Shown piece by piece: positions 1 to 64,000 of a DNA stretch of 64,000 nt. The stretch covers positions 496,001 through 560,000 of the forward strand of contig FOZN01000002.1 of assembly GCA_900114805.1 (NCBI GenBank). The letters run 5' to 3'. Each line of letters starts with the position of its first letter. Within the stretch, counting starts at the first letter, position 1. Under the pieces are notes generated by a model that worked only from the letters and a program-made list of their open reading frames with translations, had not been told where the DNA came from and ran no database searches. Source of the DNA: Agrococcus baldri (GTDB lineage Bacteria > Actinomycetota > Actinomycetes > Actinomycetales > Microbacteriaceae). A program made the position numbers and the translations under genes.

Positions 1-759
1 GGCGACCTCCGCGTGTGCGCCCAGCGGCGCCGCGCAGCCGGCCTCGAGTCCCGCCAGCACGTGCCGCTCAGCCTCGACCGCCGCGCGGGTGGCGGCGTGG
101 TCGGTCTTCGCGACCGCCTTGCGGGATGCCGCGTCGCCGGCGCGCACCTCGACCGCGAGCGCGCCCTGGCCGGGCGCGGTCGGGAAGTCGATGAGCTCGA
201 GCGTGTCGGTCGCCTTGCCGTCGAGGCCCAGTCGCTTGAGGCCGGCGAGGGCGAGCACGACCGCGTCGAGGTCGGCGCCCTCTCCGGTCTCGGCGTCGCC
301 GAGCGCGCGGGCGATGCGTGTCGGCACGTTGCCGCGCAGGTCGACCACCTCGAGGTCGGGGCGGGCCGCGCGCAGCTGCGCCATGCGGCGCGGCGAGCCG
401 GTGCCGACCTTCGCACCCTCCGGCAGCTGCGCGAAGGTCAGCCCGTCGCGGGCGACCAGCGCGTCGCGCGGGTCCTCGCGCTTTGCGATCGCGGCGAGCT
501 CGATGCCCTCGGCCGCGCCCGTCGGCAGATCCTTCAGCGAGTGGACGGCCACGTCGACGGTGCCGTCGAGCAGCGCGTCGCGCAGCGCGGAGACGAACAC
601 GCCGGTGCCGCCGATCTGCTGCAGCGAGGAGCGGTCGGTGTCACCCTGCGTGGTGATCGGCACCAGCTCGACCTCGCCCGCGAAGCGCTTCGCGAGCGCC
701 CCGCACTGCGCCATCGCGAGCTCGGAGCCGCGGGTGCCGACCTTCAGCACGCCGCTCAC
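1..759 (-). CDS. hemC: porphobilinogen deaminase HemC (C-terminus cut by window edge)
   Basis: Polymerises four porphobilinogen molecules into hydroxymethylbilane in the cytosol. The first 253 residues are present and the C-terminus runs off the left edge. The GTG start is fixed by a 4-bp GTGA overlap with the upstream hemH stop. Family marks seen: KVGTRGSELA at residues 6-15, AVHSLKDLP at 71-79, and the dipyrromethane-cofactor cysteine at about residue 242 in EAGCAAPLG. It is the last visible gene of a leftward hem operon in which every junction is a 4-bp overlap, so it is probably translationally coupled. The usual neighbour hemB would lie outside the window. Identification is secure. Confidence 0.96.
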   Translation of the reverse strand, partial: MSGVLKVGTRGSELAMAQCGALAKRFAGEVELVPITTQGDTDRSSLQQIGGTGVFVSALRDALLDGTVDVAVHSLKDLPTGAAEGIELAAIAKREDPRDALVARDGLTFAQLPEGAKVGTGSPRRMAQLRAARPDLEVVDLRGNVPTRIARALGDAETGEGADLDAVVLALAGLKRLGLDGKATDTLELIDFPTAPGQGALAVEVRAGDAASRKAVAKTDHAATRAAVEAERHVLAGLEAGCAAPLGAHAEVA

Positions 760-2069
760 GGCTGCAGCCCGGCGATCGCGGGGCGGAAGCCCAGGCGCGG
801 GTTCTCGCAGCAGCCCGGCCGGCACACGTCGTACCAGGCGGGGATCGACGTGACCGCCTTCCGCTCGGCGACCGGCCTGCCCTCGAGCCGCTCCTGCACG
901 AGGTCGACGAGCGCGCTCACGTACTGGGGGTCGACGCCCGGCGTGGGCGCGCGTCGCACCCACAGCCCCGCCTCGGTGGCCGTCTCGATGGCCTCCTCGT
1001 CGAGATCCCACATGACCTCCATGTGGTCGCTCACGAAGCCGAGCGGCACGATCACCACGGCCGCGCGGCCCTGCAGCGCACCGATGGCGTCGTTGATGTC
1101 GGGCTCGAGCCACGGCTGCGAGGCGGGCCCGGAGCGCGACTGGTAGACGAGCTGCCAGGCGACGTCGGGCGCAGCCTCGGCCATCACGTGCTCCGCGGCG
1201 GCGAGGTGCTGGCCCTCGTAGCCGCCGCCCGGCCCCCACTGGTGCAGGTCGGGCGCTCCCGAGCGCTCTGCGTCGGCTGTGGGGATGGAGTGGGTGGCGA
1301 AGAGCACCTCGATGTCGCCATCGGCGAAGCCGGCCGCCCGTGCCTCGTCGACGGATGCGCGCACGCCGTCGACGAAGGGAGCCAGGAACCCGGGGTGGTT
1401 GAAGAACTGCCGCACCTTGTCGATCTGCAGCGTCGCCTGCAGGCCGGTGGCCTCCAGCGCGTCGGCCCAGTCCTCGCGGTACTGCCGGCAGGAGGAGTAG
1501 GAGGAGTAGGCGGAGGTGGGGATGGCGAGCAGCTTGGCCGCGCCCGCGTCGGCCGCCTGCTGCAGCGCCTCGTCGAGGTAGGGCGCCCAGTTGCGGTTGC
1601 CCCAGTAGACCGGCAGCTCGACGCCCGCCGCGGCGAGCGCGCCCTCGAGCGCGGCCTTCAGGTCGCGGTTCTGCTGGTTGATGGGGCTGACCCCGCCGAA
1701 GTGGCGGTAGTGGGTGGAGACCTCCTCCAGCCGCTCGTCGGGGATGCCGCGGCCGCGCGTGACGTTGCGCAGGAAGGGGATGACGTCGTCCTGCCCCTCC
1801 GGCCCGCCGAAGCCCGACAGCAGGATGCCGTCGTAGGCGACCGGCTCCTCGACGTGCTCGGGGCCGGCCTGCGCGGCGGGCGTCGCGCTCGGCACGGCCG
1901 CGCCGGGCTCGACGTGCACGCCGGTCGCGGCGGGCGCCTTCGTCTCGCGCCGCGCCTGCTGCTGCGCCTGCTGCTGCTCGGTCTGCGCCTGCACGCCGCC
2001 GCAGCAGCCGCCACCGCAGCATCCGCCGGCCGGCGCTGCCGCCTGGCTCATCTCCATCGACTCGCTCAC
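756..2069 (-). CDS. cpfC: coproporphyrin ferrochelatase with Cys-rich N-terminal extension
   Basis: Inserts Fe(II) into coproporphyrin III. The presence of hemQ next door indicates the coproporphyrin route. 437 aa. The GTG start overlaps the hemQ stop (GTGA). The catalytic domain begins near residue 78 (YDGILLSGFGGPEG) and contains the ATHSIP histidine motif and YQSRSGP. Two odd features stand out. There is a ~75-residue N-terminal extension with two adjacent cysteine pairs (GGCCGGGCCGG, about residues 15-25) followed by a Gln-rich stretch. The C-terminus carries CRPGCC, which together with an internal SSC cysteine could ligate a [2Fe-2S] cluster as reported for some actinobacterial ferrochelatases; the spacing differs from the Mycobacterium tuberculosis pattern as I recall it, so this is inference. 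Confidence 0.94.
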   Translation of the reverse strand: MSESMEMSQAAAPAGGCCGGGCCGGVQAQTEQQQAQQQARRETKAPAATGVHVEPGAAVPSATPAAQAGPEHVEEPVAYDGILLSGFGGPEGQDDVIPFLRNVTRGRGIPDERLEEVSTHYRHFGGVSPINQQNRDLKAALEGALAAAGVELPVYWGNRNWAPYLDEALQQAADAGAAKLLAIPTSAYSSYSSCRQYREDWADALEATGLQATLQIDKVRQFFNHPGFLAPFVDGVRASVDEARAAGFADGDIEVLFATHSIPTADAERSGAPDLHQWGPGGGYEGQHLAAAEHVMAEAAPDVAWQLVYQSRSGPASQPWLEPDINDAIGALQGRAAVVIVPLGFVSDHMEVMWDLDEEAIETATEAGLWVRRAPTPGVDPQYVSALVDLVQERLEGRPVAERKAVTSIPAWYDVCRPGCCENPRLGFRPAIAGLQP

Positions 2070-2761
2070 GCGAGCACCTCCTCGATCTCGTCGGTGCCGA
2101 TGCGGCGACCGGTGAAGAAGGGGATCTCCTCGCGCACGTGCATGCGCGCGTCGACGGCCCGCAGCTCGCGCATCATGTCGACCAGCTCGGTGAGCTCGTC
2201 GGACTCCAGCGGGAGGATCCACTCGTAGTCGCCCAGCGCGAACGCCGAGACGGTGTTGGCCACGACGCCCCGGTAGGCGGCGCCGGCGCGGCCGTGCTCG
2301 GCGAGCATGCGGCTGCGCTCGGTCGGCTCCAGCAGGTACCAGTCGTAGGAGCGGTTGAAGGGGTAGACGGTCGCCCACGCCTTCGGCTCGACGCCGGTCA
2401 GGAAGCCGGGCACGTGGCGCTTGTTGAACTCGGCGTCGCGGTGCACGCCCATCGCGCCCCACACCTGCTCGGTGCCGGCGAGCTCGCGCGAGCGGCGGAT
2501 GCGGCGCACAGCCGCCTGCAGCGCCTCGGGAGGCGTGCCGCCACCGGGCGTGCCGTGCATCCAGACCAGGATGTCGGCGTCCGAGCGCATGCCGGAGATG
2601 TCGTAGATGCCGCGGGTGACCACGCCCTGCGCTGCCAGCGCGGCGAGCTCATCAGCCAGCGGGGCGCGCCCGCCAGAGCCGTGCGTGGTCTGCGCCTGGC
2701 TGCCGCGCTTGAACACTGCCCAGATGGTGAAGCCGTCGCCGATGGGCGTCTCGTCGCTCAT
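2066..2761 (-). CDS. hemQ: coproheme decarboxylase HemQ (ChdC)
   Basis: Peroxide-dependent decarboxylation of coproheme III to haem b, the last step of the coproporphyrin-dependent pathway. 231 aa, chlorite-dismutase fold. The segment VYPFNRSYDWYLL carries the expected reactive Tyr, and MLAEHGRAG supplies the likely proximal haem-ligand His. The Ala-rich segment downstream of this His fits the actinobacterial clade rather than true chlorite dismutases. The ATG start overlaps the stop of cgoX (ATGA). It lies between the oxidase and the ferrochelatase, the same order as the pathway. No signal peptide is visible; cytosolic. Confidence 0.95.
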   Translation of the reverse strand: MSDETPIGDGFTIWAVFKRGSQAQTTHGSGGRAPLADELAALAAQGVVTRGIYDISGMRSDADILVWMHGTPGGGTPPEALQAAVRRIRRSRELAGTEQVWGAMGVHRDAEFNKRHVPGFLTGVEPKAWATVYPFNRSYDWYLLEPTERSRMLAEHGRAGAAYRGVVANTVSAFALGDYEWILPLESDELTELVDMMRELRAVDARMHVREEIPFFTGRRIGTDEIEEVLA

Positions 2762-4518
2762 GTGTCTCCTCGCTCGTCTGCCTCTGCCGCCGCTGCGGCG
2801 GTGTCGTCCAGCGCCTCCTCGGGCGCGATGTCTGCCGTCCAAGGGGTGCCCGGCTCCGCGAAGCGCTCGCGGCGGATCTCGAGCGCCGCCCTGCGGGCGT
2901 CGGGCACCACCTGCGCCAGGCCCGTGCCGGCGACGGCGGCGCCGACCACGAGCAGGTTGTCGTGCGCGGCCGCGGCATCCCGCAGCGCCTGCTGGCGCTG
3001 CCGGGCGCCGATGATGCTCGCCGGCTGGCCCTGCTCCCAGCGCACTCGGGCGCTCGCGAGGGGCTGGGGCAGCGCGGTGCCGAAGATGGCCCGCGCGTCC
3101 TCGAGCGCCAGCGCGGCGGCGGCATCGTCGTCGAGCCCTGCCGTGGCCGGGGCGGCGGTGCCGGAGCCGTAGGAGAGGCGCACGATCTCGCGGCCGCCCG
3201 CGGCCTCGCGCAGCCACGCCCACTTCGCGGTGGCGTGGGTCATCGCCTTCGCGCGCACCTGCGTGGCGTCGGCGGCCACCAGCACGCCGGTGCCGCGCGG
3301 GTCGCCCTCGATGGCGCCGGCGGGGAAGACGAGGGTGACGAGCTCGACGGTGACGCCCTGCTCCTGGTCCCGCTGGTCGAGCAGCCCGACGGCGTCGGGC
3401 GCATCGAGACCATGCTCGCTCGATGGATCGCCGGTCGTCTCGATGCGCGGCCCACGGCCGCTGGCCGACGACCGTGCGGACTCCAGCACGCGGCGCGCCT
3501 CTGCCTCGGGGAGCGCGACGACCAGCGACGACGCGGCGTGACTGCCGGCATCCGTCGTCACGAGCCAGCCGGAGCCCGTCTCGGCGGCCGACCGCACGCG
3601 CTCGCCCGTGCGGATCTCGGCGTGATGCGCGAGCGCCCGCTCGGCGAGCCCCTCGGCGATGCGGTGGATGCCGCCGCGCAGGCCCTGCACCGCGCTGCCC
3701 GGCTTGGCGCCGGTCGCGGCGGCTGCACCGGGGGTCGCGGCGCGCTCCTCGAGCACGAGCGCGACGCCGCCGGAGAGCGAGCCGGTGCGGGTGATGCCGC
3801 CGTTGAGACCGGGCGCGACGACGGCGAGGTCGAGCTGCTCGGGGTCGGCCGAGTAGACGCCGCCGGCGAGCGGCGCGACCAGCCGGTCGAGCACCTTCTG
3901 CCCCATGCGGCGGCGCACGAGCGGCCCGAGCGCGTCATCGGTGCCGATGCGCAGCACGGGCATGAGGCGGTCGAGGTGGGCGCGCAGCGCCCCGCCCCAG
4001 CCGAGCGCGTCGATGACGTCCTGCGCGAGCGGGGTCGAGGGGATGCCCAGCAGCGTCCGCTTGGGCAGCGGCACGGCGCGATGCGATCCGCCGCCGCCGG
4101 GCAGCAGCAGCCAGGCGCCCGCAGGGTTGGGGTCGACGATGTCGTCGGCCATGCCCAGCTCGCCGATGAGCTCGGCGACGGCGCCGCCGCGCACGGCGAA
4201 CGACTCGGCGCCCGCATCGAGCGCCAGCGCGTCCGAGCCGGGGGCGGCGAGTGCGAGCTTCGACGCCGTGCCGCCGATGCGCTCCGCCGCCTCGAGCACC
4301 AGCACCCGGTAGCCGCGCGCCGCCAGGTCGTGGGCGATCGTCAGGCCGGCGATGCCGGCGCCGGCCACGATCGTGTCGTACCGCGCGGGCCCGTCGGGGG
4401 CCGACGCATCCGTCTGCACCGCGTGGTCGGCCGGCACCGCATGGTCGGCCGGCGCCGCGTGGTCGGCCGGCCCCGCGCCATCCGCCATCGGTTCGCCGGT
4501 GGCCGCGTCGGCGCTCAC
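2758..4518 (-). CDS. cgoX: coproporphyrinogen III oxidase / protoporphyrinogen oxidase family flavoprotein (HemY/CgoX)
   Basis: FAD-dependent oxidation of coproporphyrinogen III to coproporphyrin III (CgoX, formerly HemY/HemG). 586 aa. The GTG start overlaps the hemE stop (GTGA). An alternative is an ATG ten codons downstream. The dinucleotide-binding motif VAGAGIAGLTIAHDL begins near residue 42, followed by LEAAERIGG. The C-terminal VVGAAVAGTGLAQVV is the second FAD-contact motif of this family. Residues 13-35 before the Rossmann fold consist of repeated ADHA-type units encoded by three 18-bp tandem repeats, an apparently dispensable linker. The gene order implies CgoX activity on coproporphyrinogen. 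Confidence 0.94.
   Translation of the reverse strand: MSADAATGEPMADGAGPADHAAPADHAVPADHAVQTDASAPDGPARYDTIVAGAGIAGLTIAHDLAARGYRVLVLEAAERIGGTASKLALAAPGSDALALDAGAESFAVRGGAVAELIGELGMADDIVDPNPAGAWLLLPGGGGSHRAVPLPKRTLLGIPSTPLAQDVIDALGWGGALRAHLDRLMPVLRIGTDDALGPLVRRRMGQKVLDRLVAPLAGGVYSADPEQLDLAVVAPGLNGGITRTGSLSGGVALVLEERAATPGAAAATGAKPGSAVQGLRGGIHRIAEGLAERALAHHAEIRTGERVRSAAETGSGWLVTTDAGSHAASSLVVALPEAEARRVLESARSSASGRGPRIETTGDPSSEHGLDAPDAVGLLDQRDQEQGVTVELVTLVFPAGAIEGDPRGTGVLVAADATQVRAKAMTHATAKWAWLREAAGGREIVRLSYGSGTAAPATAGLDDDAAAALALEDARAIFGTALPQPLASARVRWEQGQPASIIGARQRQQALRDAAAAHDNLLVVGAAVAGTGLAQVVPDARRAALEIRRERFAEPGTPWTADIAPEEALDDTAAAAAEADERGDT
4422..4475 (-). repeat. three 18-bp tandem repeats inside cgoX
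   Basis: Three consecutive 18-bp units (4422-4439, 4440-4457, 4458-4475) differ at only a few positions and each contains TGGTCGGCCGGC. On the coding strand they encode PADHA-type hexapeptides in the N-terminal tail of CgoX. The unit keeps the frame, so copy number could vary by slippage without breaking the gene. Confidence 0.85.
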
Positions 4519-5627
4519 CGCTCGTGCACCGCCTGCACAATGCGGGTCAGCACCGTCGGGTCGGCCGTCGGCGGCACGCCGTGGCCCAGGTTGAACACGT
4601 GCGCGCGGGCGACCGAGCCTGCCATCAGCACGTGGTCGATGGCCGCCTCGATGATCTCCCACGGCGCACCGAGCACCGCTGGGTCGAGGTTGCCCTGCAC
4701 GGTCACGTCGCCGTCGATGCGCTCGAGGGCGACGTCGAGCGCCACGCGCCAGTCGACGCCCACCGCGTCCACGTCGAGGTTCATGGCGCTGTAGAGCTCG
4801 CCCGCGCCGACGCCGAAGTGCACGAGCGGCACGTGGCGGCCGGAGGCGTCGGCGAGGTCGCGCACGTGCTCGAACGCCAGTCGCGAGGCGGGTGCCACGT
4901 GCTCCTGGTACTGGTCGAGCGGCAGCGAGCCGGCCCACGAGTCGAACAGCTGGGCGGCGCTGGCGCCCTCGACGACCTGCGCCCGCAGGAAGCGGCCGGT
5001 GACCTCGGCGGCCCAGCGGGTGAGCCGATCCCAGGACTCCGGGTACGAGCGCATGAGGGTGCGGGCCTCGAGGTGATCCTTCGAGGGGCGACCGGCGACC
5101 AGGTAGGCGGCGAGCGTGAAGGGGGCGCCGGCGAAGCCGATCAGCGGCGTCGTGCCGTCGCCGATCTCGGTCAGACCCGCGACCGTCTGCCGCACCGCCT
5201 CGCGCACCGGCTCGAGCGCGACGTCGAGGCCGGCCGGGTCGCTGGCGATCAGCCGCTCGACGTCGTCCGGGGTGCGGATGGGTTGGGCCACCACGGGCCC
5301 GACGCCCGGCTCGATCCGCACGTCGACGCCGGCGAGCTTGAGCGGCACCATGATGTCGCTGAAGAAGATGGCCGCGTCGACGCCGTGGCGGCGCACGGGC
5401 TGCAGGGTGATCTCGCTCGCGAGCTCTGGCACGAGGCAGGTCTCGAGCATGTCGCGGGCGGGCGAGTCGGTGCGGGCGCGCAGCTCGCGGTACTCGGGCA
5501 GCGACCGACCGGCCTGCCGCATGAACCAGACGGGGGTGACCTCGGGGCGGTCGCCGCGGTACGCGCGCACCAGGCGGGAGTCGCTGGTGCGCGAGTTGAG
5601 CGGGTGGTCTTCACGGAGCGCAGGCAT
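4515..5627 (-). CDS. hemE: uroporphyrinogen decarboxylase HemE
   Basis: Decarboxylates the four acetate side chains of uroporphyrinogen III to give coproporphyrinogen III. 370 aa, of normal family length. The N-terminal signature PVWFMRQAGRSLPEYR is present near residue 30, and GFAGAPFTLA is the second family block. First gene of the leftward hem operon. The ATG at 5627 is preceded by GAGAAT seven bases upstream, which fits a leaderless promoter. An in-frame ATG at 5636 would sit inside that hexamer and is less likely. The 98-bp gap to hemA is a shared divergent promoter region. Confidence 0.96.
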   Translation of the reverse strand: MPALREDHPLNSRTSDSRLVRAYRGDRPEVTPVWFMRQAGRSLPEYRELRARTDSPARDMLETCLVPELASEITLQPVRRHGVDAAIFFSDIMVPLKLAGVDVRIEPGVGPVVAQPIRTPDDVERLIASDPAGLDVALEPVREAVRQTVAGLTEIGDGTTPLIGFAGAPFTLAAYLVAGRPSKDHLEARTLMRSYPESWDRLTRWAAEVTGRFLRAQVVEGASAAQLFDSWAGSLPLDQYQEHVAPASRLAFEHVRDLADASGRHVPLVHFGVGAGELYSAMNLDVDAVGVDWRVALDVALERIDGDVTVQGNLDPAVLGAPWEIIEAAIDHVLMAGSVARAHVFNLGHGVPPTADPTVLTRIVQAVHER

Positions 5628-5634
5628 CGCCCCC

Positions 5635-5640
5635 ATTCTC
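5635..5640 (-). promoter_or_regulatory. putative -10 of leaderless hemE promoter
   Basis: GAGAAT on the minus strand ends seven bases before the hemE ATG. The spacing matches the other leaderless-type starts in this window, but the hexamer is off-consensus and no good -35 is visible. Confidence 0.4.
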
Positions 5641-5713
5641 CCACTTTCCCCGGCCCCATCGGCCAGCCCGCCGCGATCGCCCGCTGGGAGCCCGAGAGGG
5701 ACGGGGGACACGG

Positions 5714-5719
5714 TAGGAT
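5714..5719 (+). promoter_or_regulatory. putative -10 (TAGGAT) of leaderless hemA promoter
   Basis: TAGGAT lies exactly 6 nt before the GTG start of hemA, so transcription would begin at or near the start codon. No Shine-Dalgarno sequence is present, which supports a leaderless mRNA. Confidence 0.6.
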
Positions 5720-5725
5720 GGGTCA

Positions 5726-7183
5726 GTGCTGATCTGCCTCACGGCGAGTCACAAGAACGCCGACTTTACCGCCCTCGAGGCCTTGTCGACGGCAGACGCG
5801 GCACAGCTGCCCATCGCGTTCGCCGCCCATCCGGCGGTCGACGGCGCGGTCGTGGTCTCCACCTGCAACCGCTTCGAGGTCTACCTCGACGTGCAGGCCG
5901 ACGAGCGCTCGGCGGCGGGCATCGCGCAGACCGCAGCGGCGGATGCGCTCGGCTTCCACCACCCGGAGTCGCTCGAGCCGCTCACCGAGGTTCGCGCCGC
6001 CGAGCACCTGTTCGCGGTCGCCGCCGGGCTCGAGTCGGTCGTGGTCGGCGAGGGTGAGATAGCCGGTCAGGTGCGGCGCGCGCTCTCGATCGCGCAGGAG
6101 GCGGGCACCACCAGCGCGCACCTCGAGCGCCTGTTCCAGCGCGCCTCCGAGACGCAGCGCGGCATCAAGAACCGCACGGGCCTCGGCGAGGCGGGCCGCT
6201 CGATCGTGCGGCTCGGGCTCGATCTGGCGAGCGCCCGCATCGACATCGCCGACGCGCGCGTGCTGCTCGTCGGCACCGGCCGCTTCGCCGGCGTCTCGCT
6301 CGCCGAGCTGCGCCGCCGCGGAGCCCGGCACGTCGAGGTCTGGAGCCCCTCCGGCCGCGGCAACGGCTTCGCCCGCAGCCACGCGATCGGTCACGTCGAC
6401 GGCCGCGACGCCGCGCTGGCCGCCGCGAGCGCCGACATCATCGTCACCTGCACGAGCACCGAGGAGTTCGTGGTCGACGCGGCCCTCCTGCGCGCCGGCC
6501 GCCAGCAGCTGGCCGCCACCCACGCCTTCCCGGGCTCGGAGCCCGACGCCTCCCGCGCGGCCGGATGCCCGGTGCATCTGGGCGCGCACACCGGGGCCGC
6601 GCCGAGCGCCGTTGCCGCACCCGCACCGGCACTGTCCGCACCGGCTCTGTCCACACCGGCACTGTCCGCTCCCGCCGGCTGCCCCATGCACGCCGCGATC
6701 ACCGACGAGCCGCGCTGCCCCGTCGAGCACGGCCGCTCGGCGCAGCTGATCGTCGACATGGGGATGCCGCGCAACGTCGACCCCGATGTGGCGACCGTGC
6801 ACGGCGTCGAGGTGCTCGACCTGGAGACCATCCGCCTGCACGCCCCGCTCGAGCACCTCACCGCCACCACTGATGCCCGCGACCTGGTGCGCAAGGCGGC
6901 GGAGCGCTTCGAGCGCGGCACCGCCGAGCGACAGGTCGGGCCTGCCATCGCGGCGCTGCGCCAGCACGTGCAGGAGGCCATGGAGGCAGAGCTCGAGCGC
7001 ATCGGCAAGCGCGGCACCGAGGATGAGCGCCGACTCGCCGAGCAGGCACTGCGCCATTTCGCCGGCGTGCTGCTGCACAAGCCGACCGTGCGCGCCCGGG
7101 AGCTCGCCGCCGAGGGCCGCCACGACGACTTCCTGTCGGCGATCGACGCGCTCTACGGCATCGCCGCCGACGACGTCGCGTGA
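5726..7183 (+). CDS. hemA: glutamyl-tRNA reductase HemA with Cys-Pro-rich insertion
   Basis: NADPH-dependent reduction of glutamyl-tRNA to glutamate-1-semialdehyde, the committed step of haem synthesis. 485 aa, longer than most homologues. The catalytic cysteine is C47 in VVSTCNRFEVY, and SVVVGEGEIAGQV and FQRASETQRGIKNRT follow. The NADPH domain (VLLVGTGRFAGVSLA) is interrupted after about residue 265 by a ~70-residue insertion of low complexity (AP/ALS repeats). It holds three Cys-Pro motifs, CPVH (C281), CPMH (C319) and CPVEH (C331); the fold resumes at LIVDMGMPRNVDP. The reading frame is continuous across the insertion. CP dipeptides are the core of haem regulatory motifs in other proteins, so haem feedback on this enzyme is a reasonable inference. 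Divergent from hemE and overlapping the next gene by 4 bp. Confidence 0.96.
   Translation: MLICLTASHKNADFTALEALSTADAAQLPIAFAAHPAVDGAVVVSTCNRFEVYLDVQADERSAAGIAQTAAADALGFHHPESLEPLTEVRAAEHLFAVAAGLESVVVGEGEIAGQVRRALSIAQEAGTTSAHLERLFQRASETQRGIKNRTGLGEAGRSIVRLGLDLASARIDIADARVLLVGTGRFAGVSLAELRRRGARHVEVWSPSGRGNGFARSHAIGHVDGRDAALAAASADIIVTCTSTEEFVVDAALLRAGRQQLAATHAFPGSEPDASRAAGCPVHLGAHTGAAPSAVAAPAPALSAPALSTPALSAPAGCPMHAAITDEPRCPVEHGRSAQLIVDMGMPRNVDPDVATVHGVEVLDLETIRLHAPLEHLTATTDARDLVRKAAERFERGTAERQVGPAIAALRQHVQEAMEAELERIGKRGTEDERRLAEQALRHFAGVLLHKPTVRARELAAEGRHDDFLSAIDALYGIAADDVA
6621..6665 (+). repeat. three 15-bp tandem repeats inside the hemA insertion
   Basis: Units at 6621-6635, 6636-6650 and 6651-6665 share CC(G/A)CACCGGC(A/T)CTGT and encode successive PALSA/PALST pentapeptides. 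They form the linker between the first and second Cys-Pro motifs of HemA. Confidence 0.85.
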
Positions 7184-8601
7184 CGGAGCCGCAGCTCGAA
7201 TCGGGCGGCGACCCCACCACCGGCGCGCACGGCATCCTGCCGCCCATCGGTGGCGGCACCGATCCGCACGCGGCACCCGGCAAGAAGCGCCGCTTCGTCG
7301 ACCTGGCACCGCTGACGGCCTCCCCGGCGTTCGCGCGCCTGTGGATCGGCAACGCCATCAGCGGCATCGGCGCGCAGATGACCATCGTGGCGGTCGGCCT
7401 GCAGGTCTTCGACATGACCGCCAGCACGATGATGGTCGCGCTCGTGGGCGGCGTCGCGCTGCTGCCGATGGTGGTCGCGGGCCTGTGGGGCGGGATGCTC
7501 GCCGACGCCTTCGACCGGCGACTGGTGCTGATGCTCTCGAGCCTCACCGGCTGGCTGGCGGTGCTGGGGCTGTTCGCGCTGTCCAGCTGGGATGCCGCGC
7601 TCATCGCCGACGGCCAGCGCGCCGAGGTGTGGCCGTTCTACGTGCTGACGACGATCAACACGGTCGCCGCCACCATCTCGGGCGCCACCCGCAGCGCCGT
7701 CACCCCGCGCATCCTCCCCACGCATCTCATCTCGCGCGCAGCCGCCCTCAACGGCATCGCGATGGGCGTGATGCTGACGGTCGGCCCCGCCGCCGCCGGC
7801 GTGCTGGTGGCGACCATCGGCCTGCCGATCACCTTCGCGGTCGACGCGGTGCTCTTCACCGCCGGCTTCCTCGGCATCGTCGGCCTGCCGAAGCTGCCGC
7901 CGCTGGGCACGGTCGCGCGCCCGGGCCTGGCCTCACTGCTCGACGGCGTCGCCTTCATGCGGCAGGCGCCGAACATCCGCATGTCGTTCATCGTCGACAT
8001 CGTCGCCATGACGTTCGGCCGCCCGTTCGCGCTGCTGCCGGCCGTCGGCGCGGTCGCCATCGGCGGCGGCCCGGTGACGGTCGGCGTCCTCACCGCGGCG
8101 GCGGCGATGGGCACGCTGCTCGCGAGCCTGTTCTCGGGACCCGTCGCGCACGTGCACCGGCACGGCCTGGCGGTCTCGCGCGCGATCACCGTCTACGGCG
8201 GCTTCGTCGCCCTGCTGGGCCTGGTCATCCTGGCGATGACCCTCGGCTGGGGAGGGCCGGTCGGCCAGGACTGGTCGCAGGTGTCATGGGTGGCGCTGGG
8301 CGTGGCGTGCCTCGCCTTCGCAGGCATGGGCGCGAGCGACGAGATCAGCGCGATCTTCCGCTCCACCATGATGCTGACCGCGGCGCCCGACGACATGCGC
8401 GGGCGCACGCAGGGCCTGTTCATGGTGGTGGTGGCCGGCGGCCCGCGCATCGGCGACCTGTACGCGGGTGCCGCCGCCACCCTCATCGCGCTCTGGGCGC
8501 CGCCGCTGTTCGGCGGCCTCGTCATCATCGTGCTGATCGCGGTGCTCACGCGCGCGCAGCGCACCTTCCTCGACTACGACGCGAGGACGCCCACGCCGTA
8601 G
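7180..8601 (+). CDS. MFS exporter (EntS/MFS_3-like)
   Basis: Major facilitator superfamily permease, 473 aa, about 12 hydrophobic segments after a ~50-residue soluble N-terminus. The loop after the second helix reads WGGMLADAFDRRLVLMLSS, the MFS motif A region. The segment MRGRTQGLFMVVVAGGPRIGDLYAG near the C-terminus resembles exporters of the enterobactin/multidrug group. The GTG start overlaps the hemA stop by 4 bp (GTGA), so it is co-transcribed with hemA. Export of a porphyrin, haem or siderophore is a context guess only; substrate unknown. Confidence 0.85.
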   Translation: MTEPQLESGGDPTTGAHGILPPIGGGTDPHAAPGKKRRFVDLAPLTASPAFARLWIGNAISGIGAQMTIVAVGLQVFDMTASTMMVALVGGVALLPMVVAGLWGGMLADAFDRRLVLMLSSLTGWLAVLGLFALSSWDAALIADGQRAEVWPFYVLTTINTVAATISGATRSAVTPRILPTHLISRAAALNGIAMGVMLTVGPAAAGVLVATIGLPITFAVDAVLFTAGFLGIVGLPKLPPLGTVARPGLASLLDGVAFMRQAPNIRMSFIVDIVAMTFGRPFALLPAVGAVAIGGGPVTVGVLTAAAAMGTLLASLFSGPVAHVHRHGLAVSRAITVYGGFVALLGLVILAMTLGWGGPVGQDWSQVSWVALGVACLAFAGMGASDEISAIFRSTMMLTAAPDDMRGRTQGLFMVVVAGGPRIGDLYAGAAATLIALWAPPLFGGLVIIVLIAVLTRAQRTFLDYDARTPTP

Positions 8602-8620
8602 CGGCAGGCACAGCTTCCTG

Positions 8621-8653
8621 ACAGGAGGACTCGCCGCGGGCTGAGCCTCCTGT
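8621..8653 (+). terminator. hairpin downstream of the hemA-MFS operon
   Basis: ACAGGAGG (8621-8628) pairs with CCTCCTGT (8646-8653), extended by CTC/GAG across one bulged A. It lies 20 bp after the MFS stop. No T-run follows, as is usual in this GC-rich sequence. A second small hairpin, CAAGGC/GCCTTG (8658-8676), follows directly. Confidence 0.5.
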
Positions 8654-8699
8654 GAGGCAAGGCTCAGGCCGCCTTGCGGGCGTCCCGCGGCTCGCGGGC

Positions 8700-8705
8700 T
8701 AGCGT
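8700..8705 (+). promoter_or_regulatory. putative -10 (TAGCGT) for the debranching-enzyme gene
   Basis: TAGCGT is the same hexamer that precedes several other genes here. It would give a ~27-nt leader before the ATG at 8739. Confidence 0.45.
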
Positions 8706-8730
8706 GAATGGCGTCCAGTGAACGATCGGA

Positions 8731-8744
8731 GTGCATCGATGCAC
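8731..8744. promoter_or_regulatory. perfect 14-bp palindrome over the start codon
   Basis: GTGCATCGATGCAC is self-complementary and overlaps the ATG at 8739 of the glycosidase gene. It could be an operator or a coincidence; no second copy was noticed. Confidence 0.35.
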
Positions 8745-10712
8745 GATGAGCCTCGGAGGAACGCCACCCAGCGGCCGCTCCCCCACACAGAGCTCGTCGG
8801 CCTGGCCGCCCCCACGCAGGTGTGGTGCGCCCAGGACGGCACGATGCCGGTCGGCGGCTCGCACGGGCTCTTCCACGGCGACTGGCGCTACGTGCGGGGC
8901 ATCGATCTGCTGCTCGACGGGGTGCCCACCGCGTACATCTCGACTGCCGACGAACCCGAGGGCACCGTCGCCCGCGCCGTCGTCCTCGACCCGGCGACGG
9001 GCCGGCCCATCCCCCGCGTCTGGGTCGAGCGGATGCGTGGGGTCCACCCGGGCGGGATGGTCGAGCGGGTGACGCTCATCAACAGCGGCGACGAGCCGAT
9101 CGACTGTGTGCTCGAGCTCGTGTGCGAGATCGAGCTCGCGCCCGTCTCGGCGGTGCGCACCGGCGAGGCGGAGCCGGCGGCGATCGCGCTCGCGCTCGAG
9201 GGCGACGGGGCGGTCGCGACCGACGGCACCCGCACCCTGCGCGCGAGCGGCCGCGGCGCGCGCGTGCGCATCGACCGCGATCGGGTGATCGTGTCGCAGC
9301 AGGTGCACGTCGTGCCCGACGACTGGGGCGGCATCACGCTCGCGCTCGACATCGACGACCCGACGCTCGCCGTGCGCGGCGCCGAGCATGAGCGCCCGTG
9401 CGACGAGCTGCAGCCGAGCGGGCGACCGGCGCTCGACCGCTGGACGGCACGCGCGATGGACGACCTCGAGCAGCTCATGCTGGATGCCGGACACGGTGCC
9501 TTTCCGGCCGCCGGCGGCCCCTGGCACATGACGATGGTCGCGCGCGATGCGCTGATCACGTGCCGGCTGCTGCTGCCGCTGGGCGGGCGGATCGCCGAGG
9601 GCACGCTGCGCACCCTCGCGGCCAGGCAGGGCGTGCAGTTCGAATCAGCGACGGGCGAGGAGCCCGGTCGGATCCTGCACGCGATGCGGCAGGGCGCGAC
9701 GGATGCGCTGCGTCCCGGCGTCGAGGCGCCACCGGTCTACGCCGGGTCGATGGAGCCGACACCGCTGTGGATCGTGCTGCTGCACGACGCCTGGCGGGCC
9801 GGCCTGCCGATCGACGCGGTGCGGGAGCTGCGCATGGCGCTGCACGCAGCGCTGTTCTGGCTGCGTGCGCACACCGGCGACGGGTTCCTCCGGTGCCCCG
9901 ACGAGGCCGGGCAGGAGGGATCCGGCACGGCGACCGCGCAGGCGCAGGGCCTCGCCTGCCGCGCAGCGGTGGCGGGTGCGGCGCTGCTGGATGCGCTGGG
10001 AGACGACGGCAGTGGCTGGCTGACCTGGGCCGGGCAGCTGCGCACCCGGTTCCGCGAGCGCTTCTGGGTCGAGCGGGGCGGCATCCGCTACCCCGCCATG
10101 GCGCTCGATGCCGACGACGACCCCGATGCGACCCTCGTCGGCGGCGTCGGCCAGCTGATCGGCACGACGCTGCTCAGCCGCGTCGAGGAGGCCGAGGTGG
10201 CGCGGCTGCTGCTCGACGAGCGGCTCTCCTCCGGCTTCGGGCTGCGCACCATGGCGACCGATGCCGAGCGCTACTGGCCGCTCGTGCACGACTGCGGCGC
10301 GATCCGGCCGCACGAGACGGCGATCGCCATCGAGGGGCTGCTGCGCTCCGGCTTCCGCGCGGAGGCGCGCGCGCTCGCCGAGCAGCTGGAGCGGGCGGCG
10401 GATGCGTTCGGCGGCCGCATGCCGGAGCTCTACAGCGGCTTCGGGCTCGACGAGACGCCCACGCCGATCCCCTACCCGGGTGCCTGCAGCCTGCGGGCCT
10501 GGAGCGCCGCATCCGTCGTGCCCGTCTCGATGGCCCTGACTGCTGCGGCCGGCGCCGAGCCGCCGAGGGAGACCGAGCGGCTGCTCACGGCTGTGCCGCC
10601 GAGCGCACCCGAGCCGATCGAGATCAACGCGCAGGCGCGCGCACACCCCGAGCCCCGCGGGCGGGCGCACCTGCGCCTGGTGACGAGCGCGCCCGCGCCG
10701 CAGGAGCCCTAG
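8739..10712 (+). CDS. glycogen-debranching-like glycosidase (GDE N-terminal domain plus alpha/alpha-barrel)
   Basis: 657 aa. The first ~200 residues (GLAAPTQVWCAQDG, SHGLFHGDWRYVRG) match the N-terminal beta-domain of amylo-alpha-1,6-glucosidase-like proteins. The rest is an alpha-helical glycosidase barrel with WHMTMVARDALIT, YWPLVHDCGAIRPHETA and PYPGACSLRAWSAAS. It probably cleaves alpha-1,6 or related alpha-glucosidic bonds of imported or stored glucans. ATG 8739 is preferred over the GTG at 8718 because GGAG lies 8 bp before it. The gene converges on the sugar-permease gene; the two stop codons share the palindrome CTAG. It sits beside an alpha-glucoside-type transporter and trehalose synthase. 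Exact substrate uncertain. Confidence 0.82.
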   Translation: MHDEPRRNATQRPLPHTELVGLAAPTQVWCAQDGTMPVGGSHGLFHGDWRYVRGIDLLLDGVPTAYISTADEPEGTVARAVVLDPATGRPIPRVWVERMRGVHPGGMVERVTLINSGDEPIDCVLELVCEIELAPVSAVRTGEAEPAAIALALEGDGAVATDGTRTLRASGRGARVRIDRDRVIVSQQVHVVPDDWGGITLALDIDDPTLAVRGAEHERPCDELQPSGRPALDRWTARAMDDLEQLMLDAGHGAFPAAGGPWHMTMVARDALITCRLLLPLGGRIAEGTLRTLAARQGVQFESATGEEPGRILHAMRQGATDALRPGVEAPPVYAGSMEPTPLWIVLLHDAWRAGLPIDAVRELRMALHAALFWLRAHTGDGFLRCPDEAGQEGSGTATAQAQGLACRAAVAGAALLDALGDDGSGWLTWAGQLRTRFRERFWVERGGIRYPAMALDADDDPDATLVGGVGQLIGTTLLSRVEEAEVARLLLDERLSSGFGLRTMATDAERYWPLVHDCGAIRPHETAIAIEGLLRSGFRAEARALAEQLERAADAFGGRMPELYSGFGLDETPTPIPYPGACSLRAWSAASVVPVSMALTAAAGAEPPRETERLLTAVPPSAPEPIEINAQARAHPEPRGRAHLRLVTSAPAPQEP

Positions 10713-11689
10713 CCCTTCGTCGACCCCGCCAGCAGCCCTCGCACGAAGTAGCGCTGCAGGCCGAAGAACACGATGAGCGGCACGATGAGCGACACGAACG
10801 CGCCCGCGGTCAGTCGAGCCCAGTTCTCGCCGCGGGATCCTGCGAGCTCTGCCAGCCGCTGCGTGATCGGCGCGGTATCGGGAGTGCCAGACGAGAACAC
10901 CAGCGCCACCAGCAGGTCGTTCCACACCCAGAGGAACTGGAAGATGCCGAACGACGCGATCGCGGGCATCGCGAGCGGCAGGATGATGCGGAAGAAGATC
11001 TGCCCGTGCCCGGCGCCGTCGACGCGCGCGGCCTCGATCACCTCGCCGGGGATCTGCGAGATGAAGTTGTGCAGCAGGAAGATCGCCAGCGGCAGGCCGA
11101 AGATGGCGTGCGCGATCCAGACCGGCGGGAACTGCTGGTCGCTGATGAACGGCACCGCCTCGTGCAGCGCGCGCTGGAACGGGTGCACGAACGTGACGAA
11201 CAGCTGCAGCAGCGGGATGAGCGCCATCTGCAGCGGCACGATCTGCAGCGCGAACACGATCACGAACAGCGTCGACGAGCCGCGGAACTTCACCCACGCG
11301 AAGGCGTAGGCCGCGAGCGACGCGAGCACGAGCGGGATGATCGAGCCCGGGATGGCGATCATGAGCGAGTTCACGAAGTACTCGCCCAGCTGCGCGGACG
11401 TGTCCGAGCCCGAGAAGAGCACCTCGGTGTAGTTGTCGAGCGTCAGCTCGGGGTTCGAGAAGAACGTCCACCAGCCGGTCGAGGCGATCTGGTCGGCCGG
11501 CCGGAACGACGACAGGAGCAGCCCGAAGGTGGGGATCGTCCACAGCACGGCGATCACCAGCGCGGCCATCGTCGCCCACGGGCTCGTGAGCCGTCGCTTG
11601 ACGCGGTCGGCGCGTGTCGTGACAGCCGGCGCCGCGGTGTCCGGGTCGACCTCGGGATCAGGGGTGACTGCGGCTTGACTCTGACTCAT
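10709..11689 (-). CDS. carbohydrate ABC transporter permease (MalG-type)
   Basis: Inner-membrane subunit of a CUT1 sugar importer. 326 aa. Six predicted helices after a ~35-residue cytosolic N-terminus. The EAA loop reads EVIEAARVDGAGHGQIFFRI, the ATPase docking motif. C-terminal VRGLLAGSTKG is the usual MalG ending. The start overlaps the stop of the partner permease (ATGA). No ATPase gene is nearby, so a shared MsiK-type ATPase elsewhere is likely, as is common in actinobacteria (family knowledge). Confidence 0.9.
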   Translation of the reverse strand: MSQSQAAVTPDPEVDPDTAAPAVTTRADRVKRRLTSPWATMAALVIAVLWTIPTFGLLLSSFRPADQIASTGWWTFFSNPELTLDNYTEVLFSGSDTSAQLGEYFVNSLMIAIPGSIIPLVLASLAAYAFAWVKFRGSSTLFVIVFALQIVPLQMALIPLLQLFVTFVHPFQRALHEAVPFISDQQFPPVWIAHAIFGLPLAIFLLHNFISQIPGEVIEAARVDGAGHGQIFFRIILPLAMPAIASFGIFQFLWVWNDLLVALVFSSGTPDTAPITQRLAELAGSRGENWARLTAGAFVSLIVPLIVFFGLQRYFVRGLLAGSTKG

Positions 11690-13236
11690 CGGATCGCCTT
11701 CTGCTGGTTCAGGACGCGGATGTTGTAGACGACGATCGGCAGCACCATGACGAACAGGACGAGCGCCAGTGCGGCACCGCGCCCGGGCTCGCCGGAGCGG
11801 AACGCCTGCGTGTACATCTCGTTGGCGATGACGGATGTGTCGAAGTTGCCTGCGGTCATGGTGCGCACGATGTCGAACACCTTGAGCGTCGCGATCGAGA
11901 TGGTCGTCACGACCACCACGATCGAGGTGCGGATGCTCGGCACGGTCACGTTGCGGAACCGCTGCCAGGGGTTGGCGCCGTCGATCTCGGCCGCCTCGAG
12001 CTGCTCGGTCGGCACGCCCTTGATCGCCGCCGAGAGCACCACCATCGCGAAGCCGGTCTGGATCCAGATCATGACGATGATGAGGGCGAGCGTGTTCCAC
12101 GGGCTGTTCTGCAGGATCTGCTGCGGCTCGCCGCCGACCAGCACGATCAGCTGATTGATCAGGCCGATCTGATCCTGCTCCGGACCGCGGTAGGCGTACA
12201 TGAAGTTCCAGATGATGCTGGCGCCCACGAACGAGATCGCCATCGGCATGAACACGAGCATCTTGTAGACGCGCTCGCCGCGGCTCTTGTCGATGAAGAC
12301 CGCGTAGGCGAGGCCGACCGCGGTCGAGAGCAGCGGCACGAGGATGACCCACGCGATCGTGTTGCCGAGCGTGATGAGCGCCTCGCGCTGGGTGAACATC
12401 CAGACGAAGTTCTCCATGCCGACGTACTCCCCCGCGCGGCCGGTGAACGCGAGCATCGTCGTGCGGATCGCGGGGTAGATGAGGCCGACCGTCAGCAGCA
12501 GCGCCGCCGGCATGAGGAAGACGAGCATCGGCTTCGAGTCGTCGTCGCGATCGGCGAGGTAGCCGAGCACGCCGATGACGCTCAGCGCGAGCGCGCCGGT
12601 CCACGGCCAGACGCCGATCGGCTGCTCCCGCCCCTGCTCGAGCACGAGCGCGATGACGACCACCGCGACGGCGGCCAGCAGCCAGACGAGCAGGCGGCCC
12701 TGACGACGGATGCGGTGGGGCGCGAATGCGAGCGCCGCCGTCGCCAGCAGCACGCCCACGACGGGCCAGCCGACGATGACGCCCGCGAGGACGAGCGCGG
12801 GGGTGACCCACTCGAGCGACGGGATGCTCTCGGCGACCTGCGCGACGAGCACGATCGCGACCGCGATGGCCGCGCCGACCAGTCGAAGGACGGCGCTGCG
12901 GACGGCTGGTGTCGCGGGCCGCAGCAGCCTGTCGAGCAGCCACTGGAGCACGACGACCGCGATGCCGGCGACGGCCAGGATGATCAGCGCGTTGGTCATC
13001 CCCTGCGTCATCCACGGCACGGCGCCGTAGAGCAGCCTGGCGAGCAGCGCGAGCAGCACGAGCACGCCGATGATGATCAGGCGGGGACGCAGCCCCTGCT
13101 TCATCGAACCGCGCCAGCCCCCCGGCTGGTCATCGGGTCGGTCGAGGAAGGCCAGCAGCAGCGCCATCACGACGCCGAACGCTCCGAGCCCTACGACTCC
13201 CTGCAGCAGCTTGCCGAGCAGATCCATCGTGGTCAT
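11686..13236 (-). CDS. carbohydrate ABC transporter permease (MalF-type) with extra N-terminal membrane region
   Basis: Second permease of the sugar importer, 516 aa. The canonical permease occupies about residues 235-516 (FLMPAALLLTVGLIYPAIRTT, EAA loop EAAEIDGANPWQRF). The first ~230 residues are an additional hydrophobic block with roughly six or seven membrane-spanning stretches, far more than ordinary CUT1 permeases carry. GGAGG lies 6 bp before the ATG at 13236 and fixes the start. It is separated from the binding-protein gene by a very strong hairpin, which should lower permease relative to binding-protein expression. Alpha-glucosides or maltodextrins/trehalose are the likely substrates from context. 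Confidence 0.88.
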   Translation of the reverse strand: MTTMDLLGKLLQGVVGLGAFGVVMALLLAFLDRPDDQPGGWRGSMKQGLRPRLIIIGVLVLLALLARLLYGAVPWMTQGMTNALIILAVAGIAVVVLQWLLDRLLRPATPAVRSAVLRLVGAAIAVAIVLVAQVAESIPSLEWVTPALVLAGVIVGWPVVGVLLATAALAFAPHRIRRQGRLLVWLLAAVAVVVIALVLEQGREQPIGVWPWTGALALSVIGVLGYLADRDDDSKPMLVFLMPAALLLTVGLIYPAIRTTMLAFTGRAGEYVGMENFVWMFTQREALITLGNTIAWVILVPLLSTAVGLAYAVFIDKSRGERVYKMLVFMPMAISFVGASIIWNFMYAYRGPEQDQIGLINQLIVLVGGEPQQILQNSPWNTLALIIVMIWIQTGFAMVVLSAAIKGVPTEQLEAAEIDGANPWQRFRNVTVPSIRTSIVVVVTTISIATLKVFDIVRTMTAGNFDTSVIANEMYTQAFRSGEPGRGAALALVLFVMVLPIVVYNIRVLNQQKAIR

Positions 13237-13255
13237 TCGTCACCTCCGGTGGATG

Positions 13256-13291
13256 CTGATGTGGGGGCCGCGCGTGCGGCCCCCACATCAG
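13256..13291 (-). terminator. perfect 16-bp stem hairpin between binding-protein and permease genes
   Basis: CTGATGTGGGGGCCGC (13256-13271) and its exact complement (13276-13291) enclose a 4-nt loop. It lies 14 bp after the binding-protein stop and before the permease RBS. It probably acts as a partial terminator or mRNA 3-end stabiliser that sets unequal expression within one operon. Confidence 0.75.
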
Positions 13292-13305
13292 GCATCAGCG
13301 AACTG

Positions 13306-14664
13306 TTACGGCCAGCTGGACTCGACCTGGCCGAGCACGGTCTCCGTGTCGGCCCCCGAGATCCAGTCGACCATCGCCACCCAGAACGTGCCTGCGCCGA
13401 CAGCGCCGGGCATCAGGTCGGACCCGTCGAACCGGAAGGTGGTGTTCGGGTCCTGCAGGGTCTCGGCAGCCGAGACCAGCAGCGGGCTGGAGGCGTTCGC
13501 CGGGTCGAGCCCGCTGTTGGCCGAGAGCACGCCGCCGAGCGAGACGCGGCTGTTGGCCCACTCCGCGCTCGAGAGGAACGTCTGCACCGCCACGACCGCC
13601 TCGTCGTCGCTGAACGCGCCGACGAACTCGCCGCCACCGGTGACGGCGGGCGCGCCCGCCTCGGTGCCGGGCAGGATGAAGGCCCACACGTCGCCGTCCT
13701 CAGCGACCGTCGTGCCCTCCGGGAAGAGGCCCTCGTAGAACGACGCCTGGTGGTGCATCGCGCACTCGCCCTCGGTGACGGGCCAGCCGGCCTGGCCGAA
13801 GTCCTGGGTCGCGATGGTCGAGACGTCGCCGAAGCCGCCGTTGACGTAGTCGGGGTTCTTGATCAGGTCGCCGACGCGGTTCATCGCATCGACGATCGCC
13901 GGGTCGTCGAACGGGATCTCGTGCGTGATCCACTGGTCATAGACGTCAGGTCCCGCCGTGCGGAGCACGTAATCCTCCACCCAGTCGGTGCCCGGCCAGC
14001 CGGTCGCCTCACCTGAGCCAAAGCCGACGCACCAGGGCTTCATGGTGTCGGAGGAGGCGATGGTCGCCGTCAGCTCATCGAGCTCGTCGAGCGTGGTCGG
14101 CACCTCCCAGCCGTTCTCCTCCCAGACCGAGGGGGAGTACCAGACGTAGCCCTTGATGCTGGCCATGAGCGGCGCGGCGAGGAACTCGCCGTCGACGGTG
14201 CCGTAGTTCTGCCAGTCCTCGCTCCAGAACTCCTGCGCGTTCGCGGCGACCGACTCGGGCGCCGGCAGGATGGAGCCGGTGCCGGCGACGGACGCCAGCA
14301 GACCCGGCTGCGGGAAGATCGCGAGGTCGGGCGGGTTGCCGCCCTGGACGCGGACGTTGATCTGGGCCTCGAACTCGCCGGAGCCCTCGTAGACCACGTC
14401 GATGCCGGTGCAGTCCTCGAACTCGGCCCACGACTCGTTGAGACGATCGGCCTCGACGTCGAGGATCGTGCCGTACAGGTCGACCTCCTCACCGTCGAAG
14501 GTGCCGTAGTCGGCGTAGGCCTCGCAGCCCGCGGCCGTGGGGGCCTCGGAGCCGCCCGGCTCGGCAGAGGGGTCGGCCGGTGCGTCGCCGACGCAGCCCG
14601 TGAGGGCGAGCGCTGCGACACCCGCGATGCCCAGCGGCATCGCGATCCTGCGTGCGTGCTTCAC
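13306..14664 (-). CDS. sugar ABC transporter substrate-binding lipoprotein
   Basis: Extracytoplasmic solute-binding protein, 452 aa. A lipoprotein signal peptide (KHARRIAMPLG ... LALTGC) puts the lipidated cysteine at residue 24. The remainder is a type 1 extracellular binding protein: GIDVVYEGSGEFEAQINVRV, GGNPPDLAIFPQPG, WVEDYVLRTAGPDVYDQW. The start is GTG 14664, with AAGGAG five bases upstream; a start further upstream would put the signal peptide internally. First gene of a leftward importer operon. The upstream region holds two copies of a LacI-type operator shared with the divergent regulator, so expression should respond to the sugar sensed by that regulator. An alpha-glucoside-type ligand is inferred from the neighbouring trehalose synthase and debranching enzyme. 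Confidence 0.92.
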   Translation of the reverse strand: MKHARRIAMPLGIAGVAALALTGCVGDAPADPSAEPGGSEAPTAAGCEAYADYGTFDGEEVDLYGTILDVEADRLNESWAEFEDCTGIDVVYEGSGEFEAQINVRVQGGNPPDLAIFPQPGLLASVAGTGSILPAPESVAANAQEFWSEDWQNYGTVDGEFLAAPLMASIKGYVWYSPSVWEENGWEVPTTLDELDELTATIASSDTMKPWCVGFGSGEATGWPGTDWVEDYVLRTAGPDVYDQWITHEIPFDDPAIVDAMNRVGDLIKNPDYVNGGFGDVSTIATQDFGQAGWPVTEGECAMHHQASFYEGLFPEGTTVAEDGDVWAFILPGTEAGAPAVTGGGEFVGAFSDDEAVVAVQTFLSSAEWANSRVSLGGVLSANSGLDPANASSPLLVSAAETLQDPNTTFRFDGSDLMPGAVGAGTFWVAMVDWISGADTETVLGQVESSWP

Positions 14665-14737
14665 GTGAACTCCTTCGCTCAGTGCATTGGGCACGTGCCG
14701 CAGGCGAGGCGCACAGCGTCGTGCCGAACTCGAAACC

Positions 14738-14749
14738 GGAACCGGTTCC
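14738..14749. promoter_or_regulatory. LacI-family operator 1
   Basis: Perfect 12-bp palindrome GGAACCGGTTCC with a central CG, the hallmark of LacI/GalR operators. It lies 74 bp upstream of the binding-protein start and is repeated 126 bp away. Confidence 0.85.
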
Positions 14750-14863
14750 ATTGCCAGCGACGCTAGCGCACCGCGCACCGGTTTGCCATCGGGCATCAGG
14801 TTGCGATTGTGCAACGATCCCAGCACGGGCGTCTTGGCCGGGGGGTCTCCAGGGCCTACGCTC

Positions 14864-14875
14864 GGAACCGGTTCC
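14864..14875. promoter_or_regulatory. LacI-family operator 2
   Basis: Second perfect GGAACCGGTTCC (here TGGAACCGGTTCCA apart from one flank base), 49 bp before the lacI-type gene. Two sites spaced about twelve helical turns apart would permit looping and autoregulation. Confidence 0.85.
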
Positions 14876-14923
14876 AACGATGGACCGGCGGCGCACCCGC
14901 CCGCCCCGGCGCGAGGAGGCACG

Positions 14924-15952
14924 ATGCCACGGCTCGACGATGTCGCCCGCGCCGCCGGCGTCTCGAAGGCGACCGCGTCCCGCGCGCTCTCGGGCGCTGA
15001 CGGCGTCTCGCCCGCCACCAGGACGAAGGTGCAGCGCGTGGCCGACGAGCTCGGCTTCCGCGCCTCCGGTGCCGCCCGGCGGCTCGCGACCGGACTCACC
15101 CGCACCATCGGCGTGCTCACCCCCTCCGTCGACCGCTGGTACTTCGGCAGCGTGCTGCACGGCATCGCGCACGCCGCCGACCTCCACGAGCACGACGTGC
15201 TGCTCTACGATCTGGGCGCCTTCGGGCACGGCGGCCACGAGAAGTTCGAGCGCTTCATGCGCCGCGGCGAGGTCGACGGCCTCGTCACCATCACCTGGAG
15301 CCTCGTCGGCGGTGACCTCACGCGGCTGGCCGAGCTCGGCATCCCGGTCGCGACGGTGGGTGAGCCGACCCCCCACACGCGCTCGTTCTGCCTCGACGAC
15401 GACGCCGCCGGCGCGCAGGCCACCGAGCACCTGGTGCAGCTCGGCCACACCGACCTGCTGCACATCGCGAGCCAGACCGAGGTGCAGCCCTTCGACGCCT
15501 CCTCCTCCGACCGCCGCAAGCGCGCGTTCGAGGCCGTCTCGGCCGAGCACGGGCTGCGGATGCGTCCGGTGCGCACCGTGCCGACCACCCTGGAGGGCGC
15601 GCACGCCGTCGCGCTCCACTTCCTCGACCGGCCCGATCGCCCGACCGGCATCGTCGCCGGCACCGACGAGGTGGCGCTCGGCGTCATGCTCGCGGCGCAC
15701 CAGCTCGGCATCCGCGTGCCGGAGGAGCTGAGCGTCGTCGGCGTCGACGACGTGCCCAGCGCCGCGCCCTTCGGCCTCACCACCATCCGGCAGGATCCAG
15801 CCCAGCACGGCGAGGACGTCGTCGCCTGGATCATGGGTGCGATGCGCTCGCGCGGGCGGCGCGGGGGCGATGCGAGCCAGCCCGACCGCAGCCACACCGG
15901 CTACGCGCCAGAGCTCGTGGTGCGCGCCTCGACCGCCCCGCCGCGCCCGTGA
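14924..15952 (+). CDS. LacI-family transcriptional regulator of the sugar locus
   Basis: 342 aa. The N-terminal helix-turn-helix is LDDVARAAGVSKATASRALSG (residues 4-24) with the hinge helix ARRLATGLTRTIGVL. The periplasmic-binding-like effector domain follows and ends in SVVGVDDVPSAAPFGLTTIRQDP, a typical LacI C-terminal block. GAGGAGG lies 4 bp before the ATG at 14924. The two GGAACCGGTTCC palindromes between it and the divergent importer operon are its probable binding sites. Effector unknown; trehalose, maltose or an alpha-glucoside fits the neighbours. Confidence 0.93.
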   Translation: MPRLDDVARAAGVSKATASRALSGADGVSPATRTKVQRVADELGFRASGAARRLATGLTRTIGVLTPSVDRWYFGSVLHGIAHAADLHEHDVLLYDLGAFGHGGHEKFERFMRRGEVDGLVTITWSLVGGDLTRLAELGIPVATVGEPTPHTRSFCLDDDAAGAQATEHLVQLGHTDLLHIASQTEVQPFDASSSDRRKRAFEAVSAEHGLRMRPVRTVPTTLEGAHAVALHFLDRPDRPTGIVAGTDEVALGVMLAAHQLGIRVPEELSVVGVDDVPSAAPFGLTTIRQDPAQHGEDVVAWIMGAMRSRGRRGGDASQPDRSHTGYAPELVVRASTAPPRP

Positions 15953-15965
15953 CCCGCCCGCCCGG

Positions 15966-15971
15966 TAGCGT
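15966..15971 (+). promoter_or_regulatory. putative -10 (TAGCGT) for treS
   Basis: TAGCGT 51 bp before the treS start gives a leader containing the AAGGAG ribosome-binding site. Confidence 0.4.
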
Positions 15972-16022
15972 GGCCGGACGGTCGACGCGACCCATCGCAT
16001 CCGCCCCCGTCAAGGAGCGCAC

Positions 16023-17741
16023 GTGAGCTTCACCTCGCCCATCCCGATGCAGCCCTCGCATGCCCCCGGGCTGTCGCTCGACCGCGACTGGCACCGCAAG
16101 AGCGTGTTCTACGAGGTGATGGTGCGCTCGTTCGTCGACTCGAACGGCGACGGCTTCGGCGACTTCGACGGCCTCACCTCGAAGCTCGACTACCTGCAGT
16201 GGCTGGGCGTCGACGGCGTCTGGGTGCCGCCGTTCTACCCGTCGCCGCTGCGCGACGGCGGCTACGACGTGAGCGACTTCACCGGCGTGCTGCCCGAGTA
16301 CGGCACCATCGACGACTTCAGCCACTTCGTCGCGCAGGCGCACGCGCGCAACATGCGGGTCATGATCGACCTGCCGATCAACCACACCAGCGACCAGCAC
16401 CCGTGGTTCCTCGCCTCCCGCGAGGATCCGGAGGGCCCCTACGGCGACTTCTACGTCTGGCGCGACACGGACGACGGCTACCCGAACGTGCGCATCATCT
16501 TCGTCGACACGGAGGAGTCGAACTGGGCCTTCGACTCGGTGCGCCGGCAGTTCTACTGGCACCGCTTCTTCTCGCACCAGCCCGACCTCAACTACGAGAA
16601 CCCGGCCGTGCACGAGGCGATCGAGGCCGTGCTGCGCTTCTGGCTCGACATGGGCGTCGACGCCATCCGGCTGGACGCCATCCCCTACCTGTACGAGTCG
16701 GAGGACGGCAACGGCGAGTCGGAGCCCGCCACGCACGCCTACCTCCGCACGCTGCGCCGCATCGTCGACGACGAGTATCCGGGCCGGGTGCTGATCGCCG
16801 AGGCGAACCAGTGGCCGGCGGAGACCGCCGCCTACTTCGGCTCCGCCGAGCAGCCCGAGTGCCACATGGCCTTCGACTTCCCGACCATGCCGCGCATCTT
16901 CTACTCGCTGCGGGCGCAGAACGCGCTCGAGCTCAAGCGCATCCTCGCCGAGCAGGTGGAGGTGCCGCCGGGCGCGGCGTGGGGCGTGTTCCTGCGCAAC
17001 CATGACGAGCTCACGCTCGAGATGGTCAGCGAGGAGTACCGGCAGGCGATGTACGGCTGGTACGCGTACGACCCGCGGATGCGCTCGAACGTCGGCATCC
17101 GCCGCCGTCTCGCGTCGCTGCTCGACAACTCGCGCGCCGAGCTCGAGCTCGCCAACGCGCTCCTGCTGTCGCTGCCGGGATCGCCCTTTCTGTACTACGG
17201 CGACGAGATCGGGATGGGCGACAACATCTGGCTCGACGACCGCGACGCCTCACGCACACCCATGCAGTGGACGCCCGACCGCAACGCCGGCTTCTCCAGC
17301 GCCGACCCCGGCAAGCTCTACCTGCCGGTGGTGCAGTCGCTGGTCTACAACTACGCATCCGTCAACGTCGAGTCGCAGATGGCGCAGGCCTCGAGCCTGC
17401 TCAACTGGATGCGCTCGGTGCTGCACGCGCGGCGGCAGCACCCGGTGTTCGGGCTCGGACGTCTCACGGTGCTCGACACCGACAACGACGCGGTGCTCGC
17501 GTTCGTGCGCTCCTACGAGGGCGACGGCAGCTACGGCGGCGCGCGGCCCGAGCAGGTGCTGTGCGTGTTCTCGTTCAGCCACAACCCCGTGCACGTGACG
17601 CTCGACGCGCCGCAGTTCGCCGGATCCCGCCTGAACGACCTGTTCGGGGGCGGCGAATTCCCGACCATCGCTGCGGATGGCCGCTTCTCGCTCACCTTCG
17701 GCACGCAGTCCTTCTACTGGCTGGGGTTGAGCCCGCAGTAG
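16023..17741 (+). CDS. treS: trehalose synthase TreS (maltose alpha-D-glucosyltransferase)
   Basis: GH13 enzyme that isomerises maltose and trehalose. 572 aa, with no fused maltokinase domain. Catalytic triad seen: nucleophile D218 (DAIRLDAIPY), acid/base E260 (LIAEANQ), transition-state stabiliser D328 (RNHDEL). The opening WHRKSVFYEVMVRSFVDSNG and the stretch SRTPMQWTPDRNAGFS are TreS-specific rather than general amylase. AAGGAG lies five bases before the GTG start. It follows the LacI gene in the same direction and belongs to the sugar uptake/regulation locus: imported or glycogen-derived maltose could be turned into trehalose, or trehalose recycled. Confidence 0.94.
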   Translation: MSFTSPIPMQPSHAPGLSLDRDWHRKSVFYEVMVRSFVDSNGDGFGDFDGLTSKLDYLQWLGVDGVWVPPFYPSPLRDGGYDVSDFTGVLPEYGTIDDFSHFVAQAHARNMRVMIDLPINHTSDQHPWFLASREDPEGPYGDFYVWRDTDDGYPNVRIIFVDTEESNWAFDSVRRQFYWHRFFSHQPDLNYENPAVHEAIEAVLRFWLDMGVDAIRLDAIPYLYESEDGNGESEPATHAYLRTLRRIVDDEYPGRVLIAEANQWPAETAAYFGSAEQPECHMAFDFPTMPRIFYSLRAQNALELKRILAEQVEVPPGAAWGVFLRNHDELTLEMVSEEYRQAMYGWYAYDPRMRSNVGIRRRLASLLDNSRAELELANALLLSLPGSPFLYYGDEIGMGDNIWLDDRDASRTPMQWTPDRNAGFSSADPGKLYLPVVQSLVYNYASVNVESQMAQASSLLNWMRSVLHARRQHPVFGLGRLTVLDTDNDAVLAFVRSYEGDGSYGGARPEQVLCVFSFSHNPVHVTLDAPQFAGSRLNDLFGGGEFPTIAADGRFSLTFGTQSFYWLGLSPQ

Positions 17742-17762
17742 GGCGCCGGGCCCGCGAGGTGG

Positions 17763-17768
17763 CAGACT
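17763..17768 (+). promoter_or_regulatory. putative -10 (CAGACT) of leaderless phosphate-transporter gene
   Basis: CAGACT is six bases before the GTG start and no Shine-Dalgarno is present. The hexamer fits the weaker NANNNT form. Confidence 0.35.
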
Positions 17769-17774
17769 GGCGCG

Positions 17775-19022
17775 GTGGAACTCGCCATTCTCGTGATCGT
17801 CGTGATCGTCGCGCTCGCGTTCGACTTCACCAACGGCTTCCACGACACGGCCAATGCCATGGCGCCATCGGTCGCCACCGGCGCGCTGAAGCCGAAGCCG
17901 GCGGTCGCGCTCTCGGCCTCGCTCAACCTGGTGGGAGCCTTCCTGTCGATCGAGGTCGCCCGCACGGTCGGCAGCGGCATCGTCGACCTCACGGGTGTCG
18001 ACGGCGAGCAGCTGATGCTCATCGTGCTGTGCGGCCTGACCGGCGCGATCGTCTGGAACGTGCTGACCTGGCTGTTCGGCCTGCCCTCCTCCTCCAGCCA
18101 CGCGCTGTTCGGCGGGCTCATCGGCGCCACCATCGCCGCGCTCGGCCTCAGCGGCGTGCTGTGGGGCGGCGTGAGCCAGAAGATCCTCATCCCGGCGCTC
18201 TTCGCTCCCGTGATCGCGGGCTTCGTCGCGTTCATCGGCACCTGGCTCGTGCACCGCGTGACCCGCAACATCAGCGAGCGGGCAGAGAAGCGCAGCTTCC
18301 GCTGGGGCCAGATCGGGGCGGCATCGCTCATGTCGCTCGCGCATGGCACCAACGACGCGCAGAAGACGATGGGCGTCATCTTCCTCGCCCTCGTCGCGCA
18401 CGGCACGATCGACCCCGACGCCGACATGCCGCTGTGGGTGCGCGTCACGTGCGCGCTCGCGATCGCCGCCGGCACCTACATGGGCGGCTGGCGCGTGATC
18501 CGCACGCTCGGCAAGGGCATCGTCGACATCTCCCCGCGCCAGGGCATGTCGGCCGACTTCTCCAGCGCATCCATCATCCTCACCTCCAGCCACCTGGGCC
18601 TGCCGCTGTCGACCACGCACGTGGCGAGCGGCTCGGTGATCGGATCGGGCCTCGCCCGCGACGACGTGAAGGTGCGCTGGTCGGTCGCGCGGCGCATGCT
18701 GATCGCCTGGATCATCACCCTGCCTGCCGCCGGCGCAGTGGGCGCCGCCTGCCTGCTGCTCACCAACCTCTTCGACCACTTCTGGGGTGCGGTCGTCGTG
18801 ACGACCATCCTCGTCGTCGCGTGCACCGCGATGTGGCTGCGCTCGCGCCTCGACCCCGTCGGCCACCACAACGTCGCCGACGACTGGGAGGCGCCGAAGG
18901 GCGAGCACAAGCGCACGATCGACCGCGAGCTCAGCGCGGTCGCCTCGCACATCGCGCCCATCTCGCGCCCCCGCAAGCGCAAGAAGAAGCGCGGCAAGAA
19001 CGGTCGGAAGCGAGGCAAGTGA
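17775..19022 (+). CDS. inorganic phosphate transporter, PiT family
   Basis: Low-affinity proton- or cation-coupled phosphate (metal phosphate) permease, 415 aa. Both PiT signature repeats are present: DFTNGFHDTANAMA near residue 16 and HGTNDAQKTMGVIF near residue 190. The SSSSHA and STTHVASG motifs follow each repeat. About ten to twelve helices; a long basic C-terminal tail (RKRKKKRGKNGRKRGK) is cytosolic. The GTG start lacks an RBS and fits a leaderless message. The stop overlaps the next ATG by one base (TGATG), so the small membrane protein downstream is translationally coupled. Confidence 0.93.
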   Translation: MELAILVIVVIVALAFDFTNGFHDTANAMAPSVATGALKPKPAVALSASLNLVGAFLSIEVARTVGSGIVDLTGVDGEQLMLIVLCGLTGAIVWNVLTWLFGLPSSSSHALFGGLIGATIAALGLSGVLWGGVSQKILIPALFAPVIAGFVAFIGTWLVHRVTRNISERAEKRSFRWGQIGAASLMSLAHGTNDAQKTMGVIFLALVAHGTIDPDADMPLWVRVTCALAIAAGTYMGGWRVIRTLGKGIVDISPRQGMSADFSSASIILTSSHLGLPLSTTHVASGSVIGSGLARDDVKVRWSVARRMLIAWIITLPAAGAVGAACLLLTNLFDHFWGAVVVTTILVVACTAMWLRSRLDPVGHHNVADDWEAPKGEHKRTIDRELSAVASHIAPISRPRKRKKKRGKNGRKRGK

Positions 19023-19246
19023 TGTTCGACCTCGAAGTGCTGCTCGTGGCCGTCGGCTCGGTACTGGGCGTCGGCCTGCTGCTGGGCGCCGGCATCCCGC
19101 TGATCTACGCGCTCGGCGTGCGCTCGCGTGAGAGCGGCCGCCCAGGCTCGAACGCCGTCAGCGCCGCACTCATGCTGGTGTGCGTGCTGCTGGCGCTCGG
19201 CGGCATCGTCGTGATCGTCTTCGGCGACGCCATCTTCGGCGGCTGA
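19022..19246 (+). CDS. small two-helix membrane protein coupled to PiT
   Basis: 74 aa with two hydrophobic segments (about residues 5-30 and 45-70) around a short polar loop (RSRESGRPGSN). It is coupled to the phosphate transporter by a TGATG overlap. I do not recognise a named family. The position suggests an accessory or stabilising subunit of the transporter, but this is inference. It ends one base before the convergent RDD gene. Confidence 0.8.
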   Translation: MFDLEVLLVAVGSVLGVGLLLGAGIPLIYALGVRSRESGRPGSNAVSAALMLVCVLLALGGIVVIVFGDAIFGG

Positions 19247-19247
19247 C

Positions 19248-20039
19248 TCAGCGCGCCCGCACCACCACCGTGCGGCCTGCCTTGTCGTGGAAGGCCTGGT
19301 TGCGCTGATCCCACATCGGCCACAGGTGGTCGGCGATCGAGAACATGCTCGCGAGCATGCCCAGCAGCGCCACGCCGCTGACCAGGTTGGGGCCGAACTG
19401 CACCAGCCAGCGCAGGCCGGCGCCCCGCAGGTCGGGGTTGCGATCCTCGTCGACCCGGCGCACGCGGATGCCGACCAGCATCTTGCCCGGTGTCTGGCCC
19501 CGCGAGGTGTGGAAGCCGATGTTGTAGAGCGCGACGAACACGAGGTTGGCGAGCGTGATGGCCAAGCCGGCGGGATGCGTGGGGGCCATCATCGCGCTCG
19601 CCGCGTCGATCGCTGCGGGGTCCTGCGCCGCCAGCGCTGCGCTCATCGCGTCGGAGACGCCCGTCATCCACAGCAGCACCATCGTGACCACCACCACCGG
19701 GATCACGTCGATCGCGTAGGCGCCCAGCCGTGCGCCCCAGCTGGCGAGCTCGCCGCTGCGGTCGGGGCGGGCGAAGGGCATGCCCTCCGGGTGACCGGAG
19801 ACCTGCTGCGCGGCGCCGTGCTGGCCGGCCGTGCCCCAGCCGGTTCCGCCCGCAACCGCAGGCGGGCCAGCCGCGTCCGGCGCGCCCAGACCGTGCCCCG
19901 CATCCGCTCGCAGCATCGGCTGCGGCTCGGGTGCCGGCTCCTGCGCCTGGGTCGTCCAGCGGGCGCCGTCCCAGTAGCGGGTTGCGCCGGGGACGGCGGC
20001 GAAGGGATCGGGGTACCACCCGGCAGGCTGCTCGTTCAC
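19248..20039 (-). CDS. DUF2510 plus RDD-family membrane protein
   Basis: 263 aa. The N-terminus carries the short DUF2510 motif (GWYPDP...YWDGARWT) found at the start of many actinobacterial membrane proteins, then a ~60-residue Pro/Ala/Gly linker. The RDD domain begins near residue 100 (ASWGARLGAYAIDVIPVV) with GQTPGKMLVGIRVRR, its second signature. Three to four helices. The GTG start is preceded by TACGAT at 6 nt, a leaderless arrangement. Function of RDD proteins is poorly known; membrane transport or assembly roles have been suggested. Confidence 0.86.
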   Translation of the reverse strand: MNEQPAGWYPDPFAAVPGATRYWDGARWTTQAQEPAPEPQPMLRADAGHGLGAPDAAGPPAVAGGTGWGTAGQHGAAQQVSGHPEGMPFARPDRSGELASWGARLGAYAIDVIPVVVVTMVLLWMTGVSDAMSAALAAQDPAAIDAASAMMAPTHPAGLAITLANLVFVALYNIGFHTSRGQTPGKMLVGIRVRRVDEDRNPDLRGAGLRWLVQFGPNLVSGVALLGMLASMFSIADHLWPMWDQRNQAFHDKAGRTVVVRAR

Positions 20040-20045
20040 CCCTCG

Positions 20046-20051
20046 ATCGTA
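20046..20051 (-). promoter_or_regulatory. putative -10 (TACGAT) of leaderless RDD gene
   Basis: TACGAT on the minus strand is six bases from the GTG start at 20039. It forms a divergent pair with the pirin promoter. Confidence 0.5.
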
Positions 20052-20097
20052 CGGCGCGCGGCTATGACGCCGCCCGCCCGAGCGAGTCGCCGACGGC

Positions 20098-20103
20098 TAG
20101 CGT
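20098..20103 (+). promoter_or_regulatory. putative -10 (TAGCGT) of leaderless pirin gene
   Basis: TAGCGT is exactly six bases before the ATG at 20110, with no ribosome-binding site between. Confidence 0.55.
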
Positions 20104-20109
20104 GGGTCC

Positions 20110-21117
20110 ATGAGCAACGACGAGGCGACCATCGTCGAGAACAGCGAGCAGGCCTGTCACGACGAGGCGGCCGCCGCCGGCCTCGAGCTGCTGCTGCCGC
20201 GCGACGTGCCGCTCGGCGGCCCGCGGGCGATGCCCGTGCAGCGCGTGCTGCCCAACAAGCACCGCCACTTCATCGGCGCCTGGTGCTTCGCGGATGCCTT
20301 CGGGCCCACCTCGCTGGTCGGGCGGCCGGGCATGGACGTGCCGCCGCATCCGCACACCGGTCTGCAGACCTGGAGCTGGCTCGTCGACGGCGCGATCGAG
20401 CACCGCGACTCGGCGGGCTTCTCGCACACGGTGCGCCCCGGCGGGCTCAACATCATGACCTCCGGCCGCGGCATCTCCCACTCGGAGTACTCGACCGCCG
20501 ACACCGAGGTGCTGCACGGGGTCCAGCTGTGGACGGTGCTGCCGAGCGGCGAGCGCGACCGCGACCCGTGGTTCGACGGGCTCGACTCGGTGCCGACGGT
20601 CGAGCTCGCGCCCGGCGTGACCGCGAGCGTCTTCGTCGGCGAGCACGCCGGCGCCTCGAGCCAGGTCGGCGCCTACACGCCGCTGCTGGGCGTCGAGCTG
20701 CGCATGCGCGGCGGCAGCGAGGCGCAGCTCGAGCTGCAGGCGGGCTTCGAGCACGGCGTGCTGGCCCTCACCGACGGCATCGCGGTCGAGGACGTGCCGG
20801 CCGGTCGCGGCTCGATGGCCTACGCGGCTCCTGGTCGCGAGGCGGTCATCGTCTCGGCGGCGCAGGATGCCGTCGCCATCCTCATCGGCGGCGAGCCGTT
20901 CGCCGAGGAGGTCGTGATGTTCTGGAACTTCATCGGCACCGACCACGACGAGGTCTCCGCGGCACGAGACGAGTGGATGCGCGAGCGCGACTCGGGCGCG
21001 GACGCCCGGCCGCGCTTCGGCACGGTCGTCGACGACGTGAACCCGCCGCTCGCCGCACCGCGGCTGCCCACGGCGCAGCTGCTGCCGCGCGGGCGGGCGA
21101 AGCGCCGCGGGGCTTAG
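20110..21117 (+). CDS. pirin family bicupin protein
   Basis: 335 aa. The N-terminal cupin shows the metal-binding pattern DVPPHPHTGLQTWSWL with H and E partners in IEHRDSAG, followed by GRGISHSEYS, the pirin signature. The C-terminal cupin is more degenerate. Pirins bind Fe or other metals; some act as quercetin dioxygenases or redox-linked co-regulators. The role here is unknown. The sequence directly after its stop is the tail of a TetR regulator, suggesting a deletion joined pirin to a former neighbour. Confidence 0.9.
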   Translation: MSNDEATIVENSEQACHDEAAAAGLELLLPRDVPLGGPRAMPVQRVLPNKHRHFIGAWCFADAFGPTSLVGRPGMDVPPHPHTGLQTWSWLVDGAIEHRDSAGFSHTVRPGGLNIMTSGRGISHSEYSTADTEVLHGVQLWTVLPSGERDRDPWFDGLDSVPTVELAPGVTASVFVGEHAGASSQVGAYTPLLGVELRMRGGSEAQLELQAGFEHGVLALTDGIAVEDVPAGRGSMAYAAPGREAVIVSAAQDAVAILIGGEPFAEEVVMFWNFIGTDHDEVSAARDEWMRERDSGADARPRFGTVVDDVNPPLAAPRLPTAQLLPRGRAKRRGA

Positions 21118-21119
21118 CT

Positions 21120-21392
21120 CGCGATCTCGACGGGAGGGCGCTGTTCGAGCACGGTCCGGCGCGGGCGATCGAGGGCGTCGAGCAGCGGCTGACGACCTGG
21201 GTGGAGCGCGGGGCGCTGCCGGCGCACGATGTGCAGGCGGCCGCGCAGCAGTACAACTGGCTCGTGATGGGCGGTCCGCTCAACGCCGCGATGCTGCTGG
21301 GCGACGAGGCGATCCCCACCCCGGCGAAGCGCCGCACGCATGCGAGCTCGGCGGTGGCCGCCTTCCTCCGATCGATCGGCGCGGCGGCGTAG
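21120..21392 (+). pseudogene. C-terminal remnant of a TetR/AefR-type regulator
   Basis: About 90 codons in frame to a TAG read as a TetR C-terminal ligand domain. GVEQRLTTWVERGALPAHD, AAAQQYNWLVMGGPLNAAM and SSAVAAFLRSIGAA are typical of the AefR-like C-terminal family. There is no start codon with an RBS and no helix-turn-helix: the upstream bases belong to pirin in another frame. Together this indicates a 5-prime deletion. Confidence in the homology is good by eye, but it has not been searched. Confidence 0.7.
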
Positions 21393-21434
21393 GCGATCGG
21401 TCACGCCACATCCCGCCGCGAGAGCGGTTGAGTC

Positions 21435-22352
21435 CTAGCGGCGCGCGGCGCCGATGAGCAGGCCGGTCCCGAGCACCACCGCGAGCGCGGCCGCCAGCAT
21501 GAGCGCCGGGAACGCCGCCGAGAGCCCGCCGCCGGTCATGAACGTGTCGGCCACGCCCATGCCGATCGAGAACTGCGTCATCGGCACGGCGAGCAGCGCG
21601 AAGAATGCCGCGGCGAGCAGCATGCCGGCCGCCTCGCGCTGATCGCGGCGGTTGCGCAGCAGCCCCAGTGCGAGCAGCGCGATGCCGACGACCCAGAGGC
21701 CCGCCCAGGCCAGCGGCACCCACACCCCGCCATCCTCGTTCGCCGCGGCGAGCCCCGCGTAGAGCTCCGATAGCGGCATGCCCGGCATCAGCGTCATCGG
21801 CAGCAGCACGAGCGCGTCGAGCACGCCGACCGCGATCGCCAGCAGCGCGGCCGTCGCGCCCAGCGCCGTGCCGAGCCGCGGGCGCGGCATTCCCGCGCGC
21901 ATGGACGGGTCGAACGAGAGCAGCACGATGCCCAGCGCCGCAGCGGCCACCGGCGCGAGCAGGTGAGCGAGGCCGAACACGATCGCCAGCAGTCCCGCAG
22001 CCGGCGCCAGCAGGAGACCGAGTGCGACCAGGGCGCCGACCCCCAGCGCCGAGCCCAGCCGCCGAGGCTGCGCGCGCACGAGCAGCACCAACTGCGCGCA
22101 CCCTGCCAGCAGCATGCCGAGCCCGACGAGCACGATCAGCGCGAGCGCGATCCCACCCGGCAGCACCCGTGCGCCCGACGCGCTCGCCCAGGGCAGTGCG
22201 AGCCCGGCGAGGTGCGCCGCGGCAACGCCACCGGCGAGCCAGCCGAGCGCACTGCGTCGGCGATCCGCCTGCAGCCGCTCGAGCGCGACCGGGTCGGCGG
22301 GCGCAGGCAGCGGTCGCAGCGGCGCGATGGCGCGGGCGGGCAGCGAGCTCAT
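21435..22352 (-). CDS. hypothetical polytopic membrane protein
   Basis: 305 aa, about eight hydrophobic segments rich in Ala, Leu and Gly; a ~35-residue soluble N-terminus (ALERLQADRRRSALGW) precedes the first helix. No recognised signature. The ATG is preceded at 6 nt by TAGCGT, so the gene appears leaderless. It is transcribed alone. Function unknown. Confidence 0.75.
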   Translation of the reverse strand: MSSLPARAIAPLRPLPAPADPVALERLQADRRRSALGWLAGGVAAAHLAGLALPWASASGARVLPGGIALALIVLVGLGMLLAGCAQLVLLVRAQPRRLGSALGVGALVALGLLLAPAAGLLAIVFGLAHLLAPVAAAALGIVLLSFDPSMRAGMPRPRLGTALGATAALLAIAVGVLDALVLLPMTLMPGMPLSELYAGLAAANEDGGVWVPLAWAGLWVVGIALLALGLLRNRRDQREAAGMLLAAAFFALLAVPMTQFSIGMGVADTFMTGGGLSAAFPALMLAAALAVVLGTGLLIGAARR

Positions 22353-22358
22353 GGCCTC

Positions 22359-22364
22359 ACGCTA
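22359..22364 (-). promoter_or_regulatory. putative -10 (TAGCGT) of leaderless membrane-protein gene
   Basis: TAGCGT on the minus strand, six bases before the ATG at 22352. Confidence 0.5.
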
Positions 22365-22419
22365 GCCGTGCGCCATCGCGCCGGCGTCAGCCTGCGGGAT
22401 GACTCGCTGCGCCTGCCCC

Positions 22420-23022
22420 TCAGCCCTTCGCGGCCTTCGCGGCCTTCGCGGCGGCCTTGGCGGCCTGCTTCGCGGCCCGCACCTCGGCGAGCGACGCCGG
22501 GTCGACGATGTCGGCCACCGACCGCTTCGCGCCCTGCTCGCCGTACGGAGCCGACGCATCCGCCCACCCCGCGCCGTCGAAGCCGGCCTGCTTGCCGAGC
22601 AGCGCGAGGAAGATCTTCGCCTTCTGCTCGCCGAAGCCCGGCAGCGCCTTGAGCCTGCGCAGCACCTCCGCACCGCTGGGCGCCTTGCCGTCGGCGTCGG
22701 CCTGTCGCCAGATGGCGCCGGCGTCGCCGCCCCACTCCTGCACGATCACGCCCGCGAGCTCCTGCACGCGCTTCGCCATCGAGCCGGGGAAGCGGTGCAC
22801 TGCGGGCTTCGCGGCGAAGGCGGCGGCGAAACGCTGCGGATCCATGCGGGCGATGGCGGATGCGTCGAGGCCGTCGAGCCGGTCGCGCAGCTTCGCGGGC
22901 CCGGCGAAGGCGGTCTCCATCGGCACCTGCTGGTCGAGCAGCATGCCCGTCAGCAGCGCGAAGTCGTCGTCGGAGAGCAGTCGGTCGGCGGCCTCGTCGC
23001 CAGTGATGTGCAGCTCGTGCAT
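22420..23022 (-). CDS. HhH-GPD family base-excision repair-like protein
   Basis: 200 aa. The body matches small HhH-GPD proteins: LLTGMLLDQQVPMETAFAGPAKLRDRL at residues 22-48, then LRRLKALPGFGEQKAKIFLALLGK, a helix-hairpin-helix (LPGFGEQKA). The C-terminus is an Ala/Lys-rich helix (AKQAAKAAAKAAKAAKG) that may bind DNA non-specifically. No Fe-S cysteines are present. The catalytic Asp expected after the hairpin is not obvious, so glycosylase activity is uncertain. The 5-prime part of the gene lies within an 88-bp direct repeat whose second copy is 1.4 kb upstream, marking an insertion next to the gene start. Confidence 0.85.
   Translation of the reverse strand: MHELHITGDEAADRLLSDDDFALLTGMLLDQQVPMETAFAGPAKLRDRLDGLDASAIARMDPQRFAAAFAAKPAVHRFPGSMAKRVQELAGVIVQEWGGDAGAIWRQADADGKAPSGAEVLRRLKALPGFGEQKAKIFLALLGKQAGFDGAGWADASAPYGEQGAKRSVADIVDPASLAEVRAAKQAAKAAAKAAKAAKG
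22923..23010. repeat. 88-bp direct repeat, copy A (inside HhH-GPD gene)
   Basis: Starts at GCACCTGCTGGTCGAGCAGC and differs from copy B at two positions (86 of 88 identical by hand alignment). It encodes residues 5-33 of the HhH-GPD protein. Confidence 0.92.
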
Positions 23023-23026
23023 GAGT

Positions 23027-23772
23027 TCAGTTTGCCATTGCGTTCCGCCAGGCGTCCTGATGTGCCTTGACGACGCGTGTTGCTGCCGCCCAGTGCGCGC
23101 CGTGACCATTGACGTGCATGGATGCCCACGGCTCCCGGCCAGCGGAGGCGGCATCCTCCAACAGTGCGTGCATCGCCGCTGCTCGTCGACCCATCTCCGC
23201 TGGCAGTGCCGTTCGAGTTGCCTTGTCCGCACTGTAGCCATCGACGAACGCGGCAAGGTTGCGAGCGGCGGCATGCGGCGAGTGACTCGGATCGTTCAGG
23301 GTGAAGGACTGTGCCGCATACGCCAGGTCCCACAGGCGTGTGCTGGGAGCCGCGGCATCCCAATCGATGAAGACCCAGCGCTCGCCGATGATGAGGTTCC
23401 ACGGTGCGAGGTCGTTGTGGCACACAAGATCACTCCCCGGCGCGGGTACGGCGCTCTCCCACTGTGCATTCTCGGGCGGTGTGAACCGCGCGCTCGCAAC
23501 GTGGATGGCACGCACGATCGATCCGGCTCGCCTCAAGTCGCCGCGGGACAGAGGGCCAAGTTCCATGGCGCTCACCCATGAATGAACTCTTGAACCGAGC
23601 GTCCGTCCTCGTCCTGCCCGAGAGGTACGGGAGCATCCACACCAGCCGCACGAACTGCCCGGACGAATGCCGTCACGCTGGGTGTGGCGGCAGTCCATGG
23701 CTTGCGCACGGTCTCTCCGACGCGCAGGACCCGGTCAGTCGCGTTCCCACCCGAGAGCGTGTGTTCTTTCAC
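23027..23772 (-). pseudogene. aminoglycoside phosphotransferase (APH)-family gene with a frameshift
   Basis: The N-terminal part (23772 down to a TGA at 23572) reads MKEHTLSGGNATDRVLRVGE and ends in VQEFIHG, the APH nucleotide-binding end. The remainder continues in the -1 frame (AMELGPLSRGDLRRAGSIVR) with the catalytic loop HNDLAPWNLI and the FIDWDAAAP metal motif, ending at 23027. One missing G in the GGG run at 23575-23577 would join the two into one ~248-aa protein. This is a genuine frameshift mutation, a sequencing error, or less likely programmed slippage. The substrate of this APH group is unknown. It lies within the repeat-bracketed island. Confidence 0.78.
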
Positions 23773-23800
23773 CCTGTTGTGTGTCCGTTCGTGTGGGGGC

Positions 23801-24058
23801 TCAGCGGTAGACCTCGCGACGTTGACCGATCGCCAGCACGAGGATCACAACCTCGCCATCATTGACGTCGTAGATCACGCGGTAGTCGCCGACACGGATG
23901 CGCATCTCGCCGCTGCCGCCTTTGAGCTGCTTGCAACCGTGAGGTCTCGGGTCGCTTGCGAGTGCGTCGATTGCGATCAGGATGCGGCGCGCAATCCCAC
24001 GGTCGAGTTTTCGCACTGCCTTGAGGGCAGACTGCGCGTAGGTGATCTCGTACTGCAC
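23801..24058 (-). CDS. RelE/ParE-type mRNA interferase toxin
   Basis: 85 aa. Typical RelE fold sequence: YEITYAQSALKAVRKLD, LKGGSGEMRIRVGDYRVIYDV, then VILVLAIGQRREVYR. The basic and aromatic residues at the end match the RNA-cleaving site of RelE proteins, which cut mRNA in the ribosome. It starts 9 bp after the antitoxin stop in the same operon. Part of the island between the 88-bp repeats, consistent with a horizontally acquired or mobile addiction module. Confidence 0.9.
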   Translation of the reverse strand: MQYEITYAQSALKAVRKLDRGIARRILIAIDALASDPRPHGCKQLKGGSGEMRIRVGDYRVIYDVNDGEVVILVLAIGQRREVYR

Positions 24059-24067
24059 GGGCCGCGG

Positions 24068-24316
24068 TCAGAGCCCGAACTCGGCCATCACATCGGAGTG
24101 CGCCACGCGCGGCTCGGCCTCGTTCCGGGCCGCGTCGGCGGCCCGGATATCTGCCTGATCCTCCAGGGCTTGCAGTGCCCGGTCGAAGAAATCCGGTGAC
24201 ACAACGACAGCCCGGCGGCCGACACCACGAGACGTGATCTCGACGGGCTCGCGCTGTGCTGCAGCGATGTAGTCGCTTTGCCGTGCACGGAACTCAGAAA
24301 GGGTGATGGAAGCCAT
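24068..24316 (-). CDS. Phd/YefM-type antitoxin
   Basis: 82 aa. The N-terminal DNA-binding part is ASITLSEFRARQSDYIAAAQREPVEITSRGVGRRAVVVSPDFF, the Phd/YefM pattern. The C-terminal acidic tail (DQADIRAADAARNEAEPR) should wrap the toxin. First gene of the pair. The promoter has -35 TTGCGT, a 17-bp spacer and -10 TAACGT only six bases before the ATG, so the operon is leaderless. The spacer holds the palindrome CTTGTACAAG, which resembles the TGTACA core bound by YefM-YoeB; autorepression is therefore very likely. Confidence 0.9.
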   Translation of the reverse strand: MASITLSEFRARQSDYIAAAQREPVEITSRGVGRRAVVVSPDFFDRALQALEDQADIRAADAARNEAEPRVAHSDVMAEFGL

Positions 24317-24322
24317 GCCTAG

Positions 24323-24351
24323 ACGTTACAACTTGTACAAGATGCACGCAA
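24323..24351 (-). promoter_or_regulatory. toxin-antitoxin promoter (leaderless)
   Basis: On the minus strand TTGCGT (24351-24346), 17 bp, TAACGT (24328-24323), six bases, then ATG at 24316. Best -35/-10 pair seen in the window. Confidence 0.7.
24332..24341. promoter_or_regulatory. CTTGTACAAG operator in the TA promoter spacer
   Basis: Perfect 10-bp palindrome between -35 and -10, with the TGTACA core known for YefM-type operators. Binding here would block RNA polymerase. Confidence 0.7.
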
Positions 24352-24376
24352 GTAGTGGCAGGTGTTGTACCCACGG

Positions 24377-24484
24377 TCAGCGCACCTGCTGGTCGAGCAG
24401 CATGCCCGTCAGCAGCGCGAAGTCGTCGTCGGAGCGCAGTCGGTCGGCGGCCTCGTCGCCCGTGATGTGGAGTTCGCGCGTCAT
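24377..24484 (-). pseudogene. truncated second copy of the HhH-GPD gene start
   Basis: An ATG at 24484 opens a 35-codon frame (TRELHITGDEAADRL ... LLTGMLLDQQVR) that is almost identical to residues 1-33 of the HhH-GPD protein and then stops. It is the upstream remnant left where the APH/TA island separates the two copies. The Thr-Arg-Glu start differs from the intact copy (His-Glu), so the two 5-prime ends have distinct origins. Confidence 0.85.
24382..24469. repeat. 88-bp direct repeat, copy B
   Basis: Partner of 22923-23010; the interval between the copies holds the APH pseudogene and toxin-antitoxin pair. Confidence 0.92.
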
Positions 24485-24543
24485 GGCTCCAGGGTGCCAC
24501 GCCGCGTCCTCCGCGACCACGTCCGACTGCGGCCGCGCAGGGC

Positions 24544-24578
24544 CGCGCCCCCGCCTGGTCACGACAGGCGGGGGCGCG
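24544..24578 (-). terminator. terminator hairpin of the surface-protein gene
   Basis: CGCGCCCCCGCCTG (24544-24557) and its exact complement (24565-24578) with a 7-nt loop, 11 bp past the stop codon at 24590. It lacks a T-run. Confidence 0.8.
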
Positions 24579-24589
24579 GGGATGAGGGA

Positions 24590-27500
24590 TCAGGCGTCGC
24601 GCTCGCGGCGCCTGACGAGGAGCAGCCCACCGGCGGCGAGGAGCGCGAGCCCGGCCGCGATCATGGACATCGGGAGCTCACCGCCCGTGCGTGGCAGGGT
24701 CGGCGTCGGCGCCGTCACGCCGGGCGGCGTCACCACCGTGGGCGGCGTGACCACACCGGGCACCGGGAGCACGTGCGTCGCCGATACCGTCACCGTGTTG
24801 GTGGGCGTCTCTGGCGAGCCATCGCCGGCGACCGCCGCCGTGTTCGCGAAGACGTCGCTCACGGTGGTGCCGGGCGCGTGCGCCGGAGCAGCCGGCACCT
24901 TCGCGGTGAAGGTGATCGTCACCATCTCGCCCGGCGCCATCGAGGCGATCTCGATGCGGTGCACGAGCCCGTTGAGCGTCGCCGTGCAGGTCACCGAGCA
25001 CGTGGCGAGGCCGTCGGGCATCAGGCCGTCGCGCAGCGTGTCGGTCACGACCACACCCGTCGTCGCGGCTGTGCCACCCGCGGTGACCACGACGCGGTAC
25101 TGCACGGTGTTGCCGTAGTCGACGACTCCGTCGCTCGCGACCCATCCGCCGTTCACCCACTCGAAGACCGACTTCTCGGCCGCGAGGCTGCCGCTGACGA
25201 GTGGCGTCTCCTCGCAGTCGATGTTGTTGGTGTCGGTCTCACAGGTGCCGTCGGTCGGGGCGAGGTCGTCCTCGGTGGTGACCGTGGCGAGGTTGACGCG
25301 CACGCCGGGCTCGGCATCCGCGTTCACGCTCACCTTCAGCACCAGCACCACACTGGCGCCGGCGGTGAGAGCGAGGGGGTTCACGGAGCAGGTGACCGTC
25401 TGGCCCGAAGCCGCACAGCCGGCGGGGCCGCTCACGTAGGTCAGGCCGGCGGGCAGCTGATCGGTCACCGTCACCGGCTCGCCGCCGTCGACATCTCGAT
25501 CGCCGACGTTCGTCACGGTGATCGTGTAGTCGAACTGCGCGCCTGGGCCTGCGATGGCGCCACCGTCATCCTTGTCGAGCGCAAGGTCGACCGGCGCGTC
25601 ATTGTTCTCGATGGTGCAGGTCGCTTCGTCGCCCACCCCCAGAGTGAGCGCACCTCCCTGCAGCGCACCGCCATCGCAGACCCAGCCGCTGGCTGTGTAG
25701 CCGGTCGGGCCGCCCGACTCGGAGAGCTGGTAGACGCCGGCCCTGACCGCGCGATTCGTGATCGCGTCGGCACCGTGCGTGCCGGTGACGCCAACGGTGG
25801 GGCCAGCGGCCGTCAGCGTCCAGCCGACGTCCGCTGCGTTGCCGCCGTCGTCGTTGACGACGACCTTCCGCAGCGTCAGTCGTGGCGCGATGTCATCGTT
25901 GGTGATCGTGCAGGTGACGTGCACGCCGCGGGGAACGGTGACCGTGTCGGTGGCAGGATCGAACGCGCCGTCGCAGACCCACTCGCTCGCCGCGTAGCCG
26001 GCAGGACCAGCGGACTCCGAGAGCACATAGTCGCCGGGGATCACCGGCACGGCTGCGACACCACCTGCGCCGGAGATGCCCGGCGTCGGGCCGGCGGCGG
26101 AGAGCGTCCAGTCGCTCGCCGTCGCCGTGCCGCCGTCGCCCACGATGACGTTCTTGATGAGCGTGAGCGAGCCCGCTTGGTCGTCGTTCGTCAGCTCGCA
26201 GTACGCGCGGTCGCCGTTGCTGAGCTCGATCTGCGCGTTCAGGATGCTGATCGGTTGCTGGCCGTTCGCGTCGGACCAGCAGGCGATGCCGGTCAGCGCC
26301 CAGCCGGCCACCGCGACCTCTCCGAGAGTGTAGGTGCCGGCCGAGACGGCGACGTTCGTCACCGCGGCACTGCCCTCGACGCCGCTCAGCGAGGTCGGGC
26401 CGGTCGCCGTCAGCGTGAAGTCGGTGTCGACAGCGCTGCCGCCGTTGTCGGCGACGAGGCGCTTGAGCAGCGTGAGGTGCGCAGGGCTGTCGTCGTTCGT
26501 GATCGAGCAGACCACTGTCGCGCCCTTCGCGATCGTGACGACACTGCCGACGACCTTCCCGCCGGTGCACGTCCAGCTGCTCGCGCTGTAGCCGTCGAGG
26601 CTGGTCTCGTGGAGCGTGTAGGAGCCGGCCGGAATGGAACCGGTGAGCGAACTGCCCACGCCGGAGATCGTGTCGAAGCCGGTGAGCGCGGCGCCACTGC
26701 TCCTGCTGGCCGTCAGCCTGAAGTCAGCCGCTGTCGCGGTGCCCCCATTGTTGTTGACGACGATCTTGTCCAAGGTCAGCGTCGCGCCGCGGTCACACTC
26801 GTCGCCGTTGTCGCCGTGGTCGTCGTCGCAGGGCTCCTCATCGTCATCACACCGGTCGCCATGACCGGGGACGCAAGGCTCCTCGTCATCGTCGCACCGG
26901 TCGCCATGCCTTGGGACACAAGGCTCCTCATCGTCATCGCACCGGTCGCCATGGCCCGAGGAGCACGGCTCCTCGCCGTCATCGCAGCGGTCATCGCCGC
27001 CGCCGCCCCAACCGCGGTCACCGCTCGTGGTCATATGCGAGTCCGAACCGTGACCCGGGACGCACGGCTCCTCGCCGTCGTCACAGCGGTCACCGTCGCC
27101 GTCGCCGCCCCAACCGCGGTCACCGCTGGTGGAGGCATGCGAGTCCGAACCGTGACCCGGGTAGCAGGGCTCCTGCCCGTCGTCGCAGCGGTCGCTGCCC
27201 GTCGCGACATACGAATCCGAACCGTGGACCAGGTAGCAAGGATCGTCACCGTCATCGCACCGGTCGTCGCCAGTGGCAACATACGAGTCCGACCCGTGGC
27301 CGGGATAGCAGGGATCCTCCGCGTCATCGCAGCGGTCGCCGTCGTCACCACCGCCGCCGCCTCGGTGGTCCCCGCTCGTGGCGGCTTGCGAGTCCGGCCG
27401 GTCGCCGTCCTCGCAGCGATCCTGCCCGTCGGCGCCATGGACCGGCCCCGTCGTGGCCGGCGCGGCCTGAGTCGTGACGGCCTCGACCGCGGGCGTCACG

Positions 27501-27805
27501 ACCGCGGGCGCGGCCTCCTCGACCGCCGGCGCGGGCTCCTCGACTTGGGGCACGACCTCCTCGACGACTGGCGCGACGTCCTCGCCCGCCGGCGCGACGT
27601 CCTCGACCTCAGTCGTGACATCGTCGAGCTCGGTCGTGGGATCGCCGACCTCGGAAGTGGTTGTGGAGGTGTCGACCGTCGTCGCATGTGCGGCGGGCAG
27701 CGCGATGAGCGGAGCGAACAAGCCGAGCGCAAGCGCGGCGGTCATCGCTGCGATGCGTCGTGCCGCCGGCATCGACGCCCTGTGGTGCTTCGCCCGCCCG
27801 TCCAT
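24590..27805 (-). CDS. large LPRTG-anchored surface protein with Cys/Asp repeat array
   Basis: 1071 aa. Signal peptide ends near residue 41 (LPAAHA). Residues 42-120 are a Thr/Glu/Pro-Ala stalk. Residues ~129-340 hold nine units of the type DRCDDGEEPC, spaced by GHGSDS or Gly-rich linkers. Four ~95-residue prealbumin-like domains follow (LTLxKxVVxxxGG ... YTLxE ... CxITNDD), then two DUF11 repeats. LPRTGG, a hydrophobic helix and RRRERDA form a sortase signal from residue ~1037. The start is ATG 27805 (GAGGAG six bases upstream) rather than ATG 27823. Probably a wall-anchored adhesin or stalk; the acidic Cys repeats may bind Ca2+ or be disulfide-linked. The sortase at 55-56 kb is class E, whose preferred motif is LAXTG, so the anchoring enzyme may lie elsewhere. 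Confidence 0.9.
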   Translation of the reverse strand: MDGRAKHHRASMPAARRIAAMTAALALGLFAPLIALPAAHATTVDTSTTTSEVGDPTTELDDVTTEVEDVAPAGEDVAPVVEEVVPQVEEPAPAVEEAAPAVVTPAVEAVTTQAAPATTGPVHGADGQDRCEDGDRPDSQAATSGDHRGGGGGDDGDRCDDAEDPCYPGHGSDSYVATGDDRCDDGDDPCYLVHGSDSYVATGSDRCDDGQEPCYPGHGSDSHASTSGDRGWGGDGDGDRCDDGEEPCVPGHGSDSHMTTSGDRGWGGGGDDRCDDGEEPCSSGHGDRCDDDEEPCVPRHGDRCDDDEEPCVPGHGDRCDDDEEPCDDDHGDNGDECDRGATLTLDKIVVNNNGGTATAADFRLTASRSSGAALTGFDTISGVGSSLTGSIPAGSYTLHETSLDGYSASSWTCTGGKVVGSVVTIAKGATVVCSITNDDSPAHLTLLKRLVADNGGSAVDTDFTLTATGPTSLSGVEGSAAVTNVAVSAGTYTLGEVAVAGWALTGIACWSDANGQQPISILNAQIELSNGDRAYCELTNDDQAGSLTLIKNVIVGDGGTATASDWTLSAAGPTPGISGAGGVAAVPVIPGDYVLSESAGPAGYAASEWVCDGAFDPATDTVTVPRGVHVTCTITNDDIAPRLTLRKVVVNDDGGNAADVGWTLTAAGPTVGVTGTHGADAITNRAVRAGVYQLSESGGPTGYTASGWVCDGGALQGGALTLGVGDEATCTIENNDAPVDLALDKDDGGAIAGPGAQFDYTITVTNVGDRDVDGGEPVTVTDQLPAGLTYVSGPAGCAASGQTVTCSVNPLALTAGASVVLVLKVSVNADAEPGVRVNLATVTTEDDLAPTDGTCETDTNNIDCEETPLVSGSLAAEKSVFEWVNGGWVASDGVVDYGNTVQYRVVVTAGGTAATTGVVVTDTLRDGLMPDGLATCSVTCTATLNGLVHRIEIASMAPGEMVTITFTAKVPAAPAHAPGTTVSDVFANTAAVAGDGSPETPTNTVTVSATHVLPVPGVVTPPTVVTPPGVTAPTPTLPRTGGELPMSMIAAGLALLAAGGLLLVRRRERDA
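26786..27421 (-). repeat. coding repeat array (DRCDDxxEPC units)
   Basis: Nine related units; the last four are near-perfect 45-bp tandem repeats encoding 15-residue HGDRCDDDEEPCVPG-type units (roughly 26800-26960). Earlier units are longer and separated by GSDS/SGDRGWGG spacers, which suggests older duplications. Confidence 0.88.
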
Positions 27806-27900
27806 GGTCAGCTCCTCGTGCATGCACCGCCGTGACGGCTGGGGGCGCCGATCCGCTCCGGACTGCGGGACTGCTCACGCACCTTGCCGATCAGATAAAG

Positions 27901-27924
27901 CCTTGCGACACCACTGGCGCAAGG
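27901..27924. repeat. 7-bp inverted repeat in the surface-gene upstream region
   Basis: CCTTGCG (27901-27907) and CGCAAGG (27918-27924) with a 10-nt loop, about 95 bp upstream of the surface-protein start, in the AT-richer 27806-28033 interval. It may be an operator or 5-UTR hairpin. On the minus strand TTGCGC-17-TTTATC is a weak promoter candidate over it. Confidence 0.35.
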
Positions 27925-28033
27925 TGCCCGGCGGAAACTCTGACAAGGTTATGGAACAGCGCTTCCTTTGCTATGACGATGCTGAGCAAGCCTGCAGGAA
28001 TCACGCATCAGCGGGCTCGAAGCCCGCGCCTGC

Positions 28034-28039
28034 GAGAAT
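28034..28039 (+). promoter_or_regulatory. putative -10 (GAGAAT) of a leaderless small gene
   Basis: GAGAAT six bases before ATG 28046. GGAG in the spacer is too close to the ATG for a good RBS. Confidence 0.35.
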
Positions 28040-28045
28040 GGAGCC

Positions 28046-28306
28046 ATGCAGACGAAGCGCTCCAACCCCTGGGCGTGGTGGGCGTTCTGGGTCGGCCTCC
28101 TGGGCCTGATCCTCATGCCGATCCCGCTCTTCATCGGCCTGATCCTCGGCGGCGGCCTCGGCGCGATCGCCGCGATCCTCGCCGTCATCGCACTGTTCAA
28201 GTCGCGGCACGCCGGCGGGCGCGGCATCGCGCCGGCCATCCTGGCCGCGGTGTTCGTGCTGCTGACCTACGGCGGCATCTCGATCGGCGGCGGCGTCATC
28301 TGGTGA
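28046..28306 (+). CDS. small membrane protein (DUF4190-like)
   Basis: 86 aa. Pattern RSNPWAWWAFWVGLLGLILMPIPLFIGLILGGGLGAIAAILAVIAL with two to three helices; the Lys/Arg loop and Gly-rich second helix resemble DUF4190-type proteins. The 3-prime end overlaps the convergent gene by 11 bp. Function unknown. Confidence 0.72.
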   Translation: MQTKRSNPWAWWAFWVGLLGLILMPIPLFIGLILGGGLGAIAAILAVIALFKSRHAGGRGIAPAILAAVFVLLTYGGISIGGGVIW

Positions 28307-28745
28307 CGCTGCGGTCGCCCAGCAACGACCGCGCCGCCAGCACCAGCATCGCCACGAGCCCCACGAGCAGCAGCCCGTCGGCGGCGATGTAGAGGTAGTG
28401 CAGCCCCGAGCCGCCCTCGCTCGCGCCGGTGACCACCGCATCCGTCGTGCCGTGCAGCATCGGCCGGATCACCAGCGCCTTGAGCGCCAGCACGACGGCC
28501 AGGGCGATGGCGAGCGCGCGCTCGGGCCGCCGCGCGCGCGAGCGGAAGACGGCGAGCAGCAGCAGCACCGCGAGCACCCCCTCGACGATGTTCATCGCCG
28601 CGAAGACGAGCCGGCCGATGCCGAGCCCGAGCGGGATGGTGATGCCCGGCGCCTGGAACTTCAGCGGCGTCTCGATCAGCGAGATGCCGATGATGAGGCC
28701 GAGCCAGACGGCCGGCAGGATCAGGCGGGTGGCGCGGGCGAGCAT
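28296..28745 (-). CDS. four-helix membrane protein
   Basis: 149 aa with four hydrophobic segments: LILPAVWLGLIIGISLIE, RLVFAAMNIVEGVLAVLLL, ALAIALAVVLALKALVI, YLYIAADGLLLVGLVAML. The sequence SLIETPLKFQAPG between helices 1 and 2 is characteristic of a widespread uncharacterised family. TAGATT lies six bases before the ATG, so the message is probably leaderless. Converges on and overlaps the preceding small gene by 11 bp. Function unknown. Confidence 0.78.
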   Translation of the reverse strand: MLARATRLILPAVWLGLIIGISLIETPLKFQAPGITIPLGLGIGRLVFAAMNIVEGVLAVLLLLAVFRSRARRPERALAIALAVVLALKALVIRPMLHGTTDAVVTGASEGGSGLHYLYIAADGLLLVGLVAMLVLAARSLLGDRSVTR

Positions 28746-28751
28746 GCCCCC

Positions 28752-28757
28752 AATCTA
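28752..28757 (-). promoter_or_regulatory. putative -10 (TAGATT) of leaderless four-helix gene
   Basis: TAGATT on the minus strand, six bases before ATG 28745. Confidence 0.5.
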
Positions 28758-28863
28758 CGACCGGTCCGCGGTCCGTCTGTGGGCGGATGCGTCGGCACGG
28801 CACGGGGAGTGCGCCACGGGCCGGGGGTCCCACGGGCCGGGCAGGGGTGCGAGTATCGAGGGC

Positions 28864-30231
28864 ATGGCAGCCCCCTCCACGACCCTGCTCATCATCGGCG
28901 CTTCCGGCGACCTGACCAGCAGGCTGCTGCTGCCGGGCATCGCGACGCTGCTGGCGGCTGACCCGGCCAGACGCGTCGAGATCGTCGGCACCGACCTGCG
29001 CGAGCTCGACGACGACGAGTGGCGCTCGCGCGTCGAGACGGCGATGGCAGCCGGCGACCCGGAGGGCGCTGCTGCCACGGAGGTGCTGCGCACCACTCGC
29101 TACGTGGCCGGCGACGCCACCGACGCGAAGCAGCTGCGTGCGCTGATCGACTCGATCGACTGCGAGCGGCTCGTGATCTACTTCGCCCTGCCGCCGACGG
29201 TGACCGCCCTCGTCTGCGCGACGCTCGAGCAGGTCGGGGCGCCCGAGGGCACGATCCTCGCGCTCGAGAAGCCCTTCGGCGACAGCCTCGAGCGCGCTCG
29301 CGAGCTCAACGCGCTCGTCACCCGCATCGTGCCCGAGGAGCAGGTGTTCCGCATCGACCACTTCCTGGGGCTCTACACGGTGCTCAACCTGATCGGGCTG
29401 CGCTTCGCCAATCGGCTGCTGCAGCCGGTGTGGGATCGCGACTCCATCGAGCGGGTCGAGATCCTCTACGACGAGACGGTCACGCTCGAGGGTCGCGGCT
29501 ACTACGACACGGCAGGGGCGCTGCGCGACATGATCCAGTCGCACCTGCTGCAGATCATGGCGATGATCGCGATGGACCCGATCCGCTCGATCCACGAGCG
29601 CGACCTGCGCGACGCCATCGGCGCGGTGCTGCGCTCGGCCCGCGTGGTCGACCCCGTGCGCGACACCCGGCGCGGCCGCTACACGGCAGGCGCCATCGAC
29701 GGGCGGGAGGTGCCCGACTACGTCGCCGAGCAGGGCGTGCAGCCCGAGCGCGGCACCGAGACGCTCGCGCAGGTGCAGGTCGAGGTCGCCAACCACCGGT
29801 GGGCGGGCGTGCCGTTCGTGCTGCGATCGGGCAAGGCGATGGGGGCCATCCGCAAGCAGGCGATCGTGCACTTCAGGCCGCCGGCCCACATCCCGGAGGG
29901 CTTCGGGGGCCGCGACACCGGCGACCGGCTGGTGATCGACTTCCGGCCCGACGGCTTCGAGCTGCACCTGACGACGAACGGCCGGGGCGACCCCTTCACG
30001 TTCGAGCAGACCGTGCTGCGCGGCGAGCTCGGCGGTGCGCAGCTCGAGCCCTACGGCGAGGTGCTCGCCTCCATCCTCGACGGCGATCCGCGGCTGGCGG
30101 TGCGCGGCGACGCCGCCGAGGAGTGCTGGCGCATCGTCGAGCCGGTGCTGGAGGCCTGGACCGCCGGCACGGTGCCGCTCGACGAGTACCCGGCCGGCTC
30201 CTCCGGCCCCGCCGGGTGGCGCACGAGCTGA
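28864..30231 (+). CDS. zwf: glucose-6-phosphate dehydrogenase homologue with altered substrate motif
   Basis: 455 aa. NADP-binding IIGASGDLTSRLLLPG at the N-terminus, EKPFG (K126), and the catalytic His region RGYYDTAGALRDMIQSHLLQ (H217) are all present. The usual RIDHYLGK motif reads RIDHFLGLY (D155-L160), so the Lys that contacts the 6-phosphate sugar is Leu. The enzyme may therefore prefer another substrate or have reduced activity; it could be a second G6PDH paralogue beside a canonical zwf elsewhere. The neighbours are not pentose-phosphate genes, which also argues for a paralogue. The ATG at 28864 has no clear RBS. Confidence 0.85.
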   Translation: MAAPSTTLLIIGASGDLTSRLLLPGIATLLAADPARRVEIVGTDLRELDDDEWRSRVETAMAAGDPEGAAATEVLRTTRYVAGDATDAKQLRALIDSIDCERLVIYFALPPTVTALVCATLEQVGAPEGTILALEKPFGDSLERARELNALVTRIVPEEQVFRIDHFLGLYTVLNLIGLRFANRLLQPVWDRDSIERVEILYDETVTLEGRGYYDTAGALRDMIQSHLLQIMAMIAMDPIRSIHERDLRDAIGAVLRSARVVDPVRDTRRGRYTAGAIDGREVPDYVAEQGVQPERGTETLAQVQVEVANHRWAGVPFVLRSGKAMGAIRKQAIVHFRPPAHIPEGFGGRDTGDRLVIDFRPDGFELHLTTNGRGDPFTFEQTVLRGELGGAQLEPYGEVLASILDGDPRLAVRGDAAEECWRIVEPVLEAWTAGTVPLDEYPAGSSGPAGWRTS

Positions 30232-30331
30232 GCGCCGCGGCCCGCCGCTGCTGAGGTCGCGGCGATTCCCAAGGCTCGCCGTGCACCCTTGTCCACGACG
30301 CGCATCGCAGACCGAGCCCAGGAGCCCCCGA

Positions 30332-30619
30332 ATGACCTTCCGCTACACCGACGACGTGATCGAGGCCGTCGTGCATCACATGAACGGCGACCACGGCGAT
30401 GACCAGCTCGCCATCGTCCGCGAGCATGCTCGGCCCGACGCAGCATCCGCCACGCTCGTGACGCTGGGGGCGGATGGGCTGGGCTTCGACGTCGAGGTGC
30501 CGGAGGGTCCCGAGCTGGTCACCGAGCGCGTGACCGTGGCGTGGCCGATGCCGATCGCGGAGCGCGCCGACATCCGCAGGGCGGTGGTGGCGCTCATGCC
30601 GCGAGAGAACACCGACTGA
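30332..30619 (+). CDS. DUF2470 domain protein
   Basis: 95 aa. TDDVIEAVVHHMNGDHGDDQLAIVREH is the DUF2470 signature, the domain found at the C-terminus of HugZ/HutZ haem-utilisation proteins; here it stands alone. GGAG seven bases before the ATG. It lies immediately upstream of haem oxygenase, so a role in haem handling or delivery to that enzyme is a reasonable inference. Confidence 0.85.
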   Translation: MTFRYTDDVIEAVVHHMNGDHGDDQLAIVREHARPDAASATLVTLGADGLGFDVEVPEGPELVTERVTVAWPMPIAERADIRRAVVALMPRENTD

Positions 30620-30653
30620 CGATCCCTCGCATCCGCTGGCGCGGCGCGACGCG

Positions 30654-30669
30654 GTAAGGGTAGCCTTAC
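30654..30669. promoter_or_regulatory. DtxR/IdeR-type iron box over the haem-oxygenase promoter
   Basis: GTAAGGGTAGCCTTAC is a perfect 6-bp-arm inverted repeat and matches the core of the DtxR/IdeR consensus (TTAGGTTAGCCTAACC). It covers the -10 TAGCCT, so iron-loaded regulator would block transcription. Confidence 0.75.
30661..30666 (+). promoter_or_regulatory. putative -10 (TAGCCT) of leaderless haem oxygenase
   Basis: TAGCCT is six bases before the ATG at 30673 and lies wholly inside the iron box. Confidence 0.6.
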
Positions 30670-30672
30670 TTC

Positions 30673-31293
30673 ATGCCCCATTCGCCCGATCTCGCCGCCC
30701 GCCTCCGCGCTGCGACCTGGTCGGCGCATCAGGCCGCCGCGGGCGACGCGTTCCTCAAGGGACTGCTGCGCGGCGAGCGGGGCGTGCACTACTACGCGCG
30801 CCTCGCCTCGCAGCACCTCGTCATCTACCGTGCGCTCGAGACGGCCGTCGCCGCGAGCGGCGACGGCCTGGCTGCGAGCCTGCACGACCCGGCGCTCGAG
30901 CGCGTCACAGCCATCGAGGCCGATCTCGCCGCCCTCGGCGGGCCGGTCGAGCCGACCCCGGCGACGGTCGCCTACGCTCAGCTCCTCGCCGGCCTCGCCG
31001 CCGACCCGGTGCGGCTCGCGGCGCACCACTACACCCGCTACCTCGGCGACCTCTCGGGCGGCCAGCACATCGGGCGAGCGCTCTCGCGCCGCTTCGGCGC
31101 GACGACGACGAGCTTCTACCGCTTCGCGATCGACGACCTCGACGCGTTCAAGCAGCAGTACCGGGCGAAGCTCGATGCCGCAGGGCTCGACTCTGCCGCC
31201 GAGCTCGCGCTGCTCGACGAGGCGGCGCGCGCCTACGCCGCCTCGCACGCCGTGCACGCGTCGCTGGCCGACGAGGCGGCGATGGTGGCATGA
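30673..31293 (+). CDS. haem oxygenase (biliverdin-producing, HmuO-like)
   Basis: Degrades haem to biliverdin, CO and Fe(II) to release iron. 206 aa, typical of HmuO. Proximal haem ligand H19 (ATWSAHQAA) and the distal helix GDLSGGQHIGRAL (residues 125-137) are intact, as are TRYLGDLSGGQ and FYRFAIDDLDAFKQQYR. The start codon is directly downstream of an iron box and a -10 element, indicating a leaderless, iron-repressed message. DUF2470 is upstream, and a DUF3159 membrane protein overlaps the stop by 4 bp. Confidence 0.94.
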   Translation: MPHSPDLAARLRAATWSAHQAAAGDAFLKGLLRGERGVHYYARLASQHLVIYRALETAVAASGDGLAASLHDPALERVTAIEADLAALGGPVEPTPATVAYAQLLAGLAADPVRLAAHHYTRYLGDLSGGQHIGRALSRRFGATTTSFYRFAIDDLDAFKQQYRAKLDAAGLDSAAELALLDEAARAYAASHAVHASLADEAAMVA

Positions 31294-32036
31294 CCGTGGG
31301 CGCGCACACCGGCGCGGTGCCGAGCCAGCACGACGACGACACCGAGGGCCTCGCACCCGCCGCCTTCGTCGACGGCCGCTACGACGCCGACGGCGACCCG
31401 ACCCGCGAGGAGTCCCTGGCACGGCTGCTCGGCGGCGGCAGGGCCGCCATCGAGGGCAGCGTGCCGCCGGTGGCGTTCCTCATCGGCTGGCTCGCGAGCG
31501 GCGGCGATCTGCTCACCGCCGCGATCTGGTCGCTGGCCGCGAGCGCCGCGACGCTCGTCGTCGCGCTCGTGCAGCGCCGCAAGCCGCGCGCCGTGCTCAT
31601 CGGCATGCTCATGACCGTGATCGCGGCGATGATCGCCTACTACACGGGCGAGGCGCGCAACTTCTTCCTCATCCAGCTGCTCTCGAACGCCGCGAGCGCA
31701 CTCGCGTGGATGGTCTCGATCGTGATCGGCTGGCCGTTCCTCGGGCTCATCGTGGGCGGCCTGATCGGCACCAAGACGCGCTGGCACCGGGACCCCGCGC
31801 TGCTGCGCGCCTACCAGCGCGCCTCGTGGGTCTGGGTGCTGCAGTACGTGATCCGCGTCGTCGTCTTCACCGTGCTCTATCTGCTGAACGAGACGACCTG
31901 GCTGGCGATCATGCGCGCCGCGCTCACCTATCCGCTGATCATCGCCTGCATCGCCGTCTCCGGCTGGGTGCTGTTCGCGGCCATCCCGAAGGCGCACCCC
32001 GGCATCCGCAAGCCGCAGGTGGCGCTGGCGGAGTGA
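31290..32036 (+). CDS. DUF3159 membrane protein
   Basis: 248 aa. An acidic soluble N-terminus (~45 residues) precedes five to six helices. LLGGGRAAIEGSVPPVAFLIGWLASGGD and FFLIQLLSNAASALAWMVSIVIGWPFLG match DUF3159, a family common in Micrococcales. ATG overlaps the haem-oxygenase stop (ATGA), so it is co-transcribed and probably iron-regulated too. Function unknown. Confidence 0.88.
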   Translation: MTVGAHTGAVPSQHDDDTEGLAPAAFVDGRYDADGDPTREESLARLLGGGRAAIEGSVPPVAFLIGWLASGGDLLTAAIWSLAASAATLVVALVQRRKPRAVLIGMLMTVIAAMIAYYTGEARNFFLIQLLSNAASALAWMVSIVIGWPFLGLIVGGLIGTKTRWHRDPALLRAYQRASWVWVLQYVIRVVVFTVLYLLNETTWLAIMRAALTYPLIIACIAVSGWVLFAAIPKAHPGIRKPQVALAE

Positions 32037-32056
32037 ATCCGCGCCGCTGGCGCAGG

Positions 32057-32065
32057 TTGTCCACA
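32057..32065 (+). promoter_or_regulatory. DnaA-box-like 9-mer (TTGTCCACA)
   Basis: Exact match to the DnaA box form favoured by GC-rich actinobacteria. It is isolated, so it may be a titration site or chance. Confidence 0.35.
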
Positions 32066-32121
32066 GGCACCCGCCCGACCATTGCGGATGCGTCGGGCCC
32101 GGCGTACAGTTCCGGGCAAGC

Positions 32122-32198
32122 AAGCGATGCGGACCGACCAGGCGCCTTCACCAGTTCTTGCACTTGAGCAAGCGCCACTGAGCCAGTCCGCATCGCTT
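32122..32198. repeat. structured intergenic element closed by a perfect 13-bp stem
   Basis: AAGCGATGCGGAC (32122-32134) and its exact complement (32186-32198) enclose 51 nt that contain a further CTTGC...GCAAG hairpin. It could encode a structured RNA, a regulatory element or a small mobile palindromic element. It lies in the 374-bp gap between the DUF3159 gene and the GntR promoter, in which I see no protein gene. Confidence 0.6.
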
Positions 32199-32210
32199 CT
32201 TCTCTGCCCC

Positions 32211-32327
32211 TCGACACGCTCAGCGCTCCGCGTGGAGCGGCTCAGGGACCAAACTCGCGCGCGGAGCCGCGCAGGAGCCCACCCCGCTCGCTGAGCCGGT
32301 GCGCGGCGCGGCCGCACACGGTGTCGA
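32211..32327. repeat. REP-like nested palindromic element
   Basis: Nested arms TCGACAC/GTGTCGA (32211-32217, 32321-32327) and GCTCAGCG/CGCTGAGC (32218-32225, 32289-32296) enclose small hairpins such as GCTCC-GCGT-GGAGC. The CTCGACACGCTCAGC text resembles intergenic palindromic repeats that I recall as widespread in Microbacteriaceae; not verified here. Confidence 0.5.
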
Positions 32328-32346
32328 AGCGTCACCCGCGCACACC

Positions 32347-32375
32347 TTGCGCAACGCATCCGTCTGTCTTATTGT
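32347..32375 (+). promoter_or_regulatory. promoter of the GntR-ABC operon
   Basis: TTGCGC (32347-32352), 17 bp, TATTGT (32370-32375). The predicted transcription start falls in the palindrome at 32381-32391. Confidence 0.5.
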
Positions 32376-32380
32376 GTTAC

Positions 32381-32391
32381 GTACTTAGTAC
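32381..32391. promoter_or_regulatory. operator GTACTTAGTAC for the YtrA-type regulator
   Basis: Palindrome GTAC-TTA-GTAC at the transcription start, 20 bp before the regulator gene. Its form fits GntR/YtrA autoregulation. Confidence 0.6.
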
Positions 32392-32410
32392 AGTGAGATA
32401 AGGGGGCGGC

Positions 32411-32824
32411 GTGGACTTCGACAGCACGCAGCCGATCTGGCTCCAGCTGGTCGGCGAGTTCTCGCGGCGCATCGGCGCCGGTGAGTGGCGGCCGGGCGCG
32501 CGCATCCCCGCGGTGCGCGACCTGGCGGCCGAGCTGCAGGTCAACCCGAACACCGTCCAGCGCGCCTTCGGCGAGCTGGAGCGCGATCGGCTGGTGCGCT
32601 CCGAGCGCACGAGCGGCCGCTTCGTCACCGACGACGCGACGCTGATCCGCACCCTCCGGCGGCGCCTCGTCGCCGATGCGGCCGATGCCTACGCCAGGCG
32701 CGCCGCAGGAGTCGGCCTCCCACTTGCCGACGCCCAGGCACTTCTGGCAGAGCGATGGAGCGAGCATGACCACGAAAACCCTGACGAGCACGACACCCAC
32801 GTCAGCCACCGAGCGGAGGGATGA
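32411..32824 (+). CDS. GntR-family regulator, YtrA subfamily
   Basis: 137 aa. Winged helix: PIWLQLVGEFSRRIGAGEWRPGARIPAVRDLAAELQVNPNTVQRAFGELERDRLV, the classic GntR DNA-binding domain. It is followed by only ~60 residues (LIRTLRRRLVADAADAYARRAAGVG), the short C-terminal helix pair of the YtrA group that dimerises without binding a small molecule. It precedes an ABC ATPase and permease, the standard YtrA arrangement, often induced by cell-wall or membrane stress. GTG start with a purine-rich AGGGGG upstream. Confidence 0.92.
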   Translation: MDFDSTQPIWLQLVGEFSRRIGAGEWRPGARIPAVRDLAAELQVNPNTVQRAFGELERDRLVRSERTSGRFVTDDATLIRTLRRRLVADAADAYARRAAGVGLPLADAQALLAERWSEHDHENPDEHDTHVSHRAEG

Positions 32825-32828
32825 CACC

Positions 32829-33524
32829 GTGACACGCGCCATCGACGTCCGCGGCCTGACGAAGACCTACGGACCGCTCCGCGCCATCGACGGGCTCGAC
32901 CTGCAGCTGCCCTACGGGCAGGTCGTGGGCCTGCTGGGCGAGAACGGCTGCGGCAAGACCACCCTGCTGAAGGTGCTGGCGGGCGTGCTCGCCGACTACA
33001 CCGGTGATGTGCGCGTCGCCGGCCACGCACCCGGACCGGAGTCGAAGGCAAGCGTCTCCTTCCTCCCCGACGTCTCGTTCCTGCCCGACGGCGCCAGGGC
33101 GAGCTACTGCATCGGGCTCTACGACGACTGCTTCAGCGACTTCGACGCCGAACGGGCGCGCGATCTGATCGGCTTCTTCGGCCTCGATGCATCGCAGCGG
33201 CTGCGCGAGATGTCGAAGGGCATGCGCGAGAAGGTGCAGATCTCGCTCGCCATGGCGCGCCGCGCCCGCGTGCACTTGCTGGACGAGCCCATCTCCGGCG
33301 TCGATCCGGCAGCTCGCGACGTCATCCTGCAGGGCGTGCTGCGCGCCATCGACGAGGAATCGCTGCTCGTCGTCTCCACCCATCTGATCCACGATCTCGA
33401 GCCCATCCTCGACAGCGCCGTCTTCATGCGCCGCGGACGGGTCGTGCTCGCCGGGCAGGTCGACGACCTGCGCGCCGAGCACGGCATGTCGCTCGACCAG
33501 CTGTTCCGGGAGGTCCACCGATGA
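32829..33524 (+). CDS. ABC transporter ATP-binding protein
   Basis: 231 aa. Walker A GENGCGKTT, Walker B VHLLDEPISGVDP, switch H in VSTHLIHDLEP. The signature motif reads MSKGMREKVQIS, close to the LSxGM form of YtrB/BcrA-type exporters. GTG 32829 has GGAGGG eight bases upstream; an in-frame ATG at 32766 with its own GGAG is an alternative and would add 21 residues overlapping the regulator gene. Partner permease overlaps by 4 bp. Probably exports or protects against an antimicrobial or acts in membrane stress. Confidence 0.92.
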   Translation: MTRAIDVRGLTKTYGPLRAIDGLDLQLPYGQVVGLLGENGCGKTTLLKVLAGVLADYTGDVRVAGHAPGPESKASVSFLPDVSFLPDGARASYCIGLYDDCFSDFDAERARDLIGFFGLDASQRLREMSKGMREKVQISLAMARRARVHLLDEPISGVDPAARDVILQGVLRAIDEESLLVVSTHLIHDLEPILDSAVFMRRGRVVLAGQVDDLRAEHGMSLDQLFREVHR

Positions 33525-34348
33525 CTGCCATCCTCATGAAGCACGAGGCGATCCGCACCCGAGGGTTCCTCCTCGTCATCCTCGGCGCGGCGGTCGCGCT
33601 GGGTGCCGTCGGCTCACTGATGGCCATCACCGGCTGGCCCGTGCTGGCGGTCTTCGGCACCGTGCTCGGGTTCATCGGCGCGTTCGGGCTGGTCCCCGCG
33701 ATGCTGCTCGCCTCGGCGGTCGACTACTGGCGCACGAGCTACGGCCGCGTCGGCTACTTCACGCAGACGCTGCCGGTGCGAGGCTCGCGCATCTTCTGGA
33801 CGAAGTTCGCCTGGGCGTCGCTCATGCTGCTGGTCGGCCTGGTGCTGACCGTCGTGCTCTGGCTGCTCGTCATGGTCGCGAGCGCCCAGAGCCTGTTCGC
33901 CACCACGCCGACGATGCTGCTGGGGCAGGTAGGCGATGTGCTCGCCGCCGCGTACCAGGCCGCGCCGCTGCTGGTCGCGGTCGGAGCACCCGTGATCAGC
34001 ATCGTCATGTACGGGTTCAACCTCGTCATGCTGTTCGCCGCGGCGTCGATCGGCTCGGAGCGCCGGCTGCAGCGGCTCGGATGGGGCGGCCCGGTGCTGG
34101 TGTGGTTCGTGCTCTACGCGATCGTGCAGGTCGTGATGTTCGTGGCGGTGCTCGCGATCCCCTTCGGGCTCGGAGTGGATGCCTCCGGCGAGTTCGGCGT
34201 CGTGCCGGTGGACATGCTGACGGCGATGCTGCAGAACACCTCGGCGAACGTCATGCCGGTGGGATTCCTGCCGGCGATGGCGCTGGCTATCCCGCTGCTG
34301 CTGTGGCGCACGGTGCACTCCTGGAACCGCAGGGTGTCGCTCGCCTGA
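33521..34348 (+). CDS. ABC transporter permease (YtrC/ABC-2 like)
   Basis: 275 aa, about six helices. ILMKHEAIRTRGFLLVILGAAVALG is the first; a short re-entrant segment with FTQTLPVRGSRIFWTKFAW precedes helix 3. ATG overlaps the ATPase stop (ATGA). Forms the membrane part of the regulator-ATPase-permease operon. Substrate unknown. Confidence 0.86.
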   Translation: MTAILMKHEAIRTRGFLLVILGAAVALGAVGSLMAITGWPVLAVFGTVLGFIGAFGLVPAMLLASAVDYWRTSYGRVGYFTQTLPVRGSRIFWTKFAWASLMLLVGLVLTVVLWLLVMVASAQSLFATTPTMLLGQVGDVLAAAYQAAPLLVAVGAPVISIVMYGFNLVMLFAAASIGSERRLQRLGWGGPVLVWFVLYAIVQVVMFVAVLAIPFGLGVDASGEFGVVPVDMLTAMLQNTSANVMPVGFLPAMALAIPLLLWRTVHSWNRRVSLA

Positions 34349-34357
34349 GCTCTGGCG

Positions 34358-34363
34358 TAGCGT
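34358..34363 (+). promoter_or_regulatory. putative -10 (TAGCGT) of leaderless methyltransferase gene
   Basis: TAGCGT, seven bases before ATG 34371. Confidence 0.5.
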
Positions 34364-34370
34364 CCGGGGC

Positions 34371-34988
34371 ATGCGAGAGCTGCCCGTCGCCCCGGACGCA
34401 GCCGACCGCGTGCGCGCCGCCATGCGCGCCGCCGACCGCCGCACGTTCCTGCCCGCGAGCGTGCGGCGGCTCGCCGGCGTCGATCGGCCGGTCGGCATCG
34501 GCTGGGACGCCACCAACTCCCAGCCCTCCACCGTCGCGCGCATGCTCGAGCTGCTCGACGTGCGGGCGGGGCAGCGGGTGCTCGACGTGGGCGCGGGCTC
34601 CGGCTGGACCACCGCGATCCTCGCGGAGCTCGGCGCCGAGGTGGTGGGCGTCGAGCTCGTGCCGCAGCTGGTCGAGCGGGGCAACGCCAACCTCGCCGAC
34701 CACGCGGCCACCCGGCGCTCCTCAGGCCCGCCGACGGGCGGGACCACCGCGCGCATCCGCCCGGCCATCCCAGGCGTGCTCGGCCTGCCCGAGGAGGGGC
34801 CGTGGGACCGCATCCTCGTCTCGGCCGACTTCGGGCGCACACCCGACGCGCTCGTGGCGCAGCTGGCCGAGGGCGGGCGCATGGTGGCGCCGGTCGCCGG
34901 CGCGATGCAGGTGATCGACATGCACGGCGGCGCAGCGCGCAACCGCATCGACGGCACCGGATACGCCTTCGTGCCGCTGCGCGAGTGA
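34371..34988 (+). CDS. PCMT-like methyltransferase (protein-L-isoaspartate O-methyltransferase family)
   Basis: 205 aa. Pre-motif region DRRTFLPASVRRLAGVDRPVGIGWDATNSQPSTVARMLELL, then SAM motif I RVLDVGAGSGWTTAIL and post-I VVGVELVPQLVERG, all in PCMT order. It repairs isoaspartyl residues in the canonical family, but the substrate-binding region is shortened, so another acceptor is possible. Leaderless-type start. Followed by 150 bp without an obvious gene before the next operon. Confidence 0.85.
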   Translation: MRELPVAPDAADRVRAAMRAADRRTFLPASVRRLAGVDRPVGIGWDATNSQPSTVARMLELLDVRAGQRVLDVGAGSGWTTAILAELGAEVVGVELVPQLVERGNANLADHAATRRSSGPPTGGTTARIRPAIPGVLGLPEEGPWDRILVSADFGRTPDALVAQLAEGGRMVAPVAGAMQVIDMHGGAARNRIDGTGYAFVPLRE

Positions 34989-35107
34989 GCGGCCTCACCG
35001 CGGTCCGGTCGAGCCTGCGCTCGAGATGGCGTACACCGTGCGGATCGAGCGCGAAGACGCACCGTGTGCGCCCGCTCGCGAACGGCTCCCGCGCGGGCTC
35101 GCTGTCG

Positions 35108-35113
35108 TAGGGT
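35108..35113 (+). promoter_or_regulatory. putative -10 (TAGGGT) for the M24-M20-MHS operon
   Basis: TAGGGT gives a ~20-nt leader containing GAGGAGG six bases before the ATG at 35139. Confidence 0.45.
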
Positions 35114-35138
35114 GTGCGAACGGATGTGAGGAGGCCGG

Positions 35139-36311
35139 ATGCCCGCGACCGCCGAGGAGTTCGAGGCACGTCTCGCGCGCACCCGCGCGCGGATGATCCG
35201 CAACGGCCTCGACGGCCTCGTGATCGTCGATCCGGCGAACCTGCACTACCTCACCGGCTACGACGCCTGGTCGTTCTACATGCCGCAGCTGCTGTTCGTG
35301 CCGCTGCACGGCGACACCTTCCTCATCATGCGCGAGATGGACGCCGGCGGCGCCCACCGCACCGCCGACACCATGCCCGCCGAGCGCATCCTGGGCTACC
35401 CCGAGTCGCTCGTGCACCAGCGCAACGTGCATCCCTTCGACTGGGCCTGCGAGCAGCTGCGCGCCCGCGGCTTCGGCAAGCGCGGCCGGGTCGGCTACGA
35501 GGGCGAGGCGCACTTCCTGTCAGTGCGCTCGTTCCTGGCGCTGCAGCGCGGCATGCCCGAGTGGCAGCTGGTCGACGCGCACGACCTCGTCAACTGGGTG
35601 CGGCTGGTCAAGAGCCCGTATGAGCTCGACCTCATGCGCGCCGCCGGCAAGGTCGCCTCCGCCGCCATGCGGGCTGGCATCGACGCCGTCGCGGGCGGCG
35701 CGCGGCTCAACGACATCGCCGCCGCCATCCAGTTCGCGCAGGCCACCGGCGTCGAGGGAGCCGAGGGCGACTACCCGGCGATCGTGCCGATGTTGCCGGC
35801 CGGCGAGAGCGCCGACACCCCCCACATGACCTTCAGTTCCCGCCGCCTCGATGCCGGCGAGACCGTCTCGATCGAGCTCGCCGGCGCCCACCGCCGCTAC
35901 CACGCACCGCTCGCGCGCACCCTGTCGCTCGGCCGCCCGGAGCCGCGGTTGCAGCGCATCGCCGAGGTCGCCGCCGAAGGCCTGCAGCTCGTGCTCGACG
36001 GTCTGCGGCCTGGCCGCACGGTGGCCGAGGTGCACGGGCTGTGGCAGTCGCACATCGCCAAGGAGGGCGTCGAGAAGTCCTCACGGCTCGGCTACTCGAT
36101 CGGCATCGGCTACCCGCCCGACTGGGGCGAGCGCACGGTCTCGATCCGCGGCGACGACCAGAACATCATCGAGGCGGGCATGTGCCTGCACGTGATCGCC
36201 GGCATGTGGATGTCGGGGTACGGCTGCGAGATCAGCGAATCGGTGGCGGTCACCGAGGCCGGCGCCGAGGTGCTCACCTCCGCGCCGCGCGAGCTCATCG
36301 TGAAGGAGTGA
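35139..36311 (+). CDS. M24-family hydrolase, ectoine hydrolase (DoeA/EutD)-like
   Basis: 390 aa creatinase-fold protein. The N-terminal domain contains ANLHYLTGYDAWSFYMPQLLFV. In the pita-bread domain the metal Asp positions of true aminopeptidases are replaced (IELAGAHRRYHAPLARTL), as in DoeA/EutD. GIGYPPDWGERTVSIR is a strong DoeA-type block. DoeA opens ectoine or 5-hydroxyectoine to N-acetyl-diaminobutyrate. The next genes encode an M20 deacylase and a ProP-like transporter, which would complete uptake and hydrolysis. The usual DoeB (AstE-like) is absent here; the M20 enzyme may substitute. Creatine-like substrates remain possible. Confidence 0.8.
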   Translation: MPATAEEFEARLARTRARMIRNGLDGLVIVDPANLHYLTGYDAWSFYMPQLLFVPLHGDTFLIMREMDAGGAHRTADTMPAERILGYPESLVHQRNVHPFDWACEQLRARGFGKRGRVGYEGEAHFLSVRSFLALQRGMPEWQLVDAHDLVNWVRLVKSPYELDLMRAAGKVASAAMRAGIDAVAGGARLNDIAAAIQFAQATGVEGAEGDYPAIVPMLPAGESADTPHMTFSSRRLDAGETVSIELAGAHRRYHAPLARTLSLGRPEPRLQRIAEVAAEGLQLVLDGLRPGRTVAEVHGLWQSHIAKEGVEKSSRLGYSIGIGYPPDWGERTVSIRGDDQNIIEAGMCLHVIAGMWMSGYGCEISESVAVTEAGAEVLTSAPRELIVKE

Positions 36312-36313
36312 AA

Positions 36314-37552
36314 GTGACGGATGCACGACAGAGCCCCGCGGCCGCGGACGTCGCGGACGACCTGCGACGGGCGCTCGAGCTCGTCGAGGATGCCACGATC
36401 GTCGCCGACGCCTCCTCGCTCATCCTCGCGGCGAGCGAGAACCCCGGCGGCACCGAGCTGCACACGGTGCGGGTGCTGGAGTCGATCGCCTCGCGCCTGG
36501 GCGGCCGCACCGCGCGCACGACGGTGGCGCCCGATCGCCCCAACCTGTCGATCCGCTTCGGCCCGGATGCGACCGCCCAGCGACCGGCGGTGCTCATGCT
36601 CGGCCACAGCGATGTGGTGCCGGCGGGCGAGGGGTGGACGGCGAACCCCTTCAACCCGCGCGTCGCCGACGGCTGGCTGACCGGCCGCGGCGCCACCGAC
36701 ATGAAGGGCGGCATCGCCGCCGCGCTGCAGGCGATGGGCGCCGTGCACCAGGTGCTGCCCGAGCTGCCGCTCGAGCTGCTCGTCACCGTCGACGAGGAGG
36801 ATCTCGCGACGGGCATCCAGGCCCACATCGCAGAGCCGCCCGGCCACTACCTCGCCTGCATCGTCGCCGAGCCCACCGACCTCGCCGTCGTGATCGCCTG
36901 CCGCGGTGCCGCCAACCTGCTGGTCGAGGTCACCGGCCGCGCCGCGCACGCCGGCCGGCCCGAGGACGGCGCGAGCGCCATCACCACCGCCGCGCGCATC
37001 GCCAGCTGGATCGCCGACGACCACGACCGGATGCGCGCGGGCGCCGGCGGGCTGCTCGGCTCCGCCACCTGGAGCGTCGGACGCATCGAGGGCGGCCACG
37101 GCACCTCCATCGTGCCGGACCGCTGCACGCTGCTGGTCGACCGGCGGCTGATGCCGGACGAGACGGGCGAGCAGGCACTCGCGCAGCTCGAGACCGGCAT
37201 CGCCGGGCTGCCGGGCATCCCCGGCTGCACCGCGCAGGCCAGGCTGCAGATGGAGATGCCCGGGTTCGAGACCGAGCCGACGCATCCGCTTGTCCGAACT
37301 GCCGTGGGAGCGCTCACCGCAGAAGGCGCCGAGGCGCCGGTGGAGGCGTGGACGGCCGCGTGCGAGGGCGGCTTCATCGCGCGCCACCACGGCTGCCCCA
37401 CGATCATCCTCGGCCCCGGCGACATCACCGCGCAGGCCCATCAGCCCGACGAGCGCGTCCGCATCGCCGACCTCGCCACAGCCGCACGCGCGTACACTCG
37501 CATGCTTATACAGCTCCACAGCACCAGCAGCACGACCGGAAGCACGAGCTGA
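36314..37552 (+). CDS. M20-family amidohydrolase/deacylase (ArgE/DapE-like)
   Basis: 412 aa. Metal ligands seen in order: H in LGHSDVVPAG, bridging D in GRGATDMKGG, catalytic EE in VDEED, E in AEPTD and H in AQAHQPDER. The lid domain is RGAANLLVEVTGRAAHAGRPEDG, with the dimerisation His. GTG 36314 is chosen because AAGGAG lies five bases before it. Likely removes an N-acyl group from the product of the upstream M24 hydrolase, for example N-acetyl-diaminobutyrate if the substrate is ectoine (inference). Confidence 0.87.
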   Translation: MTDARQSPAAADVADDLRRALELVEDATIVADASSLILAASENPGGTELHTVRVLESIASRLGGRTARTTVAPDRPNLSIRFGPDATAQRPAVLMLGHSDVVPAGEGWTANPFNPRVADGWLTGRGATDMKGGIAAALQAMGAVHQVLPELPLELLVTVDEEDLATGIQAHIAEPPGHYLACIVAEPTDLAVVIACRGAANLLVEVTGRAAHAGRPEDGASAITTAARIASWIADDHDRMRAGAGGLLGSATWSVGRIEGGHGTSIVPDRCTLLVDRRLMPDETGEQALAQLETGIAGLPGIPGCTAQARLQMEMPGFETEPTHPLVRTAVGALTAEGAEAPVEAWTAACEGGFIARHHGCPTIILGPGDITAQAHQPDERVRIADLATAARAYTRMLIQLHSTSSTTGSTS

Positions 37553-37613
37553 ACGAACCTGAAGCACGATCCTGAAGCACGACCCCCAGGCACCATCCAG
37601 AAGGGACACGGCC

Positions 37614-39101
37614 ATGACCGAGCACGCAGCAGGAGGGGCGCGACCAGCGCACGAGCCGCCCCCCATCACCCGTGAGAACGACCTCTCGTCCATCCAGCGG
37701 AAGACCGTCAAGAAGTCGGTGATGGGCGCGATGGCCGGCAACGCCATCGAATGGTTCGACTACGGCATCTACGGCTACCTCACGGTGCACCTGTCGAACC
37801 AGATCTTCGGCGGCTCCGAGAACTCGGTGCTGTGGGCGCTGTTCGGCTTCGCGATCTCGTTCCTGATCCGCCCCATCGGCGGTGCGGTGCTCGGGCCCCT
37901 CGGCGACCGCATCGGGCGCCAGAAGGTGCTCGTGTTCACCATCCTGCTGATCTCCGTCTCCACCGCCTGCATCGGCATCCTGCCGACCTGGGACATGGTG
38001 GGCTGGCTGTCGCCGGCTCTGCTCTTCCTGCTGCGCATCATCCAGGGCTTCTCGGCCGGCGGCGAGTACGCCGGCGCCGCGGTCTACATGGCTGAGCACG
38101 CGCCCGACGACCGGCGCGGCTTCTGGGGCTCGTTCCTCGAGTTCGGCACCCTGCTGGGCTTCTCGATGGCGGCGATCCTCGTCACCGCGCTCGAGTTCAT
38201 CGTCGGCTCCGACGGCATGGAGGCCGGCTGGTGGCGCCTGCCGTTCCTGCTCACCCTGCCGCTGGGCATCGTCGCGCTGCTGATGCGCAAGAACCTGCAC
38301 GACTCCGACACCTTCAAGGAGGCGCAGGAGACGGACACCCGCACGAGCGCCTGGCAGACGCTGCGCGACCTCGTGACGCAGCAGCCGAAGCAGCTGCTGA
38401 AGATCATGGGCATCACGGTGCTCATCAACACCGGCTTCTACCTGGTGCTGACCTACATGCCCACGTACCTCAACACATCCCTCGACATGGATGCGACGCA
38501 GGCGGGCATGATGCTGGTCGCCGTGCAGCTGATCATGATGGTCGTCATCATTCCGCTGGGCGCGCTCACCGACCGCATCGGCAGGCGACCGGTGCTGCTG
38601 ACCGCTGCGGCCGGGTTCACGCTCTTCTCGATCCCGGCGATCATGCTGCTCGACACCGGCGTGATCGCGCTGCAGATCCTGGGCCTGGCGATCTTCGGCA
38701 TCTTCCTGGTGATGCTGCTGTGCAACATCTCGGCGACGCTGCCCGCGCTGTTCCCGACCACGGTCCGCTACGCGGGCTTCGCGCTGGGCTACAACGTCGC
38801 GACCTCGCTGCTGGGCGGCCCGGCCGGCCTGATCAATGAGGCACTCATCGACAGGACCGGTTCGACGCTGGTGCCGGGCTTCTACATGACGGTCGCCGGC
38901 ATCATCGGCCTGATCGCCATCTGGACCTTCAACGAGACCGCCGGCCGCAGCCTGCGCGGCGACGTCGTGCCGGGCGAGGACGACCTCGACCGGGTCGCGA
39001 TCGGCCAGGACCTGATCGGCAAGGTGCACGACCCGAACAACGAGCTCGAGGCGGTGCAGGCGCGCGCGAACGGCACGGGGCCGAACCGCACGATCGACTG
39101 A
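37614..39101 (+). CDS. MHS-family MFS transporter (ProP-like solute:proton symporter)
   Basis: 495 aa, 12 helices. GNAIEWFDYGIYGYLTVHLSNQIFGG is the MHS N-terminal signature, LGDRIGRQKVLVFTIL is motif A, and LIRPIGGAVLG fits ProP and related symporters. Typical substrates are proline, betaine, ectoine or organic acids. AAGGGA precedes the ATG by eight bases. Last gene of the M24-M20 operon, followed by a strong bidirectional terminator, so it presumably imports that pathway's substrate. Confidence 0.9.
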   Translation: MTEHAAGGARPAHEPPPITRENDLSSIQRKTVKKSVMGAMAGNAIEWFDYGIYGYLTVHLSNQIFGGSENSVLWALFGFAISFLIRPIGGAVLGPLGDRIGRQKVLVFTILLISVSTACIGILPTWDMVGWLSPALLFLLRIIQGFSAGGEYAGAAVYMAEHAPDDRRGFWGSFLEFGTLLGFSMAAILVTALEFIVGSDGMEAGWWRLPFLLTLPLGIVALLMRKNLHDSDTFKEAQETDTRTSAWQTLRDLVTQQPKQLLKIMGITVLINTGFYLVLTYMPTYLNTSLDMDATQAGMMLVAVQLIMMVVIIPLGALTDRIGRRPVLLTAAAGFTLFSIPAIMLLDTGVIALQILGLAIFGIFLVMLLCNISATLPALFPTTVRYAGFALGYNVATSLLGGPAGLINEALIDRTGSTLVPGFYMTVAGIIGLIAIWTFNETAGRSLRGDVVPGEDDLDRVAIGQDLIGKVHDPNNELEAVQARANGTGPNRTID

Positions 39102-39113
39102 CCGGCGCGACAC

Positions 39114-39155
39114 CGACGGATGCCGTCCCGCACCCCCGCGGGACAGCATCCGTCG
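39114..39155. terminator. bidirectional terminator between MHS transporter and response regulator
   Basis: CGACGGATGC-c-GTCCCGC pairs with GCGGGAC-a-GCATCCGTCG: 17 paired bases with one mismatch and a 6-nt loop. It serves both convergent genes. Confidence 0.85.
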
Positions 39156-39194
39156 TCTGCGCCGCGGCCGGGGAGTCGCGCCCGCGAGCGCCCG

Positions 39195-39815
39195 TCAGAG
39201 CAGGCCGCGCTCGCGCGCGACGTGCACGGCGCGCGAGCGGCTGTCGACGTCGAGCTTCGAGAAGATGTGCACGAGGTGGCTCTTGATCGTCGCCTCGGTG
39301 ACGAACAGCGCCTTGCCCATCTCGCGGTTGCCGGCGCCGGTGGCGAGCAGCCGCAGCACGTCGTGCTCGCGCTCGGTGAGCTTCGGCAAGGGGTTCCGGA
39401 TGCCCTGGATCACCCGGGCTGCGATGTCCGGCCCGAGCACGGTGTCACCCCGGGCCGCCCGCCCTATCGCGTCGACGATCGCGGCGGGCGCGACGTCCTT
39501 GAGCAGGTAGCCGGCCGCTCCTGCCTCGATGGCGCCGATGATCTCGGCATCGCGGTCGAAGGTCGTGAGGATGAGCACGGCGGGCGCGGGCTGCAGCGCG
39601 CGCAGCGCGGCGGTCGTGGCGATGCCGTCCATGCCGGCGCCGAGCCGCAGGTCGCACAGCACCACGGCGGGTCGCAGGTGCTCGGCGAGCACGACGGCCT
39701 CCTCACCGGCCGCAGCCTCGCCGACGACGCGGAGACCGGCGGATGCCTCCAGCACGGCGCGCAGGCCGCTGCGGACGACGGGGTGGTCGTCGACGAGCAG
39801 GATGTCGATGGTCAT
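39195..39815 (-). CDS. NarL/FixJ-family response regulator
   Basis: 206 aa. Receiver domain with DD (residues 9-10) and the phosphoacceptor D55 (VVLCDLRLG), T/K pair later. LuxR-type helix-turn-helix LTEREHDVLRLLATGAGNREMGKALFVTEATIKSHLVHIFSKLDVDSR at the C-terminus. Partner of the adjacent histidine kinase, coupled by an ATGA overlap. The likely target is the neighbouring MMPL gene upstream of the kinase. Confidence 0.95.
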   Translation of the reverse strand: MTIDILLVDDHPVVRSGLRAVLEASAGLRVVGEAAAGEEAVVLAEHLRPAVVLCDLRLGAGMDGIATTAALRALQPAPAVLILTTFDRDAEIIGAIEAGAAGYLLKDVAPAAIVDAIGRAARGDTVLGPDIAARVIQGIRNPLPKLTEREHDVLRLLATGAGNREMGKALFVTEATIKSHLVHIFSKLDVDSRSRAVHVARERGLL

Positions 39816-41116
39816 GGCCGTCCCTCGGTGCTTGGCCGATCTGCGGGGGCGTCGTCTGCGACGTGCAGCGGGAGGTGCGCGGAGAGCGCCATGCCGTCTC
39901 CCGGCGCGCTCTCGATGTCGAGACCGCCGCCGAGCTCGCGCAGCCGGGCGCGCATGAACCGTAGGCCGTAGCTCGACGATCCGGCGCCGTCGGCCTCCCA
40001 GGCCACCGCATCCATGCCCTGCCCGTCATCGATGATGTCGAGCCGCACGACGTCGCCGGCGTCGATGAGACTGACGACGACGCGCGCCGCCGACGCGTGC
40101 TGGCGCACGTTCGCGAGCGCCGACTGAGCCGTGCGCAGCAGCGCGACCTCGACCGGCGTCGGCAGCAGCGGCAGCGACGGGTCGACGTGCAGCTGCGTGG
40201 TGATGCCGGTCTCATCGCCGAGGCGCTCGAGCAGGCGGCCGATCGCGGCAGCGAGCGCGTCGTCGAGCTCGGCGGGCGCGAGCGCGGCCACGATCCGGCG
40301 CACGTCGGCGAGGCTCTCGCTCGCGAGCGTCTCGACCTGCTCGAGCGTGCGCGACGCCGAGGGGTCTGCGGTGCGCTCGTGCGCGGCGTGCGCGATCAGG
40401 TGGATGGAGGCGAGCGACTGCGCGATCGTGTCGTGGATGTCTCGCGAGAGCCGCGTGCGCTCGGCGATCGCGCCAGAGTGGCGCTGGGCGAGCGCGAGCT
40501 CGCCCTGCAGGTCGGACATCTCGCGCTGCGCCTTCGCGAGCGAGTCGACCAGTCGCTCGCGCGAGGCGGCCTCGCGCAGCAGCTCGAGGTAGCCGCGGGA
40601 GATGCCGAGTGCGAAGACACCGCCGATGAGCGGCCCGAAGACGTTCGCGTAGGTCGTGCCGCCGTGGTGGACGAACGGGGCGAGCGCCACGACCGCGAAG
40701 ACCGCGACCGAGAAGACGATCGCCCAGCCGCCCGGCAGCAGGTGGCCGGCGAGCAGCCACAGCAGGAACGCGACCCAGACGAATTCTGAGGAGACCGCGA
40801 CGGCGGCGATCCAGATCACCACGAAGCCGAGCAGCCACAAGGTGGTGGCCTGCCGCGAGCCCGTCCTGGCGATCAGGATGGCGCCGGCGGTGTGCCAGGC
40901 GAGGATGGCCAGGCCGGCAGCGACGGCCGCGGCAGCCGGGGTGCCTGCGCCGATCGCGCGGATCACGCCGATGCCGGTCAGCGCGGCGGCCATCACGTGC
41001 TGCCCGATCGCCATGGCGCGCGCCACGGAGACCAGGCGGAGTGAGCCGATGCGGGAGCCGCCGCGAGACGGTTCGCCGTGCTCAGGCCGAGACAGCGGCA
41101 GGTTCACGATGCTCAT
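39812..41116 (-). CDS. sensor histidine kinase (HisKA_3 type)
   Basis: 434 aa. About six N-terminal helices (residues 30-185), then the DHp motif LSRDIHDTIAQSLASIHLIAHAA with phosphoacceptor H228, and HATPase_c with DIIDDGQGMD and GSSSYGLRFMRARLRELGGGL. NarL-type kinase lacking an extracellular sensor loop, so it may sense the membrane itself or a partner protein. ATG 41116 is preferred; GTG 41140 would overlap the MMPL gene more deeply. It overlaps the MMPL stop by 35 bp, so transporter and regulators are one operon. Confidence 0.9.
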   Translation of the reverse strand: MSIVNLPLSRPEHGEPSRGGSRIGSLRLVSVARAMAIGQHVMAAALTGIGVIRAIGAGTPAAAAVAAGLAILAWHTAGAILIARTGSRQATTLWLLGFVVIWIAAVAVSSEFVWVAFLLWLLAGHLLPGGWAIVFSVAVFAVVALAPFVHHGGTTYANVFGPLIGGVFALGISRGYLELLREAASRERLVDSLAKAQREMSDLQGELALAQRHSGAIAERTRLSRDIHDTIAQSLASIHLIAHAAHERTADPSASRTLEQVETLASESLADVRRIVAALAPAELDDALAAAIGRLLERLGDETGITTQLHVDPSLPLLPTPVEVALLRTAQSALANVRQHASAARVVVSLIDAGDVVRLDIIDDGQGMDAVAWEADGAGSSSYGLRFMRARLRELGGGLDIESAPGDGMALSAHLPLHVADDAPADRPSTEGRP

Positions 41117-43181
41117 GGCTCGATTCTCCGCTCTCGACACGAATCTTTCCCGGCCACCAGATGCGATCCCCCAGGATGCCGAACAGCGAGGGCACGATCA
41201 CGGTGCGCACGACCAGCGTGTCGACCACGACGCCGAGCCCGACGATGAGGCCGAGCTGGCCGAGCGTCACGAGCGGGAGCACGCCGAGCGCCGCGAAGAC
41301 CGCCGCCAGCACGATGCCGGCGCTCGTGATCACGCCGCCCGTCGACGCGACCGCTCGCACCATCCCGTCACGCGTGCCGTGCACCCGCGACTCGGCGCGC
41401 GCCCGGTGCACGAGGAAGATCGTGTAGTCGATGCCGAGCGCGACGAGGAACAGGAACGCCAGCAGGGGCACCTGCAGATCGAGCGCGGGCTGGTCGAGCA
41501 GCACCCGGCTCAGCCACGAGCCGGCGCCGATGGCGGCGAGCGCGCTGGCCAGGTTCACGAGCAGCAGCAGCACGGGCGCGACGATCGAGCGCAGCAGCAC
41601 CAGCAGCACGATGAAGCTCACAGCGAGCACGAGCGGCGCGATCAGCAGCAGGTCCTGCAGGTTGCCGGCCCGTGCATCCAGGTCGGTCGCGACGGCGCCG
41701 CCGACCAGCGCATCCGCCCCCCGCACCTCGTGCACTGCCGCGCGCAGCTGCTCGGTGAGCGCGAGGGACTCCTCGGTGCCGGGCGCGTACTCCCCGGTCA
41801 CCATGATCTTCGTGAGCGCGCCGTCGGCGGTCTCGGCGACCGGGTGCGCGCGCACGACGCCCTCGAGCCCCGCGACCGCGGCGACCACGGCGTCCGCGTG
41901 GTCCGCATCCGCCACCACGAAGGTCGGCTGCGCCTCGCCGGCGGGGAAGTGCTGCGCGAGCACTTCGAGGCCGGCCGCCGACTCGGACTGCACGCGGAAG
42001 CGCTCGAGCTGGTCGAGCCCGATCGAGGTGCCGAGCAGTCCGCCGGCCATGACGGCGAGCACGGCCAGCCCTGCCGCCAGGCTGAGCGCCGGCCGGCGCA
42101 TCACGCGGGTCGCGATCCCCTTCCAGGCGCGGCCGTGCGACGCGGCGGTGCCGGGTCGCGGCACGAACGGCCAGAACGCGCGGCGGCCGAGCAGCGCGAG
42201 CGCGGGCGGCAGCGCGAGCAGTACGGCGGCGAGCGCGATCAGCAGGCCGAGCGCCGAGGAGAGCCCCAGGCCGCGGGTGCCGGGGATGACGGCGAGCACG
42301 AGGGTCAGCAGCGCCAGCACCACGGTGACGTTCGAGGCCAGGATCGCGGGTGCGGTGTGCCGCCACGCGGTGCTCAGCGCACGCCGGTGGTCATCGGTGC
42401 GCAGCAGCTCCTCGCGGTAGCGCGAGATGAGCAGCAGCGCATAGTTGGTGCCGGCGCCGAAGACGAGCACGCTGATGATGCCGGCGTCGAACTGCAGCCC
42501 CATGGCAGAGCCGAGCGCTGCGGTGGCCTTGCCGGCCAGCTGGTCGGCGAAGGCGACCACCGCGAGCGGGATGAGCCAGAGGATCGGCGAGCGATACGTC
42601 ACGATCAGCAGCACGGCGACGATCAGGATGGTCACGACCAGGAGCGTGAAGTCGGCGCCCTCGAACGAGGAGGCGACATCGGCGCCGAAGGCCGGGCCGC
42701 CGGTCACCAGCAGCTGCACGCCGTCGATCGCGTTGGCCGCCATCGCCTCGCGCAGGCCCGTGACGACCTCGGCGGTCTCGCCGTTGCTCTCCCCCACCGT
42801 GATCGGCGTGACGAGCAGCGCGGCTCGGCCGTCGTCGCTCAGCAGGGGGCCGGATGCGTCGGTGTCCGTCTCGGCGTCCAGCACCGGCAGGAGCGCCGTC
42901 AGGGCGGCCTGATCGCCGGCCGTCAGCGCGCCCGCGTCGTCGCGCGAGGCGACCACCAGCACCGACTGCTGGTCGGCGTTCGGGAACCGCTCGAGCAGCT
43001 CGGCCACCTGCACCGACTCGGAGTCGGCCGGTGCCGTGTCGCTGCCGGCGGGCAGCTCGGCACGGCCGAAGAGGCCGAGCAGCAGGGCGAAGCCGACGAG
43101 CACGAGGCCGAGGCTCACCCAGGCTCCGCGGCGGGAGGTGAGGCGATCGGAGAGGGGCACGCGCCCACGAACGGAAGTCAT
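41082..43181 (-). CDS. MMPL/RND-family transporter
   Basis: 699 aa. Two repeats, each a helix, a large extracytoplasmic loop and five helices (MTSVRGRVPLSDRLTSRRG start; second-half FLVALGIDYTIFLVHRARAE, the MMPL GxxxDYxxF signature). Such proteins in actinobacteria export lipids, siderophores or drugs. First gene of the operon with the two-component system, which probably responds to its substrate or to membrane stress. A possible promoter, TTGAGA-17-CACGAT, lies upstream. Confidence 0.9.
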   Translation of the reverse strand: MTSVRGRVPLSDRLTSRRGAWVSLGLVLVGFALLLGLFGRAELPAGSDTAPADSESVQVAELLERFPNADQQSVLVVASRDDAGALTAGDQAALTALLPVLDAETDTDASGPLLSDDGRAALLVTPITVGESNGETAEVVTGLREAMAANAIDGVQLLVTGGPAFGADVASSFEGADFTLLVVTILIVAVLLIVTYRSPILWLIPLAVVAFADQLAGKATAALGSAMGLQFDAGIISVLVFGAGTNYALLLISRYREELLRTDDHRRALSTAWRHTAPAILASNVTVVLALLTLVLAVIPGTRGLGLSSALGLLIALAAVLLALPPALALLGRRAFWPFVPRPGTAASHGRAWKGIATRVMRRPALSLAAGLAVLAVMAGGLLGTSIGLDQLERFRVQSESAAGLEVLAQHFPAGEAQPTFVVADADHADAVVAAVAGLEGVVRAHPVAETADGALTKIMVTGEYAPGTEESLALTEQLRAAVHEVRGADALVGGAVATDLDARAGNLQDLLLIAPLVLAVSFIVLLVLLRSIVAPVLLLLVNLASALAAIGAGSWLSRVLLDQPALDLQVPLLAFLFLVALGIDYTIFLVHRARAESRVHGTRDGMVRAVASTGGVITSAGIVLAAVFAALGVLPLVTLGQLGLIVGLGVVVDTLVVRTVIVPSLFGILGDRIWWPGKIRVESGESSHEHREPAAVSA

Positions 43182-43311
43182 GCATCCATCCCATCGAGAT
43201 CGCGCATCCGGGGCATCGTGAGCACGGTTGCACCTGGTCTCAACCTTTCGATGGATGCGGTGCGCGGTGTGAGTCTCCGGATCGAGGGTTCTGCTACGCG
43301 CGGTCCTGCCG

Positions 43312-43317
43312 TAGCGT
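43312..43317 (+). promoter_or_regulatory. putative -10 (TAGCGT) of leaderless dehydrogenase gene
   Basis: TAGCGT, seven bases before ATG 43325. Confidence 0.5.
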
Positions 43318-43324
43318 CGCGGCC

Positions 43325-44500
43325 ATGCGAGCACTCACCTGGCAGTCCAAGCGCACCGTCACCGTCGAGGATGTCCCCTCGCCCCGCATCGAGCAGCCCT
43401 CCGACGTCGTCATCCGCGTCACCTCGACGGCGATCTGCGGCTCCGACCTGCACCTCTACGAGCTCTTCGGTCCCTTCCTGACCAAGGGCGACGTGCTCGG
43501 CCACGAGACGATGGGCATCGTCGAGGAGGTGGGCTCGGAGGTGACGCGGCTGACGCCCGGCGATCGCGTCGTGATCCCCTTCGTCATCGCATGCGGCGAC
43601 TGCTTCATGTGCGCGCGCGGGCTCACGACCCAGTGCGAGACGACGCAGAACCGCGAGCAGGGCACCGGCGCCTCCCTCTACGGCTACACCTCCCTCTACG
43701 GCTCGGTGCCGGGCGGGCAGGCCGAGCGCCTGCGCGTGCCGCTCGCCGACTTCAACGCCACCAAGGTCGGGCACGAGCTGCCCGACGACCGCTACCTCTT
43801 CCTCAGCGACATCCTCCCCACTGCGTGGCAGGGCGTGCAGTACGCGCAGGTTCCCGAGGGCGGCTCGCTCGCCGTGCTCGGGCTCGGGCCGGTCGGCCAG
43901 TTCGCCGCCCGCATCGGCCGCCACCTCGGCCACCGCGTGATCGCGGTCGACCCGGTGCCCGAGCGGCGGGCGATGGCCGAGCGGCACGGCGTCGAGACGC
44001 TCGACCTGGTCGACGACGCGGTCGCTGCGCTCCGCGACGCCACCGACGGCCGCGGCCCGGATGCGGTGGTCGATGCGGTCGGCATGGAGGCGCACGGCGC
44101 ACCCGGTGCGGCGGCAGCGCAGGCCGTGGTCGGGCTGCTGCCCGACGCGCTCGCCCGGCCGATGATGCAGCAGGCCGGGCTCGACCGGCTCAGCGCGCTC
44201 ATGACCGCCTTCGATGCCGTGCGCCGTGGCGGCACGGTGTCGCTCAGCGGCGTCTACGTCGGCACGGCCGACCCGATCCCGATGATGACGCTGTTCGACA
44301 AGCAGGTCTCGATCCGGATGGGCCAGTGCAACGTGCAGTCATGGCGGGATGCGCTGCTGCCGTTGGTCGAGGACCCCTCCGACCCGCTGGGCGTCGAGGA
44401 CCTCGTCACCCACCGGGTGCCGCTGGATCGTGCGCCCGAGATGTACGAGCTCTTCCAGAAGAAGGGCGACGGCTGCATCAAGGTCGTGCTCGAGCCGTGA
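43325..44500 (+). CDS. zinc-dependent alcohol dehydrogenase (glutathione-independent formaldehyde dehydrogenase-like)
   Basis: 391 aa MDR protein. Catalytic zinc C38 region AICGSDLHLYE and H/E in GHETMGIVEEV; the structural-zinc lobe CGDCFMCARGLTTQC contains the usual cysteines. NAD(P) motif VLGLGPVGQFAARIG. The extra residues GTGASLYGYTSLYGSVPGG and the long insertion DAVGMEAHGAPGAAAAQAV resemble the formaldehyde-dismutase-like subgroup. Aldehyde or alcohol detoxification is likely; substrate unproven. A small YrhK-domain gene overlaps the stop by 4 bp. Confidence 0.9.
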   Translation: MRALTWQSKRTVTVEDVPSPRIEQPSDVVIRVTSTAICGSDLHLYELFGPFLTKGDVLGHETMGIVEEVGSEVTRLTPGDRVVIPFVIACGDCFMCARGLTTQCETTQNREQGTGASLYGYTSLYGSVPGGQAERLRVPLADFNATKVGHELPDDRYLFLSDILPTAWQGVQYAQVPEGGSLAVLGLGPVGQFAARIGRHLGHRVIAVDPVPERRAMAERHGVETLDLVDDAVAALRDATDGRGPDAVVDAVGMEAHGAPGAAAAQAVVGLLPDALARPMMQQAGLDRLSALMTAFDAVRRGGTVSLSGVYVGTADPIPMMTLFDKQVSIRMGQCNVQSWRDALLPLVEDPSDPLGVEDLVTHRVPLDRAPEMYELFQKKGDGCIKVVLEP

Positions 44501-44889
44501 GCGGCGAGGCCCGCAGGCCGCTGTTCGATCCGCGCGACCGCGACATCAGCCCGGCGGCGGCGCGCCGCTACGCGCTGTACGAGGTGCTGCACACCGTGGC
44601 CGACTTCACCGCCGCAACGCTGTTCATCGTCGGCAGCATCCTCTTCTTCTTCGAGTCGACGATGCGCATCGCCACGTGGGGGTTCCTGCTCGGCTCGATC
44701 TGCTTCGCGCTCAAGCCCGCCATCCGGCTGGCTCGCGAGCTGTGGCTGGCGAAGCAGCACGACGTCGAGCGCTTGGCCGGCGCCGCCCCCGAGGCACCCG
44801 GCTCGTTCCGCGTGCGCTCGAGCGAGCGCGACCACGCTGCACGACAGGACGTCGAGACGCCGCCCGGCCCGGATCGAGCCCCCGAGTAG
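44497..44889 (+). CDS. YrhK-domain membrane protein
   Basis: 130 aa. YALYEVLHTVADFTAATLFIVGSILFFFESTM and WGFLLGSICFALKPAIRL form the two-helix YrhK domain; a ~40-residue polar tail follows. GTG overlaps the dehydrogenase stop by 4 bp (GTGA). Function unknown. Confidence 0.82.
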   Translation: MSGEARRPLFDPRDRDISPAAARRYALYEVLHTVADFTAATLFIVGSILFFFESTMRIATWGFLLGSICFALKPAIRLARELWLAKQHDVERLAGAAPEAPGSFRVRSSERDHAARQDVETPPGPDRAPE

Positions 44890-45166
44890 CTTGAGAAGCC
44901 GCAGACTCGCCGCCGTCGCAGCGACGTTCGCCGTGATCGCACCTGACAGCGCGCGCGCACCGTGGCCTCGCCACCCTGCCGCCAGCATCCGTGCCGCTGC
45001 CGCCAGGCCCACGGCATGTTCAGCTCGATGTCCCGGAAAGAGGACGCGTCGCAGGATGAGGACGATTCGTCCTCGTCTCGGGACGGATCGCGATTCCCTC
45101 CTCCGCTCGCGACGCGGGGCCGGTCATCGGCGCAAGGCCCGTGGGCCCGCACCCGGAAATGAGGAA
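44890..45166. other. intergenic stretch without an identifiable gene
   Basis: About 280 bp between the YrhK gene and the tRNA-Leu terminator. No open frame here has a family signature or RBS. It contains runs such as GAGGACGATTCGTCCTC (45057-45073), a short perfect inverted repeat around TT, but no clear promoter. Confidence 0.5.
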
Positions 45167-45192
45167 CGGCCCCGGGGTGGAGCCCGGGGCCG
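45167..45192 (-). terminator. terminator of tRNA-Leu
   Basis: CGGCCCCGGG (45167-45176) pairs with CCCGGGGCCG (45183-45192); on the minus strand it is followed by TTCCTCATTT. Confidence 0.8.
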
Positions 45193-45196
45193 ATCG

Positions 45197-45280
45197 TGCG
45201 CGAGGGGGGACTTGAACCCCCACGTTCTTGCGAACACTGGCACCTGAAGCCAGCGCGTCTGCCAATTCCGCCACTCGCGC
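45197..45280 (-). tRNA. tRNA-Leu (CAG anticodon)
   Basis: 84 nt with a long variable arm. Acceptor stem GCGCGAG/CTCGCGC, anticodon stem-loop CTGGC-TTCAGGT-GCCAG giving CAG, T-loop GTTCAAGTC. No CCA is encoded. Divergent from fhaA, the common arrangement in Micrococcales. Confidence 0.97.
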
Positions 45281-45338
45281 GAAGCCCGCCGGTGAGCGGG
45301 CAACTCAACGAGAATATCAGGTTCCTAGCCTCGCCGGG

Positions 45339-45344
45339 TACGCT
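45339..45344 (+). promoter_or_regulatory. putative -10 (TACGCT) of the fha-pstP-rodA-pbpA-pkn operon
   Basis: TACGCT about 30 nt before the fhaA ATG, with the RBS GGGAGG at 45358-45363 in the leader. Confidence 0.45.
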
Positions 45345-45374
45345 AACGGCGGCTGATGGGAGGTGAGCACGCAC

Positions 45375-46052
45375 ATGGGATTCCTCGACTCGATCGAGCG
45401 CGGCATTGAGAAGGCCGTCAACGGCGCCTTCGCGAAGACGTTCCGATCCGGCGTAGAACCGGTCGAGATCGCCAGTGCGCTCAAGCGCGAGCTCGACACC
45501 CAGGCCAGCGTCGTCTCCCGCGACCGCATCCTGGTGCCGAACCGGCTCACCGTGCGTCTCGCGCCCGCCGACTTCGAGCGCCTGCGCCGGCTCGGCGACT
45601 CGCTGCTCGACGAGCTCACCGGCACGCTGCAGACGCACGCGCGCCAGTCGGGCTACTCCTTCCCCGGCCCCATCGACCTCGGTCTCGAGCCCGATGAGGG
45701 CATGACCACGGGGATGCTCGACATCTCCTCCGACTCCGCCGCCGGCGAGGTCGTGTGGTCGGCGGTCGTCGACATCAAGGGAAAGCGCTACCGGCTGCGC
45801 AAGGGCAGCACCGTCATCGGTCGCGGCTCGGACGCCGACATCACCGTCGACGACGCCGGCGCCTCCCGTAAGCACGCCGAGATCATCTGGGACGGCACCC
45901 GTGCCCAGGTGAGCGACCTCGGCTCCACCAACGGCACCACGCTCAACGGCAGGGCGCTGGGGAGCGCGCTGCTGGAGCCCGACTCGATCATCGACATCGG
46001 TGCCACACGCATCGTCTACCGCGTGCTGGCACAGTCGAAGGAGCAAGCGTGA
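45375..46052 (+). CDS. fhaA: FhaA (DUF3662 plus FHA domain)
   Basis: 225 aa. N-terminal DUF3662: MGFLDSIERGIEKAVNGAFAKTFRSGVEPVEIASALKREL. C-terminal FHA domain with GRGSDADITVDDAGASRKHAEI and DLGSTNGTTLNG, the phosphothreonine-binding residues. In mycobacteria FhaA restrains peptidoglycan synthesis through interaction with the MviN complex; here it heads the same operon. ATG 45375 is chosen with GGGAGGTGAG eight bases upstream. Confidence 0.95.
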   Translation: MGFLDSIERGIEKAVNGAFAKTFRSGVEPVEIASALKRELDTQASVVSRDRILVPNRLTVRLAPADFERLRRLGDSLLDELTGTLQTHARQSGYSFPGPIDLGLEPDEGMTTGMLDISSDSAAGEVVWSAVVDIKGKRYRLRKGSTVIGRGSDADITVDDAGASRKHAEIIWDGTRAQVSDLGSTNGTTLNGRALGSALLEPDSIIDIGATRIVYRVLAQSKEQA

Positions 46053-46591
46053 GCGAGCTGACCCTCATCGTCATCAGGATCGGCTTCCTCGCCGTGCTGT
46101 GGCTGTTCATCTTCATCGTCCTGTACTCGCTGCGCAGCGACCTGTTCGGCCCGAAGCTCACCCCGCTGCAGCGGGTGGCGGTGCAGAGCGCCAGGTCGCG
46201 CGAGAGCGGCGCGACGCCCACCGCCCCGTCGGAGTCGGCCGATGCGCCGACCACCGTGACCGAGCGCGCGAGCGCGAGCAACGCATCCGCTCGATCGGGT
46301 GATGCGACCCGCATCGTCATCACCTCCGGCCCACGATCGGGCCTGGAGCTCGACCTGCCGCAGACCGGCCTCACGATCGGCCGCTCCTCCGGCAGTGGGT
46401 TGCAGATCAAGGACGACTACACCTCGAACCAGCACGCCAAGATCGTGCGCTGGCGCGACCAGTGGGTCGTGCAGGACCTCGGCTCGACCAACGGCACCTT
46501 CGTCGAGGGCGCACGCATCAGCGAGTCCACGCCCGTGCGGGTCGGGTCAGCCGTGCGCATCGGCACCACCACGTTCGAGCTGAGGCGCTGA
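46049..46591 (+). CDS. fhaB: FhaB/FipA-type membrane-anchored FHA protein
   Basis: 180 aa. N-terminal helix (LTLIVIRIGFLAVLWLFIFIVLYSL), a variable linker, then FHA: GLTIGRSSGSGLQIKDDYTSNQHAKI and DLGSTNGTFVEG. FhaB is a known target of PknA/PknB that recruits signalling to the septum or elongation complex. GTG overlaps the fhaA stop by 4 bp. Confidence 0.94.
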   Translation: MSELTLIVIRIGFLAVLWLFIFIVLYSLRSDLFGPKLTPLQRVAVQSARSRESGATPTAPSESADAPTTVTERASASNASARSGDATRIVITSGPRSGLELDLPQTGLTIGRSSGSGLQIKDDYTSNQHAKIVRWRDQWVVQDLGSTNGTFVEGARISESTPVRVGSAVRIGTTTFELRR

Positions 46592-46593
46592 GC

Positions 46594-47835
46594 TTGAGCA
46601 CACCGCTCGCGGCCGCGATCAGTCACGTCGGCCGGATCCGCACGGAGAACCAGGACTCCGGCTACGCGGGAGCGACCCTGTGCTTCGTGGCTGACGGGAT
46701 GGGCGGGCACGCGGGCGGTGATGTCGCGAGCGCCATCGTCACACGCAGGGCCCGCGAGGCCGACGGGGAGTACGAGACGCCGCAGGCGGCGGCTGAGGCG
46801 CTCGCGACCGCGCTGCGCGAGGGCAACGACGCCCTGCAGCAGGCGATGCTCGAGCACCCCGAGCTGACGGGCATGGGCACGACCGGCTCCGGCATCATCC
46901 GGGTCGGCGACCAGATGGGCATCGCGCACATCGGCGACAGCCGCATCTACCGGTACCGGGTGGGCGCGCTCGAGCAGATCTCCACCGACCACACGTTCGT
47001 GCAGAAGCTGGTCGACGCCGGTCGCATCACCCGCGAGGAGGCCGAGCACCACCCGCGGCGCAACGTGGTCATGCGCGTGCTCGGCAACGTCGAGACCAAC
47101 CCCGAGATCGACATCCTGATCGAGCAGACGCTGCCCGGCGACCGCTGGCTCGTCTGCTCCGACGGGCTCTCGAGCTACGTGGACGAGGACCGCATCCGCG
47201 CCATCCTCGCCCAGGGGCTCGACACCCCCTCCACCGTGCAGCGGCTGGTCAACGAGTCGCTCTCGCGCGGCGCCCCCGACAACGTCACCGTCGTGATCTG
47301 CGACATCGACGAGCGGCACTCGTCCTCGATCGAGCCCACCACTGTCGGCTCCGCCGCCGCGCCCATCAGCTACGAGGCCGTCGAGCCCGAGCGCACCTCG
47401 GTGAGCCTCGGCCAGCTGCTGCTGCACCCGCGGCAGTCGCGCATGCAGCCGGCGTTCGAGCACTTCGAGCCCGAGAGCGAGGAGTTCCTGCAGGAGCTGC
47501 TCGCCGAGCAGCGCCGCATGCGCCGCATGCGCCGCATCACCTGGGGCATCGGGGCGAGCCTGGCGATCATCGCCATCGTGGTGCTCTCCGCGGTGTTCTA
47601 CACCTGGACCCAGGATCGCTACTTCGTGGGCGTCAACGATGCCGGCAACGTCGCCATCTACCAGGGCATCCAGCAGCAGATCGGACCGATCGTGCTCGCC
47701 ACCCAGGTGGAGGAGACCGACATCGCGATCGACGACCTCACGCCGTTCAACCAGCGCAACGTCGAGCAGACCATCTCCGCCGGCTCCCTGGCCGCCGCGC
47801 AGGCCATCGTCGAGCGATTGGAGCCGTCGCCGTGA
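46594..47835 (+). CDS. pstP: PP2C-family Ser/Thr protein phosphatase PstP
   Basis: 413 aa. Catalytic domain: RTENQDSGYAG, FVADGMGGHAGGDVAS, GTTGSGIIRVGDQMGIAHIGDSRIYRY and SDGLSSYVDEDRIR, with the metal Asp residues intact; GAPDNVTVVICDI ends the PP2C fold. A charged linker and one helix (ITWGIGASLAIIAIVVLSAVFYTW) lead to a ~70-residue extracytoplasmic tail. It dephosphorylates the PknA/PknB substrates and the kinases themselves. A TTG start at 46594 directly after the fhaB stop is inferred because the protein should begin STPLAAAISHVG. Confidence 0.94.
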   Translation: MSTPLAAAISHVGRIRTENQDSGYAGATLCFVADGMGGHAGGDVASAIVTRRAREADGEYETPQAAAEALATALREGNDALQQAMLEHPELTGMGTTGSGIIRVGDQMGIAHIGDSRIYRYRVGALEQISTDHTFVQKLVDAGRITREEAEHHPRRNVVMRVLGNVETNPEIDILIEQTLPGDRWLVCSDGLSSYVDEDRIRAILAQGLDTPSTVQRLVNESLSRGAPDNVTVVICDIDERHSSSIEPTTVGSAAAPISYEAVEPERTSVSLGQLLLHPRQSRMQPAFEHFEPESEEFLQELLAEQRRMRRMRRITWGIGASLAIIAIVVLSAVFYTWTQDRYFVGVNDAGNVAIYQGIQQQIGPIVLATQVEETDIAIDDLTPFNQRNVEQTISAGSLAAAQAIVERLEPSP

Positions 47836-49256
47836 CGCACCAGGCGGCGCCGCGCGACCAGGCCGCTCCCAGCAACGCGCTCCAGACCGGCATCGTGCAG
47901 CTGCGCGACGTGACCGAGGCCATCAAGGTGCGCATCCGCAACCCCGCGAAGCTGCGCAACCTCGAGCTGTTCCTGCTCATCGTCGCGTGGGTGATCGCGG
48001 GCAGCGCCATGGTGCTCGTGCAGCTGGGCGCGCTGCAGACCGTCGACCTCTTCCCGCTGCAGCTCGCCGCGGGGCTCGGCGTCCTGACGCTCGCGCTGCA
48101 CGTCGCGCTGCGGGTGGTCGCGCGCGAGGCCGACGCGATCATCCTGCCCGTCGCGACCGCGCTCAACGGGCTCGGCATCGCGATGATCTACCGGATCGAC
48201 ATCGCTGACGGCGTGACCGGCTGGGACGCCGCCTCGATGCGGCAGATCGCCTGGACGGGCGTCGCCCTGATCATCGCGATCGTCGCGATCATCGTGGTGC
48301 GCAACCACCGCGTGCTCGCCCGCTTCCGGTACCTCGCGATGGCGATCGCCTTCCTGCTGCTGATCCTGCCGCTGATGCCCGGCATCGGGCGCACGATCAA
48401 TGGCGCGACGGTCTGGATCGGCATCGGCCCGTTCTCCTTCCAGCCCGGCGAGCTCGCCAAGATCGCGCTGGCGATCTTCTTCGCGGGCTACTTGATGACT
48501 GCGCGCGACTCGCTCTCGGTGGTGGGCAGGAAGGTGCTCGGCGTGCGCTTCCCGCGGCTGCGCGACCTCGGCCCGATCCTGGTGGTCTGGGCGATGTGCA
48601 TGCTCGTGCTGGTCTTCCAGCGCGACCTCGGCACCTCGGTGCTCTACTTCGGCCTGTTCCTGGTGATGATCTACGTCGCCACCGGCCGCCGCTCGTGGAT
48701 GGTCATCGGCGTCGGTCTGGTCGCGCTCGGCGGCGTCGCCGCCTACCTCTCGCTCGGCTACGTGCAGCGCCGCATCGACGCCTGGATCCACGCCTTCGAC
48801 CAGAGCGTCTACGAGGCACAGGGCGGCTCGTTCCAGATCGTGCAGGGCGTGTTCGGCATGGGGCAGGGGGGGCTGCTGGGCACCGGGCTGGGCCTCGGCA
48901 GGCCGGATATCACGCCCTACGCCAACAGCGACTACATCATCCCCTCGCTCGGCGAGGAGCTCGGCCTCGCCGGCATCTTCGCGATCCTCGGCCTCTACCT
49001 GATCCTGGTCTCGCGCGGCATCCGCATCGGCTTCCAGGGCCCGGATGACTTCACCAAGCTGCTGGGCGTGGGGCTCGCGTTCGTCATCGGCCTGCAGGTG
49101 TTCATCGTCGTCGGCGGCGTCACCCGGCTCATCCCGCTCACCGGCCTGACGACCCCGTTCCTGGCCGCCGGCGGTTCATCGCTGCTGGCCAACTGGCTCA
49201 TCGTGGCGCTGCTGCTGCGGTTGAGCGACTCGGTGCGGGGAAGGGGGATCGTATGA
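47832..49256 (+). CDS. rodA: SEDS peptidoglycan polymerase RodA/FtsW family
   Basis: 474 aa, ten or more helices. NGATVWIGIGPFSFQPGELAKIALAIFFAGYL and GGLLGTGLGLGRPDITPYANSDYIIPSLGEELGLAG are SEDS signatures; the catalytic Asp region follows. It polymerises lipid II at the elongation machinery with the class B PBP encoded next. The N-terminal ~45 residues are soluble and may contact FHA proteins. Start overlaps pstP by 4 bp. Confidence 0.94.
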   Translation: MTHQAAPRDQAAPSNALQTGIVQLRDVTEAIKVRIRNPAKLRNLELFLLIVAWVIAGSAMVLVQLGALQTVDLFPLQLAAGLGVLTLALHVALRVVAREADAIILPVATALNGLGIAMIYRIDIADGVTGWDAASMRQIAWTGVALIIAIVAIIVVRNHRVLARFRYLAMAIAFLLLILPLMPGIGRTINGATVWIGIGPFSFQPGELAKIALAIFFAGYLMTARDSLSVVGRKVLGVRFPRLRDLGPILVVWAMCMLVLVFQRDLGTSVLYFGLFLVMIYVATGRRSWMVIGVGLVALGGVAAYLSLGYVQRRIDAWIHAFDQSVYEAQGGSFQIVQGVFGMGQGGLLGTGLGLGRPDITPYANSDYIIPSLGEELGLAGIFAILGLYLILVSRGIRIGFQGPDDFTKLLGVGLAFVIGLQVFIVVGGVTRLIPLTGLTTPFLAAGGSSLLANWLIVALLLRLSDSVRGRGIV

Positions 49257-50731
49257 CCGACGCCTCAAGGGAGCAGAGCATGCGCCGGCCCATCCGGCGC
49301 GTGAGCACGCTGCTGCTGATCATGTTCGTCGGGCTGTTCGGCTCGTCCACGATGATCCAGGCCGTGCAGGCCGATGCGCTGCAGGCCGACCCCCGCAACA
49401 CCCGCACGCTCTACGACTCGTTCGCCGTCGAGCGCGGCTCGATCGTCGTCGACGGCGTGCAGGTAGCGCTCTCCACCCCGTCGAACGACGAGTTCGAGTG
49501 GCAGCGCGAGTACCCGATGGGGCCGCTCTACGCGCACGTCACCGGCTACAACTCGCTCGGCCAGGGCAGCCGCGGCATCGAGGACGCCATGAACGAGGAG
49601 CTGACGGGCACCGCCAACAGCCAGTTCTTCGACCAGGTGCTCGCGACCCTGACGGGCGAGAGCCCCGCGGGCTCGTCGGTCGAGCTCACGATCGACGCGC
49701 AGGCGCAGCAGGCGGCGGCGGATGCGCTGGGCGACCGGGTGGGCGCGGTCGTCGCGCTCGATCCCGACACGGGCGACGTGCTCGCGATGTACTCGAGCCC
49801 CACGTACGACCCGAACCCCTTCGCGAGCCACAGCACCGCGGCCGTCACCGAGGTCTACGACCGGCTGCTGGCCGACCCGCAGGACCCCCTGCACAACCGC
49901 ACGATCGAGGGCGACCAGTTCACCCCCGGCTCGGTGTTCAAGGTGCTCATGCTCTCGGCGGCCCTGGAGTCGGGGCAGTTCACGCTCGACTCCGAGTTCG
50001 AGAACCCGGCAGAGCTGCAGCTGCCGCAGTCGACGCACGTCGTGCGCAATGCCTCCCGCGAGACCTGCGGGCCGGGCGAGACGGTGACGCTCGAGACGGC
50101 GTTCATCCTCTCCTGCAACATCCCCTTCGCCCAGCTCGCGCAGCAGCTGGGAGCGGACGCCATCGCGCAGCAGGCCGCAGCGTTCGGCTACGGGCAGACG
50201 CTCGACATCCCGCTCCGCGTGCAGGCGAGCAGCTATCCGAGCGATCTGAACGAGCCGAACCTGATGCTGACCGGCTTCGGCCAGCACGACGTTCGTGTCA
50301 CGCCGATGCAGATCGCGATGACGACGGCGGCGATCGCGAACGACGGCACGATGATGCAGCCGAACATGGTCGACCGCGTGCTCGCGCCGAACCTCGACGT
50401 GATCAGCGAGCCGGAGCCGACCATCCTGGGCAATCCCGTCTCCGCCGAGGTCGCCGCTCAGGTGCGCGCCTCGATGGAGCTCGGCGTGCAGGAGGGCCTC
50501 GCCACCAACGCGCAGATCGACGGCGTGACGGTCGGCGGCAAGACCGGCACCGCCGAGCGAGGCGAGGGCCGGTCGTTCAACCTGTGGTTCACGGGATACG
50601 GAGAACTGGACGATCAGAGCGTGGCAGTCGCCGTCGTGGTCGTGCCAGATGAGAACATCGTCGGTGACACTTCAAACGTGATCGCCGCGCCAATCGGGAG
50701 AGCAGTGATCGAGGCGGTGCTGAACTCATGA
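49253..50731 (+). CDS. pbpA: class B penicillin-binding protein PbpA
   Basis: 492 aa. One N-terminal anchor (VSTLLLIMFVGLFGSSTMIQ), a dimerisation domain with YNSLGQGSRGIEDAMNEELTG, then the transpeptidase: SxxK as TPGSVFKVL, SxN as ILSCNIPFAQL, KTG as GGKTGTAERG. Cross-links new peptidoglycan with RodA. Between rodA and the kinase genes, overlapping both by 4 bp. Confidence 0.95.
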   Translation: MTDASREQSMRRPIRRVSTLLLIMFVGLFGSSTMIQAVQADALQADPRNTRTLYDSFAVERGSIVVDGVQVALSTPSNDEFEWQREYPMGPLYAHVTGYNSLGQGSRGIEDAMNEELTGTANSQFFDQVLATLTGESPAGSSVELTIDAQAQQAAADALGDRVGAVVALDPDTGDVLAMYSSPTYDPNPFASHSTAAVTEVYDRLLADPQDPLHNRTIEGDQFTPGSVFKVLMLSAALESGQFTLDSEFENPAELQLPQSTHVVRNASRETCGPGETVTLETAFILSCNIPFAQLAQQLGADAIAQQAAAFGYGQTLDIPLRVQASSYPSDLNEPNLMLTGFGQHDVRVTPMQIAMTTAAIANDGTMMQPNMVDRVLAPNLDVISEPEPTILGNPVSAEVAAQVRASMELGVQEGLATNAQIDGVTVGGKTGTAERGEGRSFNLWFTGYGELDDQSVAVAVVVVPDENIVGDTSNVIAAPIGRAVIEAVLNS

Positions 50732-52473
50732 GACCATCCAGCGGACTCACCTTCGGTGGGCGATACCAGCTGACCAGCCGGATCGCCATCGGCGGCATGG
50801 GCGAGGTCTGGCAGGCGACCGACCAGGTCATCGGTCGGACCGTCGCACTCAAGATCCTCAAGGACGAGTACATGGGCGATCCCGGGTTCCTCGAGCGCTT
50901 CCGCGCCGAGGCCCGGCACGCCGCGCTCGTCAACCACGAGGGCATCGCGAACGTGTTCGACTACGGCGAGGAGGAGGGCAGCGCCTTCCTCGTGATGGAG
51001 CTCGTGCCCGGAGAGCCGCTCAGCGCGATCCTCGACCGCGACCGCACGCTCTCGGCGGACAAGGTGCTCGACATCGTCGCGCAGACCTCTGCCGCGCTGC
51101 ACGCCGCCCACCAGGCGGGGCTCGTGCACCGCGATATCAAGCCCGGCAACCTGCTCATCACGCCTGAGGGCCGGGTGAAGATCACCGACTTCGGCATCGC
51201 TCGCATCGCCGACCAGGTGCCGCTGACCGCGACCGGCCAGGTGATGGGCACGGTGCAGTACCTCTCGCCCGAGCAGGCCTCTGGCCAGCAGGCGGCGCCG
51301 TCGACCGACATCTACTCGCTCGGCATCGTCGCCTACGAGGCGCTCGCCGGCCGGCGGCCCTTCACGGGCGAGTCGCAGGTCGCCATCGCCATGTCGCACA
51401 TCAACGACGCACCGCCGGACCTGCCCGGCTCGGTGCCGGAGCCGGTGCGCAACCTGGTGCTCTCCTGCATCGCGAAGACCCCGGCCGACCGGCCCACCTC
51501 AGCCGCGCACCTGTCGCGCGCAGCGACCATGCTGCGGCGAGGCGACATCGCCGGTGCCGCGGCGATCGTGCCCGGCATCGCCTCGACCGACTCGTTCGCG
51601 ACGATCGACTCGCCCACCCAGGCGGCGACGCGAGTCATCACCACGCAGTCCAGCCCGGCGACCGCCGCGCTGCCGGTTGCCGCAGCGACGACCGCGACGG
51701 CTCGCACCCGCGAGCGTCGCCGCACGAATCCGTGGATCTGGCCGGTCGTGATCCTGGCCGTGCTGCTGGTGGCGGCAGGCGTCGCGATCGTCATGATGCT
51801 GCTCAACCAGCAGCAGGTGCCGCCGCAGGCCTCCGACACCTCGCAGGTGCCGACCGGGCCGGCGGAGGTGGCCGTCGACGAGTCGGCCTTCATCGGCATG
51901 ACCGAGGCCGAGTTCCGGAACGCCGTCGAAGCGCTCGGCCTGGTGCCGGAGGTGACCACGGGAGACCCGGCGACGAACCCCGACGACGTGGCGACGATCT
52001 ACGCCGTCGACCCGACCGGCTCGGTGCCGGAGGGTTCGACCGTGACCGGCACCATCCACGCCCCCGTCGCTGCGATCGAGGACCCGACGACTGCGCCGCG
52101 GCTGCAGGGCGACGGCGACCCGGATGCGCTCGAGCCCGGCACGGCCTACGTCATCGAGTGGGATGCGGCCACGTGCCCGGCGGGCTACGCGCTCGACGGC
52201 TACGACGTGACCATCAACTGGGCGGACGGCTCAGAGCAGGTCGAGCCCACCGGCGGTGCGCAGCTGAACATCACGCAGATGCCGGTCGGCGAGAACGACT
52301 TCTCCTACAGCTACGACTGCGCCATCGAGGGCGGTCAGACGCTCACGAGCGGTGCATCGCCCGTGCTCACGCTCACCGCCGTGGAGCCCGAGCCGACGCC
52401 GGAGCCGACCCCCGATCCGGAACCGACGCTGCCCGAGGTGACGCTGCCCGTGGAGCCGCCCGAGGGGCCGTGA
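50728..52473 (+). CDS. pknA: Ser/Thr protein kinase PknA with atypical extracellular domain
   Basis: 581 aa. Kinase domain 12-275: IGGMGEVW, K42, HRDIKPGN (D136), DFG (D154), activation loop TATGQVMGTVQYLSPEQ. One helix (PWIWPVVILAVLLVAAGVAIVMML) leads to an extracellular part with one PASTA-like unit (IGMTEAEFRNAVEALGLVPEV). The rest is a Cys-paired beta-type domain (ATCPAGYALDGYDV ... SYSYDCAIEGG) and a Pro/Glu-rich tail. Most PknA proteins lack such an external part, so it may sense a wall component. ATG overlaps pbpA by 4 bp. Confidence 0.93.
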   Translation: MRPSSGLTFGGRYQLTSRIAIGGMGEVWQATDQVIGRTVALKILKDEYMGDPGFLERFRAEARHAALVNHEGIANVFDYGEEEGSAFLVMELVPGEPLSAILDRDRTLSADKVLDIVAQTSAALHAAHQAGLVHRDIKPGNLLITPEGRVKITDFGIARIADQVPLTATGQVMGTVQYLSPEQASGQQAAPSTDIYSLGIVAYEALAGRRPFTGESQVAIAMSHINDAPPDLPGSVPEPVRNLVLSCIAKTPADRPTSAAHLSRAATMLRRGDIAGAAAIVPGIASTDSFATIDSPTQAATRVITTQSSPATAALPVAAATTATARTRERRRTNPWIWPVVILAVLLVAAGVAIVMMLLNQQQVPPQASDTSQVPTGPAEVAVDESAFIGMTEAEFRNAVEALGLVPEVTTGDPATNPDDVATIYAVDPTGSVPEGSTVTGTIHAPVAAIEDPTTAPRLQGDGDPDALEPGTAYVIEWDAATCPAGYALDGYDVTINWADGSEQVEPTGGAQLNITQMPVGENDFSYSYDCAIEGGQTLTSGASPVLTLTAVEPEPTPEPTPDPEPTLPEVTLPVEPPEGP

Positions 52474-52487
52474 CCGGTCGCGTGACG

Positions 52488-52493
52488 TAGAAT
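52488..52493 (+). promoter_or_regulatory. putative internal -10 (TAGAAT) for pknB
   Basis: TAGAAT in the 81-bp gap between pknA and pknB, the only wide gap in this operon, suggesting an extra promoter; GAGGAGAGGAG precedes the GTG start. Confidence 0.5.
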
Positions 52494-52554
52494 CGACCGA
52501 TCCCTGCTCGCGCCGGGGTCTGGCCGGAGACCACGGACGAGGAGAGGAGCGGCG

Positions 52555-54369
52555 GTGACCGACAGCATCATCGCGTCGCTGCGCACCCTCGGCGACCGCT
52601 ACGAGATCGGCGAGCTCATCGGCCAGGGCGGCATGGCGGAGGTGCACCTCGCCCGCGACACCCGCCTCGACCGGCAGGTGGCGGTCAAGCTGCTCAAGCC
52701 CGAGCTCTCGAAGGACCCGGAGTTCCGCACCCGCTTCCGGCAGGAGGCGCAGTCGGCGGCCCGGATGTCGCATCCCACCGTCGTGCGCGTCTTCGATGCC
52801 GGCGAGGAGCCAGCGGTCGACGCCGAGGGCGAGCCGGCCGCCGTGCCGTACATCGTCATGGAGTACGTCGACGGCCGCATGGTGAAGGACATCATCGCTG
52901 AGGGCCCGTTGCCGGAGGCCGAGGCGGTGCGCATCACGAAGGGCATCCTCACCGCCCTCGAGTACTCCCACCGCGCCGGCATCGTGCATCGCGACATCAA
53001 GCCCGGCAACGTCATGGTCACACCCGGCGGCCAGATCAAGGTGATGGACTTCGGCATCGCCCGCGCAGTCAGCGAGACCAGCGCCAACGTGGCCCAGACC
53101 GGCACCATCCTCGGCACCGCCGGCTACTTCTCCCCCGAGCAGGCCCGCGGCGAGTCGGTCGACGCCCGCACCGACCTGTACTCCACCGGCGTCATCCTCT
53201 TCGAGCTGCTCACGGGCGAGCCCCCGTTCAGCGCCGACACCGCGGTCGGGGTGGCCTATCAGCACGTCGCCGAGGAGCCGCCGACCACCTCGTCGGTCAC
53301 GCCCGGCGTCACGCCGCAGATGGACTCGGTGGTGCAGAAGGCGCTGCAGAAGCCGCGCGACGACCGCTTCCAGACGGCCACCGAGTTCAAGCAGGCACTG
53401 GACGACGCGCTCGCCGGTGTGCTCGTGCCGCTCGTGAAGACGCACACGGCACCGCTCGAGATCGGCGCGGCGACCACGATGTTCGCCGCGCTCGCCTCCG
53501 ACGATCCCGCCGCCGACGAGGTGCAGCCCGCGCGCACCCGCAGGCCGCATCTGGCCTGGCTGTGGGCGGCTGTCGCGCTCATCGCCGTGCTGGTGGTGGG
53601 CGCCGGCGTCTGGGCCTTCAGCCTCGGCAACCTGCCGATCGCGGGCCTCTCCACGCCCGTCCCCGACGTCATCTCCATGCAGGAGGAGGACGCGATCGCC
53701 GCGGTCGAGGCCGCCGGCTTGCGGGTGGAGGTGCGCCGCACGATCGACGCCGCCCCCGCCGGCACCGTGCTGCGCTCCGAGCCCGAGGCGGGCGTCAACA
53801 TCGCGCCCGGCGCCCCGGTGCAGCTGGTGATCTCGACCGGTCCTCCGCCGGAGCCGCTCATGAGCGTCTCCAACCTGACGGAGGCGCACGCCCGCCAAGC
53901 GCTGGAGGCCGCGGGCTACACCGTGGGGGAGGTGACCCGCGCCACCTCCCCGACCGTGGCTGCCGACCATGTGCTCAGCACCGAGCCGAGCGCCGGCACC
54001 GATGTGTCGCAGGGCGCGATCATCAATCTCGTGCTCTCCAACGGCAACGTCACCGTCCCCGACGTGACGAGCCTGCCGATCGCCTCGGCCGCCACGACGA
54101 TGCAGGATCTCGGCCTCACCGTCGAGCGCCGCTACACCCTGCGCTGCATGGGCGGCGACGTGGTCGAGCAGTCGCTCGCACCCGGCGACCACCCGCAGGG
54201 CAGCACCATCACGCTGCTCTACTGCAACGGCCAGCCCCCGCCCCCGCCCGAGCCGGAGCCCGAGCCCGAGCCCGAGCCAGATCCCCAGCCGAGCTCTCCT
54301 GGCAACGGGAACGGCGGCGGCAACGGCGGCGGGAACGGCGGCGGCGGAGGCGGCGGCGACGACGGCTGA
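52555..54369 (+). CDS. pknB: Ser/Thr protein kinase PknB with three PASTA domains
   Basis: 604 aa. Kinase: GQGGMAEVH, K45, HRDIKPGN (D147), DFG (D165), activation loop AQTGTILGTAGYFSPEQ with autophosphorylation threonines. Transmembrane helix near 330-352, then three PASTA repeats (PVPDVISMQEEDAIAAV, MSVSNLTEAHARQALEAAG, TVPDVTSLPIASAATTMQD) that bind muropeptides or lipid II. The third PASTA has two cysteines. The C-terminus is a Pro-Glu then Gly-Asn low-complexity tail (EPEPEPEPEPDP, GGGNGGGNGG). Most actinobacterial PknBs have four PASTA repeats; here there are three. Confidence 0.95.
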   Translation: MTDSIIASLRTLGDRYEIGELIGQGGMAEVHLARDTRLDRQVAVKLLKPELSKDPEFRTRFRQEAQSAARMSHPTVVRVFDAGEEPAVDAEGEPAAVPYIVMEYVDGRMVKDIIAEGPLPEAEAVRITKGILTALEYSHRAGIVHRDIKPGNVMVTPGGQIKVMDFGIARAVSETSANVAQTGTILGTAGYFSPEQARGESVDARTDLYSTGVILFELLTGEPPFSADTAVGVAYQHVAEEPPTTSSVTPGVTPQMDSVVQKALQKPRDDRFQTATEFKQALDDALAGVLVPLVKTHTAPLEIGAATTMFAALASDDPAADEVQPARTRRPHLAWLWAAVALIAVLVVGAGVWAFSLGNLPIAGLSTPVPDVISMQEEDAIAAVEAAGLRVEVRRTIDAAPAGTVLRSEPEAGVNIAPGAPVQLVISTGPPPEPLMSVSNLTEAHARQALEAAGYTVGEVTRATSPTVAADHVLSTEPSAGTDVSQGAIINLVLSNGNVTVPDVTSLPIASAATTMQDLGLTVERRYTLRCMGGDVVEQSLAPGDHPQGSTITLLYCNGQPPPPPEPEPEPEPEPDPQPSSPGNGNGGGNGGGNGGGGGGGDDG

Positions 54370-54387
54370 TCCCGCCCGTGGCCTGGG

Positions 54388-55068
54388 CTACGCGATGTGG
54401 TCGGGCGGCGGCGCCAGCGTCATGAGCGGTGCCCTGCCTGAAGCCAGGGCCGCAGCGCCGGAGAGACCGGCGGTCTCGAGCCAGTTGCCGAGCATCCGGT
54501 AGCCGCCCTCGGTGAGCACCGACTCCGGGTGGAACTGCACGCCCCACAGCGGGGCCGCACGGTGCTCGACGGCCATGATCACGCCGGTCGCGTGCGCGCC
54601 CGCGTCGCCCGACGCATCCGGCACCGTGCGCGCGGTGACGCGCAGCGCATCCGGCAGCGTGCCATCGACGATCGCCAGCGAGTGGTACCGGGTCGCGGTG
54701 AGCGGGCTCGGCAGCCCGGCGAACACCATCGAGTCGTCGTGCTCGACCAGGCTGGTCTTGCCGTGCATGAGCTCCGGCGCGTGCGTGACGACACCGCCGA
54801 GCGCCTCCGCGATCGCCTGGTGGCCCAGGCACACCCCGAGCAGCGGCGTGCCGGTCTCGATGGCGGCGTGCACCATCGGGATGGAGACGCCGGCGTCGGC
54901 GGGCGCACCCGGCCCCGGCGAGAGCAGCACCGCATCCCACTCGGTGATCGCGGATGCGTCGACACGGTCGTTGCGCACCACCTCGACCTCGGCGCCCAGC
55001 TCCTGCAGATAGCCGGCGAGCGTGTAGACGAACGAGTCGAAGTTGTCGACGACGAGGATGCGGGTCAT
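54388..55068 (-). CDS. glutamine amidotransferase, PabA/TrpG type
   Basis: 226 aa. Class I amidotransferase: VVDNFDSFVYTLAGYLQELG, nucleophile Cys in GVCLGHQAIAEALGG, and the His-Glu pair in FHPESVLTEGGY. Supplies ammonia for 4-amino-4-deoxychorismate (folate) or anthranilate synthesis. The partner PabB/TrpE is not adjacent. Its position next to pknB is a conserved actinobacterial arrangement. ATG overlaps the small membrane gene by 4 bp. Confidence 0.92.
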   Translation of the reverse strand: MTRILVVDNFDSFVYTLAGYLQELGAEVEVVRNDRVDASAITEWDAVLLSPGPGAPADAGVSIPMVHAAIETGTPLLGVCLGHQAIAEALGGVVTHAPELMHGKTSLVEHDDSMVFAGLPSPLTATRYHSLAIVDGTLPDALRVTARTVPDASGDAGAHATGVIMAVEHRAAPLWGVQFHPESVLTEGGYRMLGNWLETAGLSGAAALASGRAPLMTLAPPPDHIA

Positions 55069-55262
55069 GCGGTGCCTTCGATCGGTGCGTGCCCGGCGCC
55101 GGCTGCTCCGAGCACCGGGTCGGGGGTGGGGAAGAACTCCTGCATGATCCACGGGTAGAGGTGGAAGATCAGCAGGTACACGATGCCCGCCAGCAGCGCG
55201 AGCGCGAGCAGCAGCCTGACGGGCCAGGGGCCGGGCAGGGCTCGCCAGATGGCCGCGTACAT
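55065..55262 (-). CDS. 65-residue membrane protein between sortase and PabA
   Basis: MYAAIWRALPGPWPVRLLLALALLA... then HLYPWIMQEFFPTPDPVL: one helix and a short external tail. The ATG overlaps the sortase stop (TGATG) and its stop overlaps pabA (ATGA), so all three are coupled. This family is common in this cluster in Micrococcales, but I know no function. Confidence 0.85.
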   Translation of the reverse strand: MYAAIWRALPGPWPVRLLLALALLAGIVYLLIFHLYPWIMQEFFPTPDPVLGAAGAGHAPIEGTA

Positions 55263-56008
55263 CAGGCCCTGCCCAGCGTCTGCGCGAGCTCGGCCGGCAT
55301 GCCCTCGGCCGCGCTCTGCCAGCCGACCATCGTCGCGTAGGCGATCAGGCGGCCGGCGGGCGACCACTCGGGATTGCAGGTGGTGATGGTGAGGTATCGG
55401 CCGTCGGCGGGCGTCTGCGGCTGCTGCGGCACCGGCGCAACCACGCCGACGCCGGTGGGGGCGACGTACTCGTGGTTGCGGAACTCGTAGACGTACCAGG
55501 CCTCGCTCGTCTGCACGTAGATGCGGTCGCCGATGCGCATCTCATCGAGATGCGTGAAGGGGCCGCCCTGGCCGTTGCGGTGGCCGGCGATCGCGACGTT
55601 GCCCAGCTCGCCCGGCAGCGCCGAGTCGCTGTAGTGCGCGAGCCCCTGCTCGAGCGAGTCGAGCACCGCACGACTGGTGCCCTCACCGACCGCGCGCTCG
55701 AACTCGCCCAGTCGCGGGATGTACATGACGGCGAAGGATGCCCCCTCTGCCGCCGCGCTCTCGGCCGGCGGCTCGTCGGTGCGCAGCTGCGCATCCACCG
55801 GGGCGACGATCGTCGGACCGAGCTCTGCGGCGAAGGCCTGCGCGGCCTGCTGCTGCCGCTCGCCCATCACGGCATCGGCGAGCGCGAACTGCCAGCCGGC
55901 ATAGCCGAGCGCGAGCACACCGAGCGTCAGCAGCAGCTCGCCCAGCACGCTCGCGAAGGTGGCACGGCGCCGCGGTCGACGCCGGCGCTCCCGCTGCTGC
56001 CTGGCCAC
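55262..56008 (-). CDS. class E sortase
   Basis: 248 aa transpeptidase. Basic N-terminus, one helix (LLLTLGVLALGYAGWQFAL), then the sortase barrel with catalytic H143 (AGHRNGQGG), C211 (TITTCNPEW) and R220 (SPAGRLIAY). Class E enzymes usually recognise LAXTG and anchor proteins to peptidoglycan. A GTG start preceded by TAGAAT at six bases makes it leaderless. The LPRTG protein at 24.6-27.8 kb is a possible but not ideal substrate. Confidence 0.94.
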   Translation of the reverse strand: MARQQRERRRRPRRRATFASVLGELLLTLGVLALGYAGWQFALADAVMGERQQQAAQAFAAELGPTIVAPVDAQLRTDEPPAESAAAEGASFAVMYIPRLGEFERAVGEGTSRAVLDSLEQGLAHYSDSALPGELGNVAIAGHRNGQGGPFTHLDEMRIGDRIYVQTSEAWYVYEFRNHEYVAPTGVGVVAPVPQQPQTPADGRYLTITTCNPEWSPAGRLIAYATMVGWQSAAEGMPAELAQTLGRA

Positions 56009-56014
56009 GGGCCA

Positions 56015-56020
56015 ATTCTA
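56015..56020 (-). promoter_or_regulatory. putative -10 (TAGAAT) of leaderless sortase operon
   Basis: TAGAAT on the minus strand, six bases before the GTG at 56008. Confidence 0.6.
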
Positions 56021-56034
56021 GGCCCCGCCTGCAT

Positions 56035-56040
56035 TACCAT
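56035..56040 (+). promoter_or_regulatory. putative -10 (TACCAT) of crgA
   Basis: TACCAT, eight bases before ATG 56049; divergent from the sortase promoter. Confidence 0.4.
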
Positions 56041-56048
56041 GGGGTTCC

Positions 56049-56312
56049 ATGAGCCCCAGCGAGAAGTCTGTCGAGAAGGCGTCGGCCGCGCGCCGCACCA
56101 AGGGTCGAGAGCGCAACCCGCACGACGAGCAGCGGAACCCGGCCTGGTTCAAGCCGGTCATGTTCGGCTTCATGCTCTTCGGATTCCTGTGGGTGATCGT
56201 CTACTACATCTCCGCGCAGACGCTGCCGGTGGCGAGCCTCGGTCCGTGGAACATCGTGATCGGCTTCGGCGTCATGTTCGTCGGCTTCATCATGACCACG
56301 CGGTGGAAGTAG
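56049..56312 (+). CDS. crgA: cell-division protein CrgA
   Basis: 87 aa. A soluble basic N-terminus, then NPAWFKPVMFGFMLFGFLWVIVYYIS and PWNIVIGFGVMFVGFIMTTRWK, the two helices and hairpin of CrgA. It recruits FtsZ/FtsQ/PBPs at the septum in mycobacteria and streptomycetes. Conserved position between sortase and rhomboid genes. Confidence 0.95.
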   Translation: MSPSEKSVEKASAARRTKGRERNPHDEQRNPAWFKPVMFGFMLFGFLWVIVYYISAQTLPVASLGPWNIVIGFGVMFVGFIMTTRWK

Positions 56313-56320
56313 CGCGAATC

Positions 56321-56364
56321 ACACCGGTGTAGTTCTCCCCAGCTGTGGAGAGAACTGTGGATAA
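56321..56364. promoter_or_regulatory. crgA/rhomboid intergenic: palindrome, hairpin and perfect DnaA box
   Basis: ACACCGGTGT (56321-56330) is a perfect palindrome; GTTCTC (56332-56337)/GAGAAC (56350-56355) forms a hairpin. TGTGGATAA (56356-56364) is an exact DnaA box on the minus strand, preceded by a two-mismatch copy at 56344. The hairpin may terminate both convergent genes; the DnaA boxes fit the near-origin position. Confidence 0.5.
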
Positions 56365-56367
56365 CCT

Positions 56368-57237
56368 CTAGAGGGCGGTGCCCACCCGCAGCGCGAACAG
56401 CGCCGCCAGCGCGAGCGCGACCGCCGCGATGACCAGCCAGGCGGCCTTAGTCGCCTGATCGCCGCGCATCCGCTTGTGCGCGAGTCCGATGCCGAACCCG
56501 AGCGCCAGGCCGATCGCGAGCCCGCCCACGTGCGCCGACCACGAGATGCCGCCGAGCACGAAGGTCAGCACCAGGTTGATGCCGACCACCAGCAGCAGCG
56601 CCGGCTGCACGCGGCCGAGCATGCGCTGCATGCCGATGGCCATGCCGAACAGCGCGTAGATCGCGCCCGAGGCGCCCACCACCGCCGACATGGGCGTGAG
56701 CCAGGCGACCGCGACGGCCGCGCCGGCCGCACTGACGATGTAGGCGGCGAGGAAGGGCAGCCTGCCGATGCGCTGCTCGATCGACGGCCCCACCATCCAC
56801 AGCACGAGCATGTTGAAGGCAAAGTGCAGCAGGCCGGCGTGCACGAGCGCGTAGGTGACGAAGCGCCACGGCTGCAGGATGCCGGCGCCGATCTGGTAGG
56901 CGAACAGGTTGGTCACGAAGCCGCCGGTCAGCAGCTGCAGCACGCCGACCATCGCGGTCACGGCGATGATCGTCATCGTCACCGGGGCGGGCTGCCCGAA
57001 CCACCGGCGCACGCGGGAGCCGACCGCGGTGCGGGGGCCGCCGTGCGCGACGCGCGTCTCGCGGTGCAGCGTGCGCTGCTCCTGCGCGAGCTCGCGCACG
57101 CAGTCGGGGCAGCGCACGCCGACAGGCGCCTGCTGCTGGCACTGCCCGCACACGGTGCGGCCGCAGCGCGAGCACAGCACCCAGCTGACGCGGTCTGGGT
57201 GCCGGTAGCACCGGTCAGCGGGCGCTGCAGCTGTCAC
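56368..57237 (-). CDS. rhomboid-family intramembrane protease with N-terminal zinc finger
   Basis: 289 aa. N-terminal cysteine pairs (CYRHPD, CSRCGRTVCGQC, CPDC) form a B-box-like zinc site. Six helices follow; LVHAGLLHFAFNMLVLWMVG and the catalytic GASGAIYALFGM (Ser) with the His in SWSAHVGGLAIG form the Ser-His dyad. Typical of this cluster. GTG 57237 is used; no RBS is evident. Confidence 0.93.
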   Translation of the reverse strand: MTAAAPADRCYRHPDRVSWVLCSRCGRTVCGQCQQQAPVGVRCPDCVRELAQEQRTLHRETRVAHGGPRTAVGSRVRRWFGQPAPVTMTIIAVTAMVGVLQLLTGGFVTNLFAYQIGAGILQPWRFVTYALVHAGLLHFAFNMLVLWMVGPSIEQRIGRLPFLAAYIVSAAGAAVAVAWLTPMSAVVGASGAIYALFGMAIGMQRMLGRVQPALLLVVGINLVLTFVLGGISWSAHVGGLAIGLALGFGIGLAHKRMRGDQATKAAWLVIAAVALALAALFALRVGTAL

Positions 57238-57244
57238 CGAGGGC

Positions 57245-57784
57245 TCAGACCTGCTGGATGTCGACGCTCTCGATGACGACGTCCTCGAGCGGCTTGTCGC
57301 GGCCGTCGGTCGCGACGGCCTGAATCTGGTCGACGACCCGCTGCGAGGCCTCGTCCTCGACCAGGCCGAAGATCGTGTGCTTGCCCTGCAGCCACGGGGT
57401 GGCGACCGTCGAGATGAAGAACTGCGAGCCGTTCGTGCCCTTGCCCATCTGGATGCCGGCATTGGCCATCGCGAGCACGTACGGGGCGTTGAACGTGAGC
57501 TCGGGGTGGATCTCGTCGTCGAACTGGTAGCCGGGGCCGCCAACGCCCTGCCCGAGCGGGTCGCCACCCTGGATCATGAAGTCGGGGATGATGCGGTGGA
57601 AGATCGTGCCGTCGTAGAGCGGGGCGGTCGACTTCTCGCCGGTGGCCGGGTGCGTCCACTCGCGAGCACCGGTGGCGAGCTCGACGAAGTTCTTGACGGT
57701 GGTGGGGGCGTGGTCGCCGAGGAGGTTGACCTTGATCTCGCCGAGAGACGTGCGGATCGTTGCGACAGCAGTGTGGTGAGCCAT
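57245..57784 (-). CDS. ppiA: cyclophilin-type peptidyl-prolyl isomerase
   Basis: 179 aa, cytosolic. VNLLGDHAPTTVKNFVELATG, FHRIIPDFMIQGGDP (catalytic R and F), NGSQFFISTVATPWLQGKHTIFG. All active-site positions match bacterial cyclophilin A. GGAGG lies 8 bp before the ATG. Accelerates proline isomerisation in protein folding; conserved next to the origin block. The rhomboid gene begins 7 bp after its stop. Confidence 0.95.
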   Translation of the reverse strand: MAHHTAVATIRTSLGEIKVNLLGDHAPTTVKNFVELATGAREWTHPATGEKSTAPLYDGTIFHRIIPDFMIQGGDPLGQGVGGPGYQFDDEIHPELTFNAPYVLAMANAGIQMGKGTNGSQFFISTVATPWLQGKHTIFGLVEDEASQRVVDQIQAVATDGRDKPLEDVVIESVDIQQV

Positions 57785-57926
57785 GCCTCGATCCTCCCAC
57801 AGGAGCGGGGCCGCGACGCGGCTGCGGCAGCCGGGTTCGATGACAGCGAAACCCGTACACACTGAGTGACGCCCACAGGAAAACCTGCAAGGATGACGCC
57901 CAGGCTTCGACCACGGAAGGACAGAT

Positions 57927-58526
57927 ATGTCGCTCGAACTCACGCGCAAGCGCGCGAAGGAGATCAAGAAGCTCCGCAAGAAGGCCGACAAGCTCTGGGC
58001 TGAGCAGCGCGTGGTGAGCAACCACGCCGCTGAGATCGCCCGCCAGGCGAAGGATCAGGCGCGCGCCTACGGCAGCGAGTCGCTGCTGCCGGCCGCGGAG
58101 CGCGCTCTGCACCGCGGCGCCGACGCAGGTCGCGACACGCTCTCGAGGGCCACCAAGGGCTGGAACAAGGCCGTCGTCCCGGCGATCGCCACGGGCCTCG
58201 GCTCGTTCGCCGCCATGGCGCAGGTCGCGAAGGACGACCGCGTCAAGGACGCGATCAAGAACGTGCAGCGCTACGCGACCGTGCCGGAGATCTCGCCGGC
58301 CAAGTCGCACCGCAGCGGCCCGAACGCCTTCCAGTGGGTGCTCATCGGGGTGGGCGCGGTGGCGGTGGCCAGCGCGGCCTACGCCGCATGGCAGACGCTG
58401 CGCGCCGACGACGACCTGTGGATCCCCGACGCCGAGGACTCGGCCGTCGACGCTCCCCCGCGGCCGGTCGACCAGCCCTCGGGCGGCCTCGCAGACGGCC
58501 CGGAGGCCGGTGCGCCGCAGGCGTGA
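57927..58526 (+). CDS. hypothetical membrane-anchored coiled-coil protein
   Basis: 199 aa. A Lys/Glu/Arg-rich amphipathic N-terminus (LTRKRAKEIKKLRKKADKLW) suggests a coiled coil. Residues 135-155 form one helix (AFQWVLIGVGAVAVASAAYAAW), ending in an acidic Pro-rich tail (DDDLWIPDAEDS). Resembles uncharacterised Micrococcales proteins found beside cyclophilin. Function unknown. ATG preceded by AAGGA. Confidence 0.82.
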   Translation: MSLELTRKRAKEIKKLRKKADKLWAEQRVVSNHAAEIARQAKDQARAYGSESLLPAAERALHRGADAGRDTLSRATKGWNKAVVPAIATGLGSFAAMAQVAKDDRVKDAIKNVQRYATVPEISPAKSHRSGPNAFQWVLIGVGAVAVASAAYAAWQTLRADDDLWIPDAEDSAVDAPPRPVDQPSGGLADGPEAGAPQA

Positions 58527-58552
58527 CCGAACCACGCTCGACCAAGAAGCAC

Positions 58553-58584
58553 GAAGGGGGCTCGCCGCGAGGCGGGCCCCCTTC
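58553..58584. terminator. bidirectional terminator
   Basis: GAAGGGGGCtCGCC (58553-58566) pairs with GGCGgGCCCCCTTC (58571-58584) around GCGA: 14 positions with one T-G wobble. Between convergent genes. Confidence 0.82.
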
Positions 58585-58607
58585 GCCGTGCCGGCGGGAG
58601 CGACCGC

Positions 58608-58793
58608 TCAGCTGTTGACGACGCCGATCAGCACCAGGATGCCCCCGACGACCAGCAGGCCCGCGGAGAGCAGGAAGGCGCGCATCCGCCGTTCGGGTTC
58701 ACGTCCCTCGCGGATCGTGCGGAAGATGTCGACGGCGCTGACGACGCAGCAGGCGACCATGAGGCAGAAGCCGAGGATGATGAGCGGATGCAT
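58608..58793 (-). CDS. small two-helix membrane protein
   Basis: 61 aa. MHPLIILGFCLMVACCVVSAVDIFRTIREG and AFLLSAGLLVVGGILVLIGVVNS. No family recognised and no clear RBS; an upstream GTG at 58802 is possible. Reality moderately supported by two clean helices separated by a charged loop and a terminator downstream. Confidence 0.6.
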   Translation of the reverse strand: MHPLIILGFCLMVACCVVSAVDIFRTIREGREPERRMRAFLLSAGLLVVGGILVLIGVVNS

Positions 58794-58813
58794 GATGGCG
58801 ACGGATGCGCGGC

Positions 58814-59248
58814 TCAGCGCAGCGGGGATCCCGCGTCGTCGATGTGGCTGATAGCCCAGTCGACCGCGTGCACGCGCCGCAGGTCCGCCACGTCGGCGAC
58901 CCGGTGCCACGCGACGTCGTCGGTCGTGCCGTCCACCTCGACCGTGAGCTCGCCGCCGAGGATCTCGGCGCGGTAGAGGATGCGCAGCGCCTGCATGTCG
59001 TCGCCGCGCGCGGTGGAGGGCAGCACGGCGGAGTCGACGCCGAGCAGGCCGGTGAGCCGCGCGTCGTAGCCGGTCTCCTCCTTGACCTCGCGCACGGCGC
59101 CGTCAGCAGGGTGCTCGCCCGGCTCGACGCCACCGCCCGGCAGCGTCCAGCCGCTCATGCCGCTGTCGCGCCAGTGCGGCAGCAGGATCTCGCGGTCGGC
59201 GCCCTCGCCCCTGGTGATCAGGGCGTAGGCGGCCACTCGCATGCGCAT
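58814..59248 (-). CDS. NUDIX hydrolase
   Basis: 144 aa. Nudix box GGGVEPGEHPADGAVREVKEETGY (in two parts: GGGVEPGEHP, then REVKEETGY) fits GX5EX7REUXEEXGU. Probably hydrolyses a nucleoside diphosphate derivative; the substrate cannot be read from sequence. TAGGAT lies six bases before ATG 59248, so it is leaderless. Confidence 0.92.
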   Translation of the reverse strand: MRMRVAAYALITRGEGADREILLPHWRDSGMSGWTLPGGGVEPGEHPADGAVREVKEETGYDARLTGLLGVDSAVLPSTARGDDMQALRILYRAEILGGELTVEVDGTTDDVAWHRVADVADLRRVHAVDWAISHIDDAGSPLR

Positions 59249-59254
59249 CAGGCC

Positions 59255-59260
59255 ATCCTA
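59255..59260 (-). promoter_or_regulatory. putative -10 (TAGGAT) of leaderless NUDIX gene
   Basis: TAGGAT on the minus strand, six bases before ATG 59248; it overlaps the end of the BCCT gene (stop at 59258). Confidence 0.5.
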
Positions 59261-61180
59261 TGGCGCAGGCTGCGGCCGCTGCCCGCCGGTGGACGCCCCG
59301 TCGTCACCGTCGTCGCCGCCGTCGGCCGACGCATCCGCCCCCTGCCCGTGCCGCTCGAGGGCCCCGTCGTCAGGCAGCGCCGCCTCGTGCCGCTCGTGCT
59401 CCGGCAGCTCCTCGATCGGCAGCGTCGGCACCAGCTCGCCGACTCCTTCGCCGGGCGGCGACTGCTCGATGGTGAGCTGGAAGTCGTCGCCGTGCTCCGT
59501 CACACCAGCCACCACCGCGTGCTCGACCGCCGCGAGCGCGTACTTGCGGCGCACGACCACCGGATCCTGCGAGAGGTCGCGCGCGAGCGCGAATGCCAGC
59601 CCGACCATCACCACCACGAACGGCAGCGCCGCGATGATGGTGATCTGCTGCAGGCCGTCGAGCGCATCCTCGCCGCCCAGCAGCAGCATGACCGCCGCCA
59701 CGGCGCCCGTCGTGACGCCCCACAGCACCACGGTGCCTCGGTGGGGTCGCAGCGAGCCGCGGTGCGAGAGCGTGCCCATGACGATGGATGCGGCGTCGGC
59801 ACCGGAGACGAAGAAGATCGCCACCAGCACCATCACCACGACCGACGTGATCTGTCCGAGCGGCAGCTCGGCGAGCGCGCGGAAGAGCACGGCCTCCTCT
59901 GCCCCGTCGGTGCCCAGGTCGATGCCCTGCAGCGACAGATCGATGCCGAGCCCGCCGAAGATCGCGAACCACACCAGCGAGACCAGCGTCGGCGCCACCA
60001 GCACGCCGGTGACGAACTGCCGCACGGTGCGGCCGCGCGAGATGCGGGCGATGAACATGCCGACGAAGGGCGTCCAGCTGATCCACCAGGCCCAGTAGAA
60101 GATGGTCCAGCCCGACAGCCAGTCGGCGACGACGTCGCCGCCCGCCGCCTCGGTGCGAGATGACATCACCGCGATCTGCTCGAAGTAGCCGGCGATCGTG
60201 GTGGGCAGCAGGTTGAGGATGAAGATCGTGGGCCCGACCACGAACACGAACAGCGCCAGCAGGCCGGCGAGCACCATGTTGGTGTTCGAGAGCCACTTGA
60301 TGCCGCGGGAGACGCCCGAGACGGCGGAGACCACGAAGCCGGCGGTCAGCACCGCGATGACGCCGATCAGCATGCCGTTGGTGACCTCGTCGAGGCCGGC
60401 GACGATCTGCAGGCCCGAGCCGATCTGCAGCGCGCCGATGCCCAGCGAGGTGGCCGAGCCGAACAGGGTCGCGAAGATCGCGAAGATGTCGATCGCGCGC
60501 CCCATCGGCCCCTCGACCACGCGCTTGCCGACCAGCGCGGTGAACGCCGAGGAGATCAGCAGCGAGCGACGCTTGCGGAAGACGCTGTAGGCGAGCGCCA
60601 GCCCGACGACCGAGTAGATCGCCCACGGGTGCAGCGACCAGTGGAACATCGTGGTGGCCATCGCGGTGCGGACGGCCTGGGTGTCGGTGCCGCCCCCGGT
60701 GCCGGGCGGTGGCGCGACCAGGTGGCTGACGGGCTCTGTGACGCCGTAGAAGACCAGGCCGATGCCCATGCCGGCCGAGAACATCATCGCGATCCACGAG
60801 ACGGTGCTGAACTCCGGCGTCGCGCCGTCGTCGCCCAGCGGGATGCGGCCGTAGCGGCTGGCGGCGATCCAGACGATGAAGATCACGAAGCCCGACGCCG
60901 CGAGCGCGAACAGCCAGCCGGTGTTGTGCACCACCCACTCGAGGCCGATGCCCGAGGCGGTGCTGAGCGACTGCGTGCCGAGCGCGCCCCAGAGCACGAA
61001 GCCGAGCGCGACCGCGGCGGCGACGCCGAACACGACGCGGTCGAGCGGTCGGCGGCCGCCCTCCTCGGCGCGCAGCGGAGGTGTGTCGAGCGCCGGGTGC
61101 ATCGGTCGCAGGCGGGCGCTGTCGTCCGGTCCGGGGTCCACCGGGTCGGGCTGCGGCGGCTCGTGGGTCGGCTCGCTCAT
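59258..61180 (-). CDS. BCCT-family betaine/choline/carnitine transporter
   Basis: 640 aa, 12 helices. SAGMGIGLVFYGVTEP (substrate and sodium path) and DWLSGWTIFYWAWWISWTPFVGMFIARISRG, the aromatic box signature. The GMGIG form suggests Na+-coupled betaine uptake. The C-terminal ~90 residues are acidic (DGGDDGDDGAS), possibly an osmosensing tail as in BetP, though BetP's is basic. AGGAGG precedes the ATG. Complements the ProP-like transporter at 37.6 kb. Confidence 0.93.
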   Translation of the reverse strand: MSEPTHEPPQPDPVDPGPDDSARLRPMHPALDTPPLRAEEGGRRPLDRVVFGVAAAVALGFVLWGALGTQSLSTASGIGLEWVVHNTGWLFALAASGFVIFIVWIAASRYGRIPLGDDGATPEFSTVSWIAMMFSAGMGIGLVFYGVTEPVSHLVAPPPGTGGGTDTQAVRTAMATTMFHWSLHPWAIYSVVGLALAYSVFRKRRSLLISSAFTALVGKRVVEGPMGRAIDIFAIFATLFGSATSLGIGALQIGSGLQIVAGLDEVTNGMLIGVIAVLTAGFVVSAVSGVSRGIKWLSNTNMVLAGLLALFVFVVGPTIFILNLLPTTIAGYFEQIAVMSSRTEAAGGDVVADWLSGWTIFYWAWWISWTPFVGMFIARISRGRTVRQFVTGVLVAPTLVSLVWFAIFGGLGIDLSLQGIDLGTDGAEEAVLFRALAELPLGQITSVVVMVLVAIFFVSGADAASIVMGTLSHRGSLRPHRGTVVLWGVTTGAVAAVMLLLGGEDALDGLQQITIIAALPFVVVMVGLAFALARDLSQDPVVVRRKYALAAVEHAVVAGVTEHGDDFQLTIEQSPPGEGVGELVPTLPIEELPEHERHEAALPDDGALERHGQGADASADGGDDGDDGASTGGQRPQPAP

Positions 61181-61280
61181 GATCCTCCTGTGCTCGCTGC
61201 TGCGGCAGCGCACCCGTCGTGCGGTGCTGCGGCAACGCGACCACGGTAGTGCGGATGCAGTGGTGGCGCGAGCGCGCGCG

Positions 61281-62669
61281 TCAGCGGATGCGGCCTCGTC
61301 GGCGCACGACGCTCTGCACGCTGTCGCGCACCGGGGCGCCGAGCACCAGCCCCAGCGAGGCGCCGGAGGCGAGCGCGATGCCGATCGCACCGGCGCCGAT
61401 GAGCGTCACGACGCCGAGCACGAGGCTCTCGGCGGTGCCGTCGGATTCCACGATCTCGAGCAGGCCGCGGAAGACGGCGGAGCCGGGCACCATCGGCACG
61501 ATCGCCGCGGTCGTGACGGCGATCGACGGCACGTGCAGCCGATGGGCGACGAGGATGCCGACGAAGCTCGCCGCGAGCGCGCCCAGACCGCTCGAGATCG
61601 CCGTGCCGAGGCCGCCGGCCACCGCGGCGGTGAACCCGAGCCAGGCGATGCCGCCGAGCACGGCGCTGACGACGATGGTGCGCAGGCCGGCACCGTTCCA
61701 CACCGCGACGGCGACCGCGATGACGGCGACGCCGGCGAGCTGCAGGGGCAGCGGGCCGAGCAGCGGCGCCTCGCTCGAGACCACGAAGCCCATCTCCAGT
61801 CCGCGCGCTGCCGAGAGGCCCGCGATGATGCCGATCACCACGCCAAGGGTGAGCAGCGCGAGGTCGAGGATGCGGCCGCCGGCTGTGAGCGCGAAGCCGT
61901 CGATCGCATCCTGCGCGGCACCGACGACCGACATGCCCGCGAGCATCAGCACGATGCCGGCGGCGACGATGATGGATGGGCGCGCGCCATCGAGCATCGG
62001 CACGCCGAAGTGCGCGAGCCAGCTGGTGACCGCGGCGATCGCGGTCACCACGAAGGCGCCGGCGATCTGCGAGAAGAAGAACGGCACGCGCAGCCGCGAC
62101 ATCAGTCGCTGCACCATCGCCGCGCTGCAGGCGGCGAGGAAGGCGATCGCGGCGATCACCCACGACGCGCCGAAGAGCATGGCGACGCCGACGCTCAGGA
62201 AGCCCTGGGCGAGCACGATGATCGCCGGCCGGTACATGAACGGCATGCGGCGGATGACGTGGAACTGGGTGCGCGCCTGCTCGAGCTCGAGGCCGGCCTC
62301 GATCTCGACCACGAGCGCCTGCAGCCGCTGCAGCTTCGTGTGGTCGGGCACCGGCGCGCGCACCACCCGCAGCATGGTGATCGGCCAGTCCGAATCGGTG
62401 CGGTGATACGAGACGCCGATCGAGTTGTAGGTGACGTCGACGTGCACCGGACGGATGCCGAGCGCACCGGTGACGCGGATGGTGGCGAGCGCGACATCGT
62501 TGGCGGATGCGCCGACGGCGGTGAGCGCCTCCGCGATGCGCATCGCCAGGTCGATGACCTTGCGGGCGTAGACCTCGTCGATCGTGAGGAGCGCCTCGGT
62601 CATCGGCGAGGACACGTCATTGCGGATCGCGCCCACGATCCGCTTCCGCCAGTCCTTGCGCCCGTCCAT
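61281..62669 (-). CDS. ThrE-family (DUF1212/DUF3815) threonine/serine exporter
   Basis: 462 aa. Cytosolic N-terminal half with IRVTGALGIRPVHVDVTYNSIGVSYHR and IEAGLELEQARTQFHVIRRMP, then about ten helices. This is the ThrE fusion layout of Corynebacterium: N-terminal domain plus two exporter halves. The start is ATG 62669, since the GAGG nine bases before it is a better RBS than the one touching ATG 62678. Confidence 0.9.
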   Translation of the reverse strand: MDGRKDWRKRIVGAIRNDVSSPMTEALLTIDEVYARKVIDLAMRIAEALTAVGASANDVALATIRVTGALGIRPVHVDVTYNSIGVSYHRTDSDWPITMLRVVRAPVPDHTKLQRLQALVVEIEAGLELEQARTQFHVIRRMPFMYRPAIIVLAQGFLSVGVAMLFGASWVIAAIAFLAACSAAMVQRLMSRLRVPFFFSQIAGAFVVTAIAAVTSWLAHFGVPMLDGARPSIIVAAGIVLMLAGMSVVGAAQDAIDGFALTAGGRILDLALLTLGVVIGIIAGLSAARGLEMGFVVSSEAPLLGPLPLQLAGVAVIAVAVAVWNGAGLRTIVVSAVLGGIAWLGFTAAVAGGLGTAISSGLGALAASFVGILVAHRLHVPSIAVTTAAIVPMVPGSAVFRGLLEIVESDGTAESLVLGVVTLIGAGAIGIALASGASLGLVLGAPVRDSVQSVVRRRGRIR

Positions 62670-62712
62670 CGCGTCCATCCTCGCATCTCGGCTCTGCGTG
62701 CGAGCAACGAGA

Positions 62713-62742
62713 ACGACCCCCGGTCCGAGGACGGGGGGTCGT
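62713..62742 (-). terminator. terminator downstream of tRNA-Ala
   Basis: ACGACCCCC (62713-62721) pairs with GGGGGTCGT (62734-62742), with an inner GTCC/GGAC pair. The minus strand continues TTCTCGTT. Confidence 0.8.
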
Positions 62743-62746
62743 GCTG

Positions 62747-62819
62747 TGGAGCCTGGGAGAATCGAACTCCCGACATCCTGCTTGCAAAGCAGGCGCTCTA
62801 CCAACTGAGCTAAGGCCCC
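62747..62819 (-). tRNA. tRNA-Ala (TGC anticodon)
   Basis: 73 nt. Acceptor GGGGCCT/AGGCTCC, D-loop AGTTGGTAGA, anticodon stem CCTGC-TTTGCAA-GCAGG, T-loop GTTCGATTC. Follows tRNA-Ile by 29 bp, the conserved pair near gyrA. Confidence 0.98.
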
Positions 62820-62851
62820 GTGACATCGCTGTCGTTGGGAAGTGTACTTGG

Positions 62852-62925
62852 TGGGGCTACCTGGACTCGAACCAGGGACCTCTTCGTTATCAGCGAAGCG
62901 CTCTAACCGCCTGAGCTATAGCCCC
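62852..62925 (-). tRNA. tRNA-Ile (GAT anticodon)
   Basis: 74 nt. Acceptor GGGGCTA/TAGCCCC, anticodon loop CTGATAA giving GAT, T-loop GTTCGAGTC. CCA is encoded at 62851-62849. Confidence 0.98.
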
Positions 62926-62985
62926 GAGCACAAGCATCGACTCTACCACGCCATGCACCGGGATCCGAACACGGTCCGAGCGGCA

Positions 62986-63393
62986 TCACTGGTTGGCGAA
63001 GCCCACCTGCAGGCCGCCCGTGACCCGCACGGAGAGGTTGTAGAGCACGGCGATGACCGCACCCATCACGGTGATCACCACGAAGTTCAGCACCGCGACC
63101 AGCAGCGTGAACATCATCACCTGCGGCAGCGAGAGGATCGAGGCGATCGCGAACTCGGGATCGGCCAGGATGTCGCGCAGCACCTCGTCGATCTTGTCGA
63201 ACAGCCCGACGACCTGCAGCAGCGTCCACATCACGAAGACGACGACGATCTGGATGATGCCGAGCACCAGCCCCAGGATCGCCGAGACCTTCATCGCCGA
63301 CCAGAAGTCGATGTGCACCAGCCGCAGGCGCACCTGCTTGCTCGATCCGCTGCGCCGAGGCGACTTGCTCTGCAGCTTCTCGGCAATGCTCAT
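62986..63393 (-). CDS. DUF3566 membrane protein
   Basis: 135 aa. A basic N-terminus (KSPRRSGSSKQVRLRLVHID), then two long hydrophobic segments (VSAILGLVLGIIQIVVVFVMWTLLQ and LLVAVLNFVVITVMGAVIAVLYNL). Universal gene immediately after gyrA in actinobacteria; function unknown. ATG overlaps the gyrA stop (ATGA). Confidence 0.95.
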   Translation of the reverse strand: MSIAEKLQSKSPRRSGSSKQVRLRLVHIDFWSAMKVSAILGLVLGIIQIVVVFVMWTLLQVVGLFDKIDEVLRDILADPEFAIASILSLPQVMMFTLLVAVLNFVVITVMGAVIAVLYNLSVRVTGGLQVGFANQ

Positions 63394-64000
63394 TCGTCGT
63401 TCTCCTCGGTGGTGTCGGTCGAGGCATCCGTCTCGTCCGTGGCGTCCACGATAGCGCCATCGGCCTCAGCATCGGCAGTGGCGGCGGATGCGTCGGGTGC
63501 CGCGGGTGCGTCGGCCTCGGCCGCGGCCTCCACGACCTCCTCCTCCACGTTGCGTGCGATCTGGATCACCAGATCCTTGTCGCTGCGCTCCGCGAACTGC
63601 ACGCCCATCGTGGTGCGACCGGTGGCGCGCACCTCGTCGACGTTCGAGCGGATGACCTTGCCGGAGGTGCGGATCAGCAGCAGCTCGTCGCCGTCCTGCA
63701 CGATCGTCGCGCCCACGAGCGAGCCGCGGTCGTGCCCGCCGGAGGAGAAGGTCAGCACGCCCTGCGTGCCGCGGCCCTTCGTCGGGTAGTCGGCCACGGC
63801 GGTCTTCTTGCCGAAGCCCTGCTCGGTGACGACGAACACGTACCCTTCGTCGCCGATCACCATCGCGCCGAGCATCTCGTCGTCGTCCTTCAGGCGGATG
63901 CCGCGCACGCCGCCGGTGGCACGGCCCATCGGGCGCAGCGCCTCGTCGGTCGCCTGGAAGCGCGCGGCCCTGCCCTGCTTCGAGATCACCAGGATCTCGT
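63390..64000 (-). CDS. gyrA: DNA gyrase subunit A (C-terminal part only)
   Basis: ATP-dependent supercoiling, subunit A. Only the last ~203 codons are in the window; the N-terminus lies beyond the right edge. Seen are GyrA C-terminal pinwheel blades (GRATGGVRGIRL, TEQGFGKKTAVADYPTKGRGTQGV, RTSGKVIRSNVDEVRATGRTTMGVQ). The final ~55 residues are an acidic, Ala-rich tail (EVVEAAAEADAPAAPD ... DTTEENDE), as in other actinobacterial GyrA. Direction and neighbours place the origin outside the right edge. Confidence 0.97.
   Translation of the reverse strand, partial: EILVISKQGRAARFQATDEALRPMGRATGGVRGIRLKDDDEMLGAMVIGDEGYVFVVTEQGFGKKTAVADYPTKGRGTQGVLTFSSGGHDRGSLVGATIVQDGDELLLIRTSGKVIRSNVDEVRATGRTTMGVQFAERSDKDLVIQIARNVEEEVVEAAAEADAPAAPDASAATADAEADGAIVDATDETDASTDTTEENDE

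Follow-up and report, generated by a model that had tools for sequence, protein, structure and literature searches.

Cys-Pro motifs of the haem regulatory type in flexible segments of actinobacterial glutamyl-tRNA reductase: a predicted site of haem feedback

Haem regulatory motifs (HRMs) consist of a Cys-Pro (CP) core, usually with basic residues before it and a hydrophobic residue after it (PMC4127239). Those described in Hap1, ALAS1/2, Bach1, IRP2 and Irr share the same Cys-Pro-hydrophobic pattern, are often repeated, and control genes or enzymes of haem and iron. The consensus given for Hap1 is K/R-C-P-V/I (PMC9491583), and the motif of the bacterial Irr protein reads G-C-P-W-H-D (PMC11442138). 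In ALAS1 the leader carries three CP motifs similar to the HRMs of Hap1 (PMC6154995).

For glutamyl-tRNA reductase (GluTR, also HemA or GtrR), haem feedback has been reported in B. subtilis, S. aureus, C. glutamicum and C. diphtheriae, four Gram-positive bacteria with a coproporphyrin-dependent pathway, where it works through HemX or through transcription (PMC10991733). The Salmonella enzyme binds haem via Cys170, and its haem-bound form has been proposed to be a protease substrate (PMC5801465); the haem-binding Cys170 and proteolysis are both described again elsewhere (PMC12288459). The M. tuberculosis enzyme made in E. coli was isolated with haem and in a complex with GluRS, pupylation is reported for that of M. 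smegmatis, and the S. aureus enzyme binds haem, the loss of which leaves haem homeostasis unaltered (PMC10991733), so haem bound to GluTR may have no regulatory role. A CP motif in GluTR is not reported in the titles, abstract beginnings and passages of the open-licence literature that we searched, nor does the phrase 'heme regulatory' occur in the available text of a review of the regulation of the pathway (PMC10991733). To this extent we agree with the initial annotation of the locus described here, which knew of no such arrangement in actinobacteria. What appears new is the combination of a known type of motif with a known enzyme, and an unusual pattern that looks like repeated gain.

The locus lies in a 64,000-nucleotide stretch of the Agrococcus baldri genome, the whole of which we call the window (Table 1). 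Its hemA product is a GluTR by its domains, by the Cys of its STCNR segment and by its fold. A Pfam scan finds all three GluTR domains (GlutR_N, PF05201; Shikimate_DH, PF01488; GlutR_dimer, PF00745), the TIGR01035 cut-off is exceeded once same-frame pieces are joined (218.3 bits), and the closest fold in the PDB is 4n7r_A (E 1.4e-19), with solved GluTRs matching best. The segment T46-C47-N48-R49 is invariant across the 51 rows of alignment A2, and Cys47 is presumably the catalytic Cys of the GluTR family. The nearest named relative is Agrococcus sp. KRD186, with 95% identity in HemA. The protein has six cysteines in all (residues 4, 47, 242, 281, 319 and 331), of which the last three are each followed by Pro.

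Table 1. Features of the hemA locus and its haem-gene neighbours, in window coordinates
Feature	Position	Strand	Basis or remark
hemA, glutamyl-tRNA reductase (GluTR)	5726..7183	+	GTG start, 485 aa plus stop
Codon of Cys47 in STCNR	5864..5866	+	Invariant in the 51-row alignment A2
Lengthened loop between helix and strand in the NADPH domain, residues 267-339	6524..6742	+	Model helix 252-266 and strand 340-344; loop lengths
Very-low-confidence segment, residues 279-335, read as disordered	6560..6730	+	pLDDT below 50
CP motif 1, C281-P-V-H (GCPVH)	6566..6577	+	Sequence
15-bp tandem repeat, Ala/Pro/Ser linker	6621..6669	+	3.3 copies, 88% matches; between motifs 1 and 2
CP motif 2, C319-P-M-H (GCPMH)	6680..6691	+	C319 and P320 unchanged in all 22 rows of alignment A1, where single-CP rows fall at the C319 column by the aligner's choice
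CP motif 3, C331-P-V-E-H (RCPVEH)	6716..6730	+	CPV[ED]HG conserved in Agrococcus
hemE (uroporphyrinogen decarboxylase)	4515..5660	-	Divergent neighbour of hemA; context only
hemQ-like (chlorite dismutase family)	2066..2758	-	Context only; CP absent

The three CP cysteines all lie in one unusually long loop. From VTCT to DMGM the A. baldri protein has 108 residues, while loops lacking CP have 26-60 in nearly all rows and commonly 27-38, the exceptions being one of 65, one of 95 and one frame-broken row, and the loop is therefore some 70 residues longer than usual. The interruption of the NADPH domain by about this length, the CPVH, CPMH and CPVEH motifs at their positions, the linker built of a 15-bp repeat, and the open frame with a core that resumes after the loop, all of which the initial annotation had read from the DNA, were each found again, the last also in the model. 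This model, of the A. baldri protein alone, was made with AlphaFold2 from the 51-row alignment, and has a mean pLDDT of 86.4 with 360 residues at 90 or more. The sole stretch below 50 (residues 279-335) starts just before C281, ends at the His of CPVEH, holds all three motifs and bridges the helix 252-266 to the strand 340-344, and the model thus places the motifs in what is predicted to be a flexible segment. In a Rossmann fold a helix-to-strand link of this kind faces away from the cofactor, and a long insert is therefore tolerable there.

Comparison with the described systems shows likeness to several of them. As with ALAS1, the first committed enzyme of ALA synthesis carries three CP motifs, though ALAS1 is an enzyme of the C4 route, with its motifs placed in a mitochondrial leader, where they affect import (PMC6154995). 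With Salmonella HemA the likeness is haem on GluTR itself through a Cys, linked to proteolysis (PMC5801465), whereas the A. baldri protein has no Cys between residues 47 and 242 by number, so that a site of the Cys170 type was not found in it, and its CP cysteines lie in a loop of low predicted order. The HrrSA and ChrSA systems of Corynebacterium are alike in that haem lowers the supply of HemA in actinobacteria (PMC10991733), but they do so through transcription, via two-component systems, and not at the protein level. Set against CP-type HRMs in general, the host here is GluTR, the basic residue before the Cys is mostly missing, and the binding of haem is a prediction.

Within Agrococcus the motifs are kept while the length and sequence of the linker drift freely (24 genomes). 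Among the 23 loops counted, which leave out one genome with a broken hemA frame (locus L019 of genome G018), three CP motifs are present in 17, two in 3 and one in 3, and 60 of the 62 loop cysteines belong to a CP pair. In 21 of 24 genomes, counting L019, motif 3 has the form CPV[ED]HG, and its codons vary synonymously for Pro (CCC in 14, CCG in 6, CCT in 1) and also for Val and Gly. In the 17 loops with three motifs, the second CP is directly followed by a hydrophobic residue and His in 16, and the first has a His three or four residues after the Cys in 8. The conservation of CP against a varying linker, which the initial annotation had proposed as its own check, thus holds in Agrococcus and well beyond it. 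The frame of L019 is broken near residue 272, before the loop, by a sequencing error or a real change, and beyond the break three CP motifs can be read from the loop in the second frame.

The motif is not peculiar to Agrococcus. We collected HemA from 157 Microbacteriaceae genomes covering 75 of 85 genera, one row per genome, in a set that favours insert-bearing genera and is not random. Rows dropped were L019, L031 (a Rhodococcus-like second copy in G244), L273 (frame-broken), L194 (from the same genome as L277) and the partial L132 and L147. CP is found in the loop in 64 of these 157 genomes (16/75 genera), in the C-terminal tail in 11, in both in 3, and in neither in 85. The original observation is real in Agrococcus and was too narrow in scope, given the 16 genera and the other families that carry the motif elsewhere in the protein. 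The opposite notion, that every HemA of the family has CP in loop or tail, is rejected by the same 85 genomes. The tail motif is present in 4/4 genomes of g63 (without loop CP), 3/3 of g70 (with both), 2/2 of g73, 1/1 of g21 and, without loop CP, in one genome of g85. It also occurs in 11 of 29 further named loci of the family (among L109-L140; possibly overlapping with the unnamed-genome set), namely L115, L117-L121, L124, L128-L130 and L135, from Microbacterium, Pseudoclavibacter, Gulosibacter and Zimmermannella. Among named members, a single motif adjoining the strand is seen in, for example, Okibacterium fritillariae, Leifsonia sp. ALI-44-B and Labedella (L103-L107, where L106 has CSAH instead).

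In a quick LG+G4 tree of 141 rows, built with the loop left out, all 49 rows with loop CP fall inside one 66-row clade (97% SH-aLRT), and the loop-CP state changes 7 times, compared to at least 32 times in 200 label shuffles. The simplest reading is one old gain followed by several losses, for a count that in itself cannot separate gain from loss. Members of this clade without CP in loop or tail are found in g79 (7/9), g46 (3/3), g26 (3/3) and g60 (1/1), and 7 of the 14 CP-less rows with loops longer than 45 residues belong to g79. Long loops of another kind occur in L287 and L272 (g15 and g48), which have a single Cys in RPFC or RPYC and not in CP, and the PPFC of named Leucobacter loci is similar to these. 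A HemA match is missing in 27 of 299 Microbacteriaceae genomes, which may lack haem synthesis; among the 20 of them that were listed, 16 have 2.0 Mb or less.

Outside Microbacteriaceae we find the motif in three further groups of the class. Family f2, of the same order, is probably Micrococcaceae, with 54% identity to Arthrobacter L142, its nearest named locus, which is itself without the motif. Of 40 f2 loci, sampled non-randomly from a search of 80 genomes (30 by best score and 10 picked), 29 have CP in the tail, most commonly as CPVDH (9/29), and 11 have no motif. In f19 and f21, sampled likewise as best-scoring plus picked loci and not at random, the Rossmann anchor was not found and region labels are unreliable, so motifs there were placed by residue number and sequence. 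By that placement, 13 of 15 f19 loci that bear an insert ahead of the Rossmann domain have CP in it, as do 3/3 of the class sample (for example, RCPVDH); in 34 other f19 loci (L418-L446, L462-L466) CP is absent from this place, and two of them have it near the C-terminus. Genus g107 of f21, which is probably Streptomyces, has CPLDL, CPLEL or CPLGL in 8 of 10 genomes, within a long insert of the loop that is also extended in Agrococcus, and CP is absent in 34 loci from other f21 genera. The class-level sample has 70 loci, with genome G439 appearing twice; outside f2, f19 and f21 (n=58) it has 3 loci with CP, near residue 39 or 226 and outside these segments. Spread beyond the class is rejected, as CP is present in 1 of 47 phylum-level loci, in the tail of a Cys-rich protein. 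Four f20 loci (L323-L325, L357) have an insert before the Rossmann domain as in f19, Ala/Pro-rich in 3/4 and without CP, against which the f19 linkers could be set as a natural contrast. A second full-length hemA-like match is present in G413 and G617 of f2 and in G521, G657, G665 and G675 of f21.

Across the 175 motifs collected, the residue after CP is V, I, L, M or F in 153, A in 18 and H, Q or R in 4. Val alone accounts for 110, and a His lies within four positions after CP in 93; the CPLDL-like motif of g107 is without a near His. All three motifs of the window (CPV, CPM, CPV) have a hydrophobic residue at this position. An Arg precedes the Cys in motif 3 of the window and in 7 of 14 f19 motifs, and most others have G, E, S, A, T or V there. 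The Hap1 motif is also given as KCPVDH. Among the motifs known to us, that of GluTR fits the CP-type HRM and is a predicted haem site. The likeness to haem regulatory motifs drawn in the initial annotation stands in this form: the CP-hydrophobic core agrees with the motifs of Hap1 and Irr, but the basic residue is mostly missing. In sitting at flexible places that shift between lineages, CP also behaves as a short linear motif does.

Shuffling the residues provides a measure of how far CP exceeds chance. In the loop-CP clade (85 genomes of its 20 genera) Pro comes right after 101 of 105 loop cysteines, compared, when each loop is shuffled, to a mean of 11.8 and a maximum of 24 in 2000 trials, and with Agrococcus removed the figures are 41 of 43, with a mean of 5.3 and a maximum of 14. 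In f2 tails 29 of 31 cysteines are CP (expected 3.2, maximum 10), as are 14 of 16 in f19 inserts (expected 1.0, maximum 5). His also follows CP by one to three residues more often than in shuffles: in 18 f2 tails, where 2.6 are expected, in 20 of 41 loops of the clade without Agrococcus, where shuffles that keep CP fixed give 5.1, and 20 times in Agrococcus, for an expectation of 11.6 and a 99th percentile of 16. In f19 linkers it is not above chance (3, expected 1.8). Outside Agrococcus every CP-bearing loop has one CP (41 in 41 rows), and three motifs per loop are a special case.

The motif is not a general label within the genomes. DNA that could encode CP[hydrophobic]H shows no enrichment in the genome of A. 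baldri itself, at 29 matches compared to 30 in a reversed control, and a genome-wide CPxH tag on haem proteins is rejected, the other in-frame matches looking by eye ThrS-, primase-, TrmA- or Rieske-like, or antisense. Seventeen genomes, most of them selected for bearing the motif, were scanned at the DNA level for CPV[DE]H, which gave 45 matches, 14 of them HemA, compared to 11 for the reversed control. Among the 31 matches outside HemA, a Pfam scan of 27 frames found one domain (GFO/IDH oxidoreductase), and the other 4 frames are shorter than 90 aa. In these genomes, then, hardly any recognisable protein other than HemA carries CPV[DE]H.

We consider it rather probable that the loop of Agrococcus HemA holds three CP-type haem regulatory motifs on a disordered tether, through which haem turns the enzyme down. 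When haem is plentiful, a CP motif would bind ferric haem by its Cys thiolate, in many cases assisted by a His three or four residues after the Cys. Haem on the motif would lower HemA activity or mark the enzyme for breakdown, and the first step of the pathway would thereby be turned down by its end product. We infer both haem as the ligand and the outcome of the feedback, be it inhibition or degradation. What we see directly is the motif, kept while the linker drifts, in a segment predicted to have little order, and its return at different flexible places of GluTR; recurrence at three such places strengthens the regulatory reading. It also leads to a broader proposal, to which we give a little better than an even chance: that several actinobacterial GluTR lineages repeatedly gained a portable haem-sensing tag of the Cys-Pro-Val-Asp/Glu-His type in the loop, the inter-domain linker or the C-terminal tail. 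This would amount to convergent feedback at the protein level, a counterpart in the C5 route of the CP motifs of ALAS, tripled in Agrococcus.

Several points weigh against haem feedback. The motif is dispensable, as 85 of 157 Microbacteriaceae genomes are without it in loop or tail and 11 of 40 f2 loci lack it, and the missing basic residue, the absence of a near His in g107 and the chance level of His in f19 would fit a haem site less well. The S. aureus homeostasis result also counts against it, as does the argument that the HRM cysteines of HO-2 are a thiol/disulfide redox switch and not a haem site (PMC4127239). This last case is the precedent for a different account of the GluTR motif, in which HemA would be tuned to oxidative stress by its CP cysteines, pairing in disulfides or mixed thiols among themselves, with the partner subunit or with mycothiol. 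The presence of up to three CP cysteines in one Agrococcus loop agrees with it; however, loops outside Agrococcus have a single one, which weakens a disulfide switch, and a redox Cys needs no Pro after it, yet Pro is its constant partner here, so that we regard this as quite unlikely. The same single Cys argues against a zinc or Fe-S site within one chain. Pairs of Cys and His in a Cys-Pro-x-His arrangement, three of them in one Agrococcus loop, could ligate zinc, iron or an Fe-S cluster in place of haem, but one CP Cys per loop, with no near His in g107, offers too few ligands unless they are shared within the dimer. GluTR is a dimer, and a site shared between its subunits could still supply them. 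A zinc finger, with at least two Cys/His pairs to each site, does not fit these counts, and a metal site of any kind seems to us very unlikely.

Another account keeps the regulation and dispenses with haem: CP-V-x-H would be a docking or degradation motif bound by a protein partner, such as a protease adaptor, GluRS, HemL or a regulator of HemA. Docking motifs typically turn up, like this one, at several flexible places of a protein, and the M. tuberculosis GtrR-GluRS complex made in E. coli and the pupylated enzyme of M. smegmatis (PMC10991733) lend it some precedent. Against this, the CP motif matches described haem motifs, and its host is an enzyme of the haem pathway. We also know of no protein partner for the GluTR motif, and hold this account to be unlikely. 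That the loop is neutral filler, a low-complexity segment grown by repeat slippage in which CP arose by chance, is largely refuted and hardly credible. The 15-bp repeat and the highly variable lengths do show slippage of the linker, and CP has been lost in several members, but the 101 CP among 105 cysteines, where shuffles gave at most 24, reject chance or slippage alone, two other families show the like at other places of the protein, and codons vary synonymously while the residues stay.

The preferred reading, haem feedback through the CP motifs, would have practical consequences. Taken with the tags of related bacteria at other places of GluTR, those of Agrococcus suggest that haem directly controls its own production. 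If the tags bind haem, one Cys-to-Ala change would switch the feedback off in tractable laboratory organisms, giving a direct test of haem control over ALA synthesis and a handle for the production of ALA or haem.

Within the window, a CP tag shared by the haem-gene ORFs is rejected, as there are 0 CP in HemE (counted on the longer ORF 4515-5711), HemQ and the oxidase ORF. Tandem repeats are also found in the window away from hemA, densely at 26810-27660 (periods 45, 102, 72 and 21 bases) and as adjoining arrays at 54231-54366 (periods 3, 6, 12, 18 and 24).
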